Positions 1 to 64,000 of a stretch of DNA of 64,000 nucleotides are shown one piece after another; positions within the stretch are counted from its first letter, which is position 1, and each line of letters begins with the position of its first letter. This DNA is from Bordetella parapertussis (lineage in GTDB: Bacteria > Pseudomonadota > Gammaproteobacteria > Burkholderiales > SG8-41), in contig CAMATZ010000004.1 of NCBI GenBank assembly GCA_945861275.1, positions 1 through 64,000 of the forward strand, given 5' to 3'. Under the pieces are notes generated by a model, which was given only the letters and a program-made list of their open reading frames with translations, did no database searches and had not been told where the DNA came from. The position numbers and the translations under genes are program-made.

Positions 1-132
1 AACCGCCGTTTCTATCCATTCAACGCTTTCCGCTCCCTGCTTGGCATTGCTGGCGACGTGACTGCGCCGACCTATGCCGAACTTTATGCAAAAAAATCAC
101 GAGCCACTACGGGTAGTAGGCTTGGGCACTAA
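1..132 (+). CDS. C-terminal tail of a truncated gene, possibly a transposase
   Basis: Frame 1 is open from the first base to a TAA at 130-132 and gives 43 residues with the stretch FYPFNAFRSLLGIAG followed by TAPTYAELY. The style resembles the C-terminus of a bacterial IS transposase, but this is a memory-based impression. The gene begins outside the window. It overlaps the cut end of the EpsL-like fragment on the other strand, which would suit an insertion that destroyed that gene. No terminal repeat could be defined. It could also be an unrelated conserved protein or a chance open frame. Confidence 0.3.
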   Translation, partial: NRRFYPFNAFRSLLGIAGDVTAPTYAELYAKKSRATTGSRLGH

Positions 133-465
133 CCGGATAAGCACGGAATAAACGTCGTAACGCGCCGCGCTCTTGGTGACGTCGATCTGGAAACGCTGCT
201 GCGCGTACTGCTTGTCCAATTTAAGCGCCACGGAAACAACGTTAACGCGGTCCGCTTTGGTAGAAAATCCGGCAAGCGGAGCAGCGCTGCCGGGGGTCCG
301 CAACAAATTGCTGTTATAGCTAAACGTGTCGCTTAGCGCCAATTTCAGCGTGTCACTCTGCGCAGCAGAGGAGGCCGAGCACACGAGGAGTACTGTGGCA
401 AGAGCGCAGGCGGCCACCGGCACCTGTCTGTTGCGGGCAAGGTGCAAAAAATTGAACAGTTTCAC
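97..465 (-). pseudogene. N-terminal fragment of an EpsL-like exopolysaccharide outer-membrane protein
   Basis: The frame starts near a GTG at 465 (VVKLFNFLHL) and has a signal peptide with a hydrophobic core ending SASSAAQ, followed by LKLALSDTFSYNSNLLR. That pattern begins exosortase-associated EpsL-type beta-barrel proteins, which are usually about 400 residues. Here similarity stops after about 80 mature residues (RYD) and the frame closes at 97. The neighbouring flippase-like gene fits a lost polysaccharide locus. I infer a 3'-truncated remnant. The start is uncertain, because no strong ribosome binding site is visible and the frame is open upstream to 585. Confidence 0.5.
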
Positions 466-762
466 CACAATTGCCAATCGCCAGTTACCAAGAGCAGGGG
501 CGACAGTGGCGCCGAACACGACCACTCGTGCTCCCCTTCCGGCGTTGTGTACGTGGCTACCGTAACCCAAGTCAGCGATAATCACCCAAATAACAGAGCG
601 TTGGGGCTAGTCGAAATTAACCAAGCCCACATGACGGCCCTTGTGCGGTATTTTAATCGAAAAATAGACGGTTGCGCTGCAGTATGCTGCGGATTAATGC
701 AGGTTGACGTCCTGATCGATGTTCCGTCGCGGCCTGTCCCTTGAAAATATCGCTGGAATTCT

Positions 763-2076
763 ATGTTCGCCCATACCCCCCTGACAGTTCGCACCGCGGT
801 CTTGTTCTTCGTGCCGCTCATCCTTACCACCGAACTGCATCAGCTTTCGCACGCGCTGGTTCATGCGTTTCTCGCACGGCTGGGCGATCCCACCACCACC
901 TTGGCTGCGTTCAGCATCGCGTTTGCATTCAATACCACCTTCAGCGGCATCATAAGCGTCGGCACGCAGGCAGGGATGTCCTACATCACCGACAAGCGCT
1001 CGTTGTGGCGGATTGCACGCTTTTACTTCTTCATATCCCTGGTGCCGTTCGTCCTCATCGAAGCGATAGCCTTGACGTCGCTCGGCGATTGGTTGTTCGG
1101 CAAAATGATGGGGGCGAGCGCGGAGGTGACACGGCTGGCCAAAGCCGCCGCAGCGGTCATGGGCTTGTGGATTTTCCCGAACCAGATACGCAATCTCGCC
1201 ACCGCCCTGTGCATGATGCACCGGCGCACGCTGCTGATTTCCCATTCGACCATAGTACGGCTGGTTGCCCAAGCGCTGATGCTGATGGTGTTGCCGTTGT
1301 GGATGGAAGGGGCTATCGCCGGCGCAGCGTCACTGATCGGATGCATGACGGTGGAGGCAATCTACATGGTTTGGGTCAGCCGGCCTTTTTATGCCGAGTT
1401 GCCCGCCACAGGCGGCGAACAGGCTTCGTACCGCCAGATGTGGGTCTTTTCATGGCCTCTGATGATCACCCAGATCACGGAGAACGGCGTCACCTTCGTG
1501 ATCAACTTCTTTCTCGGTCGCTTGGCCAATCCAGATCTGGCGCTGGCTGCCTTTGGCGTGGTCACCGCGCTCAAATCGCTGGTCGCCGCGCCGCTGCGCA
1601 ATCTGGTGCAAACCGCGCAAGCCCTGGTACACAGCCGCCACGACATGCGCATGATGCTGCGGTTTACGCACCGCCTGACACTGGTATACGGCGTGATAGT
1701 GGCGGGCCTGTTCTATACGCCTCTGCGTGATGTAATCCTGAGCGGCGTAATGGGGCTGCCTCCCAAACTGAGCAGTTATGCGACACCGGGTGTGCAGATG
1801 ATCCTGCTGGTGGTGATCGTCTGGGGTTACTCGTCCCTGTTTCGCGGCCTGCTTTCCGCCATGCGCCAAACGCGGGCGATTGCGGGCAGTGCCGTAATAC
1901 GGCTATTGGTGGTAATCGCGGTGGGCAGCGTCACACTCATTGCCCCGCAAATAAACGGCGCTGCGGTGGGCGTCGCAGCCGTAGGCTTTGCATTCCTGGC
2001 CGAAGTGCTGATACTCGGCTGGCGGCTGATGCGCTACAGCCGTACTACGGGACCTTTATTTCCGCGCGAAACCTAG
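763..2076 (+). CDS. MATE/MVF-superfamily flippase-like membrane protein
   Basis: The product has 437 residues and about twelve hydrophobic segments. The N-terminus (FFVPLILTTELHQLSHAL) and the region around residues 35-70 (LARLGDPTTTLAAFSIAF) have the two-helix layout of MATE/polysaccharide-flippase carriers. The second half repeats the pattern (FSWPLMITQITENGVTFV near residue 230). Such proteins exchange drugs, lipids or lipid-linked sugars across the inner membrane; the substrate here is unknown. The ATG at 763 opens directly onto the first membrane segment. It stands beside an EpsL-like remnant, so a polysaccharide role is possible but unproven. Confidence 0.7.
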   Translation: MFAHTPLTVRTAVLFFVPLILTTELHQLSHALVHAFLARLGDPTTTLAAFSIAFAFNTTFSGIISVGTQAGMSYITDKRSLWRIARFYFFISLVPFVLIEAIALTSLGDWLFGKMMGASAEVTRLAKAAAAVMGLWIFPNQIRNLATALCMMHRRTLLISHSTIVRLVAQALMLMVLPLWMEGAIAGAASLIGCMTVEAIYMVWVSRPFYAELPATGGEQASYRQMWVFSWPLMITQITENGVTFVINFFLGRLANPDLALAAFGVVTALKSLVAAPLRNLVQTAQALVHSRHDMRMMLRFTHRLTLVYGVIVAGLFYTPLRDVILSGVMGLPPKLSSYATPGVQMILLVVIVWGYSSLFRGLLSAMRQTRAIAGSAVIRLLVVIAVGSVTLIAPQINGAAVGVAAVGFAFLAEVLILGWRLMRYSRTTGPLFPRET

Positions 2077-2182
2077 CCGTCCGGCAGAACTGGATTTGCA
2101 CGCGGCTATCGCTGCAGTACTGCCGCAGCACGAATGGGGCAACTCGCGATAAACTCAGTGAATTCGCACGTCACAGGGAGAC

Positions 2183-3550
2183 ATGAACATGGGCGCAACC
2201 ACAGTACTTTCCGAATTCGCCAGCAAGACTCGCATCGCTGGCATCAGCGCCGAAGCGATCGCGGCAACCAAGCGGCATATCCTCGATTGCGCCGGTGTCG
2301 GGCTCGCCGCGACAGTCGAACCCGCGGGACGCATCATCCTGGATATCACGCGCGAGCAAGGCGGCGCACCCCAGGCACGTGTGTTCGGCGGCAAGCTGCG
2401 CACCAGTTCTGTGTCCGCCGCATGGGCGAATGGCTGCCTCGCACATTTGCTGGATTTCGACGACACCGGTTTTTCGCACCCGACCGCTTGCATCCTCCCC
2501 GCCGCGCTGGCACTGGCCGAGGAAGCAGGTGCCACTGGCGCCAATCTGGTGGCGGCGGTCTGCGTCGGTCTGGAAGTCTTCGAGCGCCTGTCGCTCTGCG
2601 GCCGGCAACACGAACCGGAACTGCGGCGGCGAGGCTTTCACCCGACTTCGCTCTACGGTTGCTCGGCAGCGGCGGCAGCGGCAGGCAGCATAGTCGGGCT
2701 CAACCCGGGGCAGATGGCTGTCGCTATCGGGCTGGCCGCAGCCAACGCCGGCGGCCTGACGCAGCACTTCGGCACTTGGGGCAAGGGCATTCATGCCGGC
2801 AACGCGGCGCGCGCGGGCGTGACTTCAGTGCTGCTGGCAAAGAAAGACTACTTCGCCGATCCCGACGGCATCGATGGCGACTACGGTTTTTTCTCGGCGT
2901 TCCACGGCACCGGCAATTACAACCTCGGCACGGTGGCGGATGGCTTGGGAACGCACTGGTCGATCGTCGATCCCGGCCTCACCGTCAAGCGTTATCCGTG
3001 TTGCGGCGGCAATCTGCGCGCGCTGGACGCCGCGCGCGGACTGATCGAGGAGCACGGCATCAGGTTCGACGACGTGACCAGGCTCGAAGTGGACGTGCAT
3101 CCCGATCTGCTAAACACGGTGCGTTTTCACAAGCCCACGCAGGGCTTTCGCGGCAAGTTCTCGCTTGACTACGTACTGGCGGCGATGCTGCTCGACGGCC
3201 GCGTCGATCTGGATTCGTTCTCTGACGCCTACTGCAATGCGCCGCGCATGCGGGCTTCGCTCGACAAGGTGCAAATCAATACCCACGCCGAATGGGGCGA
3301 CGACGCGGCATCGCGCCGCAGGGCGCCGGTCACCATCTTGATGAAGGACGGCCGCAAGTTTACCCAGCAAGTGGATAAAGTGCGCGGCAGCCCCGGAAAT
3401 CCGATGACCCGCGACGAACTGCTGGGCAAGTATCGCGATTGCGCATCGCGCGTGCTCAAGGGTGAGCGCCTGGAGCAGTCGATCACGGCGCTGGAGAATC
3501 TGGAAACGCTTGCGACAGCAAGGGAACTGATAGACACTCTGACCACCTGA
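2183..3550 (+). CDS. MmgE/PrpD family protein
   Basis: This 455-residue protein has the MmgE/PrpD fold: an all-helical first domain (ILDCAGVGLAATVEPAGR near residue 31; HLLDFDDTGFSHPTACILPA near 90) and a C-terminal domain (YPCCGGNLRALDAARGLIEEHG). PrpD is 2-methylcitrate dehydratase. Many paralogues act on other carboxylic acids, and no prpB or prpC is adjacent, so the substrate is open. The start follows CAGGGAGAC. It heads a run of catabolic-looking genes, although the next gene is 93 bp away behind an AT-rich spacer that could hold its own promoter. Confidence 0.85.
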   Translation: MNMGATTVLSEFASKTRIAGISAEAIAATKRHILDCAGVGLAATVEPAGRIILDITREQGGAPQARVFGGKLRTSSVSAAWANGCLAHLLDFDDTGFSHPTACILPAALALAEEAGATGANLVAAVCVGLEVFERLSLCGRQHEPELRRRGFHPTSLYGCSAAAAAAGSIVGLNPGQMAVAIGLAAANAGGLTQHFGTWGKGIHAGNAARAGVTSVLLAKKDYFADPDGIDGDYGFFSAFHGTGNYNLGTVADGLGTHWSIVDPGLTVKRYPCCGGNLRALDAARGLIEEHGIRFDDVTRLEVDVHPDLLNTVRFHKPTQGFRGKFSLDYVLAAMLLDGRVDLDSFSDAYCNAPRMRASLDKVQINTHAEWGDDAASRRRAPVTILMKDGRKFTQQVDKVRGSPGNPMTRDELLGKYRDCASRVLKGERLEQSITALENLETLATARELIDTLTT

Positions 3551-3643
3551 ACTATTTTATTCGTAAGTTATTGATTTTATTTAGTTAATTGACTGAATGC
3601 CAATATACAACAAGGCCGACTCGCTCAGGGAGATTGCATCAAG

Positions 3644-4882
3644 ATGAACGACACCACTCGTGTAGCCCCGCTGCTTTTCACGCCGATTAAACTACGCTCC
3701 GTTATCGCTCGCAATCGCATCGTGTGCTCGCCGATGTGTCAGTACGTCTCGGACGACGGCGGCCCCACCGAGTGGCAGCTCGTCAATTTCGGCCGTTTTG
3801 CGATGGGCGGCAGCGGCATCGTCTTCGGTGAAGAGACCGCAGTCGAAGTGCGCGGGCGCAAGACGCACCATTGCGCCGGTATTTACAAGGATAGCCACGT
3901 CGCGGAATACCGCCGCATCACCGATTTCATCAAGTCGCTCGATTCCGTGCCGGCTATTCAGATAGGGCATTGCGGCCGCAAGGCATCGGCGCATGGGCCG
4001 TTGCAGGACCGCGCACCGCTAACCGAGGAGGACGCGCGTAACGGCTTGCAACCGTGGCAAGGCCTCGCGCCCAGTGCGCTGCCGGCCAGCCCCGGCGGCT
4101 CGATTCCGCATGCAATGGACCGTGATGACATACGCGCCAACCTTGCCGCCTGGCGCGAAGCCGCGCAACGATCCATCGACGCCGGCTATGACATCTGCGA
4201 GATCCACGGCGCGCATGGCTATCTGATTCATCAATTCCTGTCGCCAGTTTCGAACAAGCGCAGCGATGGCTACGGCGGCAGCCTTGAGGGTCGCATGCGC
4301 TTCGCACTCGAAGTCACCGATGCCGTGCGTGCGGTGTGGCCTGCGGATAAGCCGCTGTTCTTCCGCATTTCATCTATAGACGGCACGGGCGGAGAATGGG
4401 GCATCGACGATTCGCTAGCACTCGCCCGCGAGCTCAAAGTGCATGGCGTGGATGTCATCGACTGCTCGTCCGGCGGCATCACCGGCGACGGCGCCCTGGC
4501 TGCGCTGCCTCGCGTACCCGGCTATCAGGCCGGATACTCTCGCGAGATCAAACAAGAGATCGGCATTCCAACGGTAGCAGTGGGTTTGATCACTGAGCCG
4601 AGCCATGCCGAGGCGATTTTGCGCGAAGGGCATGCTGATCTCATCGCACTCGCGCGTGAGTTAATGGACAACCCCAATTGGCCGTTACAAGCGGCGCGTG
4701 CGCTTGGTTATACGGACCCGCTTGATCTGGTCCATGCGCGCGAAGCACAACGCCTGCGGCTGCGCGAGCAGCATCGCAAAGAATATCCGCCCGGTATTGA
4801 AGTTGAGATCCCGTTCGGCCCTAGTGAACAGGTGCCCTACTCCTGGGCGGCGCTTAACGCCGGTCCCCGAACGTACCGCTAA
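3644..4882 (+). CDS. Old yellow enzyme family NADH:flavin oxidoreductase (YqjM/XenA type)
   Basis: This 412-residue protein is an FMN-dependent TIM barrel. PMCQY at residues 30-34 places the redox-tuning Cys and following Tyr as in YqjM/XenA-type ene-reductases. AIQIGHCGRKAS and HGAHGYLIHQFLSPVSNKR are the family signatures for FMN and substrate binding (His-x-x-His region). It should reduce activated C=C bonds using NAD(P)H in the cytoplasm. The C-terminus is about 40 residues longer than usual. SD-like CAGGGAG precedes the ATG. The next gene is convergent, with a strong hairpin between them. Confidence 0.9.
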   Translation: MNDTTRVAPLLFTPIKLRSVIARNRIVCSPMCQYVSDDGGPTEWQLVNFGRFAMGGSGIVFGEETAVEVRGRKTHHCAGIYKDSHVAEYRRITDFIKSLDSVPAIQIGHCGRKASAHGPLQDRAPLTEEDARNGLQPWQGLAPSALPASPGGSIPHAMDRDDIRANLAAWREAAQRSIDAGYDICEIHGAHGYLIHQFLSPVSNKRSDGYGGSLEGRMRFALEVTDAVRAVWPADKPLFFRISSIDGTGGEWGIDDSLALARELKVHGVDVIDCSSGGITGDGALAALPRVPGYQAGYSREIKQEIGIPTVAVGLITEPSHAEAILREGHADLIALARELMDNPNWPLQAARALGYTDPLDLVHAREAQRLRLREQHRKEYPPGIEVEIPFGPSEQVPYSWAALNAGPRTYR

Positions 4883-4987
4883 CGCGGCACCATTCGCTGG
4901 CGGACACCTCGTACCCGTGAGCATCGGCGCCGGGTCCGCCAATTCCATTGGCTGGAGGTTGGACGATTGCGTTCCCCATCAGCACTA

Positions 4988-5015
4988 CGGCGACGCATCC
5001 AGAGATGCGTCGCCG
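4988..5015. terminator. Hairpin between convergent genes, probable bidirectional terminator
   Basis: A perfect 12-bp stem (CGGCGACGCATC paired with GATGCGTCGCCG) closes a four-base loop CAGA. It lies between the end of the ene-reductase at 4882 and the end of the HMG-CoA-lyase-like gene at 5054. There is no T-run on either side, so intrinsic termination is inferred from stem strength and position. Confidence 0.55.
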
Positions 5016-5053
5016 CAGCATACGTACAACCTGCGGTGTTGCAGGCTAGGCGA

Positions 5054-6220
5054 TCACCCAACCGCCTTAAGCTGCGCAGGTGCTGCGGCAACCTTGGCAG
5101 CCTTCTCTTTGTAGCCGGGCGCTTCGGGACGCATCCAGCTGGTGATCGGCTCCTGCCACGGCGAGTGCGCGCCCTCGTACGCTTTCGGCCCGCGTATGAA
5201 ATGCTTCGCCTGCTCCAGCGTTTCGATGTGCGGCATGTCCATCGGATACAGCTTGTTAAAACGCGGCCGCGGCCCGGCCTTGGAGACAAAGCCGTAGAGC
5301 GAATGCCCGACCACCTCTTCGGCCAGCCACACCGCCTCGATGAGCTTGTACAAATCGACGCCGGTGTCGATACCCATCTCTTCGAACATGTGCATCACGT
5401 CTTCGGTGGCGATCATCATCGCAGCGCGACCGTTGCCGCAATACGGGCAACCAGCCATGCCGCCGATGGTGGTTTGCAGACGCATGGTGTCGCTGCCATC
5501 GAGCTGCTTCATCCCGGCATAGATGGAGGCAAGCCCAACGCCGCGGCCGTTGTGCAAATGCAGGTTGAAGTCTTTGATCGAGGGCCAGCGCTCCTTGATG
5601 CCCGCGACCGTGCGCTCAACCTGATGCGGCATGCACCAGCTGGTCGCATCGGCCATGCCGATTTTAGTGACCTTGACGCCGGCTTCATCCCACATCCGGT
5701 ACATTTTGTCGAACATCAGCATGTGTTGTTCGAACGGCACTTCACCTATCCAGTTGGAGCCCCAGACGTTGCTGATGGACATACCGGCCTCGGTCACGCC
5801 CTTCGCCACTGCCTTCTCAATTTGCTTCGGCCATACGGCCATCTGCTGCGCCTGCGTGCGATTGGTGTTGCGCTGGGCGAACACATCGCACATGTCGACG
5901 CGGGTAAAGGCCTCGCTCACCTTCGGGCTGAGTGGCGGGGTGTACTCCTTCGCACGCTCGTTGCCTCTATCGTTCAAAGCGGTATAGGTGTACTTCACGC
6001 CCGGCTTGGGCGTGAAGCCCTGTAACAGCTCGTCCACCTTCGCCATTTGCGGCGTATATTTGGGACTGACGAAAGAACCGACGTTGATTTCTCTCAGTCC
6101 TGTTTCGGACAGGGCGTTGAGCAGGCGAATCTTTGCTGCAATAGGAATATCGGCGCTCTCGATCTGCAAACCGTCGCGCATGCCTTCTTCGGTGTGAAGT
6201 ATCTTGGGATAGCTGGCCAT
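5054..6220 (-). CDS. Hydroxymethylglutaryl-CoA lyase family protein
   Basis: The product has 388 residues from the ATG at 6220, which follows AAGGAGCCCACT; the frame is open further upstream but without family sequence. It is a DRE-TIM metallolyase: EEGMRDGLQIE near the N-terminus carries the Arg-Asp pair, NLHLHNGRGVGLA the metal-binding His pair, and GGMAGCPYCGNGRAA the active-site Cys loop of HMG-CoA lyase. The expected reaction is cleavage of a 3-hydroxyacyl-CoA into acetyl-CoA or pyruvate plus a second product. It is about 80 residues longer than classic HMG-CoA lyases, through extra sequence after residue 300. The substrate may differ from HMG-CoA. Confidence 0.8.
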   Translation of the reverse strand: MASYPKILHTEEGMRDGLQIESADIPIAAKIRLLNALSETGLREINVGSFVSPKYTPQMAKVDELLQGFTPKPGVKYTYTALNDRGNERAKEYTPPLSPKVSEAFTRVDMCDVFAQRNTNRTQAQQMAVWPKQIEKAVAKGVTEAGMSISNVWGSNWIGEVPFEQHMLMFDKMYRMWDEAGVKVTKIGMADATSWCMPHQVERTVAGIKERWPSIKDFNLHLHNGRGVGLASIYAGMKQLDGSDTMRLQTTIGGMAGCPYCGNGRAAMMIATEDVMHMFEEMGIDTGVDLYKLIEAVWLAEEVVGHSLYGFVSKAGPRPRFNKLYPMDMPHIETLEQAKHFIRGPKAYEGAHSPWQEPITSWMRPEAPGYKEKAAKVAAAPAQLKAVG

Positions 6221-6512
6221 AGTGGGCTCCTTGGGGTGAACTGAACTAGGGAATGGAATAAATCCGGGCTTCTGACCTCGATGATCGGTGCAACACAATC
6301 TGCAACATGTCGGGTCCTCTCGCTTCGATGGGCACTGACCGCCTTCATCGTCCGTCTGCAGGAGAACGAAGCGTAAGAATAGCACAGGCTCACGGCTGCG
6401 GCTGACTGCCTGCCACACCGGGTGCGATTCACAGCCATGTGGAATTCAGGCAGCTTAAATCTGGTATAAGGATTGCATCGAAGGCTGGATAAAACGAAAC
6501 CAGGAGAGGGCA

Positions 6513-7454
6513 ATGACCCTGCACATCGGATACCTGCTGCCAACCCGCGAGTCGATCATGGAAGGCCGGCCCGAAGCTGAACCGCTGCTGGACCTGGCCG
6601 AGCGCGCGGAAGATCTCGGCTACGATTCGGTGTGGGTCGGCGACTCCCTGCTCGCACGCCCGCGCCACGAGCCGATCACACTCCTCGCCGGCGTCGCGGG
6701 AAGGACCCGGCGCGTAAAGCTCGGCACCGCCGTGCTGCTGCCGGCTCTGCGCAACCCCGTGCTGCTGGCCCATCAGGTCGCCACGCTCGATCAGGTTAGC
6801 TCGGGCCGGGTGATTCTCGGCATCGGCATCGCCACCGACGTTCCCAATATCCGTGCCGAGTTCCGCGCGGCCGGCGTACCGTTTGAAAAGCGTGTCGGTA
6901 CGCTGATGGAAGGCATGCGGCTATGCAAGGCCCTGTGGAGCGGGAAACCGGTCGACTGGGACGGGCGCTGGCACGTCGAGCAGGGCGTGATCGGCCCGAC
7001 ACCGCACCAGCCGGGCGGCCCGCCTATCTGGGGCGGCGGCTCAGTGCCCGCCGCGCTGGAGCGGGCGGGTCGGCATTTCGATGGCTGGTTCCCGACCGGC
7101 CCCGATGCGAAAGGCTGGGGCGCACAGTGGCGTCAGGTGCAGGCCGTCGCGCGCGAGGCCGGGCGCAAGCCCGACGATCTGGCGGCGGCCATCTACCTGA
7201 CCCTCGCCATCGACGAAAACGCGGCCACCGCGAGCCAGCGCATCGACGATTTCCTGTCGGCCTATTACGGCCAGCGCCCCGATGTATTGAAAAAGCGTCA
7301 GGCCTGTTTCGCCGGTTCGGCCGGCGCGGCGGCGGAATGGATCAACGGCTATGTACAGGAGGGCGCCCGCTACCTCGTGCTGCGCTTTGCCGGCGACCAC
7401 CAGCGGCACCTGGAAATTCTCGCGAAGCTACGCGAGACACTGCCTACAATTTAG
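6513..7454 (+). CDS. LLM-class flavin-dependent oxidoreductase
   Basis: This 313-residue protein is a luciferase-like TIM barrel. [18 protein letters not shown] (residues 31-48), the [19 protein letters not shown] strand-loop and [14 protein letters not shown] are the family marks for flavin binding (FMN or F420). It would oxidise a small organic substrate in the cytoplasm. The start follows CAGGAGAGGGCA. It is divergent from the HMG-CoA-lyase-like gene across 292 bp, and its stop overlaps the convergent tctA stop by 4 bp. The substrate cannot be read from sequence. Confidence 0.85.
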
Positions 7455-8962
7455 CCGTCCTCAGTGAGGACTTCCTTGCGCTTTTTCCGCAGTGCGGGCA
7501 ACGTGAACAACAGCAACAGCACTGCGGTGGCCAGCATGAAGCCACCGCTAATGGGACGTGTAATGAAGACCATCGGGTCGCCATCCGATAACAGCATCGA
7601 GCGGCGCAGGTTCTCCTCCATTAATGGCCCCAGCACCATCGCAAGTATCAAGGGCGGGAACGAGCAGCCGAGCTTCACCAGGATGTAGCCCACAAAACCG
7701 AAAAACACCATCAACAAAACGTCAGTCCCGGAGGTATTCAGGCTGTAGATGCCGATTCCCATCATTGTCATGATGATCGGAAACAGCAGGCGATAAGGCA
7801 CCTGCAGCAGCTTGACCCAGATGCCGATCAACGGCAGGTTCAGCAGCAGCAACATCAGGTTGCCGATCCACATGCTTGCAATCAGTCCCCAGAATAAATC
7901 GGGTCGCGAAGTCATGACCTGCGGCCCGGGTGTGATGCCGTGGACCATCATTGCACCCAACATTAGCGCCATCGACGCACTGCCGGGGATGCCCAGCGTT
8001 AGCATCGGTACAAACGTCGTCTGCGCACAGGCATTGTTGGCGGTTTCCGGCCCGGCCACACCTTCGATTGCGCCTTTGCCAAAGCGCGACGGGTCTTTAG
8101 CAAGCTTTTTCTCCGCCATGTAAGAGGTGAACGCACTGATGGTGCCGCCCAGACCCGGCAGCGGTCCGAACACAGCGCCTATGGAAGTAGCGCGCATCAT
8201 GGGTCCGAAGCAGATCTTCAGGTCTTCCCACCTTGGCATCAACCCTTTGATTTCCCCCTTCAATATGGTGGGGGTCATCTGCGCGCCACCAAGATTCTTG
8301 ACGATTTCGGTCAAGCCGAACACGCCCATCGCCACCACCGCGATGCCCACACCATCACTTAGCTCGGGAACACCGAAGGTGAAGCGTGACTTGCCCGAAC
8401 TGACGTCTATACCGACGATCCCGATAATCAGTCCTGCAATTACCATTGCGAGCGATTTGAGCAAAGAGCCTGATCCCACCACCGAGGCACATACCAGGGC
8501 CATCACCATCAGCGAGAAATACTCCGGCGAGCCGAACTTCAGCGCTATATTGGCAAGTGGCGGGCCCAGCAGTGCAATGAGCAGAGTGCCTATGCAACCG
8601 GCAAAAAACGAGCCTATAGCTGCCATCGCCAAGGCGGGGCCTGCCCTGCCTTGCTGCGCCATTGGATGTCCATCGAGCAGGGTGACTACCGACGACCCTT
8701 CGCCCGGCAGATTGACCAGTATCGCCGTTGTCGAACCGCCGTAATCTGAGCCGTAATAAATTCCGGCCAGCATGATGAGGGCCGAAACCGGCGGCAGCGC
8801 GTAGGTCAGCGGCAGCAGCATTGCCATGGTGGCCAACGGGCCTATACCGGGCAATACACCGATCATCGTGCCGAGGAAAACCCCCAGAAAGCAATACGCC
8901 AAGTTCTGCAGCGTGAGCGCCACGCTGAATCCCAGTACGAGATTTTGCAGGAGTTGTTCCAT
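7451..8962 (-). CDS. tctA: Tripartite tricarboxylate transporter permease TctA
   Basis: The product has 503 residues from the ATG at 8962, with about twelve membrane helices. IGVLPGIGPLATMAMLLPL and GIYYGSDYGGSTTAILVN in the first half and the related PGLGGTISAFTSY and TLGIPGSASMALMLG in the second are the paired signatures of TctA. It forms the large channel subunit of a TTT system that imports carboxylates with a Bug/TctC receptor. The ATG shares one base with the tctB stop (TGATG), so the pair is translationally coupled. Bug genes upstream on the same strand are the likely receptors. Confidence 0.92.
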   Translation of the reverse strand: MEQLLQNLVLGFSVALTLQNLAYCFLGVFLGTMIGVLPGIGPLATMAMLLPLTYALPPVSALIMLAGIYYGSDYGGSTTAILVNLPGEGSSVVTLLDGHPMAQQGRAGPALAMAAIGSFFAGCIGTLLIALLGPPLANIALKFGSPEYFSLMVMALVCASVVGSGSLLKSLAMVIAGLIIGIVGIDVSSGKSRFTFGVPELSDGVGIAVVAMGVFGLTEIVKNLGGAQMTPTILKGEIKGLMPRWEDLKICFGPMMRATSIGAVFGPLPGLGGTISAFTSYMAEKKLAKDPSRFGKGAIEGVAGPETANNACAQTTFVPMLTLGIPGSASMALMLGAMMVHGITPGPQVMTSRPDLFWGLIASMWIGNLMLLLLNLPLIGIWVKLLQVPYRLLFPIIMTMMGIGIYSLNTSGTDVLLMVFFGFVGYILVKLGCSFPPLILAMVLGPLMEENLRRSMLLSDGDPMVFITRPISGGFMLATAVLLLLFTLPALRKKRKEVLTEDG

Positions 8963-9435
8963 CACTGGCTCCACCAGAACAGCGGGTACGGCAGACCGAG
9001 GCCGTAAGAGAATATGGCCACCGCGCCTGCGGTGACGACGATGCTGAGCAGGATGGTCTCCCGCCAATGCACATCTTTATGAGCGAGCGCACAACCAATG
9101 ATCAGCACAAGCAAGGATGGCACAAAGCCAAAATCCGCCTCCATCAGTACTGCGAATAGTGCAAGTGTCGCTGTTAACACAAGCCAGGGACGGAACGCCC
9201 ACGACTCCAGCCTCAGGCTCTGAGTGTCATCGCCCTGTATCTTGAACGACAAGCCGCCGATGACTACCCCGAAACCGATCATGATGCCACCCAGCCAGGT
9301 GGGGAAATACCCGGGGCCCATTTTCAACGAACTCCCCATTTCATAATCCCGCGACAAATAAATCGCCAGCGCCCCTAACGCACTGAAGAGTATCCCGCAC
9401 CAAAAGTCCTGGGGATTCTTGATTTTCAAGCGCAC
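8962..9435 (-). CDS. tctB: Tripartite tricarboxylate transporter small subunit TctB
   Basis: This protein of about 157 residues has four hydrophobic segments and the TctB entry motif KNPQDFWCGILFSALGALAI. I prefer the GTG at 9435, which sits seven bases after AGGAAGG, over the TTG at 9459. It is the small membrane subunit of the TTT importer and is coupled to tctA by a one-base stop/start overlap. Two Bug receptor genes lie upstream on the same strand, separated by a small gene-like frame on the other strand. Confidence 0.85.
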   Translation of the reverse strand: MRLKIKNPQDFWCGILFSALGALAIYLSRDYEMGSSLKMGPGYFPTWLGGIMIGFGVVIGGLSFKIQGDDTQSLRLESWAFRPWLVLTATLALFAVLMEADFGFVPSLLVLIIGCALAHKDVHWRETILLSIVVTAGAVAIFSYGLGLPYPLFWWSQ

Positions 9436-9653
9436 AGTGTTTCCTTCCTGGTCCTGCAACCGAATGCGAATGGACGAGCGACGAAGCTTACCTCGTATCT
9501 ACAATGCATGGAACATTTCCACTATTTGGCGCATTCGCAATCTCGCCTATCCTGTGGCTTTGGCTATGATACTCTTGGCAAAGTTTGAAGGTTCACGCAG
9601 AGCTTCGTCAGTAGCAATTCTTGATAAATCCCCCGCAACATCAGGAGGCAGCG

Positions 9654-9827
9654 GTGAGTCAAACCGGATCAACCGCAGCTCTGCCGACAAACATCGTGCG
9701 CAAACTTGGCCGCTTGGGCCGCTTTATCGTGTTCCTGTGTACTTCAGGTTGGCTGTTCCCGCACGCATGTACGGAAGGCATGGATCTGACGCAGATCCAA
9801 AAAGATCGTACGGCCAGAAAGACGTAG
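9654..9827 (+). CDS. Small membrane-anchored protein, unknown
   Basis: A GTG-started frame of 57 codons follows AGGAGGCAGCG, the best ribosome binding site in this stretch. The product starts polar, has one hydrophobic stretch (FIVFLCTSGWLFPH) with two Cys, then a polar tail (MDLTQIQKDRTARK). I do not recognise the family. It is divergent from tctB and convergent with the next Bug receptor. The strong Shine-Dalgarno and membrane-like middle support a real small protein, but conservation must be shown. Confidence 0.4.
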   Translation: MSQTGSTAALPTNIVRKLGRLGRFIVFLCTSGWLFPHACTEGMDLTQIQKDRTARKT

Positions 9828-9869
9828 TCCGCGCCCCCCTACCGCACCGGTAACCGGTAACCGGTACCC

Positions 9870-10850
9870 CTAGAACTTCAGTCCGAGTTCCTTTACCTGC
9901 CGCTCGAATTCAACGTAGTTACGGCTCAGTTCTGCCTTGAGTTGCTCAGGCGTCATGCGCTCGGCGGGTTCACTGCCATCGGCCGCGAGCTTCTGCACCA
10001 TCTGCGGGGTGTGCATACCCTCGCTCACCACACGATTGATCGCCAGCATGATCGGGCGCGGCGTTCCGGCGCGCACCCAAAGACCGTAGCGATTGGTAAT
10101 CTGGAAACCGGGAAAGCCCTGTTCGCCGATGGTCGGCAGCTCGGGCAAGGACGATGTGCGCTTGAGGCCCAACGACGCCACGCCGCGCACCTTGCCGCTG
10201 CCTATCGCGGCGGTCGCGGACAGCGAAGCGGAGACACCCACACTGATCTCTCCGCCTATCAGCGCGAGTAGCGCCGGCGCACTCCCCTTGTAGGTGACGT
10301 GCTTCAACTGTATGCCGGATATCTTCGCCAGCTTTTCCATGCCCAGATGGACCGTACCGCCGACCCCGGTGCTGCCGGCGAACGTCAGCGGCTTGCTTGC
10401 CGAAAGCGCAATCAGCTCCTTGACCGTCTTGACAGGCACACTAATATTAACCATGAGTATGTAGGGCTGCTGAGTTGAGCTGACGACGGGATCGAACATC
10501 TTGAGGATGTCGAAAGCAACCCGTTTGGTCGCACTTTGAAGCAACAGCCCATCCCCCGACTGCAGTAGGGTGTACCCGTCAGGCGTCGATTTGGCCAACA
10601 ACCCCGAAGCGATCACGCCACCACCACCTGGACGGGGGTCGACCACGACATTTTGGCCCCAACGATCGCTCAATATCTTCGCCGTCAACCGTGCGATCAT
10701 GTCGCCACCCGCGCCCGGCTGTGCGCCAATGATGATTCGAATCGGCCGCACCGGATAGCCGGGCGGTTTGTCCTGCGCCAGCGCCATCGTGCAGCACGCG
10801 AGCAAGCCCGGCATTAGCCAACAACCCCATTTCCTGATCATGGTATTCAT
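9870..10850 (-). CDS. Bug-family tripartite tricarboxylate receptor (copy A of a tandem pair)
   Basis: The product has 326 residues and a signal peptide cut after MALAQ. It then has YPVRPIRIIIGAQPGAGGD, VVDPRPGGGGVIAS and KSTPDGYTLLQ, the standard Bug/TctC order of strand 1, the diphosphate-like loop and the ligand loop. It is periplasmic and binds a carboxylate or aromatic acid for a TTT system. It is about four-fifths identical by eye to the next gene and has the same length, so the two are a recent duplication. It lies upstream of tctBA on the same strand. Confidence 0.9.
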   Translation of the reverse strand: MNTMIRKWGCWLMPGLLACCTMALAQDKPPGYPVRPIRIIIGAQPGAGGDMIARLTAKILSDRWGQNVVVDPRPGGGGVIASGLLAKSTPDGYTLLQSGDGLLLQSATKRVAFDILKMFDPVVSSTQQPYILMVNISVPVKTVKELIALSASKPLTFAGSTGVGGTVHLGMEKLAKISGIQLKHVTYKGSAPALLALIGGEISVGVSASLSATAAIGSGKVRGVASLGLKRTSSLPELPTIGEQGFPGFQITNRYGLWVRAGTPRPIMLAINRVVSEGMHTPQMVQKLAADGSEPAERMTPEQLKAELSRNYVEFERQVKELGLKF

Positions 10851-10957
10851 GAATACCTTCTCTCAGATGTCCAGCGCGATCATACGCCCAAGAAGAGACC
10901 CATGTGCTGCCCCAAGCTACTCACACGGGCGGCATAGCCGAGACCGCGAGGCCGCTG

Positions 10958-11938
10958 CTAGAACTTCAGACCGAGTTCCTTCACCTGCTGCTCGAGTTCA
11001 ACGTAGCTGCGAGCCAGTTCTGACTTGAGTTGCTCAGGCGTCATGCGCTCGGCGGGTTCACTGCCATCGGCCGCAAGCCGCTGCACCATCTGAGGGGTAT
11101 GCATACCTTCGCTCACCACACGATTAATCGCCAGAATAATCGGACGTGGCGTTCCGGCCCGCACCCAAAGATTGTAGCGATTGGTAATCTTGAAGCCGGA
11201 AAAGCCTTGTTCGCCGATCGTCGGCAGGTCAGGCAGGGACGATGCACGCGTCAGGCCCATTGAAGCCACGCCGCGCACCTTGCCGCTGCGTATCGCCGCA
11301 GTCGCGGACATCACACTGGTGACACCAATGCTGACCTCTCCCCCCATGAGTGCAAGGAGCGCGGGCGCGCTCCCTTTGTAGGCGACGTGCTTTAACTGCA
11401 AGCCGGATATTTTCACCAACCGTTCCATGCCCAAATGCACCGTGCCGCCTATCCCGGCGCTTCCGGCGTAGGTGATCGGTTTGGCTGCCGAAAGCGCAAT
11501 AAGCTCCTTGACTGTTTTGGCGGGCACGCTCAAATTGGTGAGCAGGATGTAGGGCTGCTGCGTCGAACTGACAACAGGAACGAAGATCTTGAGGACGTCG
11601 AAGGACACCCGCTTGGTAGCGGTTTGAAACAACAGCCCATCCCCTGACTGCAGTATCGTATAGCCGTCGGGCGTGGATTTAGCCGTCAGCTCCGAAGCGA
11701 TCACGCCACCGCCGCCCGGCCGCGGGTCGACCACGGCATTTTGGCCCCAGCGATCAGTTAACAATTGGGCTGTTGCGCGCGCAACCATGTCAGCGCCCGC
11801 GCCCGGCGCCACGCCTATGATGATTCGAATCGGCCGCACCGGATAGCCAGGCGGTTTATCTTGCGCAAGCACTGTCGCGCTGTACGCAAGCACGGCCGGC
11901 GTTAGCCAACAACCCAATTTCCCGATCATGGTAATCAT
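10958..11938 (-). CDS. Bug-family tripartite tricarboxylate receptor (copy B of a tandem pair)
   Basis: This 326-residue receptor has a signal peptide (ending TVLAQ), then PVRPIRIIIGVAPGAGAD, VVDPRPGGGGVIAS and KSTPDGYTILQ. It parallels copy A along its whole length, including the identical C-terminal KELGLKF. Differences cluster in the signal peptide, around residues 42-65 and in the ligand-facing region (VGVSASLS in A, IGVTSVMS in B), so the binding preference may have drifted. About 107 bp separate the copies. The role is periplasmic ligand capture for a TTT importer, probably the adjacent TctAB. Confidence 0.9.
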   Translation of the reverse strand: MITMIGKLGCWLTPAVLAYSATVLAQDKPPGYPVRPIRIIIGVAPGAGADMVARATAQLLTDRWGQNAVVDPRPGGGGVIASELTAKSTPDGYTILQSGDGLLFQTATKRVSFDVLKIFVPVVSSTQQPYILLTNLSVPAKTVKELIALSAAKPITYAGSAGIGGTVHLGMERLVKISGLQLKHVAYKGSAPALLALMGGEVSIGVTSVMSATAAIRSGKVRGVASMGLTRASSLPDLPTIGEQGFSGFKITNRYNLWVRAGTPRPIILAINRVVSEGMHTPQMVQRLAADGSEPAERMTPEQLKSELARSYVELEQQVKELGLKF

Positions 11939-12202
11939 TGCTACCCCTCGTTAGATGAAAGTTCTCTCCGGCGAGCGCCGTTTTTAGGCGTGGTGCGGCG
12001 GCGACATTGTTCTTCAAACAGTAGATGCCAGTGACTCCTGTTCAAGGAATCGATGGCATAGTAACGACGCATTCCACACAGCGTCAACTCGCATCAGCGA
12101 AATTTCCCGCGGTTGACGGCTCGACGCTACGGGGATACTGTTCCAGTTGGTAAAAAAATGGTGTATTAAATACGCCGGTCAATCACCGGAAGGGGAGCCG
12201 TG

Positions 12203-13213
12203 ATGCGCTGCGTTATCCAGGCACGTCGAGGGGTGATCTTCTCAATCGCGGCTGCGCTGTGGCTATGCCCGCTCGCGTCATGGTCGCAGACCGCTGCGAC
12301 GGGATCAGCACAAGGTTTTCCGAACAAGCTCGTGCGTTATGTCGTGCCGTTTGGTGCGGGCGCATCGCCCGACATCGTGGGCCGCATACTCGCCGACCGT
12401 CTCACCCGGCTGTGGGGCCAGCAGGTCCTCGTCGATAACCGAGTCGGCGCCGCCGGCGTGCTCGGCACTGCGTTTGTCGCCAAATCGACGCCCGATGGAC
12501 ACACTCTGATCCAGTGCAATATCGCATCGAGCGCAATTACCATGTCGCTATTCGCGAAAATGCCCTACGATCAGTTGCGCGATATAGCAGCGGTCACGCG
12601 TATCGGCCTGACGCCAAACATCCTGACCGTGCACCCGTCGATGCCGATACGCTCGATGAAGGAATTCATTGCCTATGCCAAAGCCCACCCGGGCAAGCTG
12701 AGCTACTCCTCCGGGCTTGCCGGCACCTCGCCGCAGCTGTCAATAGAGTTGCTCAAATTGTTAGCAAAGATCGACATCGTGAATATCCCATACAGGATCG
12801 GGGCGCAGGCGATCACCGACACCATCGGCGGTCAGGTTCCATTCAATATTTCGAATTTTCCGGCAATGGTGGCGCCGGTTCAGACGGGACGCGTGCGTCC
12901 GCTCGCAGTCACCAGCGCGAATCGTGCCACGCAGCTTCCTGAGGTACCGACGATACAGGAGTCAGGCTTTCCCGGCTACGACGTCCAGTCGTGGCAAGGC
13001 GTATGCGCACCCGCCGGCACGCCCGCAGCGGTGCTTGACAAACTGCATGCCGACTTCAACACGGTATTGCGTATGCCTGACGTTCGGCTGCGGCTGGACG
13101 AATTGGTGATGATAGCTGCACCGACCAGCCGCGAGGAGTTCGATCAGTTCATCCGCACGGAGATTGCGCGATGGGCGCAGGTGATCAAAGACGCCAAAAT
13201 CCCGCAACAGTAG
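12203..13213 (+). CDS. Bug-family tripartite tricarboxylate receptor
   Basis: The product has 336 residues from the ATG at 12203, behind AAGGGGAGCC; a GTG directly before it is also possible. A signal peptide (CPLASWSQ) precedes FPNKLVRYVVPFGAGASPD, VDNRVGAAGVLGTAFVAK and STPDGHTLIQ. It is a periplasmic solute-binding protein of the TctC/Bug family, clearly distinct from the tandem pair on the opposite strand. It is divergent from copy B across about 260 bp that hold no other gene. No permease gene is downstream. Confidence 0.88.
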   Translation: MRCVIQARRGVIFSIAAALWLCPLASWSQTAATGSAQGFPNKLVRYVVPFGAGASPDIVGRILADRLTRLWGQQVLVDNRVGAAGVLGTAFVAKSTPDGHTLIQCNIASSAITMSLFAKMPYDQLRDIAAVTRIGLTPNILTVHPSMPIRSMKEFIAYAKAHPGKLSYSSGLAGTSPQLSIELLKLLAKIDIVNIPYRIGAQAITDTIGGQVPFNISNFPAMVAPVQTGRVRPLAVTSANRATQLPEVPTIQESGFPGYDVQSWQGVCAPAGTPAAVLDKLHADFNTVLRMPDVRLRLDELVMIAAPTSREEFDQFIRTEIARWAQVIKDAKIPQQ

Positions 13214-13287
13214 TGCACCGCAGAATAGCGGCGGCTCGCATCACAACGCAAGACCGGTGCTGCGTAATAAACATCCTTGCGTGGTTC

Positions 13288-14082
13288 CTACCACAGCCCC
13301 TTCAGGCGCCCGCCGTCGAGATTCAACGACACCCCGGTGATATAGCTTGACCGCTCTGAACACAAAAACACAATCGCGTTGGCGAGTTCCTCGGGTTTGC
13401 CGAAACGGTTGAGTGAATTCTTGCGCGCGGCGAGACGGCGTGCTTCTTCCTCGGTTTTCACTTGCAGGTCCTGCTTCAAACCCTCCGCATTGCGCTCCCA
13501 CAGGTTGGTGGCCACCCAGCCGGGGCAGATGGCGTTGACCAGCACGTTGTCTTCGCCGAATTCAGTCGACAGCGACTTGGTGATGTTCAACAAGCCGCTG
13601 TTAGTGATGCCGCTGCCGAACATGTAGGGATCCGGCTCCTTGCCCGCGCCGCCGATGATGTTGACGATGCGCCCCCATTTTTGCGCTTTCATGATCGGAT
13701 ACACCAGGCGTATGGCACGCAGGAAGCCAAAAATTTTGGTCTCAAACTGTTCTTTTAATCCGGCATCGGTCATCGCGGCAAAGCGGCCGGAGTACATCTG
13801 GCCGGCGTTGTTGATAAGTATGTCGACCGTGCCGAATGCCTGTTTTGCGGTTTCAACCAACTTGGCAATGTCGGCCTCTTGGGTCATGTCCGCGACTACA
13901 GCATGCACTTCACCGCCCGTTTGCTGTGCCAGTTCGGCGCGCGTTTTCTCCAGCGTTCCGGCATTGCGGCCGCAAATCAACACACGCACGCCCTCCTCCA
14001 GAAACTGCCGCGCGCTTTCGCGCCCGATGCCGCGGCTGGCCCCGGTGACGATGGCGGCCCTGCCCTTGATACCTAAATCCAT
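13288..14082 (-). CDS. SDR-family protein with a degenerate catalytic tetrad
   Basis: This 264-residue Rossmann protein has TGASRGIG (13-20) for the cofactor, ADMTQ, and NNAG (91-94). The classical active site is not there. The usual Ser region is NIIGGAG (141-147), and aligning LLNITKSL with the normal helix puts Ser157 in place of Tyr and Asn161 in place of Lys; Lys116 occupies the usual Asn. The C-terminus (NAICPGWVATNLW, LNLDGG) is otherwise standard. It may use another chemistry or act as a binding protein. GAGG precedes the ATG, next to a short tandem repeat. Confidence 0.82.
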   Translation of the reverse strand: MDLGIKGRAAIVTGASRGIGRESARQFLEEGVRVLICGRNAGTLEKTRAELAQQTGGEVHAVVADMTQEADIAKLVETAKQAFGTVDILINNAGQMYSGRFAAMTDAGLKEQFETKIFGFLRAIRLVYPIMKAQKWGRIVNIIGGAGKEPDPYMFGSGITNSGLLNITKSLSTEFGEDNVLVNAICPGWVATNLWERNAEGLKQDLQVKTEEEARRLAARKNSLNRFGKPEELANAIVFLCSERSSYITGVSLNLDGGRLKGLW

Positions 14083-14087
14083 GTTGC

Positions 14088-14143
14088 CTCACTTCCGTGA
14101 ACTCACTTCCGTAAACTCACTTCCGTAAACTCATTTCCGTAAA
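14088..14143. repeat. Four 14-bp tandem repeats upstream of the SDR gene
   Basis: Four head-to-tail copies of CTCACTTCCGTAAA (first copy GTGAA at its end, fourth with one T for C) fill the gap between the Bug stop at 14153 and the SDR start at 14082. Read on the minus strand, the coding direction of both flanking genes, each copy carries GGAAGTGAG, which resembles a Shine-Dalgarno sequence. The last copy runs into the SDR ribosome binding site. Copy number could vary between strains. Confidence 0.85.
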
Positions 14144-14152
14144 TCTACCCTG

Positions 14153-15127
14153 TTAATCGATTTTTACACCTGAAGTGCGCACTATCTCGCCCCAACTGCG
14201 GGTTTCGCGCACCAGATAATCGGTGAATTCCTGCGTCGACATGCGTCCTGGAATGGCGGCGTTGACGGTGAGTATCTCTTTCACTTTCGCCTGTTCCATC
14301 GCACGCATGATCTCCACGTGCAACCGATCGACAATCGCGCGCGGCGTTCCCGCCGGCGCCCACAGTCCCGACAGGAAACCGAGATCGAAGTCACCTAGCG
14401 TTTCAGCGAGGGTCGGCACATCCGGAATCTGTGGCGCGCGTTTTGCGAAGGACTGCGCAATCATCACCAGCCGTCCGCTCCGGGTGTGCGCCAATGAGGC
14501 CGGTATGGTGGAGAACGACATGAAGGTCTCACCGCTCATCACCGAAGAAGCCGCCGGTATGCTGCCCTTGAACGGCACGTGCAAAAGTTCAACGCCACCC
14601 AATTTTTGCATGCGCACCGCCGCCAGATGCGTAATCGAACCCGCACCCGATGACGCGTAATTCAATTGACCCGGACGCGATTTTGCGAGCTTGATCAACT
14701 GCGGCAGCGTGCGCACCTGTGGCGCCGGGTTCGCCACCAGCACCATCGGCGACCCCGCAACCATCATGATCGGCTGCAAATCCTTAAGCGTGTCATAGGG
14801 CAGCTTGGACCCATACAGCGTCGCGGAAATACAATGACTGGCGATGTCGGTCATCAACAGCGTGTAGCCGTCCGCCGGCGCCCTGGCCGCGAGCGCCACG
14901 CCCAGCGTGCCGCCTGCGCCGGGCCGGTTGTCGATCACCAACTGCTGCGCGAAAACCTCGGACAAGTGCATGTTGATCGCGCGCATGATGACATCGGTAA
15001 TGCCGCCCGCAGGCCACGGCAGCACGATGCGGATGCTGCGATTGGGATAACTCTGCGCAGTGGCTGGCCCCACAGACAACACCAACGCAGCTGCGGTAAA
15101 GATCAACCACGAAACCAATTTTTTCAC
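14153..15127 (-). CDS. Bug-family tripartite tricarboxylate receptor
   Basis: The product has 324 residues from a GTG at 15127, four bases after GGAGGAAGG, which is better than the longer open frame. The signal peptide ends PATAQ, followed by YPNRSIRIVLPWPAGGITD, VIDNRPGAGGTLGVALAA and APADGYTLLMTD. It is a periplasmic TTT receptor. It is probably cotranscribed with the downstream SDR gene, 70 bp away. The divergent dehydrogenase gene starts 110 bp upstream, so the three may serve one pathway. Confidence 0.88.
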   Translation of the reverse strand: MKKLVSWLIFTAAALVLSVGPATAQSYPNRSIRIVLPWPAGGITDVIMRAINMHLSEVFAQQLVIDNRPGAGGTLGVALAARAPADGYTLLMTDIASHCISATLYGSKLPYDTLKDLQPIMMVAGSPMVLVANPAPQVRTLPQLIKLAKSRPGQLNYASSGAGSITHLAAVRMQKLGGVELLHVPFKGSIPAASSVMSGETFMSFSTIPASLAHTRSGRLVMIAQSFAKRAPQIPDVPTLAETLGDFDLGFLSGLWAPAGTPRAIVDRLHVEIMRAMEQAKVKEILTVNAAIPGRMSTQEFTDYLVRETRSWGEIVRTSGVKID

Positions 15128-15237
15128 GATGCCTTCCTCCGAAAAAGCGGAATCGCATTGTAACGCACCGGGCAAAGTGCGCTATCGTGATCGGCGCGTT
15201 TGCGACACAATCCGCACCTCAGACAGGAGCACGCAAG

Positions 15238-16161
15238 ATGAAAATCGGATTTATCGGCCTGGGGCAGATGGGCCGTGGCATGGCATCGCGGCTGATCGAT
15301 AGCGGGCATCAACTGCGGGTATGGAATCGCACGCGCGCAGCTGCAGATGCCTTTGCCGCGCGCGGCGCTGTGGTGGCCGAGTCACCCGTTGAAGCATTGG
15401 CCAGCGACGTGGTGATCACCATGCTTGCAGACGATGCGTCCGTTGAAGCGGTGTGGATTACCCCGGGCCTGACGCAAAAACTGGCGGCGGACACGGTGCA
15501 TCTGAACATGGCATCGGTAAGCCTGCGCATGGGGCAGCGGCTTGAGCGCCTGCATCACCAACACGGCTCACCGTATGTGGCAGCGCCGGTATTCGGCCGC
15601 CCCGAATTTGCCGCGCGCGGCGAGCTCGACATCATCGCGGCGGGTGCGCCGTCGGCGATCGCACGCTGCGAACCGCTGTTCCGGGCGCTGGGCCGGCGCT
15701 GGTTCAACGTGGCCGCCGAAGCGCCCAAAGCCAATGCGGTAAAAATCGCGCGTAATTTTTTGCTGGCGACGATCATCGAAAGTCTCGGTGAAGCGTTTGC
15801 GCTGGTCGAAAAAGCCGGTGTTGAGCGACAGGTGTTTTACGACATCATCACCGGCACCTCGATGAATTCGCCCGCGCATAAAAATTACGGCAAGCTGATG
15901 CTGGAAAATCCCGGCAATCCGACTTTCCCCCTGAAGCTGGGGCTGAAGGATGTTGAACTCGCGCTGCAAACCGCCGCCGACCTCGCCGTGCCGCTGCCCA
16001 CAGCGGAACTGTTACGCGATCAGCATTTGCAAGCCATCCAGTGCGGCTACGGCGATTGCGACTGGGCTGCGCTTGGCACTTACCTCATGGATAGCGCGGC
16101 GGGACGAACTAACGCACTAATAGTAACTTCGCGTGAATTCACGCCGCAAGCACGCCTATAA
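15238..16161 (+). CDS. NAD(P)-dependent oxidoreductase, 3-hydroxyisobutyrate dehydrogenase family
   Basis: The product has 307 residues from the ATG at 15238, behind CAGGAGCACGCAAG. GFIGLGQMGRGMASRL (4-19) is the dinucleotide-binding motif, followed by WNRTRA. KANAVKIARNFLL carries the conserved Lys of beta-hydroxyacid dehydrogenases. The usual substrate loop with Ser-Gly-Gly is replaced by APVFGRPEFAARGELD, a variant of uncharacterised or imine-reductase-like members, so the substrate should not be assumed to be 3-hydroxyisobutyrate. It ends 8 bp before selO and may be cotranscribed with it. Confidence 0.82.
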   Translation: MKIGFIGLGQMGRGMASRLIDSGHQLRVWNRTRAAADAFAARGAVVAESPVEALASDVVITMLADDASVEAVWITPGLTQKLAADTVHLNMASVSLRMGQRLERLHHQHGSPYVAAPVFGRPEFAARGELDIIAAGAPSAIARCEPLFRALGRRWFNVAAEAPKANAVKIARNFLLATIIESLGEAFALVEKAGVERQVFYDIITGTSMNSPAHKNYGKLMLENPGNPTFPLKLGLKDVELALQTAADLAVPLPTAELLRDQHLQAIQCGYGDCDWAALGTYLMDSAAGRTNALIVTSREFTPQARL

Positions 16162-16169
16162 TCCAGATC

Positions 16170-17645
16170 ATGCAAGCCATACTTCAAAAAGCGGACACGC
16201 TCATTTTCGACAACCGCTTCGACAATCGCTTTGCGCGGTTGCCGCCGGCGTTTTACCGCAAGGTCGATCCGGTGCCGCTGGCAGCACCCTACCTGGTCAG
16301 CGTGAGCGACGATGCGGCTGCGCTGCTTGATCTCGATCCTGCCGACACCCGCAGCGAGCGTTTCCTGCACCTGCTCTCGGGCAATTTCGTACCGCAGGGC
16401 GCCGAGCCACTGGCGATGCTTTATGCCGGCCATCAATTCGGCACCTTCGTGCCGCAACTGGGCGATGGCCGCGCGATTTTACTGGGCGAAATTGTGAATG
16501 CCAGGCACGAGCGCTGGACCCTGCAGCTCAAAGGCGCGGGCATGACGCCGTTCTCTCGCACCGCCGACGGTCGCGCGGTGCTGCGTTCGACCATACGCGA
16601 ATACTTGTGTTCGGAAGCGATGCACGCGCTGGGCATACCCACCACGCGCGCGCTCGGCATTGCGGGCGCCGATGAAACCGTGTACCGCGAAACGCCGGAA
16701 ACTGCCGCGGTATTGCTGCGGCTGGCGCCTTCACATGTACGCTTCGGGTCGTTTGAGGTTTTTTACCACCGGCGCGAGCACGCGTATCTGAAACAACTGG
16801 CCGATCACGTCATCGAGGAACATTTTCCGCAGTACTTGGGCACGCCCGACAGCTTTGAGCGATTCCTCATCGAAGTCATCGAGCGCACCGCGCGGCTGAT
16901 CGCACAGTGGCAGGCGGTGGGGTTTTGCCACGGCGTAATGAACACCGACAATATGTCGATACTGGGACTCACGCTCGACTACGGCCCCTTTGGCTTCATG
17001 GAAGCCTTCAACCCCGGCCATATTTGCAATCACTCGGATGACCAGGGCCGTTACGCATACCAGAATCAACCTTACATCGGTTTGTGGAATTGCTCGCGAC
17101 TGGCGCAAGCGCTGACACCGTTGATCGATGCCGAAAAATGCAACGCGGCACTGGCGCGCTATGAAGGCGCGTTCATGGAAAAACACTCGGCGTTGATGCG
17201 CGCGAAACTCGGATTCACGCAAACCATGGATGGCGATGACACACTGATTAATGACGTGCTGGCGCTGCTCGCCGAACACCGCGTTGACTACACGATATTT
17301 TTTCGCACCCTGAGTGGCGGCAATTTGAATGCGGTGCGCGATCTGCTCATTAACCGCCCCGCCCTCGATGCATGGGCCGCGCGCTACACGGCGCGGCTTA
17401 AAGCCGAATTCAGTGATGACACCGTTCGCCGCGCACGCATGATCGCCGTCAATCCAAAATACGTGCTGCGCAACCACTTGGCGCAAGTTGCTATTGAAAA
17501 GGCCGAGAAACACAAAGACTTTTCAGAAATCGACCGGCTGCTCAGGCTGTTGCAACACCCGTTCGACGAACAGCCGGAATTCGAGGCCTACGCCGCCCCA
17601 CCGCCGGATTGGGCGAAGGGTATCGAGGTCAGTTGTTCTTCGTAG
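16170..17645 (+). CDS. selO: SelO/YdiU family protein adenylyltransferase
   Basis: This 491-residue pseudokinase-fold enzyme transfers AMP to proteins. Family marks are LYAGHQFGTFVPQLGDGRA (about 90-109), LKGAGMTPFSRTADGRAVLR with the nucleotide-binding Lys and Arg, and HGVMNTDNMSILGLTLDYGP with the Asn/Asp metal ligands. It ends SCSS: the Cys sits third from the end, where vertebrate SelO has selenocysteine. Family knowledge links SelO to redox stress. The ATG is 8 bp after the upstream dehydrogenase. This is the Cys form, although the gene two places downstream may carry a Sec codon. Confidence 0.93.
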   Translation: MQAILQKADTLIFDNRFDNRFARLPPAFYRKVDPVPLAAPYLVSVSDDAAALLDLDPADTRSERFLHLLSGNFVPQGAEPLAMLYAGHQFGTFVPQLGDGRAILLGEIVNARHERWTLQLKGAGMTPFSRTADGRAVLRSTIREYLCSEAMHALGIPTTRALGIAGADETVYRETPETAAVLLRLAPSHVRFGSFEVFYHRREHAYLKQLADHVIEEHFPQYLGTPDSFERFLIEVIERTARLIAQWQAVGFCHGVMNTDNMSILGLTLDYGPFGFMEAFNPGHICNHSDDQGRYAYQNQPYIGLWNCSRLAQALTPLIDAEKCNAALARYEGAFMEKHSALMRAKLGFTQTMDGDDTLINDVLALLAEHRVDYTIFFRTLSGGNLNAVRDLLINRPALDAWAARYTARLKAEFSDDTVRRARMIAVNPKYVLRNHLAQVAIEKAEKHKDFSEIDRLLRLLQHPFDEQPEFEAYAAPPPDWAKGIEVSCSS

Positions 17646-17722
17646 TGCCGTAGGGCGCTTGGAGTAACCTCGGCACTGTCCGCTCTCAACTCCGAACTCT
17701 CAACGCCAAACCGGGCAATGTG

Positions 17723-18586
17723 ATGCAAAGCAAATCAGTCCAGTGTCTAAGCCCTGCCGGCTTGCACAACATGCACTACACCGAATGGGGTGCGCGCGAC
17801 AACCCGCGCATCGTGATCTGCGTCCACGGCCTTACGCGCAACTGCCGCGACTTTGATGATCTTGCGCGCAATCTGGAAAAAGATTTTCGCGTGGTGTGCC
17901 CGGATATTGCAGGGCGCGGGCAAAGCGAGTGGCTCGCTGACAAGCAGTACTACGGCCTGCAGCAGTACCTGGCCGACATCAACACACTGCTCGCGCGTCT
18001 CACCGCGGACGCTGAGCACGCAAGTGCGCGCGAAATCCTGTGGGTCGGCACCTCGATGGGTGGCATGATCGGCATGTTGTTCGCCAGCCTGCCGCGCACG
18101 CCGGTGTCCCGGCTGGTGTTAAACGATGTGGGCACGTTGATCCCGCAAGCGTCGCTGGAACGCCTGGGACGTTATGTGGGCAAGGCGCCGGCATGCAATA
18201 CACTGCAAGAGCTGACTGTTTACCTCAGAACCGTGTCAGCAACGTTCGGACCGCTGAACGACGCGCAGTGGGAACATCTGACGCGCCATAACGCCAGGCA
18301 AAATGCCGACGGCACCTGGACCATGAATTACGATCCCGGCATCGCGTTGCCGTTTCAGGCAAAGCCGCTCAACGACATTGATTTGTGGAGCTACTATGAC
18401 CGTATCACCTGCCCGACGCTGTTATTGCGCGGCGCCGAATCCGATCTGCTGCTGAAAGACACGGCGCTCGCAATGACGCAACGCGGGCCGCAAGCGCGAT
18501 TGGTGGAGTTTGCCGGCGTCGGGCATGCGCCGATGTTGATGGCGGAGGATCAGATTGAAACTGTAAGAGCATTTTTAACAGCATAG
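17723..18586 (+). CDS. Alpha/beta hydrolase
   Basis: This 287-residue protein has the alpha/beta-hydrolase order: CVHGLTRNCRDFDDLA (oxyanion loop), PDIAGRGQSEW, the nucleophile elbow GTSMGG near residue 112, an acid region RGAESDLL near 236 and the catalytic His in VGHAPML near 264. It is probably a cytosolic esterase or C-C hydrolase; the substrate is unknown. ATG 17723 and the GTG just before it are both possible starts. It lies 77 bp after selO and 13 bp before the ArsC-like gene. Confidence 0.85.
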   Translation: MQSKSVQCLSPAGLHNMHYTEWGARDNPRIVICVHGLTRNCRDFDDLARNLEKDFRVVCPDIAGRGQSEWLADKQYYGLQQYLADINTLLARLTADAEHASAREILWVGTSMGGMIGMLFASLPRTPVSRLVLNDVGTLIPQASLERLGRYVGKAPACNTLQELTVYLRTVSATFGPLNDAQWEHLTRHNARQNADGTWTMNYDPGIALPFQAKPLNDIDLWSYYDRITCPTLLLRGAESDLLLKDTALAMTQRGPQARLVEFAGVGHAPMLMAEDQIETVRAFLTA

Positions 18587-18599
18587 AAAAGGAACGTCC

Positions 18600-18944
18600 A
18601 TGACCACGATATACGGCATCCGTAACTGAAGCACCATGAAAAAAGCCTTCGCGTGGCTCGAGGGCAAGGGCATCGAATACACGTTTCACGATTACAAAAA
18701 GCTTGGCGTGCCAGACAAGCGCATCAAGGTGTGGATCCAACAAGCCGGCTGGGAGCGCGTGCTCAATACCAAGGGAAAGACGTTTCGAGATTTGCCCACG
18801 GCACGCAAGCTTGACCTCAACGCCGCTAAAGCGGCTGCTCTGGCGAGCGAATTTCCCAGTGTCATCAAGCGACCCGTGCTTGAAAGCGGCAACACCATAG
18901 TGCTGGGATTCGATGCCGATAAGTACCAAATTGTGCTCAAGTAA
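18600..18944 (+). CDS. ArsC/YffB-like reductase with in-frame TGA at the catalytic Cys, candidate selenoprotein
   Basis: An ATG at 18600 follows AAGGAACGTCC. It reads TTIYGIRN, then TGA at 18627-18629, and continues in frame as STMKKAFAWLEGKGIEY to a TAA at 18944 (114 codons). YffB/ArsC-like proteins are about 115-118 residues and carry NC(D/S)TxKKA at exactly this place, so the TGA replaces the catalytic Cys. The rest is intact (FHDYKKLGV, LNTKGKTFRDL, IKRPVLE). A hairpin with SECIS geometry lies 15 bases after the TGA. The alternatives are a fresh nonsense mutation, a base-call error, or restart at the ATG at 18636, which has a poor ribosome binding site and would lose the active site. Confidence 0.75.
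18645..18665 (+). promoter_or_regulatory. SECIS-like hairpin downstream of the in-frame TGA
   Basis: GCCTTCG (18645-18651) pairs with CGAGGGC (18659-18665), giving seven pairs including one G-T wobble, around the loop CGTGGCT. The loop has G then T at its second and third bases, 24 and 25 bases after the TGA. In bacteria SelB reads a hairpin just after the Sec codon with a G near the start of the apical loop, usually 16-37 bases away. The geometry fits; function is inferred. The same bases encode a conserved part of the protein, so chance is not excluded. Confidence 0.5.
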
Positions 18945-19048
18945 CATCAAGTATTTCCTGTAAATCATTGAATTAACGGCCTTTTACAGAGTGGCATCGA
19001 GCTAAATTTATCGTTTACAATCAGCATATTAGAAAGTAAACTGCGCGT

Positions 19049-19552
19049 ATGAGATTACGTTTCGCCATTATTCTGACATGTTGTCTGGCAGCGCCTGTCG
19101 CGCCAGCCCATGCGGACGACGAGGGTCTGCCGCCCGATCTGGCCACACGCCTGACCAGCACTTTTGGCGGCGTGCTGGCGAGCGCGCAGGAATTGGTGCT
19201 GAACGCGATGAGCTTCATGGGCACCCCCTTCCGCTGGGGCGGCTCGTCGCCGGAAACAGGTTTTGATTGCAGCGGTTTCGTGCAATACGTGTTCCGGCAA
19301 GCGGCAGGAATGGTGTTGCCGCGCTCGTCTTTTGACCAGATACGCCAAGGCGCCGTGGTATCGCGCCACGAGCTGCAGCCCGGTGACCTGGTGTTTTTCA
19401 ATACTATGCGCGCCACCGCATCGCATGTCGGCATCTACATCGGCGAAAACCGTTTCATCCACGCGCCCAGTCGCGGCAAAACCGTGGAAATCGTCAATTT
19501 CGGCGACGCCTACTGGCAAGCACGCTATGACGGCGCGCGGCGGCTGATGTAA
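19049..19552 (+). CDS. NlpC/P60 (C40) family peptidoglycan hydrolase
   Basis: This 167-residue protein has a signal peptide (CLAAPVAPAHA) and one NlpC/P60 domain from about residue 48. The catalytic Cys is in GFDCSGFVQYVF, the His in SHVGIYIGENRF, and the third residue is probably the His of FIHAPSRG. LQPGDLVFFNT is also typical. It should cut D-Glu-diaminopimelate-type bonds in the periplasmic murein. It is a single gene with about 100 bp of AT-rich DNA upstream, and it ends 200 bp before the iron-island Fur-like site. Confidence 0.9.
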   Translation: MRLRFAIILTCCLAAPVAPAHADDEGLPPDLATRLTSTFGGVLASAQELVLNAMSFMGTPFRWGGSSPETGFDCSGFVQYVFRQAAGMVLPRSSFDQIRQGAVVSRHELQPGDLVFFNTMRATASHVGIYIGENRFIHAPSRGKTVEIVNFGDAYWQARYDGARRLM

Positions 19553-19753
19553 GCCTGCGGGTAGCAGCCCGCGAAGTACTCAGTTTCGTCATTTCAACGC
19601 GGTTCAAGTAGCAGCCCTGCGCGTATTACAGGCGACCGGCGTTGCTTAAGCTGCCTTCACAACTCCTTGTGATTTTCATTGCGCAGTGTTTGCGCCTTTG
19701 CGGTGACGCATTCGACATTTTGAGTTCCATTAGTAAATTCCGCAGTTGCTAAT

Positions 19754-19772
19754 GCGAATGATTATCGTTACA
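19754..19772. promoter_or_regulatory. Fur-box-like sequence
   Basis: GCGAATGATTATCGTTACA matches the 19-bp Fur consensus (GATAATGATTATCATTATC) at 14 of 19 positions by eye, with the central AATGATTATC intact. It ends 34 bp before the start of the iron-binding protein and lies upstream of hemP, tonB and exbBD. Iron-dependent repression of the whole run is inferred. Confidence 0.65.
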
Positions 19773-19806
19773 ATGCGAGTCAATGTTAAATAAACGGAGT
19801 ACTTTG

Positions 19807-20862
19807 ATGCCCATATATTTCCGTAACTATATGTTATTAAATACATTTCTAAAAACTATCGCGACTGTGGCCGCTATCGGCATCAGCCTGTCCGCGTATG
19901 CGCAAACCAGCGTCCTGAACCTTTATTCGTCACGCCACTACCAAACCGACGAAGCGCTCTACAGCAACTTCACCAAAGCCAGCGGCATTAAAGTGAACCG
20001 CATCGAAGCCGGCGAAGACCCTTTGATTGAACGCATACGCAACGAAGGCGCAGCCAGCCCCGCCGACGTGCTGATAACCGTGGATGCAGGCCGCTTGTGG
20101 CGTGCAGAGCAGTTGGGCTTGTTCCAACCCATCGAATCGAAGACGCTCGAATCGCGCCTGCCCGCCCACATGCGCGCCGGCAACAATCAGTGGTTTGGTT
20201 TTTCCACCCGCGCGCGCGTCATCATCTATAACAAATCGATGGTCAACGCCGCCGACGTCCAGAACTACGAAGACCTCGCCAACCCCAAGCTCAAGGGCAA
20301 GGTCTGCACGCGCTCGGGCAGCCATGTCTACAACCTGTCATTGATGAGTGCGCTGATTGAACACTGGGGCGAAGCCAAGGCCGAGGAATGGGCGCGCGGC
20401 GTGGTGGCAAACTTCGCGCGCGCGCCCAAGGGCGGCGACACCGATCAAATCACCGCAGTGGCCGCCGGCGAATGCGGCGTGGCGATCGCCAACACTTACT
20501 ATTACGTGCGCCTGATGACCTCCGACAAGCCGGAAAACCGCAAACTCATGGAATCCGTCGCGCTGGTGTTGCCCAATCAAAAGAGCTTTGGCACACACCT
20601 GAACGTTTCCGGTGCGGGTGTGCTGAAAAACGCCCCGCACAAAGACGCCGCGATTCGCTATCTCGAATATCTCGCCAGCGACGCCGCGCAAAGCTACTTC
20701 GCCAGCGGCAACAACGAATGGCCGGCCGTCGCTGCGGCACCGCTGAATAATCGCGGACTCGAAGCGCTGGGTAAATTCAAGGCCGATACGCTGAACGTGG
20801 CCGCGCTGGGCAAAAATCAGCCTGCCGCACAAAAGATTTTTGACCGGGTTGGATACAAATAA
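19807..20862 (+). CDS. Periplasmic Fe(3+)-binding protein of an ABC transporter
   Basis: The product has 351 residues from the ATG at 19807, seven bases after GGAG; an ATG at 19783 would add eight residues. After a signal peptide (ISLSAYAQ), VLNLYSSRHYQTDEALY opens the FbpA/FutA-type fold. TRARVIIYNKSMV, KLKGKVCTRSGSHVYN and the double Tyr in IANTYYYVRLM are where this family ligates ferric iron. No permease or ATPase gene follows, so it must work with distant partners or act differently. A Fur-like site is just upstream, and hemP begins 18 bp after the stop. Confidence 0.88.
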   Translation: MPIYFRNYMLLNTFLKTIATVAAIGISLSAYAQTSVLNLYSSRHYQTDEALYSNFTKASGIKVNRIEAGEDPLIERIRNEGAASPADVLITVDAGRLWRAEQLGLFQPIESKTLESRLPAHMRAGNNQWFGFSTRARVIIYNKSMVNAADVQNYEDLANPKLKGKVCTRSGSHVYNLSLMSALIEHWGEAKAEEWARGVVANFARAPKGGDTDQITAVAAGECGVAIANTYYYVRLMTSDKPENRKLMESVALVLPNQKSFGTHLNVSGAGVLKNAPHKDAAIRYLEYLASDAAQSYFASGNNEWPAVAAAPLNNRGLEALGKFKADTLNVAALGKNQPAAQKIFDRVGYK

Positions 20863-20880
20863 TGCACCTGGGTTTGCATC

Positions 20881-21069
20881 ATGACTGAACACCCAACAAG
20901 GCCGTTGCAAAAGGCAGAACGCAAACCCGAAGCAACGGCTATCGACAAGCAAGGCGAAGTGGATAGCAAGCAACTCTTCGCCGACGCGAAAGAATTGTTT
21001 ATCCGTCACGACGGTGAGCGCTACACCCTGCGCCGCACCAGCAAAGGCAAATTGATTCTGACGAAATAA
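20881..21069 (+). CDS. hemP: Hemin uptake protein HemP
   Basis: This 62-residue protein has a variable N-terminal half and a conserved C-terminus, DSKQLFADAKELFIRHDG then YTLRRTSKGKLILTK, which is the HemP domain. In Burkholderia and Bordetella relatives small HemP proteins are iron-regulated and needed for heme uptake gene expression; the mechanism is not settled. It lies 18 bp after the iron-binding protein, inside the presumed Fur-controlled run. No heme receptor or heme ABC genes are in the window. Confidence 0.85.
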   Translation: MTEHPTRPLQKAERKPEATAIDKQGEVDSKQLFADAKELFIRHDGERYTLRRTSKGKLILTK

Positions 21070-21182
21070 ATTACTGCGCTACTCGCCGCAGTGACGTGTT
21101 TTACCTGCCCAGCCAGCCAATACGCCCTCCCCTCCCGCGGGCGTCGGTAGCCAGCCACGGCATCCCCAATTCAGGACTGGTG

Positions 21183-21269
21183 ATGATCGAAAACTGGCGC
21201 TTTATATGGGTAATGGCATTGCTGATTTCGCTGGGCGCGTTGTTGCCGTTTGCGTTTGAGACGGTGTGA
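21183..21269 (+). CDS. 28-residue membrane peptide coupled to tonB
   Basis: An ATG at 21183 (or the GTG at 21180) behind TCAGGACTGG opens a 28-codon frame. The product is a Trp-containing start (MIENWRF), one hydrophobic helix (IWVMALLISLGALLPFAF) and a short tail. Its TGA overlaps the tonB ATG (TGATG), the classic layout for translational coupling. I know no family for it. It may only secure tonB translation, or it may join the Ton complex in the inner membrane. It is too short for most gene callers. Confidence 0.45.
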   Translation: MIENWRFIWVMALLISLGALLPFAFETV

Positions 21270-21961
21270 TGCAGCCTGCTTACCTGCGCGTCCTGCGCGA
21301 CCCTTCCTCGCGTGCGGACAAAATCACCGGCGTCGCTGTCGCTATCGCGATGCACGTTGTGGTTATTTTCATGTTGCTGCAATACGCGCCGGCGCGCACG
21401 GCGTTAATCAACGCTGTGCCGCTGATGGTGAGCCTGATTACGCCCGCAGCGCCTAAGCCCGACGTGCTACCCAAGCCGCTGCCGGTTGAACGCTTGCCGC
21501 AGCAACCGCGCGTCGCACCGCCACAACCGGTGCTGGCTGCGGCAGCAGATGCGCCGTCAACAGTTACTGTGCCACCCGCACCGTCTGTGCCGCTGCCGCC
21601 GATTGAATCGGTTCCTACGCCTGTTGCAGCACCATCGCCGCCATCCGCCCCGCCGGTGGCACCGAAGCCCGCGCCAATCGTGCCGCCGAATTTCAATGCG
21701 AATTATCTTAACAACCCCGCGCCCGCCTACCCCCCGATTTCGCGCCGTCAAGGGCACCAGGGCAAGGTGATTCTGCGGGTGCTTGTTAACGCAGGCGGCG
21801 ATGCCGATCAAGTTGAAATCCGCAATAGCAGCAGACACGATTTACTCGATCAAACGGCACTTGCAGCAGTGCGCCGCTGGCGATTCGTACCTGCGCGGCA
21901 AGGCGATCAGCCGGTCGCCGCGTGGGTGCTGGTTCCAATTACTTTTACTCTGGAAGGTTAA
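21269..21961 (+). CDS. tonB: Energy transducer TonB
   Basis: This 230-residue protein has the TonB plan: an N-terminal signal anchor (VAVAIAMHVVVIFMLLQ, with His in the helix), a long Pro/Ala/Val-rich periplasmic spacer (about 50-140) and a C-terminal domain (NNPAPAYPPISRRQGHQGKV, then ALAAVRRWRFVPARQG). It carries proton-motive energy from ExbBD to outer-membrane receptors. Its ATG overlaps the upstream 28-codon frame, and exbB starts 3 bp after its stop. Confidence 0.92.
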   Translation: MQPAYLRVLRDPSSRADKITGVAVAIAMHVVVIFMLLQYAPARTALINAVPLMVSLITPAAPKPDVLPKPLPVERLPQQPRVAPPQPVLAAAADAPSTVTVPPAPSVPLPPIESVPTPVAAPSPPSAPPVAPKPAPIVPPNFNANYLNNPAPAYPPISRRQGHQGKVILRVLVNAGGDADQVEIRNSSRHDLLDQTALAAVRRWRFVPARQGDQPVAAWVLVPITFTLEG

Positions 21962-21964
21962 AAA

Positions 21965-22714
21965 ATGGAAACACAAGCCGTAGGTATCGCGTCATTTTTG
22001 TCACAAACCGATGGCGTGGGCAAAGGCATACTCGTGCTGCTGCTGTTGATGTCGCTGGCGACATGGATTTTGATCATCACTAAAGCGATTCAATTCGTGG
22101 TGATGCGCAGACGTTCCGTGAGTTACATCAAAATCTTCTGGAATGCACCGTCGTTGCAGGCTGTGGGCAACCATCTGGACGCGCATCATCCCGTCGAACC
22201 GTTTTCACAACTCACCTGGCATGGCTTGGCTGCAGTGCGTCATCACCAGCAGCAGGGGGCCAACAAACTCGACGACGCCGGCAGTCCCGCCGAATTCATT
22301 ACACGTGCGATGCGGCGGGTGGTGGACGAGGAAACCGCGCGCATGGAATCCGGCCTGACCGTGCTTGCATCGGTGGGCAGCACCGCGCCTTTCGTCGGTT
22401 TGTTCGGCACGGTGTGGGGGGTCTATCACGCGCTGATTTACATCGGCATGAGCGGCCAAGGCACGCTCGAAAAAGTGGCCGGGCCGGTGGGCGAAGCACT
22501 GGTGATGACTGCGCTGGGCCTCGCGGTGGCGATACCTGCGGTGCTGGCCTACAACGCGATGGTGCGTGGCAACCGTGTGGCGCTGGCGCAACTGGATTCG
22601 TTTGCGCACGATCTGTTTGCGTTTCTCACCACCGGTGCGCACCTAATCGAAAATGCCGCTACATCGCCATCAATGCCAGCGCCCCTCAAACCAGTGCTCG
22701 CGAGGAGCAACTAA
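21965..22714 (+). CDS. exbB: Biopolymer transport protein ExbB
   Basis: This 249-residue MotA/TolQ/ExbB-family protein has three membrane segments: one near residues 18-40 and two in the second half. LASVGSTAPFVGLFGTVWGV and ALGLAVAIPAVLAYNAM are the proton-channel signatures. It forms the pentameric inner-membrane motor that powers TonB. It is packed between tonB (3-bp gap) and exbD (2-bp gap), so the three are one transcript. Confidence 0.94.
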   Translation: METQAVGIASFLSQTDGVGKGILVLLLLMSLATWILIITKAIQFVVMRRRSVSYIKIFWNAPSLQAVGNHLDAHHPVEPFSQLTWHGLAAVRHHQQQGANKLDDAGSPAEFITRAMRRVVDEETARMESGLTVLASVGSTAPFVGLFGTVWGVYHALIYIGMSGQGTLEKVAGPVGEALVMTALGLAVAIPAVLAYNAMVRGNRVALAQLDSFAHDLFAFLTTGAHLIENAATSPSMPAPLKPVLARSN

Positions 22715-22716
22715 TC

Positions 22717-23139
22717 ATGGCACTCGGCGGATTCAGCAAAAGCACCGGAAGCACACCCATGGCGGAAATCAACATGGTGCCGTTGATCGATGTGATGCTG
22801 GTGCTGCTGGTGATTTTTATCGTGACAGCACCGCTGCTCACGCACTCGGTCAAGATCGAGTTGCCCAAAGCGTCCAGCACGCCCAATCTCACCAAGCCGG
22901 ACAACATTCAACTCGGCATCAAGGCCGACGGCAGTCTCTACTGGAACGGCGAAAGCGTAGACGACGCGGCGCTCGCCGAACGCATGGCGGCCGCGACGAA
23001 GCTTGATCCGCGCCCTGAAGTACATATACGCGCCGAGCGCACCACTGAATATCAAAAGGTTGCGGAGGTGATGTCGGCGGCGGCGAAAGCCGGGTTGGTG
23101 AAGATCGGGTTTATTACCGACCCTGCCGAGGTTAAGTAA
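22717..23139 (+). CDS. exbD: Biopolymer transport protein ExbD
   Basis: The product has 140 residues from the ATG at 22717, with GAGGAG nine bases upstream inside the end of exbB. MAEINMVPLIDVMLVLLVIF contains the single helix with the essential Asp of ExbD/TolR, and the periplasmic domain follows (VKIELPKAS, RAERTTEYQKVAEVM). It is the proton-coupling partner of ExbB. It closes the tonB-exbB-exbD set, and the receptor gene starts 155 bp later. Confidence 0.94.
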   Translation: MALGGFSKSTGSTPMAEINMVPLIDVMLVLLVIFIVTAPLLTHSVKIELPKASSTPNLTKPDNIQLGIKADGSLYWNGESVDDAALAERMAAATKLDPRPEVHIRAERTTEYQKVAEVMSAAAKAGLVKIGFITDPAEVK

Positions 23140-23294
23140 GGCTAGGTAGGACTTGCTTCAACTCAAACATAAATATTAAAAACTTTAATAAAAACAAAAC
23201 CTTATGAAATTTAACCAGCCAGCCAACAAGCTCACCGCTTGCCTAGCCAGCCAGCAATTAGCGCTCGTTCGACATCTCTTGAAGGGAGAATCTG

Positions 23295-25595
23295 GTGAAG
23301 CAACCGCAATTACAGCCGCTGGCTGCGGCAATACAAGGCCTGTTTCTGGACGCCACAAAATTTCGTGTTCGATCAAAACGCACGCCAACGCAATCCGCGC
23401 CATCGTCCTGCAGCAGTCGCCCCGTGCTCGGCGGGCTGTTACCGCTGGGTGCGGCGATCGCTGGCATGGCGTTTACGCAGGGCGACGCTTGTGCGCAAAC
23501 TGCCCCAACCATTAAACCGCCAGCAGGAGAAGTCACGCTGCCGAGTGTCGATGTCAAAAGCAAACAAGACATCCCCGACGGCGTTCGCGCCACCACCTCG
23601 CGCGCCGGCAAAACGCTGCAGGATCCGCATGATATTCCGCAAGCCATAACCACCATCACCAACAGCCTGATGGAGCAACAGCAGGTGGGCAGTCTGCGCG
23701 AAGCGCTGCGCAATGTTTCCGGCCTGACGTTTAACGCCGCAGAAGGCGGGCGCTCCGGCGACAACATGAACCTGCGCAGCTTCTACACCTTCGGCGACTT
23801 GTATATGGACGGCATCCGCGATACCGCCCAGTACAATCGCGAGACCTTCAGCCTCGAACAGATCGACGTGCTGCGCGGCGCCGGTGCGATGCTGTTCGGG
23901 CGCGGCCAGGCAGGCGGCGTGATCAACCTGGTGAGCAAAACGCCGCTGCGTTTCGACCAGTACAAGTTCACCGGCAGCATCGGCACCTACGGTTACCGCG
24001 AAGCTACCGCTGATCTGAACAAGGCCTTCAATGCGGACACAGCGCTGCGCGTCAACCTGATGCAGCGCGATGAAGGCAGTTGGCGCAGCAATCCCGCCAC
24101 GGGCACCGAAGCGGAAATTCATCGCAGAGGCGCCGCGTTCAGTCTCGCCCTGAATCAGAACTCCAACAGCCGATTCTGGATAAACCACTATTACGCGGAA
24201 ACCAAAGACAACCCCGACTACGGCATCACCTTCGACAACGCAACACGCGCGCCGAACAAGCAGTTGCCCGCGAGCTATTTCTGGAACATCGACCGCAACT
24301 TCGACAAGAGCGAAACCAACGTCACCACGCTGGTGCACGAATATCAATTCTCGCCGCAAACCCAGTTGCGCACGCAATTACGCTTCGGCGACTACGAACG
24401 CAGTTACTGGGCAAAAACGCCCAACACAACCACACCCCCTAACGCGCTGGGCGGTGTTGGCGGCAATCAGGTGCGCGCCTCGGATTACGAAATCACCACC
24501 CTGCAATCCGACTTCACGACCAAATTCCAGGCGCTCGGCATGAAGCACGAGTTTCTCGCCGGGCTTGAATATCTCAAGGAAGACAGCCACCGCAAGGGTT
24601 TGCAAAACTACGGAACGGTCGCTGCGCCATCCTATTTCCCTTATGCGGAGGCGGTTGCCGGCGCTGCGACCGACTTCACCGGCAAATCCTACGCACTCTA
24701 CGTGCAGGACGCTGTCGAGTTCATCCCGAAATGGAAGGTGACACTCGGCATCCGCCGCGACCAACTGGACGCCACTTACAGCAGCACCACCTCACCCCGG
24801 CTAAGTTACGGCGAGAACAGCTACCGCGGCGCGATATCGTTTCATCCCAATGCTGAAACGCACTACTACATCGGATGGAGCGATTCCTTCAGCCCCACCG
24901 CCGATCTTTACCAACTGACGGTGGCGCCGCTGCCGCCGGAGCGCAGCGATGTCATCGAACTTGGCGCCAAGTGGCTGCTGTTCAACGGCGACCTTGCCCT
25001 GCGCGCCGCGCTCTACCGTGCCACCAAGGACTGGGAGCGCAATGCCGACCTCGAATCGACCGCGGCTGTTCTGACAAAAAAGCGGCGCACCGATGGCTTT
25101 GAACTCGAAGCCGCCGGACGCATCACCGACAACTGGGAAGTGTTTTCGGGCCTCGCACTGATGGATGCGAAAATTCTCGAAGTCGCCCAGAACGTCAGCG
25201 CCACGACCGGCGTAATCACTTCCGGCAATCCCGAGTATGTGGGCAAGCGTGCGCGCAACACGCCCCGCTACACCTTCAACCTGTGGACCACCTACAAGCT
25301 TGCCGGCCCCTGGAAAATCGGCGGCGGTGTCGAAACCAAGGGTGACCGGCAGGCAGTCAACCCCAGCGGCGCCGGCGCCGTGCCAACCCTGAACGGCGTG
25401 TACTATCCCAACACTGCGCCATCCTATGTGCGTTGGGATGCGATGGCTGTCTACGCGCAGAAAAAATGGGCACTGCGCTTGAACATCAAAAATCTGTTCA
25501 ACACGGTTTACTACGACGCGGTGTACGACAACGGCGGTTTTACGGTACCTGGCCCGCGCCGCACGGTAATTCTGAGCGCAGAGTCCAAGTTCTAG
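23295..25595 (+). CDS. TonB-dependent siderophore receptor, Fiu/catecholate type
   Basis: The product has 766 residues from a GTG behind GAAGGGAGAATCTG. It has a long signal region (cut near GDACAQ), a plug (IPQAITTITNSLMEQQQ, LREALRNVSGLTFNAAEGG, LRSFYTFGDLYMDGIRD, VLRGAGAMLFGRGQAGG) and a 22-strand barrel ending in a final Phe (SAESKF). Plug wording and the PiuC-like gene next door match catecholate receptors such as Fiu, which import ferric catechols. It lies downstream of tonB-exbBD on the same strand, with 155 bp of AT-rich leader. Confidence 0.9.
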   Translation: MKQPQLQPLAAAIQGLFLDATKFRVRSKRTPTQSAPSSCSSRPVLGGLLPLGAAIAGMAFTQGDACAQTAPTIKPPAGEVTLPSVDVKSKQDIPDGVRATTSRAGKTLQDPHDIPQAITTITNSLMEQQQVGSLREALRNVSGLTFNAAEGGRSGDNMNLRSFYTFGDLYMDGIRDTAQYNRETFSLEQIDVLRGAGAMLFGRGQAGGVINLVSKTPLRFDQYKFTGSIGTYGYREATADLNKAFNADTALRVNLMQRDEGSWRSNPATGTEAEIHRRGAAFSLALNQNSNSRFWINHYYAETKDNPDYGITFDNATRAPNKQLPASYFWNIDRNFDKSETNVTTLVHEYQFSPQTQLRTQLRFGDYERSYWAKTPNTTTPPNALGGVGGNQVRASDYEITTLQSDFTTKFQALGMKHEFLAGLEYLKEDSHRKGLQNYGTVAAPSYFPYAEAVAGAATDFTGKSYALYVQDAVEFIPKWKVTLGIRRDQLDATYSSTTSPRLSYGENSYRGAISFHPNAETHYYIGWSDSFSPTADLYQLTVAPLPPERSDVIELGAKWLLFNGDLALRAALYRATKDWERNADLESTAAVLTKKRRTDGFELEAAGRITDNWEVFSGLALMDAKILEVAQNVSATTGVITSGNPEYVGKRARNTPRYTFNLWTTYKLAGPWKIGGGVETKGDRQAVNPSGAGAVPTLNGVYYPNTAPSYVRWDAMAVYAQKKWALRLNIKNLFNTVYYDAVYDNGGFTVPGPRRTVILSAESKF

Positions 25596-25601
25596 GTTGT
25601 G

Positions 25602-25680
25602 GTTTTCGCTTTTCCTCCCCCTCCCATCGGGACCAAGGCACACCTGGAGCGGAGCAGAGGGATCGGGGGTGAGCGAAAGC
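25602..25680. repeat. REP-like imperfect inverted repeat
   Basis: A left arm with TTTCGCT then a C-run ending CCCTCCC (25602-25625) and a right arm with AGGGATCGGGGGTGAGCGAAAGC (25658-25680) form an imperfect hairpin of about 78 bp between the receptor and dioxygenase genes. It resembles the short REP-like palindromes scattered in betaproteobacterial intergenic DNA. It could limit read-through. Pairing is interrupted, so confidence is modest. Confidence 0.4.
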
Positions 25681-25739
25681 AGTATCGTAGCCGCAGCAGT
25701 GACCTGGTTTCGTAACTTTCACCAACCCAGAGCCGATAA

Positions 25740-26423
25740 ATGTTGCTGCATGTCCCCGAAGTTCTACCTCACGACGCGTTGGCAAAGTTGCGTCAAATCA
25801 CCGCCGACGCCGTATGGACAGACGGTCGCATCACCGCAGGCACGCAATCGGAAAAAACCAAAAATAATCTGCAAATCCCGGCGGAGGCGCCGGCATCACA
25901 AGAGGCAGGCAAGATCGTCCTGGACTGCCTGGGCAAGAGCGCGTTGTTTTTCACCGCGGCGTTACCGAAGCGTATTTTCCCGCCGCTATTTAATTGCTAC
26001 ACCGGCACGACCAACGTTTTCGGCAATCACGTAGACAACGCTGTGCGTACTTTTCGCGCAACCGGCGAGCACGTACGCACCGATCTTTCAGCGACGCTGT
26101 TCCTGAGCGATCCATCCGATTACGACGGCGGCGAACTCGTCATCGAAGGCAGCTTTGGCACGCAATCCATCAAACTGCCGGCGGGCGATCTGATTCTTTA
26201 TCCGGGCACCAGTGTGCATCGTGTTGAACCTGTCACCCGTGGCGCGCGCGTGGCGTCGTTTTTCTGGATCGAAAGCATGGTGCGCGAAGACAGCCGCAGG
26301 CAGTTGTTGTTCGATCTCGATATGTCGATACTCGGTTTGCGCGGCGGCGTCGGCGACACGCCGGAAGTGGTGCGGCTCACCGGCTGTTATCACAACCTGT
26401 TGCGGATGTGGGCCAGCGTTTGA
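25740..26423 (+). CDS. Fe(2+)/2-oxoglutarate-dependent dioxygenase, PiuC/YbiX family
   Basis: This 227-residue PKHD-type hydroxylase-like protein has VFGNHVDNAVR, giving the His-x-Asp iron ligands, and SVHRVEPVTRGARVASFFW, giving the distal His and the Arg that holds 2-oxoglutarate. LFLSDPSDYDGGELVIEG is the family strand pair. Members sit beside catecholate receptors (fiu-ybiX in E. coli, piuA-piuC in Pseudomonas), as here. The substrate is not established. It ends the plus-strand iron island; the next gene is convergent 7 bp on. Confidence 0.92.
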   Translation: MLLHVPEVLPHDALAKLRQITADAVWTDGRITAGTQSEKTKNNLQIPAEAPASQEAGKIVLDCLGKSALFFTAALPKRIFPPLFNCYTGTTNVFGNHVDNAVRTFRATGEHVRTDLSATLFLSDPSDYDGGELVIEGSFGTQSIKLPAGDLILYPGTSVHRVEPVTRGARVASFFWIESMVREDSRRQLLFDLDMSILGLRGGVGDTPEVVRLTGCYHNLLRMWASV

Positions 26424-26430
26424 GCCGCAG

Positions 26431-27048
26431 CTACCTGCCCTTGATGCCGCGCTGCGCCACATCAAGCACAATGGCCAGGCCTTTGACCAACGCGGCAAGT
26501 TTTGCTTCACGCGCCGCCAGGCCGCGCGGCAACGCCGGCACATGCACAAAACCCGCGCGAATCGGCCCATGATTTATGGCAATGCTGTGCATCAGTTGGT
26601 AAAAAACAGCGTTGCAAACGAACGCGCCTGCGCTCATCGACGATTCTGCGCGCAGCCCGGCGCGGCCCAGCGCATTCACGATATCCAGCACCGGCAGCGT
26701 GGAAAAATAAGCTGCCGGCGCGCGCGCGATCACAGGCTTGTCGCGGGGCTGTGCGCCGTCGTTATCCACAATTCGCGCATCGCATAAATTAATCGCAACA
26801 CGCTCAATACAAATCGCCGCCCGCTCCGCCGCCAGCCCCACGCACAGCACAATCTCAGGTTTTTCGCGCGCGATCAGCGCACGCAACTTGCGCGGCGCGC
26901 GCGCAAATGAAGTCGGCAGTTCCGCTGTAACCAGATCAAGATTGCCGCTGCGCGCCGCCATACACTTAGATAAGCGCCGCACCGCTGCATAGGAGGGGTT
27001 GATCGCATCGCCGCCGAAGGGGCTAAAACCGGTGACCAGCGCTTTCAT
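26431..27048 (-). CDS. pcp: Pyroglutamyl-peptidase I
   Basis: This 205-residue cysteine peptidase of family C15 removes N-terminal pyroglutamate. VTGFSPFGGDAINPS opens it, IERVAINLCDARIVDNDG holds the Glu, MSAGAFVCNAVFYQLMH the nucleophile Cys, and AGFVHVPALP the His. It is a little shorter than the usual 213-215 residues. It is convergent with the dioxygenase and is followed upstream by a Bug receptor on the same strand after 37 bp of AT-rich DNA. Confidence 0.9.
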   Translation of the reverse strand: MKALVTGFSPFGGDAINPSYAAVRRLSKCMAARSGNLDLVTAELPTSFARAPRKLRALIAREKPEIVLCVGLAAERAAICIERVAINLCDARIVDNDGAQPRDKPVIARAPAAYFSTLPVLDIVNALGRAGLRAESSMSAGAFVCNAVFYQLMHSIAINHGPIRAGFVHVPALPRGLAAREAKLAALVKGLAIVLDVAQRGIKGR

Positions 27049-27085
27049 ACGTAACCATTTGTTTTTATTAACAATTTTTTAATCC

Positions 27086-28087
27086 TTACTGCGGCTTGAT
27101 CCCCGCATCGCGCATCACCTTGCTCCAGCGCTGCGTTTCACTGCGTAAGAAATCGCCGAATACCGCGGGCGTTGACGCCAGCGCCTCCGCGCCCACACCT
27201 AATAAACGCTCCTGCACTTCGGGGAGCTTTAACACCTGCGTGAAGGCGCCGTTGAGTTTCGCCACGATTTCCCTGGGCGTGCCCTGTGGCGCGATGATGC
27301 CATACCAGCCATCCATCTCGAAACCTGGCACGGTCGCCGCGATCGCCGGCACACCCGGTGCGAGCTTGCTCGGTTCGCGCGAAGTTACGCCGAGCGGGCG
27401 TACCTTCGCCGCTTGTATCGTCGCATGCAAGGTGGGGATGGCCGAACACAGCAGGTGCACCTGTCCGCTTGCCAATTCGGTGACGGCAAAGATGCTGCTC
27501 TTGTACGGCACATGCAGCAAATCCACGCCAGCCATGCTCTTGAACATTTCCGCGCACATGTGCGGCGTCGAACCCTGCCCGCCCGAGGCATACAGCACCT
27601 GCCCGGGCCGTGCTTTGGCGTAGGCGATCAATTCCGCAATCGTTTTCACCGGCAGCGCCGGACTCGCCACGATGATGAAGGGCGTCGAAACCACGCGCGT
27701 CACCGGCACAAATTCCTTGTCCACCAAAAAACGCTGATACAACACCGTAGCCATCAACAGCGTCAGCGTCACCATGCCCAGCGTATATCCATCGGGTGCG
27801 GCCTTGGCGACGAGTTCGGCTGCGAGCAACCCGCTGACACCCGAGCGATTGTCCACCACGATTTGCCGCCCCAGCGTTTCAGAGAGTTTGACGCTGATGA
27901 TGCGCGCCACCACGTCAGAACCTGAGCCGGCGGCGGTGGGCGTGACCAGGCGTATGGGGCGCCACGGATACACCTCTGTCTGCGCGAAAGCATGGGTCGC
28001 ACACGCACATGACAGCGCCGCTACCGCCCAGGGTGCACTGATTCGCACCTTATTTGCCGACCTGATTGAGCAGCCGCGTAACTTCAT
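27086..28087 (-). CDS. Bug-family tripartite tricarboxylate receptor
   Basis: This receptor of about 333 residues starts at the ATG at 28087; an upstream start at 28117 is possible, and neither has a clear Shine-Dalgarno. The signal peptide ends ATHAFAQ. It then has WRPIRLVTPTAAGSGSD, VDNRSGVSGLLAAELVA and AAPDGYTLGMVT, and closes with MRDAGIKPQ. It is a periplasmic TTT receptor. On the same strand, upstream, are the LLM monooxygenase and a LysR regulator, so it may import the substrate of that enzyme. Confidence 0.87.
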   Translation of the reverse strand: MKLRGCSIRSANKVRISAPWAVAALSCACATHAFAQTEVYPWRPIRLVTPTAAGSGSDVVARIISVKLSETLGRQIVVDNRSGVSGLLAAELVAKAAPDGYTLGMVTLTLLMATVLYQRFLVDKEFVPVTRVVSTPFIIVASPALPVKTIAELIAYAKARPGQVLYASGGQGSTPHMCAEMFKSMAGVDLLHVPYKSSIFAVTELASGQVHLLCSAIPTLHATIQAAKVRPLGVTSREPSKLAPGVPAIAATVPGFEMDGWYGIIAPQGTPREIVAKLNGAFTQVLKLPEVQERLLGVGAEALASTPAVFGDFLRSETQRWSKVMRDAGIKPQ

Positions 28088-28171
28088 AGTAGTGACTACA
28101 CCCGTGCCGGGTATCAACGAAACCTCGTGTCATAGCTTTCTCGCTCTATTAAATTATTTTAAAACAGATAC

Positions 28172-29293
28172 TTACGCTACCTTCTGAGCTGCACCACCTG
28201 CCGCTATCGCAGCATTCACGCGCGGCATGACTTCATTCGCCATCAACGCCATCGAGCGCTTCGCCAACTGCGGATCGACCCAATCCATGCCCGCATAAAC
28301 CAGCTCGCCGAAGTCGCCGGCCTCCTCGCGCAGCCTGAGAATTTGATCGACCACGCTGTTCACGCTGCCATGCATCACCAGATTGTCGAGCACACGGTCT
28401 TCGGTGATCGCCGAATCCGGTTCCGACGGATCGTTCTTGAAAATGACCTGGCGCCTGGCATTGATCATTTTGTAGGTCAGCATTTTCCAGTAGTAACGGT
28501 AGGGGCTATTAGCGTCGTCGCGTCCGTAATTTTTCGCCACCTTGTCGTCGTCGGCAACGAATATCGTGCGCGCAATACGCCAGTCCGCCGGATCGGGTGC
28601 TTGGCCTGCCTTGCGCTTGCCTTCGCTGTAATTGGCCCAATGGCTCGGCAGCCATTTCGAAAACAAAAAATTCGCCGACAGCGGATGAAAATCACGCTGT
28701 CCCATCAAAGTGACACCCTTGGAATACGGTGCAACCACCGTGCCGACAATCTCCGGCCGCGGCTGCTGATAAGGCTTGTAGAGATGCCCGCGGCCGATGA
28801 GCAGATCCCGCGTGTTCTTGACTGTGACCTTGTAGCGGTTATCCGGAAGATCAATGTCGTACGGCGATTCGCCTTCCCAGATGGCGAGAATCACATCTAT
28901 ACATTCCGCAAACATTTTGTTGCGATCCTGATCGAGATTGCCCAGCGCCTCGGCATCGCAGCGCAGCGCACCCGCACTCACGCCGAAAATAAAGCGCCCC
29001 TTCGCCAGATGATCGAACATCGCCGCGTGGGAAGCGAACAGCACCGGATGCTGCTGCGACAGGTTCGAGGTGCCGGTGCCGAGCTTGATGGTTTTGGTAT
29101 CGCTGATCAGCGTCGCCAGAAACAGCAGACTGTTGGTGACGTTTTCGGTTTTTTCGGTGAGATGCTCGCCGACGAAAGCATCGTAAAAGCCAAGCTTGTC
29201 GGCAAGAATGATCGCCTCGCGGTCTTCCTGCAAGGTGTCGGTGCAACTGCGCTCCATCGGGTGCAGCGGCATGGTGAAGTAGCCTAATCGCAT
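28172..29293 (-). CDS. LLM-class flavin-dependent monooxygenase
   Basis: This 373-residue luciferase-like enzyme has MRLGYFTMPLHPMERS at the start, FYDAFVGEHLTEKTENVTN near residue 36, LGTGTSNLSQQHPVLFASH near 71, and FIFGVSAGALRCDAEALG. This set resembles long-chain LLM monooxygenases close to LimB/SsuD-type enzymes. It uses reduced flavin and oxygen. CAGGAGAACTTA precedes the ATG. A LysR gene ends 22 bp upstream on the same strand. The substrate is unknown. Confidence 0.87.
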   Translation of the reverse strand: MRLGYFTMPLHPMERSCTDTLQEDREAIILADKLGFYDAFVGEHLTEKTENVTNSLLFLATLISDTKTIKLGTGTSNLSQQHPVLFASHAAMFDHLAKGRFIFGVSAGALRCDAEALGNLDQDRNKMFAECIDVILAIWEGESPYDIDLPDNRYKVTVKNTRDLLIGRGHLYKPYQQPRPEIVGTVVAPYSKGVTLMGQRDFHPLSANFLFSKWLPSHWANYSEGKRKAGQAPDPADWRIARTIFVADDDKVAKNYGRDDANSPYRYYWKMLTYKMINARRQVIFKNDPSEPDSAITEDRVLDNLVMHGSVNSVVDQILRLREEAGDFGELVYAGMDWVDPQLAKRSMALMANEVMPRVNAAIAAGGAAQKVA

Positions 29294-29315
29294 TAAGTTC
29301 TCCTGAAGCAGTCAG

Positions 29316-30224
29316 TTATTTGCGTAAACGCTGCGCGTCCAACACGTCCGGGATGCGCGTAATTTCCACCAGAAAATCGATCATCACCCGCAGTTTGCGC
29401 GGCACATGGCGCGTCGGCGGATACACCACGCTGATCGGCTGGCCTTCCACCGCATAGGGCTTTAACACCTCGATCAAAGCGCCTGCGGCCAGATCATGGC
29501 GCAGCGTCCACCAGTTTGAATGCACCACGCCCAGCCCCAGCAGCCCGGCTTCGCGCACGGCGTCGCCGCCGGTTAACACCAGCGGTCCGCGCACCGCGAC
29601 CTCGATGCGCTTGCCTTTGACACTATACGGCCATACCGGAAACAGCGCGCTGGCGATGCAACGATGCTGCATTAAATCTTCCGGCGTCTGCGGCCTGCCA
29701 TACTGAGCAAAATACGCCGGCGACGCCGCGGTAACACGCGGCCCGCGATTCAACACACGCGTCACGTAACGTGGATTATTGATTTCACCGACCTGCACCG
29801 CAAGATCGAGGCCGCGCTCGATCAAATCCGCGTGACGGTCGTCCAGGCTCACATTCAGCACAATGTCAGGGTAGCGCTCGGTAAACTCCGCCGCGCGCGG
29901 CAGAAACGTCAGCCGCCCGAACAGCGCCGGAAACGACACCTTCAACTGGCCTTTGGGCACGTCGCCCGCGCCTTTCAGCGACGCTTCGGCATCTTCGATA
30001 TCGTTGAGTATCTGCAGGCAGCGTGCGTAGTAGTCGCGGCCGTCATCGTTCAGCGCCAGCTTGCGCGTAGACCGCACCAGCAGCTGTATGCCCAGCTCTT
30101 CTTCCAGCCGCGCCACGGCCTTCGCCACCGCCGAAACCGACACCCCGAGTTGTGTCGCCGCCGAGGTAAAGCTGCCGCTTTCAGCAACCTTCACAAAGGC
30201 CAGCATGCCCAGCAGTTTGTTCAC
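29316..30224 (-). CDS. LysR-family transcriptional regulator
   Basis: This 302-residue regulator has a winged-helix DNA-binding domain at residues 1-60 (LLGMLAFVKVAESGSFTSAA, VSVSAVAKAVARLEEELG) and a periplasmic-binding-like effector domain (PKGQLKVSFPALFGRLTFL, DLAVQVGEINNPRYVTRVL). It belongs to the CrgA-like LysR group. It is codirectional with the LLM monooxygenase, 22 bp downstream, and lies 30 bp after the molybdenum enzyme gene, so it probably controls its own cluster. Confidence 0.9.
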   Translation of the reverse strand: MNKLLGMLAFVKVAESGSFTSAATQLGVSVSAVAKAVARLEEELGIQLLVRSTRKLALNDDGRDYYARCLQILNDIEDAEASLKGAGDVPKGQLKVSFPALFGRLTFLPRAAEFTERYPDIVLNVSLDDRHADLIERGLDLAVQVGEINNPRYVTRVLNRGPRVTAASPAYFAQYGRPQTPEDLMQHRCIASALFPVWPYSVKGKRIEVAVRGPLVLTGGDAVREAGLLGLGVVHSNWWTLRHDLAAGALIEVLKPYAVEGQPISVVYPPTRHVPRKLRVMIDFLVEITRIPDVLDAQRLRK

Positions 30225-30254
30225 AACAATCCGATGTGGGACAAAAAATGCATT

Positions 30255-32579
30255 CTACAATTTTGGATCGCGCTGTGGGTTGTGCCTGGCGCGGTAAATT
30301 GCAGACCAGATTTTAGCCGGCGTCAGCGGCATGTCGAGGTGCGCGATGCCGAGTGGCCGCAACGCATCCATCACCGCGTTGGTCAATGCCGGCAAAGCGC
30401 CGGTGCAGCCAGCCTCCCCCATGCCTTTCACGCCCAACGGGCTTACCCGCGACGCCGTGGCGTGATGGTTCATATTAATGTCCCGTATCAGCCCCGCGCG
30501 TGGCAGGTAATAGTCGAGAAAGCTGCCGGTGAGCAGTTGCCCGCTGTTCGGGTCATACAACGCCTGCTCGCCAAACACCTGCCCCGCGCCTTGCAGGACC
30601 GCGCCATGCAGTTGGCCTTCGACGATAGTCTCATTAACCACCACACCGAAATCATCGGCGGTGACGTAGGACGCGATTGTCGTATGCCCGGTATCGGCAT
30701 CGATCTCGACTTCGGCGATATGGCAATCGTTGGGGAACGTCGCGCCGAACGAGCCTTCACCGATGATGCTGAACTTCGCGTCGCCAGCCAGTGCATCAAG
30801 CGCAGTGATGCTCGCGGGTTCGCTGCATCGAAATTCCCCCGCGGCATAGTGTATCTGCGAAGGCTCAACGCCCAGTTGCTCGGCCACCCTCCCCTTGCCC
30901 TGCTCGATCAATTTCAGCGCGGTGAGATAACAGATGGTGCCGACGCCAACGGTATTGCGCGAACCGCCGGTGTGGTTCCCAACGAGTGGCGGCGCATTAA
31001 GACCCTGGCGCACCGTCACACGTTCGGCAGGAATCTCCAGCGCCCCGGCGACCAGCATGGCAAGCGTGGTTTCGTGCCCTTGTCCCTGCGAATGCGACAC
31101 CGCGTGTACCGTCACGCGCCCTTCGCGATCCACTTCCAATGCAACTTGATCGCGGTTGTACATACCGGCATTGGTAGTCTCAATCACCGTGGCAATGCCG
31201 CGGCCTCGCAGCTTGCCTGCCTTTGCGGACGCCGCCTGGCGCGCAGGATAGCCATTGCTGTCGGCGGCTGCCAGTGCCTTGTCCATCAACCCCGCAAAGT
31301 CAGCAATTTCATACACCGAGCCAGTGGGTGTTTTATACGGAAATGCTGCCATGGGTATGTAGTTGCGCCGGCGCAATTCGACGGCATCCATGCCCACTTC
31401 AGCCGCCGCCTGACTCGCCAGCCGTTCGACCACATACGCGATATCCGGCCGCCCGGCGCCGCGATAGTTACCGATGGGCGCCGCATTGGTCAGCGCGACC
31501 CGCCAGCGACCATGCAACGCCGGTATGCGGTAAGCGCCGGTAAAGCTGACGATCGGATTGCGTATGGTCGCCGCTGCCGCGGGGGGCGTCATATAGGCGC
31601 CAACCTCGGCAATCCAGTCGAGGCGCATCGCCAAAAATTTCCCGTTCGCATCCAGCGCCAGTTCGCCGTCGATCACACTGCCACGGCCGTGGTTGTCCGC
31701 CAGAAAAGCTTCAGCGCGCGTCGAAATCCACTTTACCGGCCGCCCGCTGGCGCGCGCCGCCATCATCGCCACGCAATACTCCGGGTAACCCATGCTGCGG
31801 CAGCCAAAACCACCGCCTACATCGTGCGCCACGATTTTAAGTTTGTCCTCCGGCACTTGGGTATAGCCCGACAGTTGCATGCGCAGCATGTTCGCGCCTT
31901 GCACGCAGGCATGTATGGTGTAGCTTTCAGAACGAGCATCGAATGCGACCAGACACGCGCGCGGTTCCAGAGGGCTGGGCACCACCCGCGCGCTGGTAAG
32001 CCGCAGACGGGTCACATGCGACGCGATCGCGAAAGCTGCCTCTGTTGCGGCAGCGTCTCCTGCTTCGCATTCGAACGGCATGTTGCGGGGTATATGTTCG
32101 TGGAGCAGCGGCGCCTCTGGTGCAAGCGCGCCTTCGCCGTCAACCACACAAGGCAAATCTGCGTATTCAATATCGATCAGCGCGCAGGCATCCTGCGCCA
32201 GGTGCGCTGACGCGGCAACCACGAACGCCACCGGCTCGCCGGCAAAGCGCACGCGCTGATGAGCCAATACAGGCCACTGCGGCAGCAACGGCCGCGCGCC
32301 GTTCTTGCCAGTGAAAGTAAAAAAACTCACGGGCTGCACGTAGCCGGCGCGCACAGCATCATCGCCGGTGAGTACGACATGGACGCCGGGGAGCATTTTC
32401 GCCGCCGTGATGTTGACGGCAACAATGCGGGCATGCGCTCGCTCCGAGCGCAGGAAATGCCCATACAACTGCCCGGGCAAATTCCAGTCGGCGGCATATT
32501 TGCCGTTGCCGGTGATGAGGCGGTAGTCTTCCAGCCGCGACACCCGCGCGCCGCTTACGTCAAAGAAAGGTGAGTTCAT
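30255..32579 (-). CDS. Molybdenum hydroxylase large subunit (CoxL/XdhB-like), orphan
   Basis: The product is about 774 residues from the ATG at 32579; the frame opens at 32645, and the start is unsure. It has VSRLEDYRLITGNGKYAAD at the N-terminus, HDVGGGFGCRSMGYPEYCV and NYRGAGRPDIAYVVERLAS in the molybdopterin domains, SHSQGQGHETTLAMLVAGA, and GVKGMGEAGCTGALPALTN with the catalytic Glu near the C-terminus. These enzymes hydroxylate CO, aldehydes or N-heterocycles, but normally need an FAD subunit and a 2Fe-2S subunit, and neither is adjacent. It is divergent from grpE across 226 bp. Confidence 0.88.
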   Translation of the reverse strand: MNSPFFDVSGARVSRLEDYRLITGNGKYAADWNLPGQLYGHFLRSERAHARIVAVNITAAKMLPGVHVVLTGDDAVRAGYVQPVSFFTFTGKNGARPLLPQWPVLAHQRVRFAGEPVAFVVAASAHLAQDACALIDIEYADLPCVVDGEGALAPEAPLLHEHIPRNMPFECEAGDAAATEAAFAIASHVTRLRLTSARVVPSPLEPRACLVAFDARSESYTIHACVQGANMLRMQLSGYTQVPEDKLKIVAHDVGGGFGCRSMGYPEYCVAMMAARASGRPVKWISTRAEAFLADNHGRGSVIDGELALDANGKFLAMRLDWIAEVGAYMTPPAAAATIRNPIVSFTGAYRIPALHGRWRVALTNAAPIGNYRGAGRPDIAYVVERLASQAAAEVGMDAVELRRRNYIPMAAFPYKTPTGSVYEIADFAGLMDKALAAADSNGYPARQAASAKAGKLRGRGIATVIETTNAGMYNRDQVALEVDREGRVTVHAVSHSQGQGHETTLAMLVAGALEIPAERVTVRQGLNAPPLVGNHTGGSRNTVGVGTICYLTALKLIEQGKGRVAEQLGVEPSQIHYAAGEFRCSEPASITALDALAGDAKFSIIGEGSFGATFPNDCHIAEVEIDADTGHTTIASYVTADDFGVVVNETIVEGQLHGAVLQGAGQVFGEQALYDPNSGQLLTGSFLDYYLPRAGLIRDINMNHHATASRVSPLGVKGMGEAGCTGALPALTNAVMDALRPLGIAHLDMPLTPAKIWSAIYRARHNPQRDPKL

Positions 32580-32751
32580 TGCGTCTTTCATTTTCTGGAA
32601 TACCCCGCCAGCAACCTGCTCATGCAGTCTTGGTAGAGTACCCATTCAAAGAAGGCGAATCCAGCCGCCTTATTTCAAACGTCGCCGACTATGAAGCGTA
32701 TTTCATTTAAAAACAATCACTTACAATTTTTCATAAAATTCGTTTTCGGCG

Positions 32752-32778
32752 CTTGAATTCGGCAACTCCACCCCAATT
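32752..32778 (+). promoter_or_regulatory. Sigma-32-type heat-shock promoter for grpE
   Basis: CTTGAA (32752-32757), a 13-base spacer and CCCCAATT (32771-32778) match the sigma-32 consensus (CTTGAAA, 11-15 bases, CCCCATNT). It ends 28 bp before the grpE ATG, as expected for the heat-shock operon. Confidence 0.75.
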
Positions 32779-32805
32779 TGGTAAAGGTTAATCGGAGACC
32801 CAGGC

Positions 32806-33342
32806 ATGACTGAATCACCCCACAATGTATCCACTGCACAGCCGGAACCGGCGCCCGGAGCAGACGAGCAAGGGCAGCCGACGCTCGAAGAGTTGCTGCA
32901 AAAAGCCGAAGCCGCCGCGCAGGAACACCGCGACGCATTTTTGCGCGCCAAAGCCGAAACCGAAAACATGCGCAAGCGTGCGCAAACCGATGTCGCCGCC
33001 GCGCACAAATACGCGGTGGAAAATTTTGCCACCGAGTTGCTGGCAGTGAAAGACAGTCTTGAGGCCGCACTGTCGACTGAAAACGCTTCGGCGGAAAATC
33101 TTAGAAGCGGCGTCGAACTTACGCTAAAACAATTGAAGGCCGCATTCGACAAATACAATCTTGCCGAAGAAAATCCGGTCAGCCAAAAATTCGACCCGCA
33201 TCGCCATCAGGCGATCAGCATGGTTGAAGCCGAAGCCGAGCCCAACACCGTGGTCAGCGTTTTGCAAAAAGGCTACAAGCTGAATGATCGCGTGATCCGC
33301 CCGGCGCTGGTTACTGTAGCCAAGGCTAAAGCGGAAGCGTGA
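32806..33342 (+). CDS. grpE: Nucleotide exchange factor GrpE
   Basis: The product has 178 residues: an acidic Pro-rich N-terminus, a long coiled coil (about 30-95: [33 protein letters not shown]) and a beta domain ([39 protein letters not shown]). It releases ADP from DnaK. Start after TCGGAGACCCAGGC. It is first in the grpE-dnaK-dnaJ set behind a sigma-32-like promoter. Confidence 0.96.
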
Positions 33343-33367
33343 TTGAAACCGACGACTTTATCCCCAT
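33342..33367 (+). promoter_or_regulatory. Second sigma-32-type promoter, ahead of dnaK
   Basis: ATTGAA (33342-33347), a 14-base spacer and CCCCAT (33362-33367) resemble a heat-shock promoter. The upstream element overlaps the grpE stop codon, and the site lies 40 bp before the dnaK ATG. It would let dnaK exceed grpE during heat shock. Confidence 0.6.
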
Positions 33368-33406
33368 ATAAATCACATCGAAAACTTTGCAGACTAGGGT
33401 AATAAA

Positions 33407-35359
33407 ATGAGCAAAATCATAGGCATAGACTTGGGCACCACCAACTCCTGCGTGGCCATTATGGAAAACGGCGTACCGAAGGTGATTGAAAACTCGGAAG
33501 GCGCGCGCACCACGCCGTCGATCGTGGCGTACATGGACGATGGCGAAATTCTCACCGGCGCGCCGGGCAAGCGTCAGGCCGTTACCAACCCGAAGAACAC
33601 CTTGTATGCGGTGAAGCGTCTGATCGGCCGCCGCTTCGAGGAAAAAGAGGTGCAGAAAGACCTCGACCTGATGCCCTACAAGATCGTCAAGGCCAGCAAC
33701 GGCGACGCTTGGGTGGAAGTGCGCGGCAAGCAGATCGCCTCACAGGAAGTGTCCGCGCAAGTGCTGATCAAGATGAAAAAGACCGCCGAAGATTATCTCG
33801 GTGAGTCAGTCACTGAAGCCGTGATCACGGTGCCCGCTTACTTCAACGACTCGCAGCGTCAGGCCACCAAAGACGCGGGCCGCATCGCAGGTCTCGACGT
33901 CAAACGTATTATCAATGAGCCGACGGCGGCAGCTCTGGCCTTCGGCATGGACAAGAAAAAAGGCGACCGCAAGATCGCCGTGTATGACCTCGGCGGCGGC
34001 ACCTTTGACGTGTCCATCATCGAGATCGCCGAAATCGATGGCGAACATCAATTCGAAGTGCTGTCCACCAACGGTGACACTTTCCTCGGCGGCGAAGATT
34101 TCGACCAGCGCCTGATGGATTACCTGTGCGACGAATTCAAAAAAGAATCCGGCGTCGATCTGCGCAAAGACATGCTGGCACTGCAGCGGCTGAAAGACGC
34201 AGCGGAGAAAGCGAAGATTGAGCTGTCGAGCTCGCAACAAACCGAAGTGAATCTGCCGTACATCACCGCGGATCAATCCGGACCGAAGCATCTGGCGATC
34301 AAGATTACCCGCGCGAAGTTTGAGTCACTGGTCGAGGAATTGATCGAACGCACCATCAAGCCCTGCGAAATCGCGATCAAGGACGCCGGTGTGAAGATTT
34401 CCGAAATCGAAGATGTAATTCTGGTTGGCGGCCAGACGCGCATGCCGAAGGTGCAGGAAAAGGTTAAAGAAGTGTTCGGTAAAGAGCCGCGCAAAGACGT
34501 GAACCCGGATGAAGCTGTCGCGGTGGGTGCTGCGATTCAGGCTGGCGTGTTAAAAGGCGACGTCAAGGACGTGCTGCTGCTCGACGTGACGCCGCTGTCG
34601 CTGGGCATCGAAACGCTGGGCAGTGTCATGACCAAGCTTATCCAGAAAAACACCACCATCCCGACCAAGGCAAATCAGGTGTTTTCGACCGCCGAAGACA
34701 ATCAGACCGCGGTGACCATCCATGTGCTGCAAGGCGAGCGCGAAATCGCCAAGGCCAATAAGTCACTGGGCCAGTTCAACCTCACCGACATTCCGCCGTC
34801 GCAGCGCGGCATGCCGCAGATTGAAGTGACGTTCGACATTGACGCCAACGGCATTCTGCACGTGTCGGCCAAGGACAAAGCCACCGGCAAGGAAAACAAG
34901 ATCAAGATTCAGGCAAGCTCCGGACTCAGCGAGGAAGAAATTCAGCGCATGGTTAAAGACGCCGAAGCGCATGCTGAAGAGGACAAAAAAGTGCTGGAAC
35001 TGGTTACCGCGCGCAATCAGTGCGATGCGCTGGTGCATTCAGTGAAAAAAATGTTCAAGGATCACGGCGAGCAATTGTCGGCGGATGAGAAATCCAAGAT
35101 TGAAGGCGCGCTGAAGGATGCCGAAGAGGCGCTGAAGTCCGACGACAAGGACAGTATCGAAGCCAAATCCAAATCACTCGCGGAAGCCTCGCAAAAACTG
35201 GCCGAAAAAATGTATGCGCAGGAGCAGGCGAAGCAGCAAGCGGAATCTGCCGCGGCGGGCAGCGCGGCGGGCGGCGGTGATGCAAAAGCCGAGTCAGCCA
35301 AGAAAGATGACAGCAACGTGGTGGATGCTGAATACACCGAGGTGAAGGACAAGAAATGA
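33407..35359 (+). CDS. dnaK: Molecular chaperone DnaK (Hsp70)
   Basis: This 650-residue chaperone has [18 protein letters not shown] at the start, [39 protein letters not shown] and [19 protein letters not shown] in the ATPase domain (to about 385). The substrate-binding domain ([20 protein letters not shown]) and a helical lid follow, with an Ala/Gly-rich tail ending [11 protein letters not shown]. It folds and refolds proteins with GrpE and DnaJ. A four-helix-bundle cassette begins 2 bp after the stop and separates it from dnaJ. Confidence 0.98.
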
Positions 35360-35360
35360 T

Positions 35361-35771
35361 GCGTGAAGAGTGAAGGGTGAAGGGTGAAGCGTAACCACCG
35401 TAGTTTGCGAGCTTGGCAGCAATCGGTTGAGTTGGTTAGCGACATCTATCGCCTGACTGCCAATTTCCCCGATACCGAACGGTTTGGCCTTACCTCGCAG
35501 ATGCGGCGCGCAGCCATATCCGCACCTGCAAATATAGCCGAAGGTTCGGCGCGCGCAGGCACAAAGGAGCTTCTTCATTTCCTTAGTATTTCAAGTGGAT
35601 CATTATCCGAATTGGATACATTGCTGGAAGTGGCTAATCAACTGGGATACGTGAGAGACTCACTGGCGATTCAAACCAAGATCGATGCAGTTTCAGGGCT
35701 AATCATGGGGCTACGTGCATCGTTACTGAAAAAGGTTTGACCCTTCCCTCTTCTCTCTTCCCTCTTCACGC
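35361..35771. mobile_element. Inverted-repeat-flanked cassette in the dnaK-dnaJ spacer
   Basis: A GAAG-rich arm at 35361-35391 (starting GCGTGAAGAGTGAAGG) is mirrored at 35741-35771 (ending CCCTCTTCACGC); 25 of 31 positions pair. The 411-bp unit fills the spacer between the dnaK stop at 35359 and the dnaJ ATG at 35781 and holds one gene. It carries no transposase. Spread by homologous exchange or an unknown mechanism is inferred; the repeats also supply the purine-rich ribosome binding site of the inside gene. Confidence 0.55.
35384..35740 (+). CDS. Four-helix-bundle protein (23S rRNA intervening-sequence protein family)
   Basis: The product has 118 residues from a GTG at 35384, directly after [50 protein letters not shown] and [20 protein letters not shown] are the hallmarks of the S23/IVP four-helix-bundle family (relatives include the Avd protein of diversity-generating retroelements). 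The biochemical role is not known; homologues form pentameric bundles. No rRNA or reverse transcriptase is nearby. It sits oddly between dnaK and dnaJ. Confidence 0.88.
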
Positions 35772-35780
35772 TCTAACAAC

Positions 35781-36896
35781 ATGGCTCAAAAAAAAGACTA
35801 CTACGAAGTGCTCGACGTCAATCGTGACGCATCGGACGATGAGCTCAAAAAATCATACCGCAAGCTGGCGATGAAATGGCATCCGGATCGCAACCCGGAT
35901 AACCCCAAGGCCGAGGAAAATTTCAAGCAAGCCAAGGAAGCCTACGAAATACTTTCAGACGCCAACAAGCGCGCGGCGTACGATCAGTATGGCCATGCGG
36001 GCGTTGACCCCGCGGTGGCCGGTGCGGGCGCCGGGTTCGGTAATTTCTCCGATGCCTTCGGCGACATATTTGGTGACATTTTTGGCGGCGGACGCCAGCG
36101 TTCAGGCGTGTATCGCGGCGCGGATTTGCGCTACAACCTCGAAGTGTCGCTGGAGGAAGCCGCGCGCGGCACCGAGACGCGCATCCGCATCCCGGCATTG
36201 GAAGAATGCGGCACCTGCAAAGGCTCGGGCGCGAAACCCGGCACGCAACCGGCCACCTGCTCCACCTGCAAAGGCCAGGGGCAGGTGCGCATGCAGCAGG
36301 GATTTTTTTCAATTCAGCAAACCTGCCCGAAATGCCACGGCAGCGGCAAAACGATCGCCAATCCGTGCAGCATATGCAGCGGCGCGGGTCGTGTGAAGCA
36401 GCACAAGACGCTGGCGGTGAAAATCCCCGCTGGCGTAGACGAGGGCGACCGCATACGCCTGTCCGGCGAGGGCGAGGCTGGCGCCAGCGGCGGCTCCTCG
36501 GGCGATTTGTATGTGGTGATTCATATCAAGCCGCACACGGTGTTCCAGCGCGAGCAAAATGATCTGCATTGCGAAATGCCGGTGAGCTTTACCACCGCCG
36601 CACTCGGCGGCGATATCGAAATCCCGACGCTCGACGGCTACGCCAAAATCAAGATACCCGCCGAAACCCAATCCGGAAAAATTTTCCGTCTGCGCGGCAA
36701 AGGCATCAAAGGCGTGCGCTCCAGCACGCATGGCGACCTGATGTGCCATGTGGTAGTTGAAACACCGGTGAATCTGACGGCGCGCCAGCGCGAACTGTTG
36801 CTGGAACTCGAAACCATCGACCAGAGCAGCGCAGGACAACACAACCCGCGCGCCAAAGGCTGGATGGACAAGGTTAAAGCGTTTTTTGGCACGTAA
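35781..36896 (+). CDS. dnaJ: Chaperone DnaJ (Hsp40)
   Basis: This 371-residue type I DnaJ has a J domain with the HPD motif ([11 protein letters not shown], residues 32-35 area), a short Gly/Phe linker ([18 protein letters not shown]), four zinc repeats ([32 protein letters not shown]) and two C-terminal beta domains. It delivers clients to DnaK. The cassette upstream contains no obvious promoter, so expression likely relies on read-through from dnaK. A lipoprotein gene follows 3 bp after its stop. Confidence 0.97.
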
Positions 36897-36899
36897 CGC

Positions 36900-37559
36900 A
36901 TGATATCCAGCCGTGTAAGCCGCTGGATGGCGTGGGGTTTTTCCGCCATCGCGCTGCTTGCCGGCTGTGATGCTACCGCCCCGCTGGTAGCGCGCGCCAA
37001 GCTCGGCAATATCAGCACGCCGTCCAGCGTCAGCGTGACGTTGGATCTGCGCTACCATTCCGAGTGGACACCCCCGCGCCAGGAGCGAGCACAAGCTGCT
37101 GCGCGCGTTCTGGAAAGTGTTTTGAATTCGCCGGAATTTTCGCACCGGCTGGCGGCGCGTCGTGATCTGCAACGCACCGAAGGTTTGTCGGGTGCTGAAA
37201 TTCTGCAGCTCCTCCGCTCAGGCCAGTCACTGCAGGGGTTGCGCGCTGGCGGCACGGTGCACAGGCCTGTCACGCTTGCGCTATCCGTCGCGCCCGTCAC
37301 ACTTGAATTTGCCAATCACGAGGGGTTCACCGACCTCGATACCGGAATCATCTACGCGCGCAAGGATTGGCTGGACCACCAGTCGCTGTGCCGCCTGGCG
37401 GGCCTGTTGGCCCACGAACACATGCACGTGATCGGCTTCACGCACACTACGTACAATCACCCGTGGCGGGGGCTGTCAGTGCCCTATGCCATCGGCGAAA
37501 TGGTGATCGAACTTTCCGCAGCCCGCCTGGGCGCGCAATGCCCCGCACCCAAAAAGTGA
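36900..37559 (+). CDS. Lipoprotein with an HExxH zinc-protease motif
   Basis: This 219-residue protein has a lipoprotein signal (AIALLAGC, Cys near residue 23) and a periplasmic domain. LAGLLAHEHMHVIGFTHTTY contains HEHMH, a match to the HExxH zinc motif. IYARKDWLDHQSLCRL precedes it. I do not recognise a named family. The third zinc ligand may be a Glu of the following helix (GEMVIELSAARLG). It starts 3 bp after dnaJ, so it is probably cotranscribed and stress-linked; a role in envelope protein quality control is a guess. Confidence 0.75.
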   Translation: MISSRVSRWMAWGFSAIALLAGCDATAPLVARAKLGNISTPSSVSVTLDLRYHSEWTPPRQERAQAAARVLESVLNSPEFSHRLAARRDLQRTEGLSGAEILQLLRSGQSLQGLRAGGTVHRPVTLALSVAPVTLEFANHEGFTDLDTGIIYARKDWLDHQSLCRLAGLLAHEHMHVIGFTHTTYNHPWRGLSVPYAIGEMVIELSAARLGAQCPAPKK

Positions 37560-37589
37560 ACCCCGGCGTTACGCGGTGCCGTGCTATTT

Positions 37590-37857
37590 AGAGCGCATTT
37601 CAGAATGAAACCCATGCGTCGCTGTGTCCAAAATCGGTGGTGGCGCGAAGGGCTCGGAAGCTCATATCGCGAATATGGGCGACGAGTCCGACAAAGCCAG
37701 CGCCGATTTTGGGCACAACCCGGAGGGCTGGCGCGAGTTTTGCCCCAGGGCTTTGTCGCGCGGCTTGCGAATATTCTCGATATTGGCTGCGCTGCGCTTC
37801 GCGCCCTGAAGCAAAATCGTGCCAGCGCCGCATGGGTTTCATGCTGAAATGCGCTCT
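37590..37857. mobile_element. 268-bp nested-palindrome element 1 (MITE-like)
   Basis: The 29-bp ends match as inverted repeats at 28 of 29 positions (AGAGCGCATTTCAG, one mismatch, ATGAAACCCATGCG). Inside are further inverted pairs, including CCAAAATCGG (near 37629) with CCGATTTTGG (near 37713). The core AATATTCTCGATATTG near 37770 recurs with one difference in the element at 39930. The element lies between convergent genes (zinc-motif lipoprotein and nupC). It has no transposase. Short frames on both strands are by-products of the palindrome. A non-autonomous mobile element or structured terminator is inferred. Confidence 0.7.
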
Positions 37858-37877
37858 TAGTCCTTCAAGACAAAACG

Positions 37878-39125
37878 TCACAACATTATCCCCACTACGG
37901 CGCCAGCGCTCATCGTCGCCAGTGTACCCGACACTATCGAGCGCATACCGAGAGCAACAATTTCATCGCGCCGCGCCGGCACCATGGTTGCAAGGCCGCC
38001 GATCATGATGCCGAGGCTGCCAAAATTCGCGAAGCCGCACAGCGCATAAGTCATGATCACGCGGCTGCGTTCCGATAACGCGTCCAGCGGCAACTGCGCC
38101 ATTTCACGATAGGCGATGAATTCGTTGAGGATGGTTTTACTGCCCATCAGGGCGCCTGCGTGCGATGCTTCGTCCCACGGAATGCCCATCAGCCACACCA
38201 GCGGCGCCATTGCCGCACCCAGCACGCGCTGTAGCGTTACCGCCTTGCCGCCGATTTCAGGCAGCAGGCCCAGCGCAAGATTGCCCAGCGTCACCAGCGC
38301 AATCAACACAATCAACAGGGCGACGATGTTGAGCAGCAGCGTCAGGCCATCGACGGTGCCGCGCGTTATCGCATCCATCGCACTCCTGGATTCCTGCGCT
38401 GCATCCAGCGTGCCCGCGGTCGCCGCGCCCGCCGGCGGCACCATCAGCGCCGCGATCACAATCGCCGCCGGTGCGGTGATCAGCGACGCCGACAATATGT
38501 GCCCCATCGCTTCCGGCACCACTGCGCCGAGAATGCTGGCGTAGAGCACCATCATCGTGCCGGCGATACCTGCCATGCCGCCGGTCATCACCATAAAAAG
38601 CTCGCCGCGGCTCATCTGCTGCAGGTACGGGCGAATCACCAGCGGCGCTTCCACCATGCCGACAAATACGTTTGCCGCAGTGGACAAGCCCACCGCGCCG
38701 CCTACACCCATGGTCTTTTCCAGAAACGCGGAAATTGCACGCACGATGAACGGCAGCACGCGCCAGTAAAACAGCAATGACGAAAGCGCGCTGACCACAA
38801 GTATCAAGGGTAACGACCGAAAGGCCAGCACGAAACTGGACGTATTCAGCTGCTCCGCAAACGGCTGGGTGCCGCCAGCCAGATAGCCGAACACGAATGA
38901 CGTACCGGCCTGCGTAGCTTTTTCCAGCGCAACCAGGCCGTCGTTCAATGAAAAGAAAAAGAGTTTGAAGATCGGTACTTTCAGCAGCAGCACCGTCATC
39001 GTCACCATCAGCAACACGCCGGAAAGCACGATACGCCACGAGACGGCACGGCGGTTTTCGCTGATCGCCCAGGTCAGGACGAGCAGTGCGATGAAGCCAA
39101 GAGCGCTATGTAATGCAAGCGTCAT
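37878..39125 (-). CDS. NupC/CNT family nucleoside transporter
   Basis: The product has 415 residues from the ATG at 39125, behind AAGTGAGAACAAA; the longer frame adds no family sequence. It has about ten hydrophobic segments. GLSTAANVFVGMVEAPLVIR, FMVMTGGMAGIAGTMMVLYA, GSKTILNEFIAYREMAQ and ALCGFANFGSLGIMIGGLA are the concentrative-nucleoside-transporter signatures for substrate and sodium/proton sites. It imports nucleosides. Upstream is a two-copy 69-bp repeat shared with the divergent lipoprotein gene. Confidence 0.9.
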   Translation of the reverse strand: MTLALHSALGFIALLVLTWAISENRRAVSWRIVLSGVLLMVTMTVLLLKVPIFKLFFFSLNDGLVALEKATQAGTSFVFGYLAGGTQPFAEQLNTSSFVLAFRSLPLILVVSALSSLLFYWRVLPFIVRAISAFLEKTMGVGGAVGLSTAANVFVGMVEAPLVIRPYLQQMSRGELFMVMTGGMAGIAGTMMVLYASILGAVVPEAMGHILSASLITAPAAIVIAALMVPPAGAATAGTLDAAQESRSAMDAITRGTVDGLTLLLNIVALLIVLIALVTLGNLALGLLPEIGGKAVTLQRVLGAAMAPLVWLMGIPWDEASHAGALMGSKTILNEFIAYREMAQLPLDALSERSRVIMTYALCGFANFGSLGIMIGGLATMVPARRDEIVALGMRSIVSGTLATMSAGAVVGIML

Positions 39126-39178
39126 TTTGTTCTCACTTCTCAAACGTAACGTCGGCTCTTGGTGACCCACTGGCAGCT

Positions 39179-39315
39179 GACCGGTGTGCGCTACCGCACT
39201 AACGTCACCATCTGTTAAGGCCAATAATACCCTTGCATCAGCAGCACGACCGGCGTGCGCTACCGCACGGAAGACATCATCTGTTAGGGCAATAATAGCC
39301 TTGCATCATCAGCAC
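39179..39315. repeat. Two tandem copies of a ~69-bp sequence in a divergent promoter region
   Basis: Copy 1 (39179-39247) and copy 2 (39248-39315) both begin GACCGG(T/C)GTGCGCTACCGC and end CCTTGCATCA then CAGCAC, with a handful of differences between. Each contains GTGCG-CTAC-CGCAC, a small hairpin. They fill the space between the divergent nupC and lipoprotein starts. A regulatory-site duplication or a remnant repeat family are both possible. Confidence 0.8.
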
Positions 39316-39348
39316 GATTTGAAAAATCAACTTAATGGAGAATGGAAA

Positions 39349-39759
39349 ATGAAAAACCTACTGTCAGTAGCTGTAATCGGCGTATCGCTTATCGGATGCG
39401 CCGCGATGGGACCCGGAATGTCGGAAAACGATGCAGGCGCCAAACTTATACAGGCTGGCGAATTTAGTCGGGCGGAAGTCCATCTTGTTAGAGCACTAGA
39501 AGCGGACTCCAAAAACCCTTACGCCCTTGCAAACCTTGGATACGTTTACGAGATGAGTGGTCGATATAGTCAATCGAGAGAAATGTACCAAAGGGTAGTT
39601 GATTTGCGCACGAACGAGAAGAAGCCGAACGTAGATCTCGGGGCCGAAACTGAAAGCGGGAATGCGGACGATAAGGAATCCTTCAATGATATAGCCGTAA
39701 AACATCTGGCTGGCTTGAAAGACCGCACAGATCGCACGGATTTAGCTTTTAAACAATGA
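39349..39759 (+). CDS. Small TPR-like lipoprotein
   Basis: The product has 136 residues from the ATG at 39349, after AATGGAGAATGGAAA. The lipobox SLIGC puts the acylated Cys near residue 17. It is followed by one or two TPR-like helix pairs (AGAKLIQAGEFSRAEVHLVR, NPYALANLGYVYEMSGRYSQ) and a polar tail. It is likely a periplasmic or outer-membrane scaffold; the function is unknown. Its base composition is more AT-rich than its neighbours. It is divergent from nupC across the 69-bp repeats. Confidence 0.78.
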   Translation: MKNLLSVAVIGVSLIGCAAMGPGMSENDAGAKLIQAGEFSRAEVHLVRALEADSKNPYALANLGYVYEMSGRYSQSREMYQRVVDLRTNEKKPNVDLGAETESGNADDKESFNDIAVKHLAGLKDRTDRTDLAFKQ

Positions 39760-39841
39760 TTTATAAAGCTGGACGTCATTTACTATGCCGCTCCCGACCC
39801 TGTCATTGCGATAACGTAGATGGCCGGTGAGCGAATGTAGT

Positions 39842-39877
39842 TGGGGCAGCACAACCCGAAAATTGTGCTGTGCCCCA
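39842..39877. terminator. Hairpin downstream of the TPR-like lipoprotein
   Basis: TGGGGCAGCACAA and TTGTGCTGTGCCCCA pair, with a two-base bulge, around CCCGAAAA. It lies 80 bp after the lipoprotein stop. Only a short A/T stretch follows, so termination is inferred from stem strength. Confidence 0.5.
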
Positions 39878-39929
39878 AAATATTCAAGTTATCAGCCCGA
39901 CACAACCGATGACGAATTTCGCGCGAACT

Positions 39930-40193
39930 TAGGGCCTGCTAACAATCAATTCATGAGCCCGCTGCAGGCAATTGGGCGGGTATAAAATACCGCATTCAAT
40001 CAATCATTTGTATGAATTTCAGCTCGCTTGCCCTGCAACACCCAATTGCCTTTGCCCTTCGGGTTGCTGTCCCAATCGCCGCTGGCCGCGTTGCTCGTCT
40101 TGGCAATATTCCCGATATTGCCTGTGCCGAGCGCCTCGCCAGCGACGATTGGGACAGCAACGCATCTCACGAATTGATTGTTAACAGGCCCTA
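39930..40193. mobile_element. 264-bp nested-palindrome element 2 (MITE-like)
   Basis: The ends match over 27 bp at 25 positions (AGGGCCTG(C/T)TAACAATCAATT and on to GAG). An inner pair, GTTGCTGTCCCAATCGCC and on to CTGG (40063-40085) and its mirror (40139-40161), matches at 22 of 23, and the centre GGCAATATTCCCGATATTGCC (40102-40122) folds on itself. A further GGCAATTGGG / CCCAATTGCC pair lies in the left half. The core is shared with element 1. It lies between the convergent lipoprotein and cysS genes. No protein gene is supported. Confidence 0.75.
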
Positions 40194-40222
40194 GTCAAAA
40201 CCTGCGCCATTAAACGTCACGT

Positions 40223-41596
40223 CTATCCCCTGCGCCAGACAGTGCCCTGCGCCGAATCTTCAAGCACTATGCCTGCTTCGGCCAGATACTTTCTTATACG
40301 GTCGGCCTCAGCATAGTTTCTTGCTTTCTTGGCTGCTGCACGTGCTGTGATTTGAACTTCGATTTGGCCCGATGTCATGTCATCCGCGGACCGCGTTCCA
40401 GCCTGTAGAAAGGCACTCGCATCCCGCTGCAACAACCCCAATATCCCCGCCAGAGACTTCAATAGCCGCGCCGTCTGCGCAGACTTTGATTTATTGATTT
40501 CATTGACGATTTCAAATAACGCTGCCACCGCCTCCGGCGTATTGAAATCATCATCCATCGCCGCACGAAACACTTTGGCATGGGAATTGTTCCAGTCGAT
40601 ATCACCCGCGGCAACATCAAAATCTTTCAACGCGGTGTACAAGCGCGTCAGACCCTGCCTGGCGTCGTCGAGATGATGATCGGAATAATTCAGCGGGCTG
40701 CGATACTGCGCACGAACAATAAAAAAGCGCACGACTTCCGGGTCATACTTCGTGAGAATTTCGCGCACGGTGAAAAAATTGCCCAACGACTTGGACATTT
40801 TTTCATTATCGACTCGCACAAAGCCGTTGTGCATCCAGGTATTGACGAAAGTGCACTGGTGCGCGCCTTCGGATTGCGCGATTTCGTTTTCGTGATGCGG
40901 AAACTGCAAATCCTGCCCGCCGCCGTGGATGTCAAAATGCTTGCCGAGCAATGAATTCGCCATCACCGAACATTCAATATGCCAGCCCGGACGGCCCTTG
41001 CCCCACGGGGAGTCCCACGCCGGTTCGTCCTCTTTGGCACGCTTCCACAGCACGAAGTCGAGAGGATCGTCTTTTGCCATATCGACTTGTACGCGCTCAC
41101 CCGCGCGCAGATCGTCGAGCGATTTTCCCGACAACTTGCCATAACCTTCAAATTTGCGTACCGCGAAATTCACGTCGCCGTCACTCGCCTGATAGGCCAA
41201 ACCGTTTTGGCGCAGTACTTCAATCATATCGAGCATGCCTTGCACGTATTGCGTGGCGCGCGGCTCGTGATCGGGCTTTTCGACCCCTAGCGCGGCGGCG
41301 TCTTCGTCCATCGCCTTGATAAACCGTTCGGTCAATGCGCCCATCGGCTCGTTATTCTCCTGAGCGCGCTTGATGATTTTGTCGTCAATGTCGGTGATGT
41401 TACGCACGAAGTTCACGTCATACCCTGACGAACGCAGCCAATGACGCACCACGTCGAACACCACCATCACCCGTGCATGTCCCAAGTGGCAATAATCGTA
41501 AACTGTCATGCCGCACACGTACATATTGACTTTGCCCTTTGTTAGCGGCACGAATTCCTGCTTGCTGCGCGTAAGGGTGTTGTAAATCTTGAGCAT
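40223..41596 (-). CDS. cysS: Cysteinyl-tRNA synthetase
   Basis: This 457-residue class I synthetase has [20 protein letters not shown], with the zinc Cys and the HIGH-type motif HLGH, then [20 protein letters not shown] with zinc ligands, and the KMSKS motif in [18 protein letters not shown]. The C-terminus has the anticodon-binding helices ([20 protein letters not shown]). It charges tRNA-Cys. It is divergent from the TPR gene and precedes the palindromic element at its 3' end. Confidence 0.97.
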
Positions 41597-41745
41597 GTGA
41601 TTGGCTTTATTCTTGCGCAGGGCGCCAACGCTTGCGCTGGCAGGATAAATACGCTGTTCTGGTAGAATCCGGACTGCGCTCGCTTTCCCAATAAAAGCGC
41701 TGTTGGATCGACGCCAAGTCCCTGAAATTCAGTAAAAATTATATC

Positions 41746-42363
41746 ATGCCCCCTACGCTGAACCTGTCTGCACGCGTGCGCCGCACCGCTGTGCTCCGGC
41801 ATAGGGTTGCGCGTGGGCTGGGGGTTCTTTTGCTGCTGCTCGGCGGCGCGCTGGCGCCGTGCGCGGCGCTGTCGCAAACCACAGTGCTTAAGCCCGCACC
41901 CCGGAACAATGATTTTCAGGAGGCTTCGCTGCTCTATCGCAACGGGCAATTCGAGCGCGCGCTGGGGCACGTCGATGCGTGGCTCAAAGAACGTCCGCAA
42001 GACGCCCGCGGACGTTTTTTGCGCGGCATGATATTCACGCAACTGAAAAAAACCGATCAGGCATTACGCATCTATACCGAACTCACGCAGGATTTTCCTG
42101 AACTGCCGGAGCCTTATAACAATCTCGCGGTGATTTACGCGGATCAGGGTGAACTCGAGCGCGCACGTGGCTTGCTCGAGTCTGCCGTGCGTGCCAATGC
42201 TTCGTTTACCGCAGCGCATGAAAATCTGGGCGATATTCACACCAGGCTGGCGGCGGCAGCTTACGCAAAAGCATTGCAGCTCGATGCATCGAACAAGGCG
42301 GTAGCCGCCAAGCTGAAGTCTGTTAACGACTTGATTCCGGCGCGTGCTGCGACGGCAAAATAA
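41746..42363 (+). CDS. TPR-repeat protein, exported
   Basis: This 205-residue protein has an N-terminal hydrophobic signal (GLGVLLLLLGGALAPCAALSQ), then three TPR-like units (EASLLYRNGQFERALGHVDA, ARGRFLRGMIFTQLKKTDQA, EPYNNLAVIYADQGELERAR) and a fourth degraded one. It is probably periplasmic. It stands at the head of the ppiA-ppiB-lpxH run and is divergent from cysS, an arrangement I know from other betaproteobacteria. The exact role is not known. Confidence 0.8.
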   Translation: MPPTLNLSARVRRTAVLRHRVARGLGVLLLLLGGALAPCAALSQTTVLKPAPRNNDFQEASLLYRNGQFERALGHVDAWLKERPQDARGRFLRGMIFTQLKKTDQALRIYTELTQDFPELPEPYNNLAVIYADQGELERARGLLESAVRANASFTAAHENLGDIHTRLAAAAYAKALQLDASNKAVAAKLKSVNDLIPARAATAK

Positions 42364-42445
42364 GCCACGTACTCCGGCCGGCGCGCCGCGCGTTTGATGA
42401 AGGTTGCTGTTCGTTTTAAAGTTAATTATTATTAATGGAATCAAT

Positions 42446-43036
42446 ATGTTAAAAACATTACTCGCCACCCTCACCCTGATCGCCGCTTGTGGCGCTCTGG
42501 CGCAGAACCCGCAGGTTGAAATGCGCACCAGCCTCGGCACAATTACGCTCGAGCTGCAACCTGAAAACGCGCCGGAAACCGTCAAAAACTTTTTGCAGTA
42601 CGTGAAAGAGGGCTACTACAACGGCACGATTTTTCATCGCGTAATCGCCGACTTCATGATTCAGGGCGGCGGCTTCACGCCCGACCTGCAACAAAAGAAA
42701 ACCCGCGATCCGGTTAAGCATGAAGGCGGCAACGGCCTGCGCAATCAAGTTGGCACCATCGCCATGGCGCGCACCGCCGATCCGCACACGGCCACTTCGC
42801 AGTTTTTCATTAACGTGGTGGACAACCAGATGCTCGATTTTCGCGGTCCCGGCCCGCAAGAGATTGGCTACACCGTGTTTGGCCGCGTCATCAACGGGCT
42901 CGATGTCGTCAGCAAGATACGCAGCGTGGAGACCTCGGCCCGCGGCCAATTTCGTAGCGATGTACCCGTAAGAACGGTTACCATTGAGCGCGTAACTCTC
43001 ATCGATGCAGCAACAAAACCCACAGTCAAAAAATAA
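42446..43036 (+). CDS. ppiA: Periplasmic peptidyl-prolyl isomerase, cyclophilin type
   Basis: The product has 196 residues from the ATG at 42446; an upstream start at 42404 is less likely. The signal peptide ends GALAQ. The cyclophilin core follows: [20 protein letters not shown] with the catalytic Arg, [32 protein letters not shown] and [15 protein letters not shown]. It turns proline bonds during periplasmic folding. ppiB lies 17 bp downstream and encodes the cytoplasmic paralogue. Confidence 0.93.
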
Positions 43037-43053
43037 ATACTCGAAAGCCAAAA

Positions 43054-43545
43054 ATGATCAAACTTCAAACCAATCACGGTGATATCACCATCGAACTCAA
43101 TGCCGAAAAAGCCCCCAAAACCGCGGCCAACTTCGAGCAGTACGTCAAAGACGGCCACTACGACAACACGGTTTTTCATCGCGTAATTGACAGCTTCATG
43201 ATTCAGGGCGGCGGCTTCGAACCGGGCATGAAACAAAAATCCACGCGCGATAACGTGCAGAATGAAGCGACCAACGGCCTCAAGAACGACCACTACACGG
43301 TAGCGATGGCGCGCACTTCAGAGCCGCATTCGGCAAGCTCGCAGTTTTTTATCAACACCAGCGATAACGATTTCCTTAACCACAGCGCGCCCACCTCGCA
43401 AGGCTGGGGCTACTGCGTGTTCGGCAAAGTCACCGCCGGCATGGACGTGGTGGACAAAATCGGCAAAGTCAAAACCGGCCAAAGCGGGTTTCACCAGGAT
43501 GTGCCGGTGGACGATGTGGTGATCATAAAAGCGACTGTAGTGTGA
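43054..43545 (+). CDS. ppiB: Cytoplasmic peptidyl-prolyl isomerase, cyclophilin type
   Basis: The 163-residue product lacks a signal peptide and begins [72 protein letters not shown] and [19 protein letters not shown] follow the cyclophilin order with the catalytic Arg and Phe/Gln residues in place. It assists cytosolic folding. It is close to ppiA in sequence, and a 12-bp hairpin follows its stop. Confidence 0.95.
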
Positions 43546-43550
43546 CAGCC

Positions 43551-43588
43551 GGATTGAGTAACCCCGCGTGTTCGCAGTTACTCAATCC
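43551..43588 (+). promoter_or_regulatory. Perfect 12-bp hairpin between ppiB and lpxH
   Basis: GGATTGAGTAAC (43551-43562) pairs fully with GTTACTCAATCC (43577-43588) around a 14-base loop. It begins 5 bp after ppiB and ends at the doorstep of lpxH. There is no T-run, so partial termination, RNA processing or control of lpxH translation are all possible. Confidence 0.6.
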
Positions 43589-43605
43589 TGATGCTTCAGT
43601 CCTGC

Positions 43606-44322
43606 ATGCCCCACACCCTGTTCATTTCGGATCTGCACCTCACGGTCGAACGACCGCACATCAATCTGCAGTTCTATGATTTTCTGGAAACAGTGGCGCC
43701 TGCAGCAGAAGCGCTCTACATCCTCGGCGACCTGTTCGAATACTGGCTCGGCGACGACGACACCGAAGACCCGCTGAACACCAGCGTCTCGGGCGCATTG
43801 GCACACCTGGCCCGACGCGGCGTGCCTGTGTATCTCATGCACGGCAATCGCGATTTATTGATCGGCCCGGCGTTCGCCGCGCGTTGCAACGCGCGAATCA
43901 TCCCCGACCCCACCGTGCTCGACCTCTATGGCACACGCACCCTGCTGATGCACGGCGACACCCTTTGCACCGATGACCTCGAGTACCAAAAATTCCGCAG
44001 CTACGCCCACAACCCGCAAACCCAGTCGCAATTTCTTCAGCGACCGCTCGCCGTGCGCCATCAGCAAATGCGCACCATGCGCGCGCAAAGCGAAGCCAGC
44101 AAAAGCGTCAAAGCCGCTGCCATCATGGACGTGTCGACCGTCGCTGTGGAACAAGTGTTACGCCTGCACGACTATCCACGCTTGATCCACGGGCATACGC
44201 ACCGGCCTGCGAAACACGCGCATGTCGTGGATGACCATGAATGCGAGCGCTGGGTGCTCAGTGACTGGTATGACCGCGGGCGCTATCTGCGCTGCGACGC
44301 AGGCGGCTGTGTGGCCGTATAG
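43606..44322 (+). CDS. lpxH: UDP-2,3-diacylglucosamine diphosphatase LpxH
   Basis: The product is 238 residues from the ATG at 43606 (MPHTLFISDLHL, the family start); the ATG at 43591 would add five residues. It is a calcineurin-like phosphoesterase: SDLHL, GDLFEYWLGDD, HGNRD, LMHGDTLCTDD and HGHTHRP supply the dimetal ligands. It forms lipid X in lipid A synthesis at the inner-membrane face. No good Shine-Dalgarno is seen, and a perfect hairpin stands just upstream. An AT-rich 500-bp gap follows. Confidence 0.92.
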   Translation: MPHTLFISDLHLTVERPHINLQFYDFLETVAPAAEALYILGDLFEYWLGDDDTEDPLNTSVSGALAHLARRGVPVYLMHGNRDLLIGPAFAARCNARIIPDPTVLDLYGTRTLLMHGDTLCTDDLEYQKFRSYAHNPQTQSQFLQRPLAVRHQQMRTMRAQSEASKSVKAAAIMDVSTVAVEQVLRLHDYPRLIHGHTHRPAKHAHVVDDHECERWVLSDWYDRGRYLRCDAGGCVAV

Positions 44323-44825
44323 CTTTACGCCTTGAGGCCCGTCGCAACTGCGCCGCGGGAAGAGCGTTTTCTGGCTCGGCGATTGCGCGATGGTGGACGG
44401 TGGGAAATGCCCCAAAACAGCAAGCTTCGGCCGTGCATTATGTATAAAATCAACCAACAAAACGAAGACACCAAAATCTGTGACTTTCTCGCAACAAGCC
44501 GTATTATGATACAACACATTGTTTTTTAAAGGTTTTTTAGACTAAAGCGTGAAGATTTCGCGTGGAATTTCGATCTTTATTAATTACACAGTAATTGAAT
44601 TAAGCACTTGATTTTTAAATCAATTTAATCCAACTACTAGCGTTCGCATAATTTTCTCTGCCGATGAATATTTCGTATGCATGTCATTGTGTTTAATGGG
44701 CGTTTTATGCTAATATTCTCGTGCAGTTACTGTACCCGTATGTGTGTGGCTGGGTGCGTTTAAAGAGAACCGCAGCAGAAATAGTTTCTAAAAACTTTCA
44801 ATCCAATAAATTCGAGGTATTCGTC
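44323..44825. other. AT-rich intergenic region ahead of the Yjb locus
   Basis: This 500-bp gap is strikingly AT-rich from about 44440 onward compared with the surrounding DNA. I see no convincing gene: the short frames have no ribosome binding site. It probably holds the control region of the exopolysaccharide locus and could be a target for an H-NS-like silencer (MvaT/Bv3F-type), which is inference. Confidence 0.5.
44687..44716 (+). promoter_or_regulatory. Sigma-70-type promoter candidate with extended -10
   Basis: TTGTGT (44687-44692), an 18-base spacer and TAATAT (44711-44716), with TG one base before the -10, resemble an extended -10 promoter. It lies 110 bp upstream of the small exported protein gene, inside the AT-rich region. 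Confidence 0.4.
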
Positions 44826-45155
44826 ATGAAAAAAATATCGCTCAAGACCACAGTAGCTGCTGTCTCTTTGTCACTGGCACTGGTGCCGGTTGGATTTGCG
44901 CAGTCCCCCGCTGCAACGCCGGTTGCGGCCAACACGAAGCCGCTGCCCGGCGCGAGGATCGCATCGCAGGCAGAGGCGCTATTTGCGGGCGGTGCTCTAA
45001 CGACGACCGGGATTGTTGTAGGCGTCGTAGCGATCGCAGCGATCGCAGGAGTTGTGGCTAACCAAAACTCGAATCAGGAAGACATCCTCCAACAGCTTCT
45101 GGCAAGCGGTCAATTTACGATCAATGCGTCGGGGCAACTGTCGCAAGTTCGCTAA
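44826..45155 (+). CDS. Small exported protein, YjbE-like by position
   Basis: The product has 109 residues from an ATG at 44826 after CGAGGTATTCGTC. It has a clear signal peptide (VSLSLALVPVGFAQ), a Pro/Ala-rich stretch, a hydrophobic Gly/Val/Ala segment (TTTGIVVGVVAIAAIAGVVA) and a Gln/Asn-containing tail. In E. coli the yjbEFGH operon starts with a small exported protein of similar make-up; sequence identity to it is not evident, so the link rests on position. A terminator follows, so it could be made in excess over the downstream genes. Confidence 0.65.
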   Translation: MKKISLKTTVAAVSLSLALVPVGFAQSPAATPVAANTKPLPGARIASQAEALFAGGALTTTGIVVGVVAIAAIAGVVANQNSNQEDILQQLLASGQFTINASGQLSQVR

Positions 45156-45239
45156 GACCTTTAACACTGCCGGCAAGGCGTTGCTGTAGAGGTGCGTTAG
45201 TGTAGTTACAGCAGTCTGTGCAATCAAGGTTTGTCAAAA

Positions 45240-45266
45240 CTCGCTGTACATCAGCGGGTTTTTTTT
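45240..45266 (+). terminator. Intrinsic terminator or attenuator after the YjbE-like gene
   Basis: CTCGCTG pairs with CAGCGGG around TACAT, followed by eight T. It lies 85 bp after the small gene and 245 bp before the yjbF-like gene. The interval 45267-45510 shows no convincing gene, so this may be an attenuator inside the locus. Confidence 0.75.
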
Positions 45267-45510
45267 GGTTAATATTTGCTGTCGTGAAAAATCATGGCTC
45301 GCGCTGTCGTCATCCGCATCCCGCCCTGGAAGCCGTTTCGTTCTGCGTACCAGTTGCTGGAAACAGTGGGCGCCTGGCCCTGGAAATGCCAACGCTACAA
45401 TACACGCTACTATCGACGAACAAGCAATGTGCGGGCCTTGAACTATCTCTGATGGTCACCGGTTAACTCGTCCCGCGTTGAAACCAACTGCAGACCATGC
45501 AAAACTCGCC

Positions 45511-46221
45511 ATGTACTTGAATAGTCGCGCGCTGTTTGCTGCGCTTTTAGTGGCTTGCGTAATTTCCGGCTGCGAAGCGCTTGGCCCCGCCACATGGCAA
45601 ATGCTGAAGACCAGCATCAAGCCACAGACGGACGACGTTAGCGCACGACTCAACCCTGCATACGAGCATTTAAGAATCTTCATCAAAGGTCGAAGCGTGT
45701 TCGTTACATTGGGTGACCGCGAAGACCATCCCGACGGCGCCATTGACGTTTACTATAGTACGGGCCGCGAGGTCGTTCGCCTTCAGAACGGAAGAATCGT
45801 GGGAACGGCCGGACTGCTGGCCGAATGGCGAAATGTTTCCGTGCAGAAAATGCCAATGTGGGCGGCCGTGGCTCAATCGAGAGAGCCGGTTTTGGGAGAG
45901 CGCGTGCGTGATGTAATGCCCGGTTATCGATATGGAATCCGCGACAAGCTCATCGTGAGTAGAATAGCCACCCCTGTCAAATCCCAGCTAGTGAATGTCA
46001 ATGCGGAAAGTCTGACCTGGTTTGAGGAGCGACACGAAAATGCGCCTGCAACCGGCAATGCGAACTTGTTTTTCAAGCCTGCCATGCCAGCGGAGTCGCT
46101 TCCTCCGGCGCGCTACGCCGTGGATTTTACGGGAGACCGTGAAACGGTGGTATATGGCGAGCAATGTCTGGCGCCCGATTTGTGTTTTTCCTGGCAACGC
46201 TGGATACCCAGGAAACCGTAA
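45511..46221 (+). CDS. YjbF/GfcB-family lipoprotein
   Basis: The product is about 236 residues from the ATG at 45511; an in-frame TTG at 45478 is the alternative. The lipobox VISGC follows a 20-residue signal. The domain (LRIFIKGRSVFVTLGDRE, VVRLQNGRIVGTAGLLAEWR, SLTWFEERHE) matches the YjbF (GfcB) family, outer-membrane lipoproteins of exopolysaccharide loci. The stop is 3 bp from the next ATG, so it is cotranscribed with the large fusion protein. Confidence 0.8.
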   Translation: MYLNSRALFAALLVACVISGCEALGPATWQMLKTSIKPQTDDVSARLNPAYEHLRIFIKGRSVFVTLGDREDHPDGAIDVYYSTGREVVRLQNGRIVGTAGLLAEWRNVSVQKMPMWAAVAQSREPVLGERVRDVMPGYRYGIRDKLIVSRIATPVKSQLVNVNAESLTWFEERHENAPATGNANLFFKPAMPAESLPPARYAVDFTGDRETVVYGEQCLAPDLCFSWQRWIPRKP

Positions 46222-46224
46222 TTC

Positions 46225-49200
46225 ATGCAACCAGCACGGCGCAGGAACGTGGCTCAACACCAGGCTGGCGGCACGCCGCCAGGTAGTCAGCAAAAACTGG
46301 GGCGACTGACACATTTTGCAGTTTCCGGTGGCGTCTGCATTTGCCTGGCGGCAGTTTCACCGCTCGCACTAGCGCAGGCAGCCCCCAAACGGCTGAGCGA
46401 CTGGCTGCTGGAGCAGCCTTACATGCCAAACGCGTACTTCCTCGGGCTAAGCTGGCGGGTAGCCGACGAAGTGCCGACCCAGTACGCGTTGCGTCAGGAA
46501 CTCCTGCAAGCGCTGGTAGCCGCCAGCCGTGCCACAGCCCATGCGCAAGCCGCCGATCGTATGCGCAAATGGGTAGCCACCCTGCCGGTTACCGGCAGGG
46601 TACCGGTTTCCAACGCCGACGCGCGGTGGTTACAGGCCAATCCCGTGCGCGACCCCATTTTGCTTGCCGGTCATAGTGTCGTTTTGCCACGACGCCCTGC
46701 GACGGTCACAGTAATCGCCGGAAACGCGACGCACTGCGCAGTGACCCATGTATCAGGTGTTGAGGCAAGAGCTTATCTGGAGGCTTGTGGTATTACCAAA
46801 GCGGACTGGGCCTGGATCGCGCAACCCGACGGACGCATGCAGCGTTTTGGCGTTGCGACCTGGAATCGCGAAATCCAGAATGATCCAGCGCCAGGTGCAT
46901 GGATTTGGGCGCCATCACGCGATAGCGGATGGCCGGAGCTGTTCTCGCAGCAACTCATCGCCTTTCTCGCTACGCAGGGACCTGCGGAGGATCCCGTCGT
47001 CGCGCCGCAACGCAATTCAAAGAGGGCAACCAAGACACAACACGCGAAATCAAATCCCGGAGGCGCATCCCAAGGCTATCGTTATCCGACTGCCGAAAGC
47101 GCCAGCGTAGCGGCGAATGACACATCTGGACGACAAGACAGTACCCAGACTGTTGCGAGCATTTCACCATCGACACCAGCCTCAAGGTCCCGCAACGCAG
47201 AAGTCTCCTCCAGCAGTTGGGGTAACGTTGGTCTGATCGAAACACCTACCGCGCGCATGTACGAGGCGGGACATTTTTCATTCAGCTACAACCGGGCGGT
47301 ACCGTACACCCGGGGCAATGTTTTTTTCCAGCCTTTGGACTGGTTTGAGGTCGGCTTTCGCTACACGGACATTAACAATCGCCTTTACGGCGACGTCGCT
47401 TTTAGTGGCACACAAACCTACAAGGATAAGGGCGTTGATCTTAAATTTCGTCTATGGCCGGAGTCAGCCTATGTGCCCCAGTTGGCCGTGGGCTTGCGTG
47501 ATGCAGCCGGGACTGGACTGTTTTCTGCTGAATACCTGGTAGCCAGCAAACGCACGGATATGTTCGACTGGAGTCTGGGATTGGGGTGGGGATATCTGGC
47601 AGGTCAGACACGGAATGCCGCAGCAGTCGGCGCAGGTGGCAATTTCAGTGTAAAAAACTACTTTCGGGGCGCTGCAAAGCCATTCGGCGGTGTCCAGTAC
47701 CAAACACCCTGGGAAAAAGTGGCGCTTAAACTCGAGTACGACAGCAATAATTACCAAAACGAACCGCTGGGGAACAATCAAAAACGCAACTCGCCGTGGA
47801 ATTTTGGCGTGATATTTAAAGCCGCCAAATCTATCGACATTTCGTTGGGTGTTGAGCGCGGCAATACCGTAATGCTTGGACTGGCGCTTCATACGCAACT
47901 GGATGGCCTTTCCACACCAAAGCTCAACGACCCGCCGCGAGTCCCAGTGGTTGAAGCACGCCCAATACAACCCAGGCTGGACTGGGCTGCCACCGTGCAG
48001 GCCATCAGAACTCAAACCAATTGGAACGTAACCAGCATCGAAAGCGGCGCTCGGGAACTACGCTTGACACTGGAAAATGCTGGCGCTACCTATTGGCACG
48101 AAAGGATCGATAAACTGGCAGCGGTACTGCATCGCGATGCGCCACAGTCTGTCGACCGCTTTGTACTCAAATATCGTGCGCGTGGAAACGACATTGCAGA
48201 GCATGTCATCGACCGTGATGCCTGGATATGGCCACAGGCGCAGCCGTTGCCACCGCGCGAACAACAAGTCGCGGTGACTTCAAGGGCGCCATCCAAGTCT
48301 GAAGAACCGGCAAATGTTCTGCATAACAGCCCGCGGCCCAAGTTTACGCACGGCCTAAGAGTGGGCTATGGGCAAACACTCGGAGGCCCCGACGCCTTCG
48401 TGCTGTTTCAGGTCTATGCTCAGGAAACGGCACGCCTGTGGTTACGCGACGACACCTGGATAGACGGTAGTCTGCGTTTAAGGCTGGTCGATAATTACAG
48501 TAAATTCAAACAAGGCGGCGACAATGGCAGTTTACCCCGCGTCCGCACCTTCTTGCAGCAATATTTCACCGCCCCAGGAGTCAAGGTCCCGAATTTGCAG
48601 ATAACACATGTCGGCAAACTTTCCGGTAATCAGTATTATAGCGTCTATGGCGGCTACCTCGAAGAAATGTTTGCCGGCATAGGCGGCGAATGGTTATACC
48701 GTCCATTCGCGAGCCGGCTTGCGCTTGGCATTGATGTGAACGAAGTGAAGCAGCGCGACTTCCGGCAGGATCTGAGCTTTGGAAATGCCGGGACGCAAAC
48801 GGGATATCGCACCACCACGGGACATGCAACGCTGTACTGGGACACCGGTTGGAACGATGTGCACGCCTCGCTAGCCGTCGGACGTTATCTCGCAGGTGAT
48901 ACAGGCGCCACTGTTCTGTTGGCGCGCACATTCAAGAATGGCGTGAGCATGGGTGCATTTGCCACCAAGACCAATGTAACGGCGGCTCAGTTCGGCGAAG
49001 GCAGTTTCGACAAAGGTATTTTCCTGAATATTCCTTTTGACGCCATGGTATCCCGCACGACCGGGACGATAGCCAATTTTTTGTGGAAACCATTAACGCG
49101 CGACGGCGGCGCTTTTCTGTCTCGAAGCTCGTCGCTATACGGCGTCACCGGCGCAAGGGATAGCCGTATCCTGCAATTCAAGCCGGCGCCCGTACCGAAT

Positions 49201-50406
49201 GAAACGTTAATCCCTGCTGACTACCGGGAATCCTGGACGCCCAAAACCACCGGTCCTGAACCCTACACCCGCATCACCCAAAAACCACCCGCCACGCAAT
49301 TCGAGCCCGGTACGTCTCATGAGTACCGCATGGTTGAAGCGCTCTACCGCCAAGGCTACCGCAACATTATGGTCAACTACGACCAATCCAACCGGCTTAC
49401 GATTGCACTATCAAACGACACGATCAGTCCGGTCAGCCGTGCGGTGGGTCGCGCTGCACGCACGGTATTGCCGCTGGCGCCGCTGGAAGCGCGCGAAATA
49501 AAAATCACTTACGCGGCACGCACCGATCCACTGGTAACCTATGAATTCATTGATCTGGAACGGCTCGGCCGCTATTTCGCAGGCACGGCCGGTGCCGCAG
49601 AACTCGCAAATTACGTTACCGTTGACTATCTCAATCCGGCAGCGCGCCAGGATGATCCGCTTGAGCGCTTGAACGATCTCGATCCCGAAGCCAAGCCCAA
49701 GATTTTGTCCACCGTGATACCCGAAACGGTATCAGTTTCGCGTGTCGCAACGGACTTCGCCAACGCGGGGCGAAAGGCAATGGACATGAACTGGGCGCAG
49801 GCGGGCGCGCTGGGTGCGGGCGCGATACTTGCGAGTAGCGCACTGGATAAACGCGCCTTCCAGTTTGCCAAAGACCACCAGACTAACCGCTGGGTTACCA
49901 ACGGCACCAAGGTGGGCAATGCCCTGCCGTGGGTGGGCTTGGCGGGTGCGGCCTTGCTTGCACTGGATGGCAGTGATCCTAAACGCTCGCGCACCGGCTT
50001 TGCCGCTGCCGAGGCCGGCATGTCCGCTTTGTTGCTCACCACCGGCCTCAAATTCGCGGTAGGCCGCGCACGTCCCGAAGACGGCCTGGGCAACCATAGT
50101 TTTCAAAGCTTTAGTTCGGGTAACAATAACAGTGCCTTTCCCTCGCGTCACTCCGCGCTGGCGTGGGCAGTGGCGACACCGTTCGCGCTGGAATACGACG
50201 CGCCCTGGTTGTACGGCGTCGCCGCGCTGACCAATATGGCGCGCGTCGGCAGCCGCGAACATTGGGTATCTGACACGGTAGCGGGCAGCCTGATTGGCTA
50301 CGGCTTGGGGCGAATCTTCTGGGAATCCTCCAAGTCGAATGGCAAGAATGACCCGCGCATCTCGGTCAGCCCAGGCGGCATAAATGTCGCGTGGAAACTG
50401 GATTGA
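46225..50406 (+). CDS. Giant fusion: YjbG/GfcC-like + YjbH-like + PAP2 phosphatase
   Basis: The product has 1393 residues. A long-headed signal peptide (LAAVSPLALAQA, near 40-51) leads into a YjbG/GfcC-like part (about 55-260: LSDWLLEQPYMPNAYFLG, VTVIAGNATHCAVTHVSGVE), a Ser/Thr/Lys-rich linker (to 330), and a YjbH-like beta-rich part (about 331-1150: GNVGLIETPTARMYEAG, YTDINNRLYGDVAFSG). The C-terminal PAP2 phosphatase (about 1185-1393) has KFAVGRARP, FPSRHSA and ARVGSREHWVSD, the three catalytic motifs. YjbG and YjbH are separate proteins in E. coli, and I know no standard version with a PAP2 domain. The frame is open throughout, so it is one protein. Confidence 0.85.
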   Translation: MQPARRRNVAQHQAGGTPPGSQQKLGRLTHFAVSGGVCICLAAVSPLALAQAAPKRLSDWLLEQPYMPNAYFLGLSWRVADEVPTQYALRQELLQALVAASRATAHAQAADRMRKWVATLPVTGRVPVSNADARWLQANPVRDPILLAGHSVVLPRRPATVTVIAGNATHCAVTHVSGVEARAYLEACGITKADWAWIAQPDGRMQRFGVATWNREIQNDPAPGAWIWAPSRDSGWPELFSQQLIAFLATQGPAEDPVVAPQRNSKRATKTQHAKSNPGGASQGYRYPTAESASVAANDTSGRQDSTQTVASISPSTPASRSRNAEVSSSSWGNVGLIETPTARMYEAGHFSFSYNRAVPYTRGNVFFQPLDWFEVGFRYTDINNRLYGDVAFSGTQTYKDKGVDLKFRLWPESAYVPQLAVGLRDAAGTGLFSAEYLVASKRTDMFDWSLGLGWGYLAGQTRNAAAVGAGGNFSVKNYFRGAAKPFGGVQYQTPWEKVALKLEYDSNNYQNEPLGNNQKRNSPWNFGVIFKAAKSIDISLGVERGNTVMLGLALHTQLDGLSTPKLNDPPRVPVVEARPIQPRLDWAATVQAIRTQTNWNVTSIESGARELRLTLENAGATYWHERIDKLAAVLHRDAPQSVDRFVLKYRARGNDIAEHVIDRDAWIWPQAQPLPPREQQVAVTSRAPSKSEEPANVLHNSPRPKFTHGLRVGYGQTLGGPDAFVLFQVYAQETARLWLRDDTWIDGSLRLRLVDNYSKFKQGGDNGSLPRVRTFLQQYFTAPGVKVPNLQITHVGKLSGNQYYSVYGGYLEEMFAGIGGEWLYRPFASRLALGIDVNEVKQRDFRQDLSFGNAGTQTGYRTTTGHATLYWDTGWNDVHASLAVGRYLAGDTGATVLLARTFKNGVSMGAFATKTNVTAAQFGEGSFDKGIFLNIPFDAMVSRTTGTIANFLWKPLTRDGGAFLSRSSSLYGVTGARDSRILQFKPAPVPNETLIPADYRESWTPKTTGPEPYTRITQKPPATQFEPGTSHEYRMVEALYRQGYRNIMVNYDQSNRLTIALSNDTISPVSRAVGRAARTVLPLAPLEAREIKITYAARTDPLVTYEFIDLERLGRYFAGTAGAAELANYVTVDYLNPAARQDDPLERLNDLDPEAKPKILSTVIPETVSVSRVATDFANAGRKAMDMNWAQAGALGAGAILASSALDKRAFQFAKDHQTNRWVTNGTKVGNALPWVGLAGAALLALDGSDPKRSRTGFAAAEAGMSALLLTTGLKFAVGRARPEDGLGNHSFQSFSSGNNNSAFPSRHSALAWAVATPFALEYDAPWLYGVAALTNMARVGSREHWVSDTVAGSLIGYGLGRIFWESSKSNGKNDPRISVSPGGINVAWKLD

Positions 50407-50417
50407 TCAATCATTTG

Positions 50418-51197
50418 ATGAATAGAAATATTTTTCGACACCCCCGGCGCCGTAAGCGTATGCATACGCCTGTCTCCGTGATTTCATGCGCTCGCAAGCG
50501 TATTGTGTTGGGTACGGCACTGGTCTTTGCACTGGTAGCATCCGCGGTGTTCGCCCAAACTGGAGGTTATGGCTGCAAAGTGCTCGACCCCGAACTCCAG
50601 GGCACTTACGCGGGCGGGTGTATGAACGGCCTCGCCGACGGCAGCGGTGAAGCGGCAGGAACGGCGCGATACCAAGGCGTGTTCAAAGCCGGGAAAAAAC
50701 ACGGCAAAGGCATCAAAACCTGGCCTGATACCGGCGACCGCTATGAAGGCGATTTTGTCGAGGACCGCAAACAAGGCACCGGCACCTACGCCTGGGGCCC
50801 GCGGTCGGCATGGGCCGGAGAAAATTACCGCGGCGCCTATGTCGGCGATCAGCGCCACGGACCAGGCGTTTACCAATGGCACGCCGGGGATCGTTACAGC
50901 GGCCCATGGGAATACGATAATGCCACCGGCCCAGCCACACCCATGATGCTCGCACGGGCAAGGACGTATGTTGAGGCCAAGGCCGCCGTCGCGCGACCCG
51001 GCATCAAGGTGTGCCGTGAAATGACGGTGGGCATCGCCACACGCGAGTGGATCAGGGGCGTGGTGACGGGCTTTGACGATAATGGCGTCACAGTACGCAT
51101 CGACGACGCCGGTCAGATGGGGCACGTGATTCGCGGCAACCCGATCAACAAGGGAACACTCGTCACCGATGACTTCCCGCACTGGATGCCGTGCTAA
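50418..51197 (+). CDS. Exported MORN-repeat protein
   Basis: The product has 259 residues from the ATG at 50418; the ATG at 50460 gives a more usual signal peptide (GTALVFALVASAVFAQ). Four MORN-like units follow: GTYAGGCMNGLADGSGEAAG, YQGVFKAGKKHGKGIKTWPD, YEGDFVEDRKQGTGTYAWG and YRGAYVGDQRHGPGVYQW. The C-terminal 70 residues form a separate domain (VCREMTVGIATREWIRGVVT). MORN sheets often bind lipids or membranes. It starts 11 bp after the fusion gene and fits an envelope role beside it. Confidence 0.8.
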   Translation: MNRNIFRHPRRRKRMHTPVSVISCARKRIVLGTALVFALVASAVFAQTGGYGCKVLDPELQGTYAGGCMNGLADGSGEAAGTARYQGVFKAGKKHGKGIKTWPDTGDRYEGDFVEDRKQGTGTYAWGPRSAWAGENYRGAYVGDQRHGPGVYQWHAGDRYSGPWEYDNATGPATPMMLARARTYVEAKAAVARPGIKVCREMTVGIATREWIRGVVTGFDDNGVTVRIDDAGQMGHVIRGNPINKGTLVTDDFPHWMPC

Positions 51198-51206
51198 GCG
51201 CGCTCT

Positions 51207-52232
51207 ATGCTTGATCCTGCGACCCTGCAGTACTGGCAGATCCTGCTGTTCAAGACGGTATTTTTTTTCACCAAAGCGGTTCTCGGTTTTTTGCAGCGCG
51301 ATTCGTTTCTATATTGGCCGTTTCTGATTTCCACGCTGGCCATCGGCATGCTGGCGTGGCGTTTTGGCTACATCAAGGAACGCCTGCACGGTGGCGCATC
51401 GTGGAAAACTTTTTTCCAGCGATTCCTAGGAAAATCACTGTGGTGGCACCCCTCGGCCCGCCTCGACTACCGCTTTTATCTGGTGAATGCGGTACTTTTC
51501 CCGTTGCTGCTGGGGCCGTTTTTCTTTGGCGAAAACGCCATCTCCCGCGTGCTGGATGGCCTCACAGGTCTGGCAGCGAGCGGTGTCGGCAATACCGGCA
51601 TCGCCACCAAAGTCGCCTATACCCTGTTGTTCTTTATCGCCTACGATTTTGGACGCTTTGTTGCTCACAGCCTGCTGCACGATGTGCCTTGGCTGTGGGA
51701 ATTTCACAAGGTGCATCACTCCGCCGAGGTGCTCACACCGATGACCAGTTTCCGGGCACACCCGATTGATCTCGCGATAATGGCCTGGGCGCCCGCTGTC
51801 ACCACCGGCATCCTGGCCTGGTTGTTCCACCGCTTCGTCGACAACAGCGTAGGGTTTTACACGTTTCTCGGTCTGCACATAGTGTTTTGGATAGGCAACC
51901 TTGTCGGCAACCTGCGGCACTGGCAAGTGTGGTTGTCTTATGGCCAGACCCTGAACCGGTGGCTCATCAGCCCTGCGCACCACCAGTTGCACCACAGTGC
52001 CGAACCGCGCCATTGGGGCTGCAATCGCGGTTTCGAACTGGCGGTGTGGGATCGGCTGTATGGCACGCTCTATGTTCCATCGAATCAACCCGAAACATTT
52101 CGCATGGGACTCGGTGACGAAACCGACGGCCGCTGGCGCAGCGTGGCGCGCCTGTATTTGTGGCCGTTTGGTCTGCTCTTTAAGCGCTTTAAACAGGCGC
52201 GCATCACGCCGCGCAAGATAAACGCTAAATAA
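51207..52232 (+). CDS. Sterol-desaturase/fatty-acid-hydroxylase family membrane protein
   Basis: This 341-residue protein has four or more membrane segments and the family's di-iron His clusters: HSLLH, HKVHH (EFHKVHHSAEVLTPMTSFRA) and HHQLHH (SPAHHQLHHSAEPRHWG). It would hydroxylate or desaturate a lipid, carotenoid or similar chain in the inner membrane. It begins 9 bp after the MORN gene and probably shares its transcript. Its stop overlaps that of the convergent MFS gene by 8 bp. Confidence 0.88.
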   Translation: MLDPATLQYWQILLFKTVFFFTKAVLGFLQRDSFLYWPFLISTLAIGMLAWRFGYIKERLHGGASWKTFFQRFLGKSLWWHPSARLDYRFYLVNAVLFPLLLGPFFFGENAISRVLDGLTGLAASGVGNTGIATKVAYTLLFFIAYDFGRFVAHSLLHDVPWLWEFHKVHHSAEVLTPMTSFRAHPIDLAIMAWAPAVTTGILAWLFHRFVDNSVGFYTFLGLHIVFWIGNLVGNLRHWQVWLSYGQTLNRWLISPAHHQLHHSAEPRHWGCNRGFELAVWDRLYGTLYVPSNQPETFRMGLGDETDGRWRSVARLYLWPFGLLFKRFKQARITPRKINAK

Positions 52233-53490
52233 CTGCTTTATAAGATTTTTTTATTTCGTGGCGCTCCGCATACGCCAGCCACGCCACAGACAGCGCCTGC
52301 AACACCCAGCACAGCGCAAACGACGCGCGATAGCCCTCGACCGCATAGCGCCCATCGACCACCGGCCACAGGTTGATGATGGCGCCCACGCCAAATTGCA
52401 CCACGAACGCCAGTGAAAACATCACCAGATTCACAGCCGTCACCACGCGCCCGGTAATTTCAGGAGGGAAGCGATTCGCCAGCAGCGGATACGACAATGA
52501 TCCAAACGCCGAGAACCCGAGAAACAGCGCCCAGTACACCAACGCGCCACTGCGGTAGCCGAGTACGATAGGCAACATCGCCACCGTGCAAGCCACACAG
52601 CCCACGAAATAAATCAGCACCGGCGACACACCGCGCGACGTCAGCCGATCAGATAAGGTGCCGCATAACACACCGCCCACGCCGAACGCCGCTGCCAGGA
52701 CCAACAATTGATCAGCCATGCCGGCACGATCCAGCCCCGCTACATCACGCATCCATGGGCCTGCCCACAGCCCCATCAAACCAATCGCCACACCCTGCAC
52801 AAAGGTCGCCGCGAAACTGATGGACCAGAAGCCGCGGCTGCGAAATATCGTGCGCATTACCGCAATCTGCTCGCCTAGTGTCGTGCGCGTTTTTAGCGCA
52901 GGCTTCTCCGGCACAAACGCAAATATCGCGGCGCTCGCACCAATAGCAAGCAGCGCGAACAGCAGGAAAATCGAGCGCCAATCCATAACCCGCAACAACA
53001 TCTCAATCGGCTTGGTGGCCGACAACGCGCCGGTTGACCCCACCAGCAGCATCCAGCCGAACAGTGTCGCGGTGCGCTCGCGCGGAAACCAGATCACAAA
53101 CGCCGTCATCGACGACATCAGGCACACCGCCACGCCCATACCGAGCAGCAGGCGGCCGAGCAGCAAACCCGGGATTCCCGACGCCTGCGAGAACACCAGC
53201 GCACCTACCGCCGCCATCAGCAGCATAGTGGCATTAACCCGGCGCGGGCCGTAGCGATCCATCAACATGCCCAGCGGCAATTGCGCGCCGGCAAAGGTGA
53301 TGAAATACGCACTGGTAAGCAGCCCCAGCATGCCGGGCGACAAGCCAAACTGCTGTGTGAGTTCCGGAAATACCACAGCGTTGACATTGCGATACAGGAA
53401 CGAACAGTAGTAGCCCGCCGCGAACGGCAGGAACACCAAGGCCAGCAGACGTGCTCCCGTCGGCGCAGCGCGGTAAGAATTCGAGCGCAA
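52225..53490 (-). CDS. MFS transporter
   Basis: The product has 421 residues from a TTG at 53490, six bases after AAGGAA. The frame is open to 53748, but the extra 86 residues look non-protein. It has twelve predicted membrane segments. LFLYRNVNAV-type opening (CSFLYRNVNAVVFPEL), GMLMDRYGPRRVNATMLLMA with the MFS loop motif, and LLGRLLLGMGVAVCLMSSMT are typical. It probably moves a small organic anion; the substrate is unknown. It is convergent with the sterol-desaturase-type gene and divergent from the TRAP operon. Confidence 0.85.
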   Translation of the reverse strand: MRSNSYRAAPTGARLLALVFLPFAAGYYCSFLYRNVNAVVFPELTQQFGLSPGMLGLLTSAYFITFAGAQLPLGMLMDRYGPRRVNATMLLMAAVGALVFSQASGIPGLLLGRLLLGMGVAVCLMSSMTAFVIWFPRERTATLFGWMLLVGSTGALSATKPIEMLLRVMDWRSIFLLFALLAIGASAAIFAFVPEKPALKTRTTLGEQIAVMRTIFRSRGFWSISFAATFVQGVAIGLMGLWAGPWMRDVAGLDRAGMADQLLVLAAAFGVGGVLCGTLSDRLTSRGVSPVLIYFVGCVACTVAMLPIVLGYRSGALVYWALFLGFSAFGSLSYPLLANRFPPEITGRVVTAVNLVMFSLAFVVQFGVGAIINLWPVVDGRYAVEGYRASFALCWVLQALSVAWLAYAERHEIKKSYKAVI

Positions 53491-53785
53491 TACCCGTTCC
53501 TTGGCGAAAGCAGCAAGTGTAACCCAGCGCAATCGTGCGCCCGTTGCGGTGATCTGCCGCAACGCAAGGTAACTGTAGCAGGGACGCAGCGGGGCGCGAA
53601 GGAAATTTCGTGCGGTTGACCATTTACCGCGCAGGGCATAGATTGCTGCCTGGTGTGAAATGGTAGTTGAAAGTCCCAGCGCAGCCACTGACCGCAAACC
53701 CAGACTCAAACCAAACTTCTTTGCCCCATGCGAAGAAGTCATGACCATGGAATCTACACATCCGCCCGTTTAGGAGGAGCGTTCT

Positions 53786-54325
53786 GTGAAATTTCTGCTA
53801 CGCTTGTCAGGTCTGATTGATGCGATGAATGAACGTCTGAGCACCATCGCCGACTGGCTGGTGCTGCTGTCGTGCGCTATCAGCGCCGGCAATGCCTTCT
53901 CGCGCTACGCGTTCAGCATCAGCTCCAACGCCTGGCTGGAAATTCAATGGTATATGTTCGGTGCACTGGTCATGCTCGGCGCATCCTATACACTTAAAAG
54001 GAACGAGCATGTACGGGTTGACATCGTCTACGCCAACGTATCGACGCGTCGCCAGATCGGCATCGACATATTCGGCACGATCCTGTTCCTGCTGCCCGCC
54101 ACGTTGATCATGGCCTACCTGTCATGGCCCATATTCCACAATGCCTGGGTCGAAAACGAGATATCCAGCAATGCCGGCGGCCTCGTGCGCTGGCCGATCA
54201 AGATCTTCCTGCCACTGGGTTTTGCGCTGTTGAGCCTGCAAGGCGTCTCCGAGTTGATCAAGCGCATCGCCATGCTCACCGGGCACATGCAGGCTGACCT
54301 GCATTACGAAAGACCGCTGCAATGA
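53786..54325 (+). CDS. dctQ: TRAP transporter small permease (DctQ type)
   Basis: The product has 179 residues from a GTG behind TAGGAGGAGCGTTCT, a strong ribosome binding site. It has four membrane segments with NAWLEIQWYMFGALVMLGAS and LKRNEHVRVDIVY, the DctQ signature. It is the small membrane subunit of a TRAP importer. Its stop overlaps the dctM ATG by 4 bp (ATGA), indicating coupled translation. Confidence 0.92.
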   Translation: MKFLLRLSGLIDAMNERLSTIADWLVLLSCAISAGNAFSRYAFSISSNAWLEIQWYMFGALVMLGASYTLKRNEHVRVDIVYANVSTRRQIGIDIFGTILFLLPATLIMAYLSWPIFHNAWVENEISSNAGGLVRWPIKIFLPLGFALLSLQGVSELIKRIAMLTGHMQADLHYERPLQ

Positions 54326-55977
54326 TCCCGCGCGAGATGATGGCGCCCCTGATGTTCGGGGGCCTGGTGGTGTTTATGCTGATCGGCTACCCGGTGGCGT
54401 TCTCGCTCTCCGCGGTAGGACTGTTTTTCGCCTTTATCGCCATTCAGGCGGGCTTCTTCGACTTCAGCCTGATGCAGGCGCTGCCCGAGCGCGTGTTCGG
54501 CATCCTGGCCAACGACATCCTGCTTGCGATCCCGTTTTTTACGCTGATGGGCGCAATCCTTGAGCGTTGCGGCCTCGCCGAGGACCTGCTTGACGGGCTC
54601 GGCCAGCTGTTCGGCCCGGTGCGCGGTGGCCTCGGCTATGCGGTGATTGTGGTCGGCGCGATTCTCGGCGCCATCACCGGGACAGTTGCCGCCTCGGTGA
54701 TCGCAATGGGGCTGATATCGCTGCCGGTAATGATGCGTTATGGCTACGATATGAAGTTCGCGACCGGCGTGATCGCGGCATCGGGCACCATCACCCAGCT
54801 GATTCCGCCCTCACTGGTGCTGATCGTGCTTGCCGATCAGCTCGGCCGTTCGGTCGGCGACATGTATGCCGGCGCCTGGGGTCCGAGCCTGGTGCAGGTA
54901 ATCCTGTTCAGCCTGTATGTGTTGGGCGTGAGCATCGTCAAGCCGCAGTGGGTGCCGGGAATTCCGCGGGAATCGCGCACTATCTCCGGCTGGCCGCTGG
55001 TGAAAAAGTGCCTGTGGGGAATCGTGCCGTCGATAGTGCTGATATTCCTCGTGCTCGGCACCATTTTCCTCGGCCTGGCGACACCTACCGAGGCCGGCGC
55101 CATGGGCATGGTCGGTTCGATTGTGCTGGCAGTGTTGCATCGCAAGGAATTCTCGCGGCGCGGCAAAATTGCCGCAGTGATTGCGGCAATCTCCATCACC
55201 CTGATTACCGTGCTGGCGGGGATAGTCTGGGCGCAGGCATCAATGCCCCCGGCGCTGGTGGCGGAGGCGCAGGGAATTTTCGCGACCACCCGCATACCGC
55301 TGTTCATCGTTTTCTACGCGGGGCTGGGAGTCCTGCTTTGGGAAGCCGTAGTCATCAAGGAACTGCGAGGCCTTGTCATGCAGGCCTCGCGCTCTACCAT
55401 GCGCATCACCGCGATGGTGATCTTTATCCTGATCGGATCAACCATTTTTACGCTGGTGTTTCGCGGCGTGGACGGTGACCTGTGGATTGAACACCTGCTC
55501 TCCGGGTTGCCCGGTGGCAAGGTCGGCTTCCTGATCTTCGTAAACGTGTTTGTCTTTGTTCTCGCCTTCTTTCTTGATTTTTTCGAAATCGCCTTCATCA
55601 TCGTCCCGCTGCTGGCGCCGGTCGCAGCCAAACTCGGCATCGACCTGATCTGGTTCGGCGTGCTGCTGTGCGTGAATATGCAGACTTCGTTCATGCATCC
55701 GCCATTCGGCTTCGCGCTGTTTTACCTGCGCGGGATTGCGCCCAAGGAAGTGAAAAGCTCTGCCATCTACTGGGGCGCGATACCCTGGGTGGTGCTGCAG
55801 TTGATCATGGTAGGCATCGTGATCGCATGGCCCGGCCTGGTCACGGGAATGCTCGACAAGGGTACGGGTGTGGATCCGGTCAAGATGCAGATGGAGATAC
55901 CAAAGTCGGAATACCAGAACAAGGACCAGGATGAAGGGACGCCGCCGCCCGACTTCAGCAGTCCTGCCAAGAAATAA
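54322..55977 (+). CDS. dctM: TRAP transporter large permease (DctM type)
   Basis: This 551-residue protein has about 14 membrane segments. GYPVAFSLSAVGLFFAF, LLAIPFFTLMGAILERCGLA, GAITGTVAASVIAMGLISLP and DLIWFGVLLCVNMQTSFMHP are DctM marks. It is longer than the usual 430 residues, because it carries extra helices after residue 290, as in the TakP-type (2-oxoacid) branch. It forms the sodium-driven channel. The polar tail (KDQDEGTPPPD) is cytoplasmic or periplasmic. A perfect palindromic terminator follows. Confidence 0.93.
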   Translation: MIPREMMAPLMFGGLVVFMLIGYPVAFSLSAVGLFFAFIAIQAGFFDFSLMQALPERVFGILANDILLAIPFFTLMGAILERCGLAEDLLDGLGQLFGPVRGGLGYAVIVVGAILGAITGTVAASVIAMGLISLPVMMRYGYDMKFATGVIAASGTITQLIPPSLVLIVLADQLGRSVGDMYAGAWGPSLVQVILFSLYVLGVSIVKPQWVPGIPRESRTISGWPLVKKCLWGIVPSIVLIFLVLGTIFLGLATPTEAGAMGMVGSIVLAVLHRKEFSRRGKIAAVIAAISITLITVLAGIVWAQASMPPALVAEAQGIFATTRIPLFIVFYAGLGVLLWEAVVIKELRGLVMQASRSTMRITAMVIFILIGSTIFTLVFRGVDGDLWIEHLLSGLPGGKVGFLIFVNVFVFVLAFFLDFFEIAFIIVPLLAPVAAKLGIDLIWFGVLLCVNMQTSFMHPPFGFALFYLRGIAPKEVKSSAIYWGAIPWVVLQLIMVGIVIAWPGLVTGMLDKGTGVDPVKMQMEIPKSEYQNKDQDEGTPPPDFSSPAKK

Positions 55978-55978
55978 A

Positions 55979-56000
55979 AAACCCCGCTGCAGCGGGGTTT
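55979..56000. terminator. Perfect palindromic terminator between dctM and dctP
   Basis: The 22-bp palindrome reads AAACCCCGCTG then CAGCGGGGTTT, so both strands give an 11-bp stem with a T-rich 3' arm. It lies 1 bp after the dctM stop and 20 bp from the stop of the convergent receptor gene, so it serves both. Confidence 0.85.
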
Positions 56001-56020
56001 GAGGGGCGTTGGCGCTACGG

Positions 56021-57145
56021 CTACTTGATGGGCATGCTGCCCAGTTTCGAGTTGAAGGCGTAGTTGTCGTAGCTTTGTTCGGCCACCCGGAACCACAGAA
56101 ATTGCTCGTCGCGGAACTTCTTCCACTCGGGGTAGATGCGCTTGAAATGCGCACTTTTTGCGGCCATTTCGCCGTACACCTCGTAGGAAGCCTTTTCCGC
56201 CGCTTCCATCACCGATCGCGGGAACGGCTTCAGGATGGTGCCGCTCGCCACCAGCCGGCGCAGTGCCGGCGGATTCAGCGCGTCGTACTTGGCCGGCATC
56301 CACTGGTTAACCTCGCCACAGGCTGCGGTTAACGCGGCCTGGTAGGGTTTCGGCAGTTCGTTCCACTTTTTTTCGTTTACCAGCGCCATCACCATCGGCC
56401 CGCCCTCCCAGAAGCCGGGGTAGCAGTAGTACTTGGCAACCTTGTGGAAACCGAGCTTCTCGTCATCGTACGGACCCACCCACTCCGCCGCGTCGAGCGT
56501 GCCCCTTTCGAGGGAGGGATAGATGTCGGGGGCGGCGAGTTGCTGTGGCACGACGCCCAGCTTGGCCATGATCAGCCCGGCCATGCCGCCAATGCGCATC
56601 TTGACGCCCTTCAGGTCGGCCAGCGACTTGATCTCCTTGCGCCACCAGCCGCCCATCTGGCAGCCCGTATTACCGGCCAGCAGCGCGATGCAGCCGTAGT
56701 CCTTGAATAACGGCGCCATTGCCTCTGCGCCCCCGCCAAAGTTCCACCAGGCGTTCTGCTGCCGGGTATTGCCGCCGAAACATACAGCCGTACCGAAGGC
56801 GAATGCGGGATCCTTGCCGAAGTAGTAGTAGGGCGCGGTGTGGCCCATCTCCACCGTGCCCGCCTGGACAGCATCCAGCACCTGCAACCCCGGCACGATT
56901 TCGCCGGCCGCAAACACACGGATCTGAAACCTGCCGTCGGTAATCTCGCCGACGCGCTTGGCAATCAACTCGACACCGCCGAACAGCGTGTCCAGGCTCT
57001 TCGGCCAGCTTGCCGCGAGGCGCCAGGTGACGCTCGCCGATTGTGCAGAGCCTGCCGGTGCCTGCGCTTTTACGATGGCCGGTGCGGCGGCCGCGCCGGC
57101 GGCTAAACCAAGGCCGGCCTTTTTAAGAAAAGAACGTCTTTGCAT
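56021..57145 (-). CDS. dctP: TRAP transporter substrate-binding protein, TakP type, Tat-exported
   Basis: The product has 374 residues from the ATG at 57145, behind GAGGAGGATTGAC. A twin-arginine signal (MQRRSFLKKAGLGLAAG) marks Tat export. The receptor has GGNTRQQNAWWNFGGGAEAM, MRIGGMAGLIMAKLGV, LDAAEWVGPYDDEKLGFHKV and YYCYPGFWEGGPMVMALVN, close to TakP and lactate-binding DctP proteins that bind 2-oxoacids with a cation. It belongs with dctQM but is encoded convergently on the opposite strand, which is unusual. Confidence 0.9.
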   Translation of the reverse strand: MQRRSFLKKAGLGLAAGAAAAPAIVKAQAPAGSAQSASVTWRLAASWPKSLDTLFGGVELIAKRVGEITDGRFQIRVFAAGEIVPGLQVLDAVQAGTVEMGHTAPYYYFGKDPAFAFGTAVCFGGNTRQQNAWWNFGGGAEAMAPLFKDYGCIALLAGNTGCQMGGWWRKEIKSLADLKGVKMRIGGMAGLIMAKLGVVPQQLAAPDIYPSLERGTLDAAEWVGPYDDEKLGFHKVAKYYCYPGFWEGGPMVMALVNEKKWNELPKPYQAALTAACGEVNQWMPAKYDALNPPALRRLVASGTILKPFPRSVMEAAEKASYEVYGEMAAKSAHFKRIYPEWKKFRDEQFLWFRVAEQSYDNYAFNSKLGSMPIK

Positions 57146-57292
57146 GTCAATCCTCCTCGCGATGTGGAAAACCAGGAAATGTTGCGCTGACAACTGCCGG
57201 TGATGGGTGCAGATTATCACGCTATTCGCGTCATCGTCGCAAGCTGCCGAGCGTCGTATTGCCGATCATTCAGCGCGTTATCACCCTATTTC

Positions 57293-58318
57293 TCATGCCA
57301 GTTCCCGGCTCAATAGCCGCGCGCCCGCCGCGAGCGCCTGTAACTTCGCTTCCGCAACCGGACGCGCCATCGGCGCCATGCCGCAGTTGGTGCAGCCATG
57401 CAGATGTTCGACCGGCACATACTTTAACGCCTCGCGCAGCGTCGCCGCTACCTGTTGCGGGGTCTCGACTACGCTCGATGCCACGTCAATTGCGCCTACC
57501 AGCACATCCTTGCCCCTCAACAGGCTGATCAACTCGATGGGCACATGGGAGTTCGCGCATTCGAGCGATACCTGCTTGATCGAACTTTTCGACAACAGCG
57601 GAAACGTTGATTCGTACTGCCGCCATTGTCCGCCCAGCGTTTTTTTCCAATCATCGTTGGCCTTGATGCCGTAGCCATAACAAATGTGTACCGCTGTGGT
57701 GCAAGTCAGATTAGCGGCAGCGCGTTCAAGCGCGGCAATACCCCAGTCGCGCACCTCTTCGAGATAAACGTTAAACGCAGGTTCGTCGAACTGTATGATG
57801 TCCGCACCGCATGCAACTAATTCTCTCGCTTCGGCGTTGAGCAATTCGGCCAGCGCGAACGCGAGCTTGGCGCGATCCTTGTAGTAGTCGTCAGCCAGGG
57901 TGTCGACCATGGTCATCGGCCCCGGCAGGGTGAATTTGAGCTTGTGCGTGGTATTGGCGCGAGCGAATCGCACATCGTCACCATGCACTGACTGCCGTCG
58001 CACCACCGGCGCAATCACCGTCGGACAATCTGCCTCATAGCGGTCGGCTCGTATGCCGATGCGCTTTAACTTACTGAAATCAACCCCCTCTATGCCCTGC
58101 AAAAAACCGTGCACAAAGTGCGTCCGCGTCTGTTCTCCGTCGCCCACGATATCGATGCCCGCGGTTTCCTGCATCTTGAGCGCGATGCGTACCGCGTCGC
58201 GCTTCCCTTCCGCGAGCCGTTCACCTTCAAGCTGCCATGGCGCCCACAACACCTGAGGCTGAGCCAGCCACGACGGCTTGGGCAAGCTGCCCGCGATAGT
58301 AGTTTTGATCAGTGTCAC
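57293..58318 (-). CDS. Core MetE-like methyltransferase
   Basis: This 341-residue protein equals only the C-terminal catalytic barrel of cobalamin-independent methionine synthase. TTIAGSLPKPSWLAQP opens it; AVHICYGYG (His-x-Cys), VSLECANSH (Glu) and LHGCTNCGMAPMA (Cys) supply the zinc ligands. It lacks the N-terminal half of MetE. Such core-MetE proteins can take methyl groups from a corrinoid protein or an unknown donor; no DUF1852 partner (MesX) is adjacent. It is divergent from an alpha/beta hydrolase across 62 bp. Confidence 0.85.
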   Translation of the reverse strand: MTLIKTTIAGSLPKPSWLAQPQVLWAPWQLEGERLAEGKRDAVRIALKMQETAGIDIVGDGEQTRTHFVHGFLQGIEGVDFSKLKRIGIRADRYEADCPTVIAPVVRRQSVHGDDVRFARANTTHKLKFTLPGPMTMVDTLADDYYKDRAKLAFALAELLNAEARELVACGADIIQFDEPAFNVYLEEVRDWGIAALERAAANLTCTTAVHICYGYGIKANDDWKKTLGGQWRQYESTFPLLSKSSIKQVSLECANSHVPIELISLLRGKDVLVGAIDVASSVVETPQQVAATLREALKYVPVEHLHGCTNCGMAPMARPVAEAKLQALAAGARLLSRELA

Positions 58319-58380
58319 GGCAGCTCCTTTTGATGCGTTATATCATACGCCTCTACATTTCACCCCTAGAGGTATCCACC

Positions 58381-59193
58381 ATGCCCAAAGCCCGGCTTCC
58401 CACCGGTATCGAAATGCATTACGAAATCGACGACTACACCGACCCGTGGAAAAAACCCGAAGCTGTGTTAATGCTCCACGGCAATCTTGAATGCGGCGCC
58501 TCGTGGTATGCGTGGGTGCCGGTGCTGGCGCGGCATTTCAGGGTGATACGGCCCGACATGCGCGGCTACGGGCAGTCGACGCCACCGGTGCCCGCTGATT
58601 TCCCGTGGACGATAGATGTGCCGATCGACGACTTTATCAAACTCATGGATCACCTGGGCATCGACAAATTTCATCTGATCGCCGCCAAAATCGGCGGCTT
58701 CATCGCGCGCCGTTTTGCCGCGCGCTTTCCCGAGCGCGTGCTGAGCCTGACCGTGATCGGCACGCCGCCGCCGGTTTACGACACCGCCGCGCGCGTCGAA
58801 TCGCTGACCAAAGACATCTCCGAAAACGGCATTGAGCCGTGGGCGCGGCGTACCATGAGCGGCCGCCTCGGAAAAAACTTCCCGGCCGCCGGCGCAGAAT
58901 GGTGGATACAGATGATGGCGCGCACCCCGGTGTCGACTCAGCTTTGTTTTGTGAAAAATATTCCGCAGGCTGATATTACCGCCGACCTGCCGCGCATCAA
59001 ATGCCCCACACTGGTTATCACCACCGAAGGCAGCGCGCTGGGTTCTGTGGAATCGATGCGCCGGTGGCAGGTGACCATACCCGATTCACGCTTGCTGGTG
59101 CTGCCCGGCGACTCGTATCACGCTGCGGCGAGTGACGCTGATGTGTGCGCGCAAGCAACGCTGAAGTTCATGCGCGACACGAGCGCTACTTAA
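58381..59193 (+). CDS. Alpha/beta-hydrolase-fold protein lacking the nucleophile Ser
   Basis: The product has 270 residues from the ATG at 58381, behind TAGAGGTATCCACC. The fold is clear: VLMLHGNLECGASWYAWV, RPDMRGYGQS, then the elbow position reads HLIAAKIGGFIAR, with Lys103 where Ser (GxSxG) belongs. A His (GDSYHAAASD) remains near the C-terminus. It may not be a hydrolase; relatives without the nucleophile can be lyases, decarboxylases or binding proteins. It is divergent from the MetE-like gene and followed by a short palindromic repeat. Confidence 0.83.
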   Translation: MPKARLPTGIEMHYEIDDYTDPWKKPEAVLMLHGNLECGASWYAWVPVLARHFRVIRPDMRGYGQSTPPVPADFPWTIDVPIDDFIKLMDHLGIDKFHLIAAKIGGFIARRFAARFPERVLSLTVIGTPPPVYDTAARVESLTKDISENGIEPWARRTMSGRLGKNFPAAGAEWWIQMMARTPVSTQLCFVKNIPQADITADLPRIKCPTLVITTEGSALGSVESMRRWQVTIPDSRLLVLPGDSYHAAASDADVCAQATLKFMRDTSAT

Positions 59194-59201
59194 CATCGAC
59201 A

Positions 59202-59251
59202 GACAGGATTAACAGGATGGAGATTTTATCCTGTGCATCCTGAATCCTGTC
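59202..59251. repeat. ACAGGATTAACAGGAT-type palindromic repeat
   Basis: GACAGGATTAACAGGAT on the left and ATCCTGAATCCTGTC on the right, with an inner ATCCTG, form an imperfect inverted repeat of about 50 bp between convergent genes. Repeats of this wording occur in many proteobacterial genomes in intergenic DNA. The function is unsettled; it could act as a weak terminator. Confidence 0.65.
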
Positions 59252-59270
59252 GAAGTGTTCTTGGGGTTGG

Positions 59271-60242
59271 CTATTTAACCAGGCCGAGGTCGGCCATCGC
59301 TGCACGCGTCGTCGCATATTCTCCCTCAAGGTACTGCGCAAATTCGCGGCTGCGCAGGAATTGCTGTGTCAGATCGCCGTCTTCCAGATTCTTTCTCCAC
59401 TCGGCGGAATCCGCTACCTTTGCCAACGCATCATCCCAAAACGCGATTTGCGCCGGGGTCAGCGACCGCGGCGCGTGGAATCCGCGCCATGCGGCAATGC
59501 CCGTGGTGTTGATGCCCTGCTCGCGAAACGTGGGCACGTTGGCAAAAGCGCCCCCCATGCGCTGCGGGGCAGCAACGGCAATTACGCGCATCTGCCCCGC
59601 CTGCAACTGCCCAAGCACCGACCCGGATGAGGACACCATCACGTCCACATGCCCGCCCAGCACGGCGGTGATCGACTCGCCACTGCCCTTGAACACCACC
59701 ACCTTCATCCGGCGCGGATCGATGCCAGCAGCGCGTACCGCCGCGGCCGCTGACAGATGCGGCTGCCCGCCACGCGCCGGCATCGCGAACGACACCGAAT
59801 CCGCATCCGCTTTGAGACGCTCGGCCAGATCGGCCATATTTTTGATGGTGGAAGCCGTGCGCACGGACAGCACGGTATTCTCGATTACCAGCAAAGCGAG
59901 CGGCGTCAATTCGGTGTAACGGCGGGTGCTGATGCCGTTCAACTCGTTGGTGAAAATCGCCGGGTTCGTCAACATCACGTAGTGCGCATCGCCCGCATGC
60001 TGAAGCATGTAAGTCAGCGCCAGCGTCTGATTGCCGCCGGTGCGGTTTAGCACCACCGCGGGCGTGGTCAGCAGCTTGCGCTCCTGCAGGATTTTCTGCG
60101 CCAGCCGCGTCAGCTTGTCACTGTTGCCGCCCGCGACAGTGGCGACTATGAATTCCACCGCCTTTTCCGGACGCCAGGCCGGCTGGGCGCTAACCGCAGT
60201 TGTGAACGATAAAGCGATGGTCAATACCGCAGCGTTCCACAT
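59271..60242 (-). CDS. Bug-family tripartite tricarboxylate receptor, divergent member
   Basis: This 323-residue receptor has a signal peptide (TTAVSAQ), then WRPEKAVEFIVATVAGGNSD, VVLNRTGGNQTLALTYML and VVFKGSGESITAVLGGHVDV. The ligand-loop sequence differs from the usual DNRPGAGG, so it belongs to a distant branch. It starts 4 bp after the stop of another Bug gene upstream on the same strand, so the two are one transcript. No permease is adjacent. Confidence 0.83.
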   Translation of the reverse strand: MWNAAVLTIALSFTTAVSAQPAWRPEKAVEFIVATVAGGNSDKLTRLAQKILQERKLLTTPAVVLNRTGGNQTLALTYMLQHAGDAHYVMLTNPAIFTNELNGISTRRYTELTPLALLVIENTVLSVRTASTIKNMADLAERLKADADSVSFAMPARGGQPHLSAAAAVRAAGIDPRRMKVVVFKGSGESITAVLGGHVDVMVSSSGSVLGQLQAGQMRVIAVAAPQRMGGAFANVPTFREQGINTTGIAAWRGFHAPRSLTPAQIAFWDDALAKVADSAEWRKNLEDGDLTQQFLRSREFAQYLEGEYATTRAAMADLGLVK

Positions 60243-60246
60243 CGGA

Positions 60247-61227
60247 CTAGTTCGCTTTAAGCCCTGCGCTCTGTATCACCTTCGCCCACTTGTCGAATTC
60301 GGATTTCATATAGACGCCGAATTCCCCGGGCGAACTGGTGCGAACGTCGAGCCCCTGCGTGGTCAAGATTTGCCTGACATCGGCGGAATTCAGTGCGCGC
60401 GTGATTTCCGTGTGATAGCGCCTGATGATATCCGGCGGCGTTTTGGCCACGGTCACAATGCCATACCAGTTGTCGGCCTCGTAGCCCGGCAAGCCGGTCT
60501 CCGCAACAGTGGGCAAATCCGGCAATGCCGACGAACGCCGCGCGGTGGTTACCGCCAATGCGCGTATCTTGCCTGCCTTGGCCTGCGGCACCGCGGTTGC
60601 GGCCGACGCAAATACCACCTGCACCTGCCCCGCGATCAAGTCTATCATCACCGGCGCGCCGCCCTTGTACGGCACATGCACCATCTTGCCGCCCACCATA
60701 TTCAGATAAAGCTCGGTCGCCAGATGACCGGCATTGCCCGCGCCGGACGATCCGTAACTCAATTTATCGGGATTGGCCTTCACAAAATGGCTCAGTTCCT
60801 GCAGCGTCTTGAACGGCGTGGAGGCATTGACCACTATGATGTTCCCCTGCGAACTGGCCAGCGTTATTGGCGCAAAATCACGCAACGGATGATAGGTGAG
60901 ATCCTTGTAGAGATTGGTATTCACCGCCAATCCGCCCAGCGAACTGCACAACAGCGTGTAGCCGTCGGGCGTTGCTTTCGCAACGATCTCCGAGGCCACG
61001 CTGCCTGCGGCGCCGGCGCGATTATCCACAATCACCTGCTGACCAAACGCGGCGACGAGCTTCGGCGCGATCGCGCGTGAAACCATATCCAGCCCGCCAC
61101 CGGCGGCACTCGCCCCTATCAAGCGGATCGGACGGGTGGGAAAATCCGCCGCCCATGCAGGGTTGATCAACACAGCCAACAACAGGCCCGGCATAACAGC
61201 CAACGACTTCATTTTCGATAGCAACAT
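60247..61227 (-). CDS. Bug-family tripartite tricarboxylate receptor
   Basis: The product has 326 residues from the ATG at 61227, behind ACAGGATACGTACC; the longer frame is not needed. The signal peptide ends NPAWAA. It has FPTRPIRLIGASAAGGGLD, VDNRAGAAGSVASEIVAKA and ATPDGYTLLCSS, the standard Bug order. It is cotranscribed with the divergent Bug gene 4 bp downstream. It is divergently oriented to a third Bug gene across about 170 bp, so three receptors stand side by side. Confidence 0.88.
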   Translation of the reverse strand: MLLSKMKSLAVMPGLLLAVLINPAWAADFPTRPIRLIGASAAGGGLDMVSRAIAPKLVAAFGQQVIVDNRAGAAGSVASEIVAKATPDGYTLLCSSLGGLAVNTNLYKDLTYHPLRDFAPITLASSQGNIIVVNASTPFKTLQELSHFVKANPDKLSYGSSGAGNAGHLATELYLNMVGGKMVHVPYKGGAPVMIDLIAGQVQVVFASAATAVPQAKAGKIRALAVTTARRSSALPDLPTVAETGLPGYEADNWYGIVTVAKTPPDIIRRYHTEITRALNSADVRQILTTQGLDVRTSSPGEFGVYMKSEFDKWAKVIQSAGLKAN

Positions 61228-61395
61228 GGTACGTATCCTGTAACCAAAAAACGCGAATAGTGCAAGCCTACCGTGGGGCTGCCGGCCACGCAAGCGCCGC
61301 CGGGGCGCAGCGGATTGTGCCCTGAGCGGCGCAAATCATGGCACGTCACGGCAGCTTGTGCTATTAAAGCTGTAAAAATTCTCCGAGGACACACC

Positions 61396-62364
61396 ATGAA
61401 AAATAAAACGACAACACTGCTTACGCTGCTGGCAACCAGCATCGCGCCGTTACCCGCGCTCGCGCAAACTTTCCCCACCAAACCCATACGCATGCTGGTG
61501 GGCTTCGCACCCGGCGGCGGCACCGATACCGCCGCGCGCGCCATCGCCGCCAAGCTCTCCGAGCGTGTCGGTCAATCGGTCATAATCGATAACCGTCCCG
61601 GCGCCGCCGGCAATATCGCAACTGAGCTCACCGTCAGCGCCGTGCCCGACGGCCACACGCTGCTACTCGGTTCCATCGCGTCGTTTTCGGTCAATCCCAG
61701 CCTTTACAAAAAGCTGCCGTTCGATCCGCTAAAGGATCTGGCGCCGCTCACGCGGGTGGCGGATTCAACCAACATTCTGGTTACGCATCCATCCGTTCAG
61801 GCCAAGAGTGTGAAGGAGCTCATTGCGCTGACCAAGACCCGCTCCCTGAACGCCGGCTCTTCGGGCATCGGCGGCACCGGCCACCTTGCGATTGAACTTT
61901 TCAATCTGCAAACTGGCGCGAAAATGACGCATGTGCCGTACAAGGGCGGCGGCCCCGCCATCATCGATCTGCTCGCCGGCAACATCCACCTCATTTTCGC
62001 CACCGCCGCGAGTGCGGTGCAGCACGTCAAAGCCGGAAAAATCAATGCGCTCGGCGTTACTACCTTGAAACGCTGGTCGTTCATGCCGGATATCCCGACC
62101 ATCGCCGAAGCGGGCATTGCGGGATTTGAAACTAATAACTGGTACGGCTACATGGTGCCGCTGCAAACACCACGGCCCATCATCAACCACCTTAACAAGG
62201 AAATCACCACCATCCTGCTGCTGCCGGATGTGAAGGATTTTCTGTTTCGCCAGGGCATGGACGTCGCGCCCGGCACGCCGGAAGATTTCGCCAAATACAT
62301 TAAATCCGAGACCGTGAAATGGGAAAAAGTGATCAAAGCTGCAGGACTGTACAAGTCGAACTGA
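61396..62364 (+). CDS. Bug-family tripartite tricarboxylate receptor
   Basis: The product has 322 residues from the ATG at 61396, behind CCGAGGACACACC. The signal peptide ends PLPALAQ. It has FPTKPIRMLVGFAPGGGTD, IDNRPGAAGNIATELTVSA and AVPDGHTLLLGS. It resembles the receptor at 60247 in its middle region (THVPYKGGGPAIIDLLAGN against VHVPYKGGAPVMIDLIAGQ), so the two probably share ancestry. It ends 9 bp before a convergent alpha/beta hydrolase gene. Confidence 0.88.
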   Translation: MKNKTTTLLTLLATSIAPLPALAQTFPTKPIRMLVGFAPGGGTDTAARAIAAKLSERVGQSVIIDNRPGAAGNIATELTVSAVPDGHTLLLGSIASFSVNPSLYKKLPFDPLKDLAPLTRVADSTNILVTHPSVQAKSVKELIALTKTRSLNAGSSGIGGTGHLAIELFNLQTGAKMTHVPYKGGGPAIIDLLAGNIHLIFATAASAVQHVKAGKINALGVTTLKRWSFMPDIPTIAEAGIAGFETNNWYGYMVPLQTPRPIINHLNKEITTILLLPDVKDFLFRQGMDVAPGTPEDFAKYIKSETVKWEKVIKAAGLYKSN

Positions 62365-62373
62365 TGCGTCCCA

Positions 62374-63228
62374 TTATTTACGCGTGCTGCGAATTGTGTC
62401 GAGCACTGGTAACAGATAGGTCAGGAACCGCTCGGGGTCCTCGCTCATCGGAAAATGTCCCAGTCCCTCCATGATCACGGCTTGCGTACCTTTGATGCGC
62501 CGCGCCAGATCACGGGTGTCGTCGGGCGTGCAGGAATAGTCGTATTCGCCTGACAGCAGATAAAGCGGACAGCGCGCAGTATCGATCTCTTCGACGCGCG
62601 CGCGGATGTCACCGTCCCTGGTGTAGAAATGAAGATCGCCCTTGAACACACCGGGCCCGCCCTGCATGTAGTGCCACAGCGTCTCCCAGCGCTCCGCCTG
62701 CGGGCTGCGCGGCCCCATCAGGCCTGAAACAATCCCCGCCGCGACTTCACCGCCGTGCACATCCGGACGATGCAGCCAATCGAGATCATAGTAAGGCTCG
62801 ACGTGGGCGCCCGCCTGCAGGCCTATGATCGCGCCGAAACGCTCCGGATACTCCAGTGCCAGGTGCAATGCAATGCGCCCGCCGATCGAACAGCCCATCG
62901 CCACCGGACGCTCGAGTTGCAGTGCGTCCACTACCGTCATGATGATGTCGAGGTAATTACGCGACGTGAGCTGGTAATCGGTGTTGTGCCAGCCGGCGGG
63001 CGGCGATGACTTACCGTGCCATGGCAGGTCAAACGCAATCACGCGAAAGTGTTGCAGGATGCGCGGCGCGTTGAGGATACCCCGGTACTGGCGCGTGTCG
63101 GCGCCTGCCGTGTGCAGACACAGCAAGGGTATGCCCGCGCCTGCCTCCTCCACGTACAGGCGGTGCGGCTTACCCAGCAGGTCGAGGTGCAGGTAGCGGC
63201 CAGTGACCGGTTCGAAGCGCGCACTCAT
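62374..63228 (-). CDS. Alpha/beta hydrolase
   Basis: This 284-residue protein has LLCLHTAGADTRQYRGIL (oxyanion loop), FDLPWHGKSSPPAGW, the elbow GCSIGG near residue 112 with the nucleophile Ser, an acid in SGEYDYSC and His in GLGHFPMSEDPE. It is similar to C-C hydrolases and lactonases of aromatic or terpene pathways; the substrate is unknown. Its ATG overlaps the stop of the SCP2-like gene by 4 bp, so both are translated together and probably act in one step. Confidence 0.87.
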   Translation of the reverse strand: MSARFEPVTGRYLHLDLLGKPHRLYVEEAGAGIPLLCLHTAGADTRQYRGILNAPRILQHFRVIAFDLPWHGKSSPPAGWHNTDYQLTSRNYLDIIMTVVDALQLERPVAMGCSIGGRIALHLALEYPERFGAIIGLQAGAHVEPYYDLDWLHRPDVHGGEVAAGIVSGLMGPRSPQAERWETLWHYMQGGPGVFKGDLHFYTRDGDIRARVEEIDTARCPLYLLSGEYDYSCTPDDTRDLARRIKGTQAVIMEGLGHFPMSEDPERFLTYLLPVLDTIRSTRK

Positions 63229-63590
63229 GGTGCCGCCTCGCTCGGCCGCAGCGCCGCCATCACGTCCTTGAAATAAAGCAGATTGGACATCAATGGATGC
63301 AGATTACCCTCCATGCGCAATGCGCGGCGCTTGACCAGCGCGAACAGGTCGTGAAAACCGGGCGCGGGGGACGCCTGCCAGAATTGTTCCCACGTCTCAT
63401 GCGAAGCACGCAACGCAAACGTCCATGACGGCATCGCGAACGGGCCGCGTGTCACTGACATGATGCGTCCGGCACTGATTTTGACCAACCATGGAATATC
63501 ACCCACTTCGACCAGAAAAGTAGTGTCCACGAAACGCCCGCGCCATACGAGCCTGTCGTTGGCGTTTACCCGTTGTGCGAGTTGCTCCAT
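63225..63590 (-). CDS. SCP2-like small protein
   Basis: This 121-residue protein has no signal peptide. LVWRGRFVDTTFLVEVGDIP, WLVKISAGRIMSVTRGP and NLLYFKDVMAALRP resemble the strand-strand-helix order of SCP2/sterol-transfer domains. The match is by pattern only. It overlaps the downstream alpha/beta hydrolase by 4 bp (ATGA) and is divergent from a carboxymuconolactone-decarboxylase-family gene. It may hold a hydrophobic intermediate for the hydrolase. Confidence 0.6.
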   Translation of the reverse strand: MEQLAQRVNANDRLVWRGRFVDTTFLVEVGDIPWLVKISAGRIMSVTRGPFAMPSWTFALRASHETWEQFWQASPAPGFHDLFALVKRRALRMEGNLHPLMSNLLYFKDVMAALRPSEAAP

Positions 63591-63673
63591 TGCGTTGCAG
63601 TCCGTTGCTGGGTGTCAGGGCGCAAAGTATACTCCCGGCCATTTCCACCACGAAGCTTCGGCGAAAGCTACAC

Positions 63674-64000
63674 ATGACCACACGCAGTGAATTGCGCCAG
63701 CGCGGCGAGGCCATGCGCACGCGCCTGTTCGGTGCGGAACCCTCCGCCTGTGCAAACAGCGACGCAGTACCCAACTTTCGCGATCTCATCTCCGAAACCG
63801 AATTCGGCAGCGTGTGGTGCCGCCCCGGCCTCGCGCTGCCGCAGCGCATGATCTGCACGCTGACGGCACTGGCTTCGGTGCAGCGCCAGCCGGCATTGCG
63901 CCGCTACGTCGGCGCCGCGCTCAACATCGGGCTCGAAGCCGTCGCCATTCAGGAAGTGCTCATCCAGATTGGCATCTACGCCGGCTTCACCGCATCCGAA
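63674..64000 (+). CDS. Carboxymuconolactone decarboxylase family protein, cut by the window end
   Basis: An ATG at 63674 opens a frame that runs to the last base (109 codons) without a stop. VWCRPGLALPQRMICTLTAL, RRYVGAALNIGLEAVAIQEV and LIQIGIYAGF are the CMD-family core, including the region of the Glu and His active residues (here GLEAVAIQEVLIQ). The family covers gamma-carboxymuconolactone decarboxylase and AhpD-like thiol enzymes; the lack of a CxxC in the visible part favours the decarboxylase type. The 3' end is outside the window. Confidence 0.85.
   Translation, partial: MTTRSELRQRGEAMRTRLFGAEPSACANSDAVPNFRDLISETEFGSVWCRPGLALPQRMICTLTALASVQRQPALRRYVGAALNIGLEAVAIQEVLIQIGIYAGFTASE

Follow-up and report, generated by a model that had tools for sequence, protein, structure and literature searches.

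The UGA at the catalytic position of a YffB-type gene in the window, the 64,000-nucleotide stretch of DNA analysed here, is very probably read as selenocysteine (Sec), and on comparative sequence grounds the gene would thus encode a selenoprotein. The gene starts with the ATG at 18600 and ends with the TAA at 18942-18944. Its only other in-frame stop is the TGA at codon 10, and its product reads MTTIYGIRN-TGA-STMKKAFAWLEGKG. The features of this locus are as follows.

16170-17645, forward strand: SelO (protein adenylyltransferase, PF02696) gene, Cys form, two genes upstream of the yffB-type gene
17720-18586, forward strand: alpha/beta hydrolase gene, directly upstream, with its stop 13 bases before the ATG
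18587-18594, forward strand: Shine-Dalgarno-like AAAAGGAA, with six bases from AGGA to the ATG
18600-18944, forward strand: yffB-type ArsC-like gene, 114 residues with the TGA read as Sec
18627-18629, forward strand: in-frame TGA on the catalytic Cys codon, proposed to encode selenocysteine 10; present in 16 genomes
18645-18665, forward strand: candidate SECIS hairpin of bacterial type, with its stem at 18645-18651/18659-18665 and its loop at 18652-18658

The first-pass annotation had described a single TGA on the catalytic Cys codon of a frame open on both sides, preceded by a strong Shine-Dalgarno sequence. Both were found here, and 16 distinct genomes carry the same single TGA, in genes that are otherwise free of internal stops. 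An AGGA lies at most 16 bases 5' of the ATG in nine of these genes. The window gene has no Cys codon at all, so the TGA position would be the sole redox residue of the protein. If the UGA is read as Sec and not as a stop, standard annotation by an ordinary gene finder is expected to drop the active site. Sequencing error as the source of the TGA was ruled out because 16 assemblies agree on it.

We assigned the protein to a family by profile and structure comparisons in which Sec was given to the programs as Cys. It scored above the cut-offs of PF03960 (ArsC; 58.2 bits, cut-off 24) and TIGR01617 (arsC_related; 95.2 bits, cut-off 75.05). The best model by E-value was NF008107 (ArsC family reductase, PRK10853), of which it missed the cut-off (113.9 bits, cut-off 121); all 13 members of set A1 match NF008107 at E<=0.001. 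The nearest solved sequences were 1rw1 (YffB, E 7.9e-30) and then 2kok. An AlphaFold model (13 TGA-form proteins, Cys for Sec) had a mean pLDDT of 93.5 and aligned with 1rw1 at a TM of 0.97 (0.9 A) and with 2kok at 0.77, with 46% identity in both structural alignments. Residue 10 is predicted to sit just before a helix of residues 11-22. The window protein therefore combines a predicted YffB fold and a single redox residue with the GX3CX3K motif of YffB (PMC3169414). It shares fold, approximate length, redox position and the motif GX3(C/U)X3K with the YffB proteins PA3664 (PDB 1rw1) and Bm-YffB (PDB 2kok), but these have Cys, usually in CDTM, where the window protein has TGA/Sec in USTM.

The initial label of an ArsC/YffB-like reductase thus held for its YffB half and failed for arsenate reductase proper. 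A selenoprotein working as an arsenate reductase (ArsC) is improbable: although the protein belongs to PF03960 and Sec-containing ArsC has been predicted in marine metagenomes (PMC1088965, PMC2398784), it scored 23 bits against the arsenate reductase model TIGR00014 (cut-off 106.05), its motif is U-S-T-M and not UxxS, and of the three Arg with which ArsC binds arsenate, YffB has just one (PMC3169414). The arsenate reductase selenoproteins from the Sargasso Sea and GOS data belong to the same Pfam family and also carry Sec at the catalytic Cys, but they are UxxS proteins and ArsC proper. NF041106 (ArsC_rel_Se_1) likewise describes a distant ArsC-like selenoprotein, but with UxxC, and the window protein missed its cut-off by far (22.5 bits, cut-off 85). 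Arsenate reductase 2 of the GOS survey (cd03032), another Sec-containing family of ArsC-like fold, is given as UxxC (PMC2398784) and is set apart from USTM by this description, not by sequence. Still less probable is an Spx-like RNA polymerase regulator. TIGR01617 is described as an Spx/MgsR family and Spx structures match by fold, but the Spx models gave only 24.9-36 bits against cut-offs of 123-159, the CXXC switch is absent, and the structure model is closer to YffB 1rw1 than to Spx (TM 0.74-0.85).

We then asked how far this YffB with Sec (Sec-YffB) extends. Among the 74 genomes of the taxonomic family, 41 had a match; 13 of these carried exactly one TGA and the other matches had no internal stop. 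The window's genus, with 14 genomes in the search, accounts for 12 of the 13, and another genus of the family for the last. The two remaining members of the window's genus, G064 and G068, have tRNA-Sec and selB and gave no YffB match, which reflects either a real loss or an assembly gap. Two short peptides from TGA forms served as seeds for a scan of 84,980 species genomes, which therefore favours near relatives; of its 44 loci, 14 had TGA and 30 had Cys. Twelve of the 14 were already in the family list, while L061 and L063 were additional. A pattern search at order level found the TGA form in 7/399 genomes: four belong to the window's genus, and the other three (those of L061 and L063 plus G210) to a single different family. 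Homologues were matched in 266/399 genomes of the order; the homologue search represents the best-scoring part of these 266, and for weaker TGA forms in the order the evidence is that of the pattern search. At class level the pattern, an exact one that would miss divergent TGA forms, matched only the window itself among 369 genomes. The reversed pattern, used as a control, had no match in the order and class searches. Nor was a second YffB copy found in the TGA genomes, either in the family search or among the matches listed in the order search.

The site of the TGA was occupied by Cys in all 17 non-TGA loci of one alignment listing and in the 30/30 non-TGA loci of the large scan. Homologues thus have either TGA or a Cys codon there, and the scattered extra stops that would mark decay are absent from all 16 TGA genes. 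Thirteen of these 16 lack any Cys codon, and the single Cys of the other three falls at no shared place except near residues 95-96. The relatives are labelled as Betaproteobacteria or Burkholderiales assemblies, and Sec-YffB is common to a group of mostly uncultured bacteria. Four of the loci (L050, L051, L059, L060) are labelled Bordetella parapertussis MAG; their proteins group with those of Betaproteobacteria/Burkholderiales MAGs, and the labels look wrong.

Substitution patterns indicate that purifying selection acts both before and after the TGA. Over codons 1-96, leaving out 10 and 14-22, dN/dS between the window gene and its relatives was 0.07-0.29 in 14/15 pairs; dS of the remaining pair, with G067, was saturated. 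Upstream of the TGA, over codons 1-9, pN was below pS in 15/15 comparisons, most narrowly for G061 (0.33 versus 0.36). This bears on the reading of the TGA as a true stop, with either a decayed gene or a shorter protein from the ATG at 18636. Mechanical ORF calling does yield a 102-aa ORF at 18636-18944, but a true stop is extremely improbable given the selection on codons 1-9 and the recurrence of exactly one TGA and no other stop in 16 genomes. Furthermore, codon 13 of G067 is GTT and not a start, no Shine-Dalgarno was seen by eye 5' of the ATG at 18636, and the short form would lack the catalytic residue.

The reading as Sec is also supported by the machinery of the window's own genome (5.5 Mb, 95 contigs, 96.65% complete), in which selA, selB, selC and selD are all present. 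It has a tRNA-Sec (74.5 bits, above the gathering score), selB (455.1 bits), an adjoining selA (586.4 bits) and selD (427 bits), the last three above their curated cut-offs. This selD (L047, G000:C21:19971-20891) has an in-frame TGA of its own near the N-terminus, in the context HGGG-TGA-GCK. A formate dehydrogenase-N alpha gene (fdhA/fdnG; L131, G000:C22:66499-69417, reverse strand) contains one in-frame TGA in the context R-I-U-H-A-P-T-V; with the TGA read through, it scored 1134 bits against TIGR01553 (cut-off 814.2), for a locus that stops short of the gene end. Both selD and this gene belong to known selenoprotein families. The two top-scoring Fdh-alpha matches of the genome (C34, C10) have no TGA. 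Between selB and tRNA-Sec, the sel cluster includes a pyridine nucleotide-disulphide oxidoreductase gene (PF07992; L016:9709-10629, reverse strand), which could encode a reductase for the selenium system.

All 16 TGA genomes have a tRNA-Sec. One search batch found it in 17/18 genomes, among them 15 TGA genomes, and missed it only in the genome of L062; the sixteenth TGA genome was searched separately. selB was detected in 15/15 TGA genomes tested, a set that did not include G210; in G061 it is split over two contigs, and the pieces do not each reach the cut-off. At 1e-60, selB is present in 67/74 family genomes, including most of those with the Cys form or no match. Because selB is nearly universal in the family, machinery and TGA form do not co-vary there and their co-occurrence is uninformative. 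A reading of the TGA as Trp or Cys, through suppression or a changed code, would explain the frame that stays open across it but has a minimal chance of being correct, since the genes of G063, G065 and G127 end on TGA, which therefore still terminates in these lineages, homologues align Cys at the site, and tRNA-Sec accompanies every TGA form.

The candidate SECIS element is the hairpin at 18645-18665. Its stem, GCCTTCG (18645-18651) with CGAGGGC (18659-18665), has seven pairs, one of them U-G, and encloses the loop CGTGGCT. Fifteen bases separate the TGA from the stem and 22 separate it from the loop, whose G is the 24th base after the TGA. The seven-pair hairpin with G and T early in its loop was therefore as first described, while the distance of 24 bases given for it fits the loop G and not the stem, which starts after 15. 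The constraints published for bacterial SECIS elements (PMC13188914, Fig. 2) are a spacing of 16-37, a loop of 3-9, a stem of 4-16, a G within the first two loop positions and an energy of at most -7.5. The window hairpin agrees with all of them, with a spacing of 22, a loop of 7, a stem of 7, a G at loop position 2 followed by U, and -8.8 kcal/mol for the 21-mer.

Stronger support comes from comparison among genomes. The 21-base hairpin GCC TTC GCG TGG CTC GAR GGC is the same in 16/16 TGA genes apart from one A/G (U-A/U-G) change. Synonymous difference over codons 16-22 was 0.039 in these genes, compared to 0.22 to 0.70 (median 0.47) in 73 seven-codon windows clear of the hairpin. The Ala 18 codon is GCG in 16/16, whereas that of Ala 16 is GCC in 16/16. 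In the Cys homologues with Ala at position 18 (49/62), the codon is GCC in 41, GCA in four, GCG in three and GCT in one. None of the 62 Cys homologues has the complete seven pairs in the same register, and seven have six of them at the same codon positions, which suggests that few changes could create a SECIS within coding sequence. The hairpin is thus conserved beyond its coding role, and no other observation speaks more strongly for a SECIS than this freeze at the nucleotide level. Pairing itself is not thereby proven: 6/7 pairs are invariant, and a search for covariation revealed no compensatory change.

Taken alone, as one sequence, the hairpin of the window gene is not significant against chance. 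A stem at least as long occurred in some register in 30% of synonymous shuffles of the gene, and 11/62 Cys homologues likewise have, in some register, a stem with at least seven pairs. It is the recurrence of TGA and hairpin together in 16 genomes that goes beyond chance. Folding energy was dropped as evidence because z, which ranged from 0.6 to -2.7 and was 0.0 for the window gene, fell below -2 in only 3/10 sequences. An Rfam search of 18500-19000 gave two irrelevant sub-threshold matches and no SECIS family. L062, the Cys homologue with the highest identity (59%) in the two-peptide scan, has the near-SECIS GCCTTCGCCTGGCTGGAAGGC. Its 2.0-Mb assembly, which has the Cys form, is the one in which tRNA-Sec was not found; the near-SECIS is either precursor-like or the trace of a Sec-to-Cys reversal.

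To place the Sec forms among their homologues, we built a tree of 79 proteins (16 Sec and 63 Cys). The Cys proteins are a selection: 70 loci with Cys at the site were chosen, of which four were not extractable and three were dropped as identical. In this tree, which is unrooted as the program infers no root, the Sec forms fall in one clade with a single change (support 94/86, 98% of bootstrap trees). The clade persisted when residues 10-22 were removed (86/81, 85% of bootstrap trees). Since the proteins around it all have Cys, most simply Sec would have replaced Cys once in this lineage. Cys-form YffB proteins from other genera of the same family (L029-L032, L034-L046), where most genomes have selB, group elsewhere in the tree, which suggests gene transfer or old paralogy.

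Selenoproteins related to ArsC are not new in themselves. The statement of the first-pass annotation that environmental surveys had reported them was borne out (PMC1088965, PMC2398784), and arsenate reductases with UxxS or UxxC are named in these two papers and in PMC9312934. A 2026 review (PMC13188914) counts 119 families or subfamilies in its Table 1, among them Arsenate reductase UxxS (TIGR00014) and Arsenate reductase-like UxxC (NF041106). That table has no YffB or UxxM entry, and YffB, TIGR01617, NF008107 and UxxM are absent from the main text. Neither ArsC nor YffB is mentioned in PMC5029168 or in the parts of PMC12013277 covered here. PMC1794560 names an 'ArsC-like' selenoprotein and, in the parts covered, gives no motif for it, so a residual chance of overlap with Sec-YffB is left. 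We found no paper on Sec-YffB in a search of mostly open-access literature, and RefSeq records with this Sec may already exist. Under the rule of PMC13188914 that a different Sec motif marks a distinct subfamily, the motif UxxM would make Sec-YffB a new one. On strong comparative grounds, the ArsC-like selenoproteins thereby gain a YffB-type member that is monothiol and has the motif UxxM. Structures of YffB have been solved and no substrate is established; a natural Cys-to-Sec swap marks this residue as a redox catalyst, and the Sec provides a traceable active-site label.

In the proposed mechanism, SelB and Sec-tRNA would decode the UGA at codon 10 as selenocysteine, directed by the hairpin. 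The product would be a YffB-type protein of thioredoxin fold that lacks Cys and has its Sec immediately ahead of helix 1. Its selenolate would most likely attack an oxidised substrate, such as a mixed disulfide, with glutathione resolving the intermediate, since Sec-YffB has no second thiol. Brucella YffB, which has a single Cys, binds glutathione and has been put forward as a thiol reductase that depends on it (PMC3169414). By analogy, Sec-YffB is probably a monothiol, glutathione-dependent (seleno)thiol reductase.

The gene neighbourhood offers a further hint. The alpha/beta hydrolase and yffB-type genes are probably in one operon, and the order SelO-hydrolase-yffB is kept in 10/13 loci of the taxonomic family, including the window. 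Two of the other three are truncated at a contig edge, and the 3-kb flank of G062 lacks SelO. The link to SelO is not universal, as SelO was upstream in 0/3 loci of the other family (in flanks of only 1.5-3 kb). The neighbours of these loci and of several Cys loci are of mixed kinds. E. coli SelO AMPylates glutaredoxin and thereby affects protein glutathionylation (PMC12663964). Together with the glutathione-binding Brucella YffB, this would fit Sec10 acting on a mixed disulfide with glutathione resolving, and the adjacency of SelO may tie Sec-YffB to protein glutathionylation. More tentatively, and with rather low likelihood, the two might form a selenium-dependent glutathionylation module, in which Sec-YffB is a monothiol deglutathionylase tuned by SelO AMPylation and Sec is kept for its selenol reactivity. 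If true, such a module would offer a way into the function of YffB, which has long been elusive. The SelO of the window ends in SCSS, the Cys form, and Cys was likewise present in the nine relatives looked at; a Sec-containing bacterial SelO has been reported (PMC12013277).
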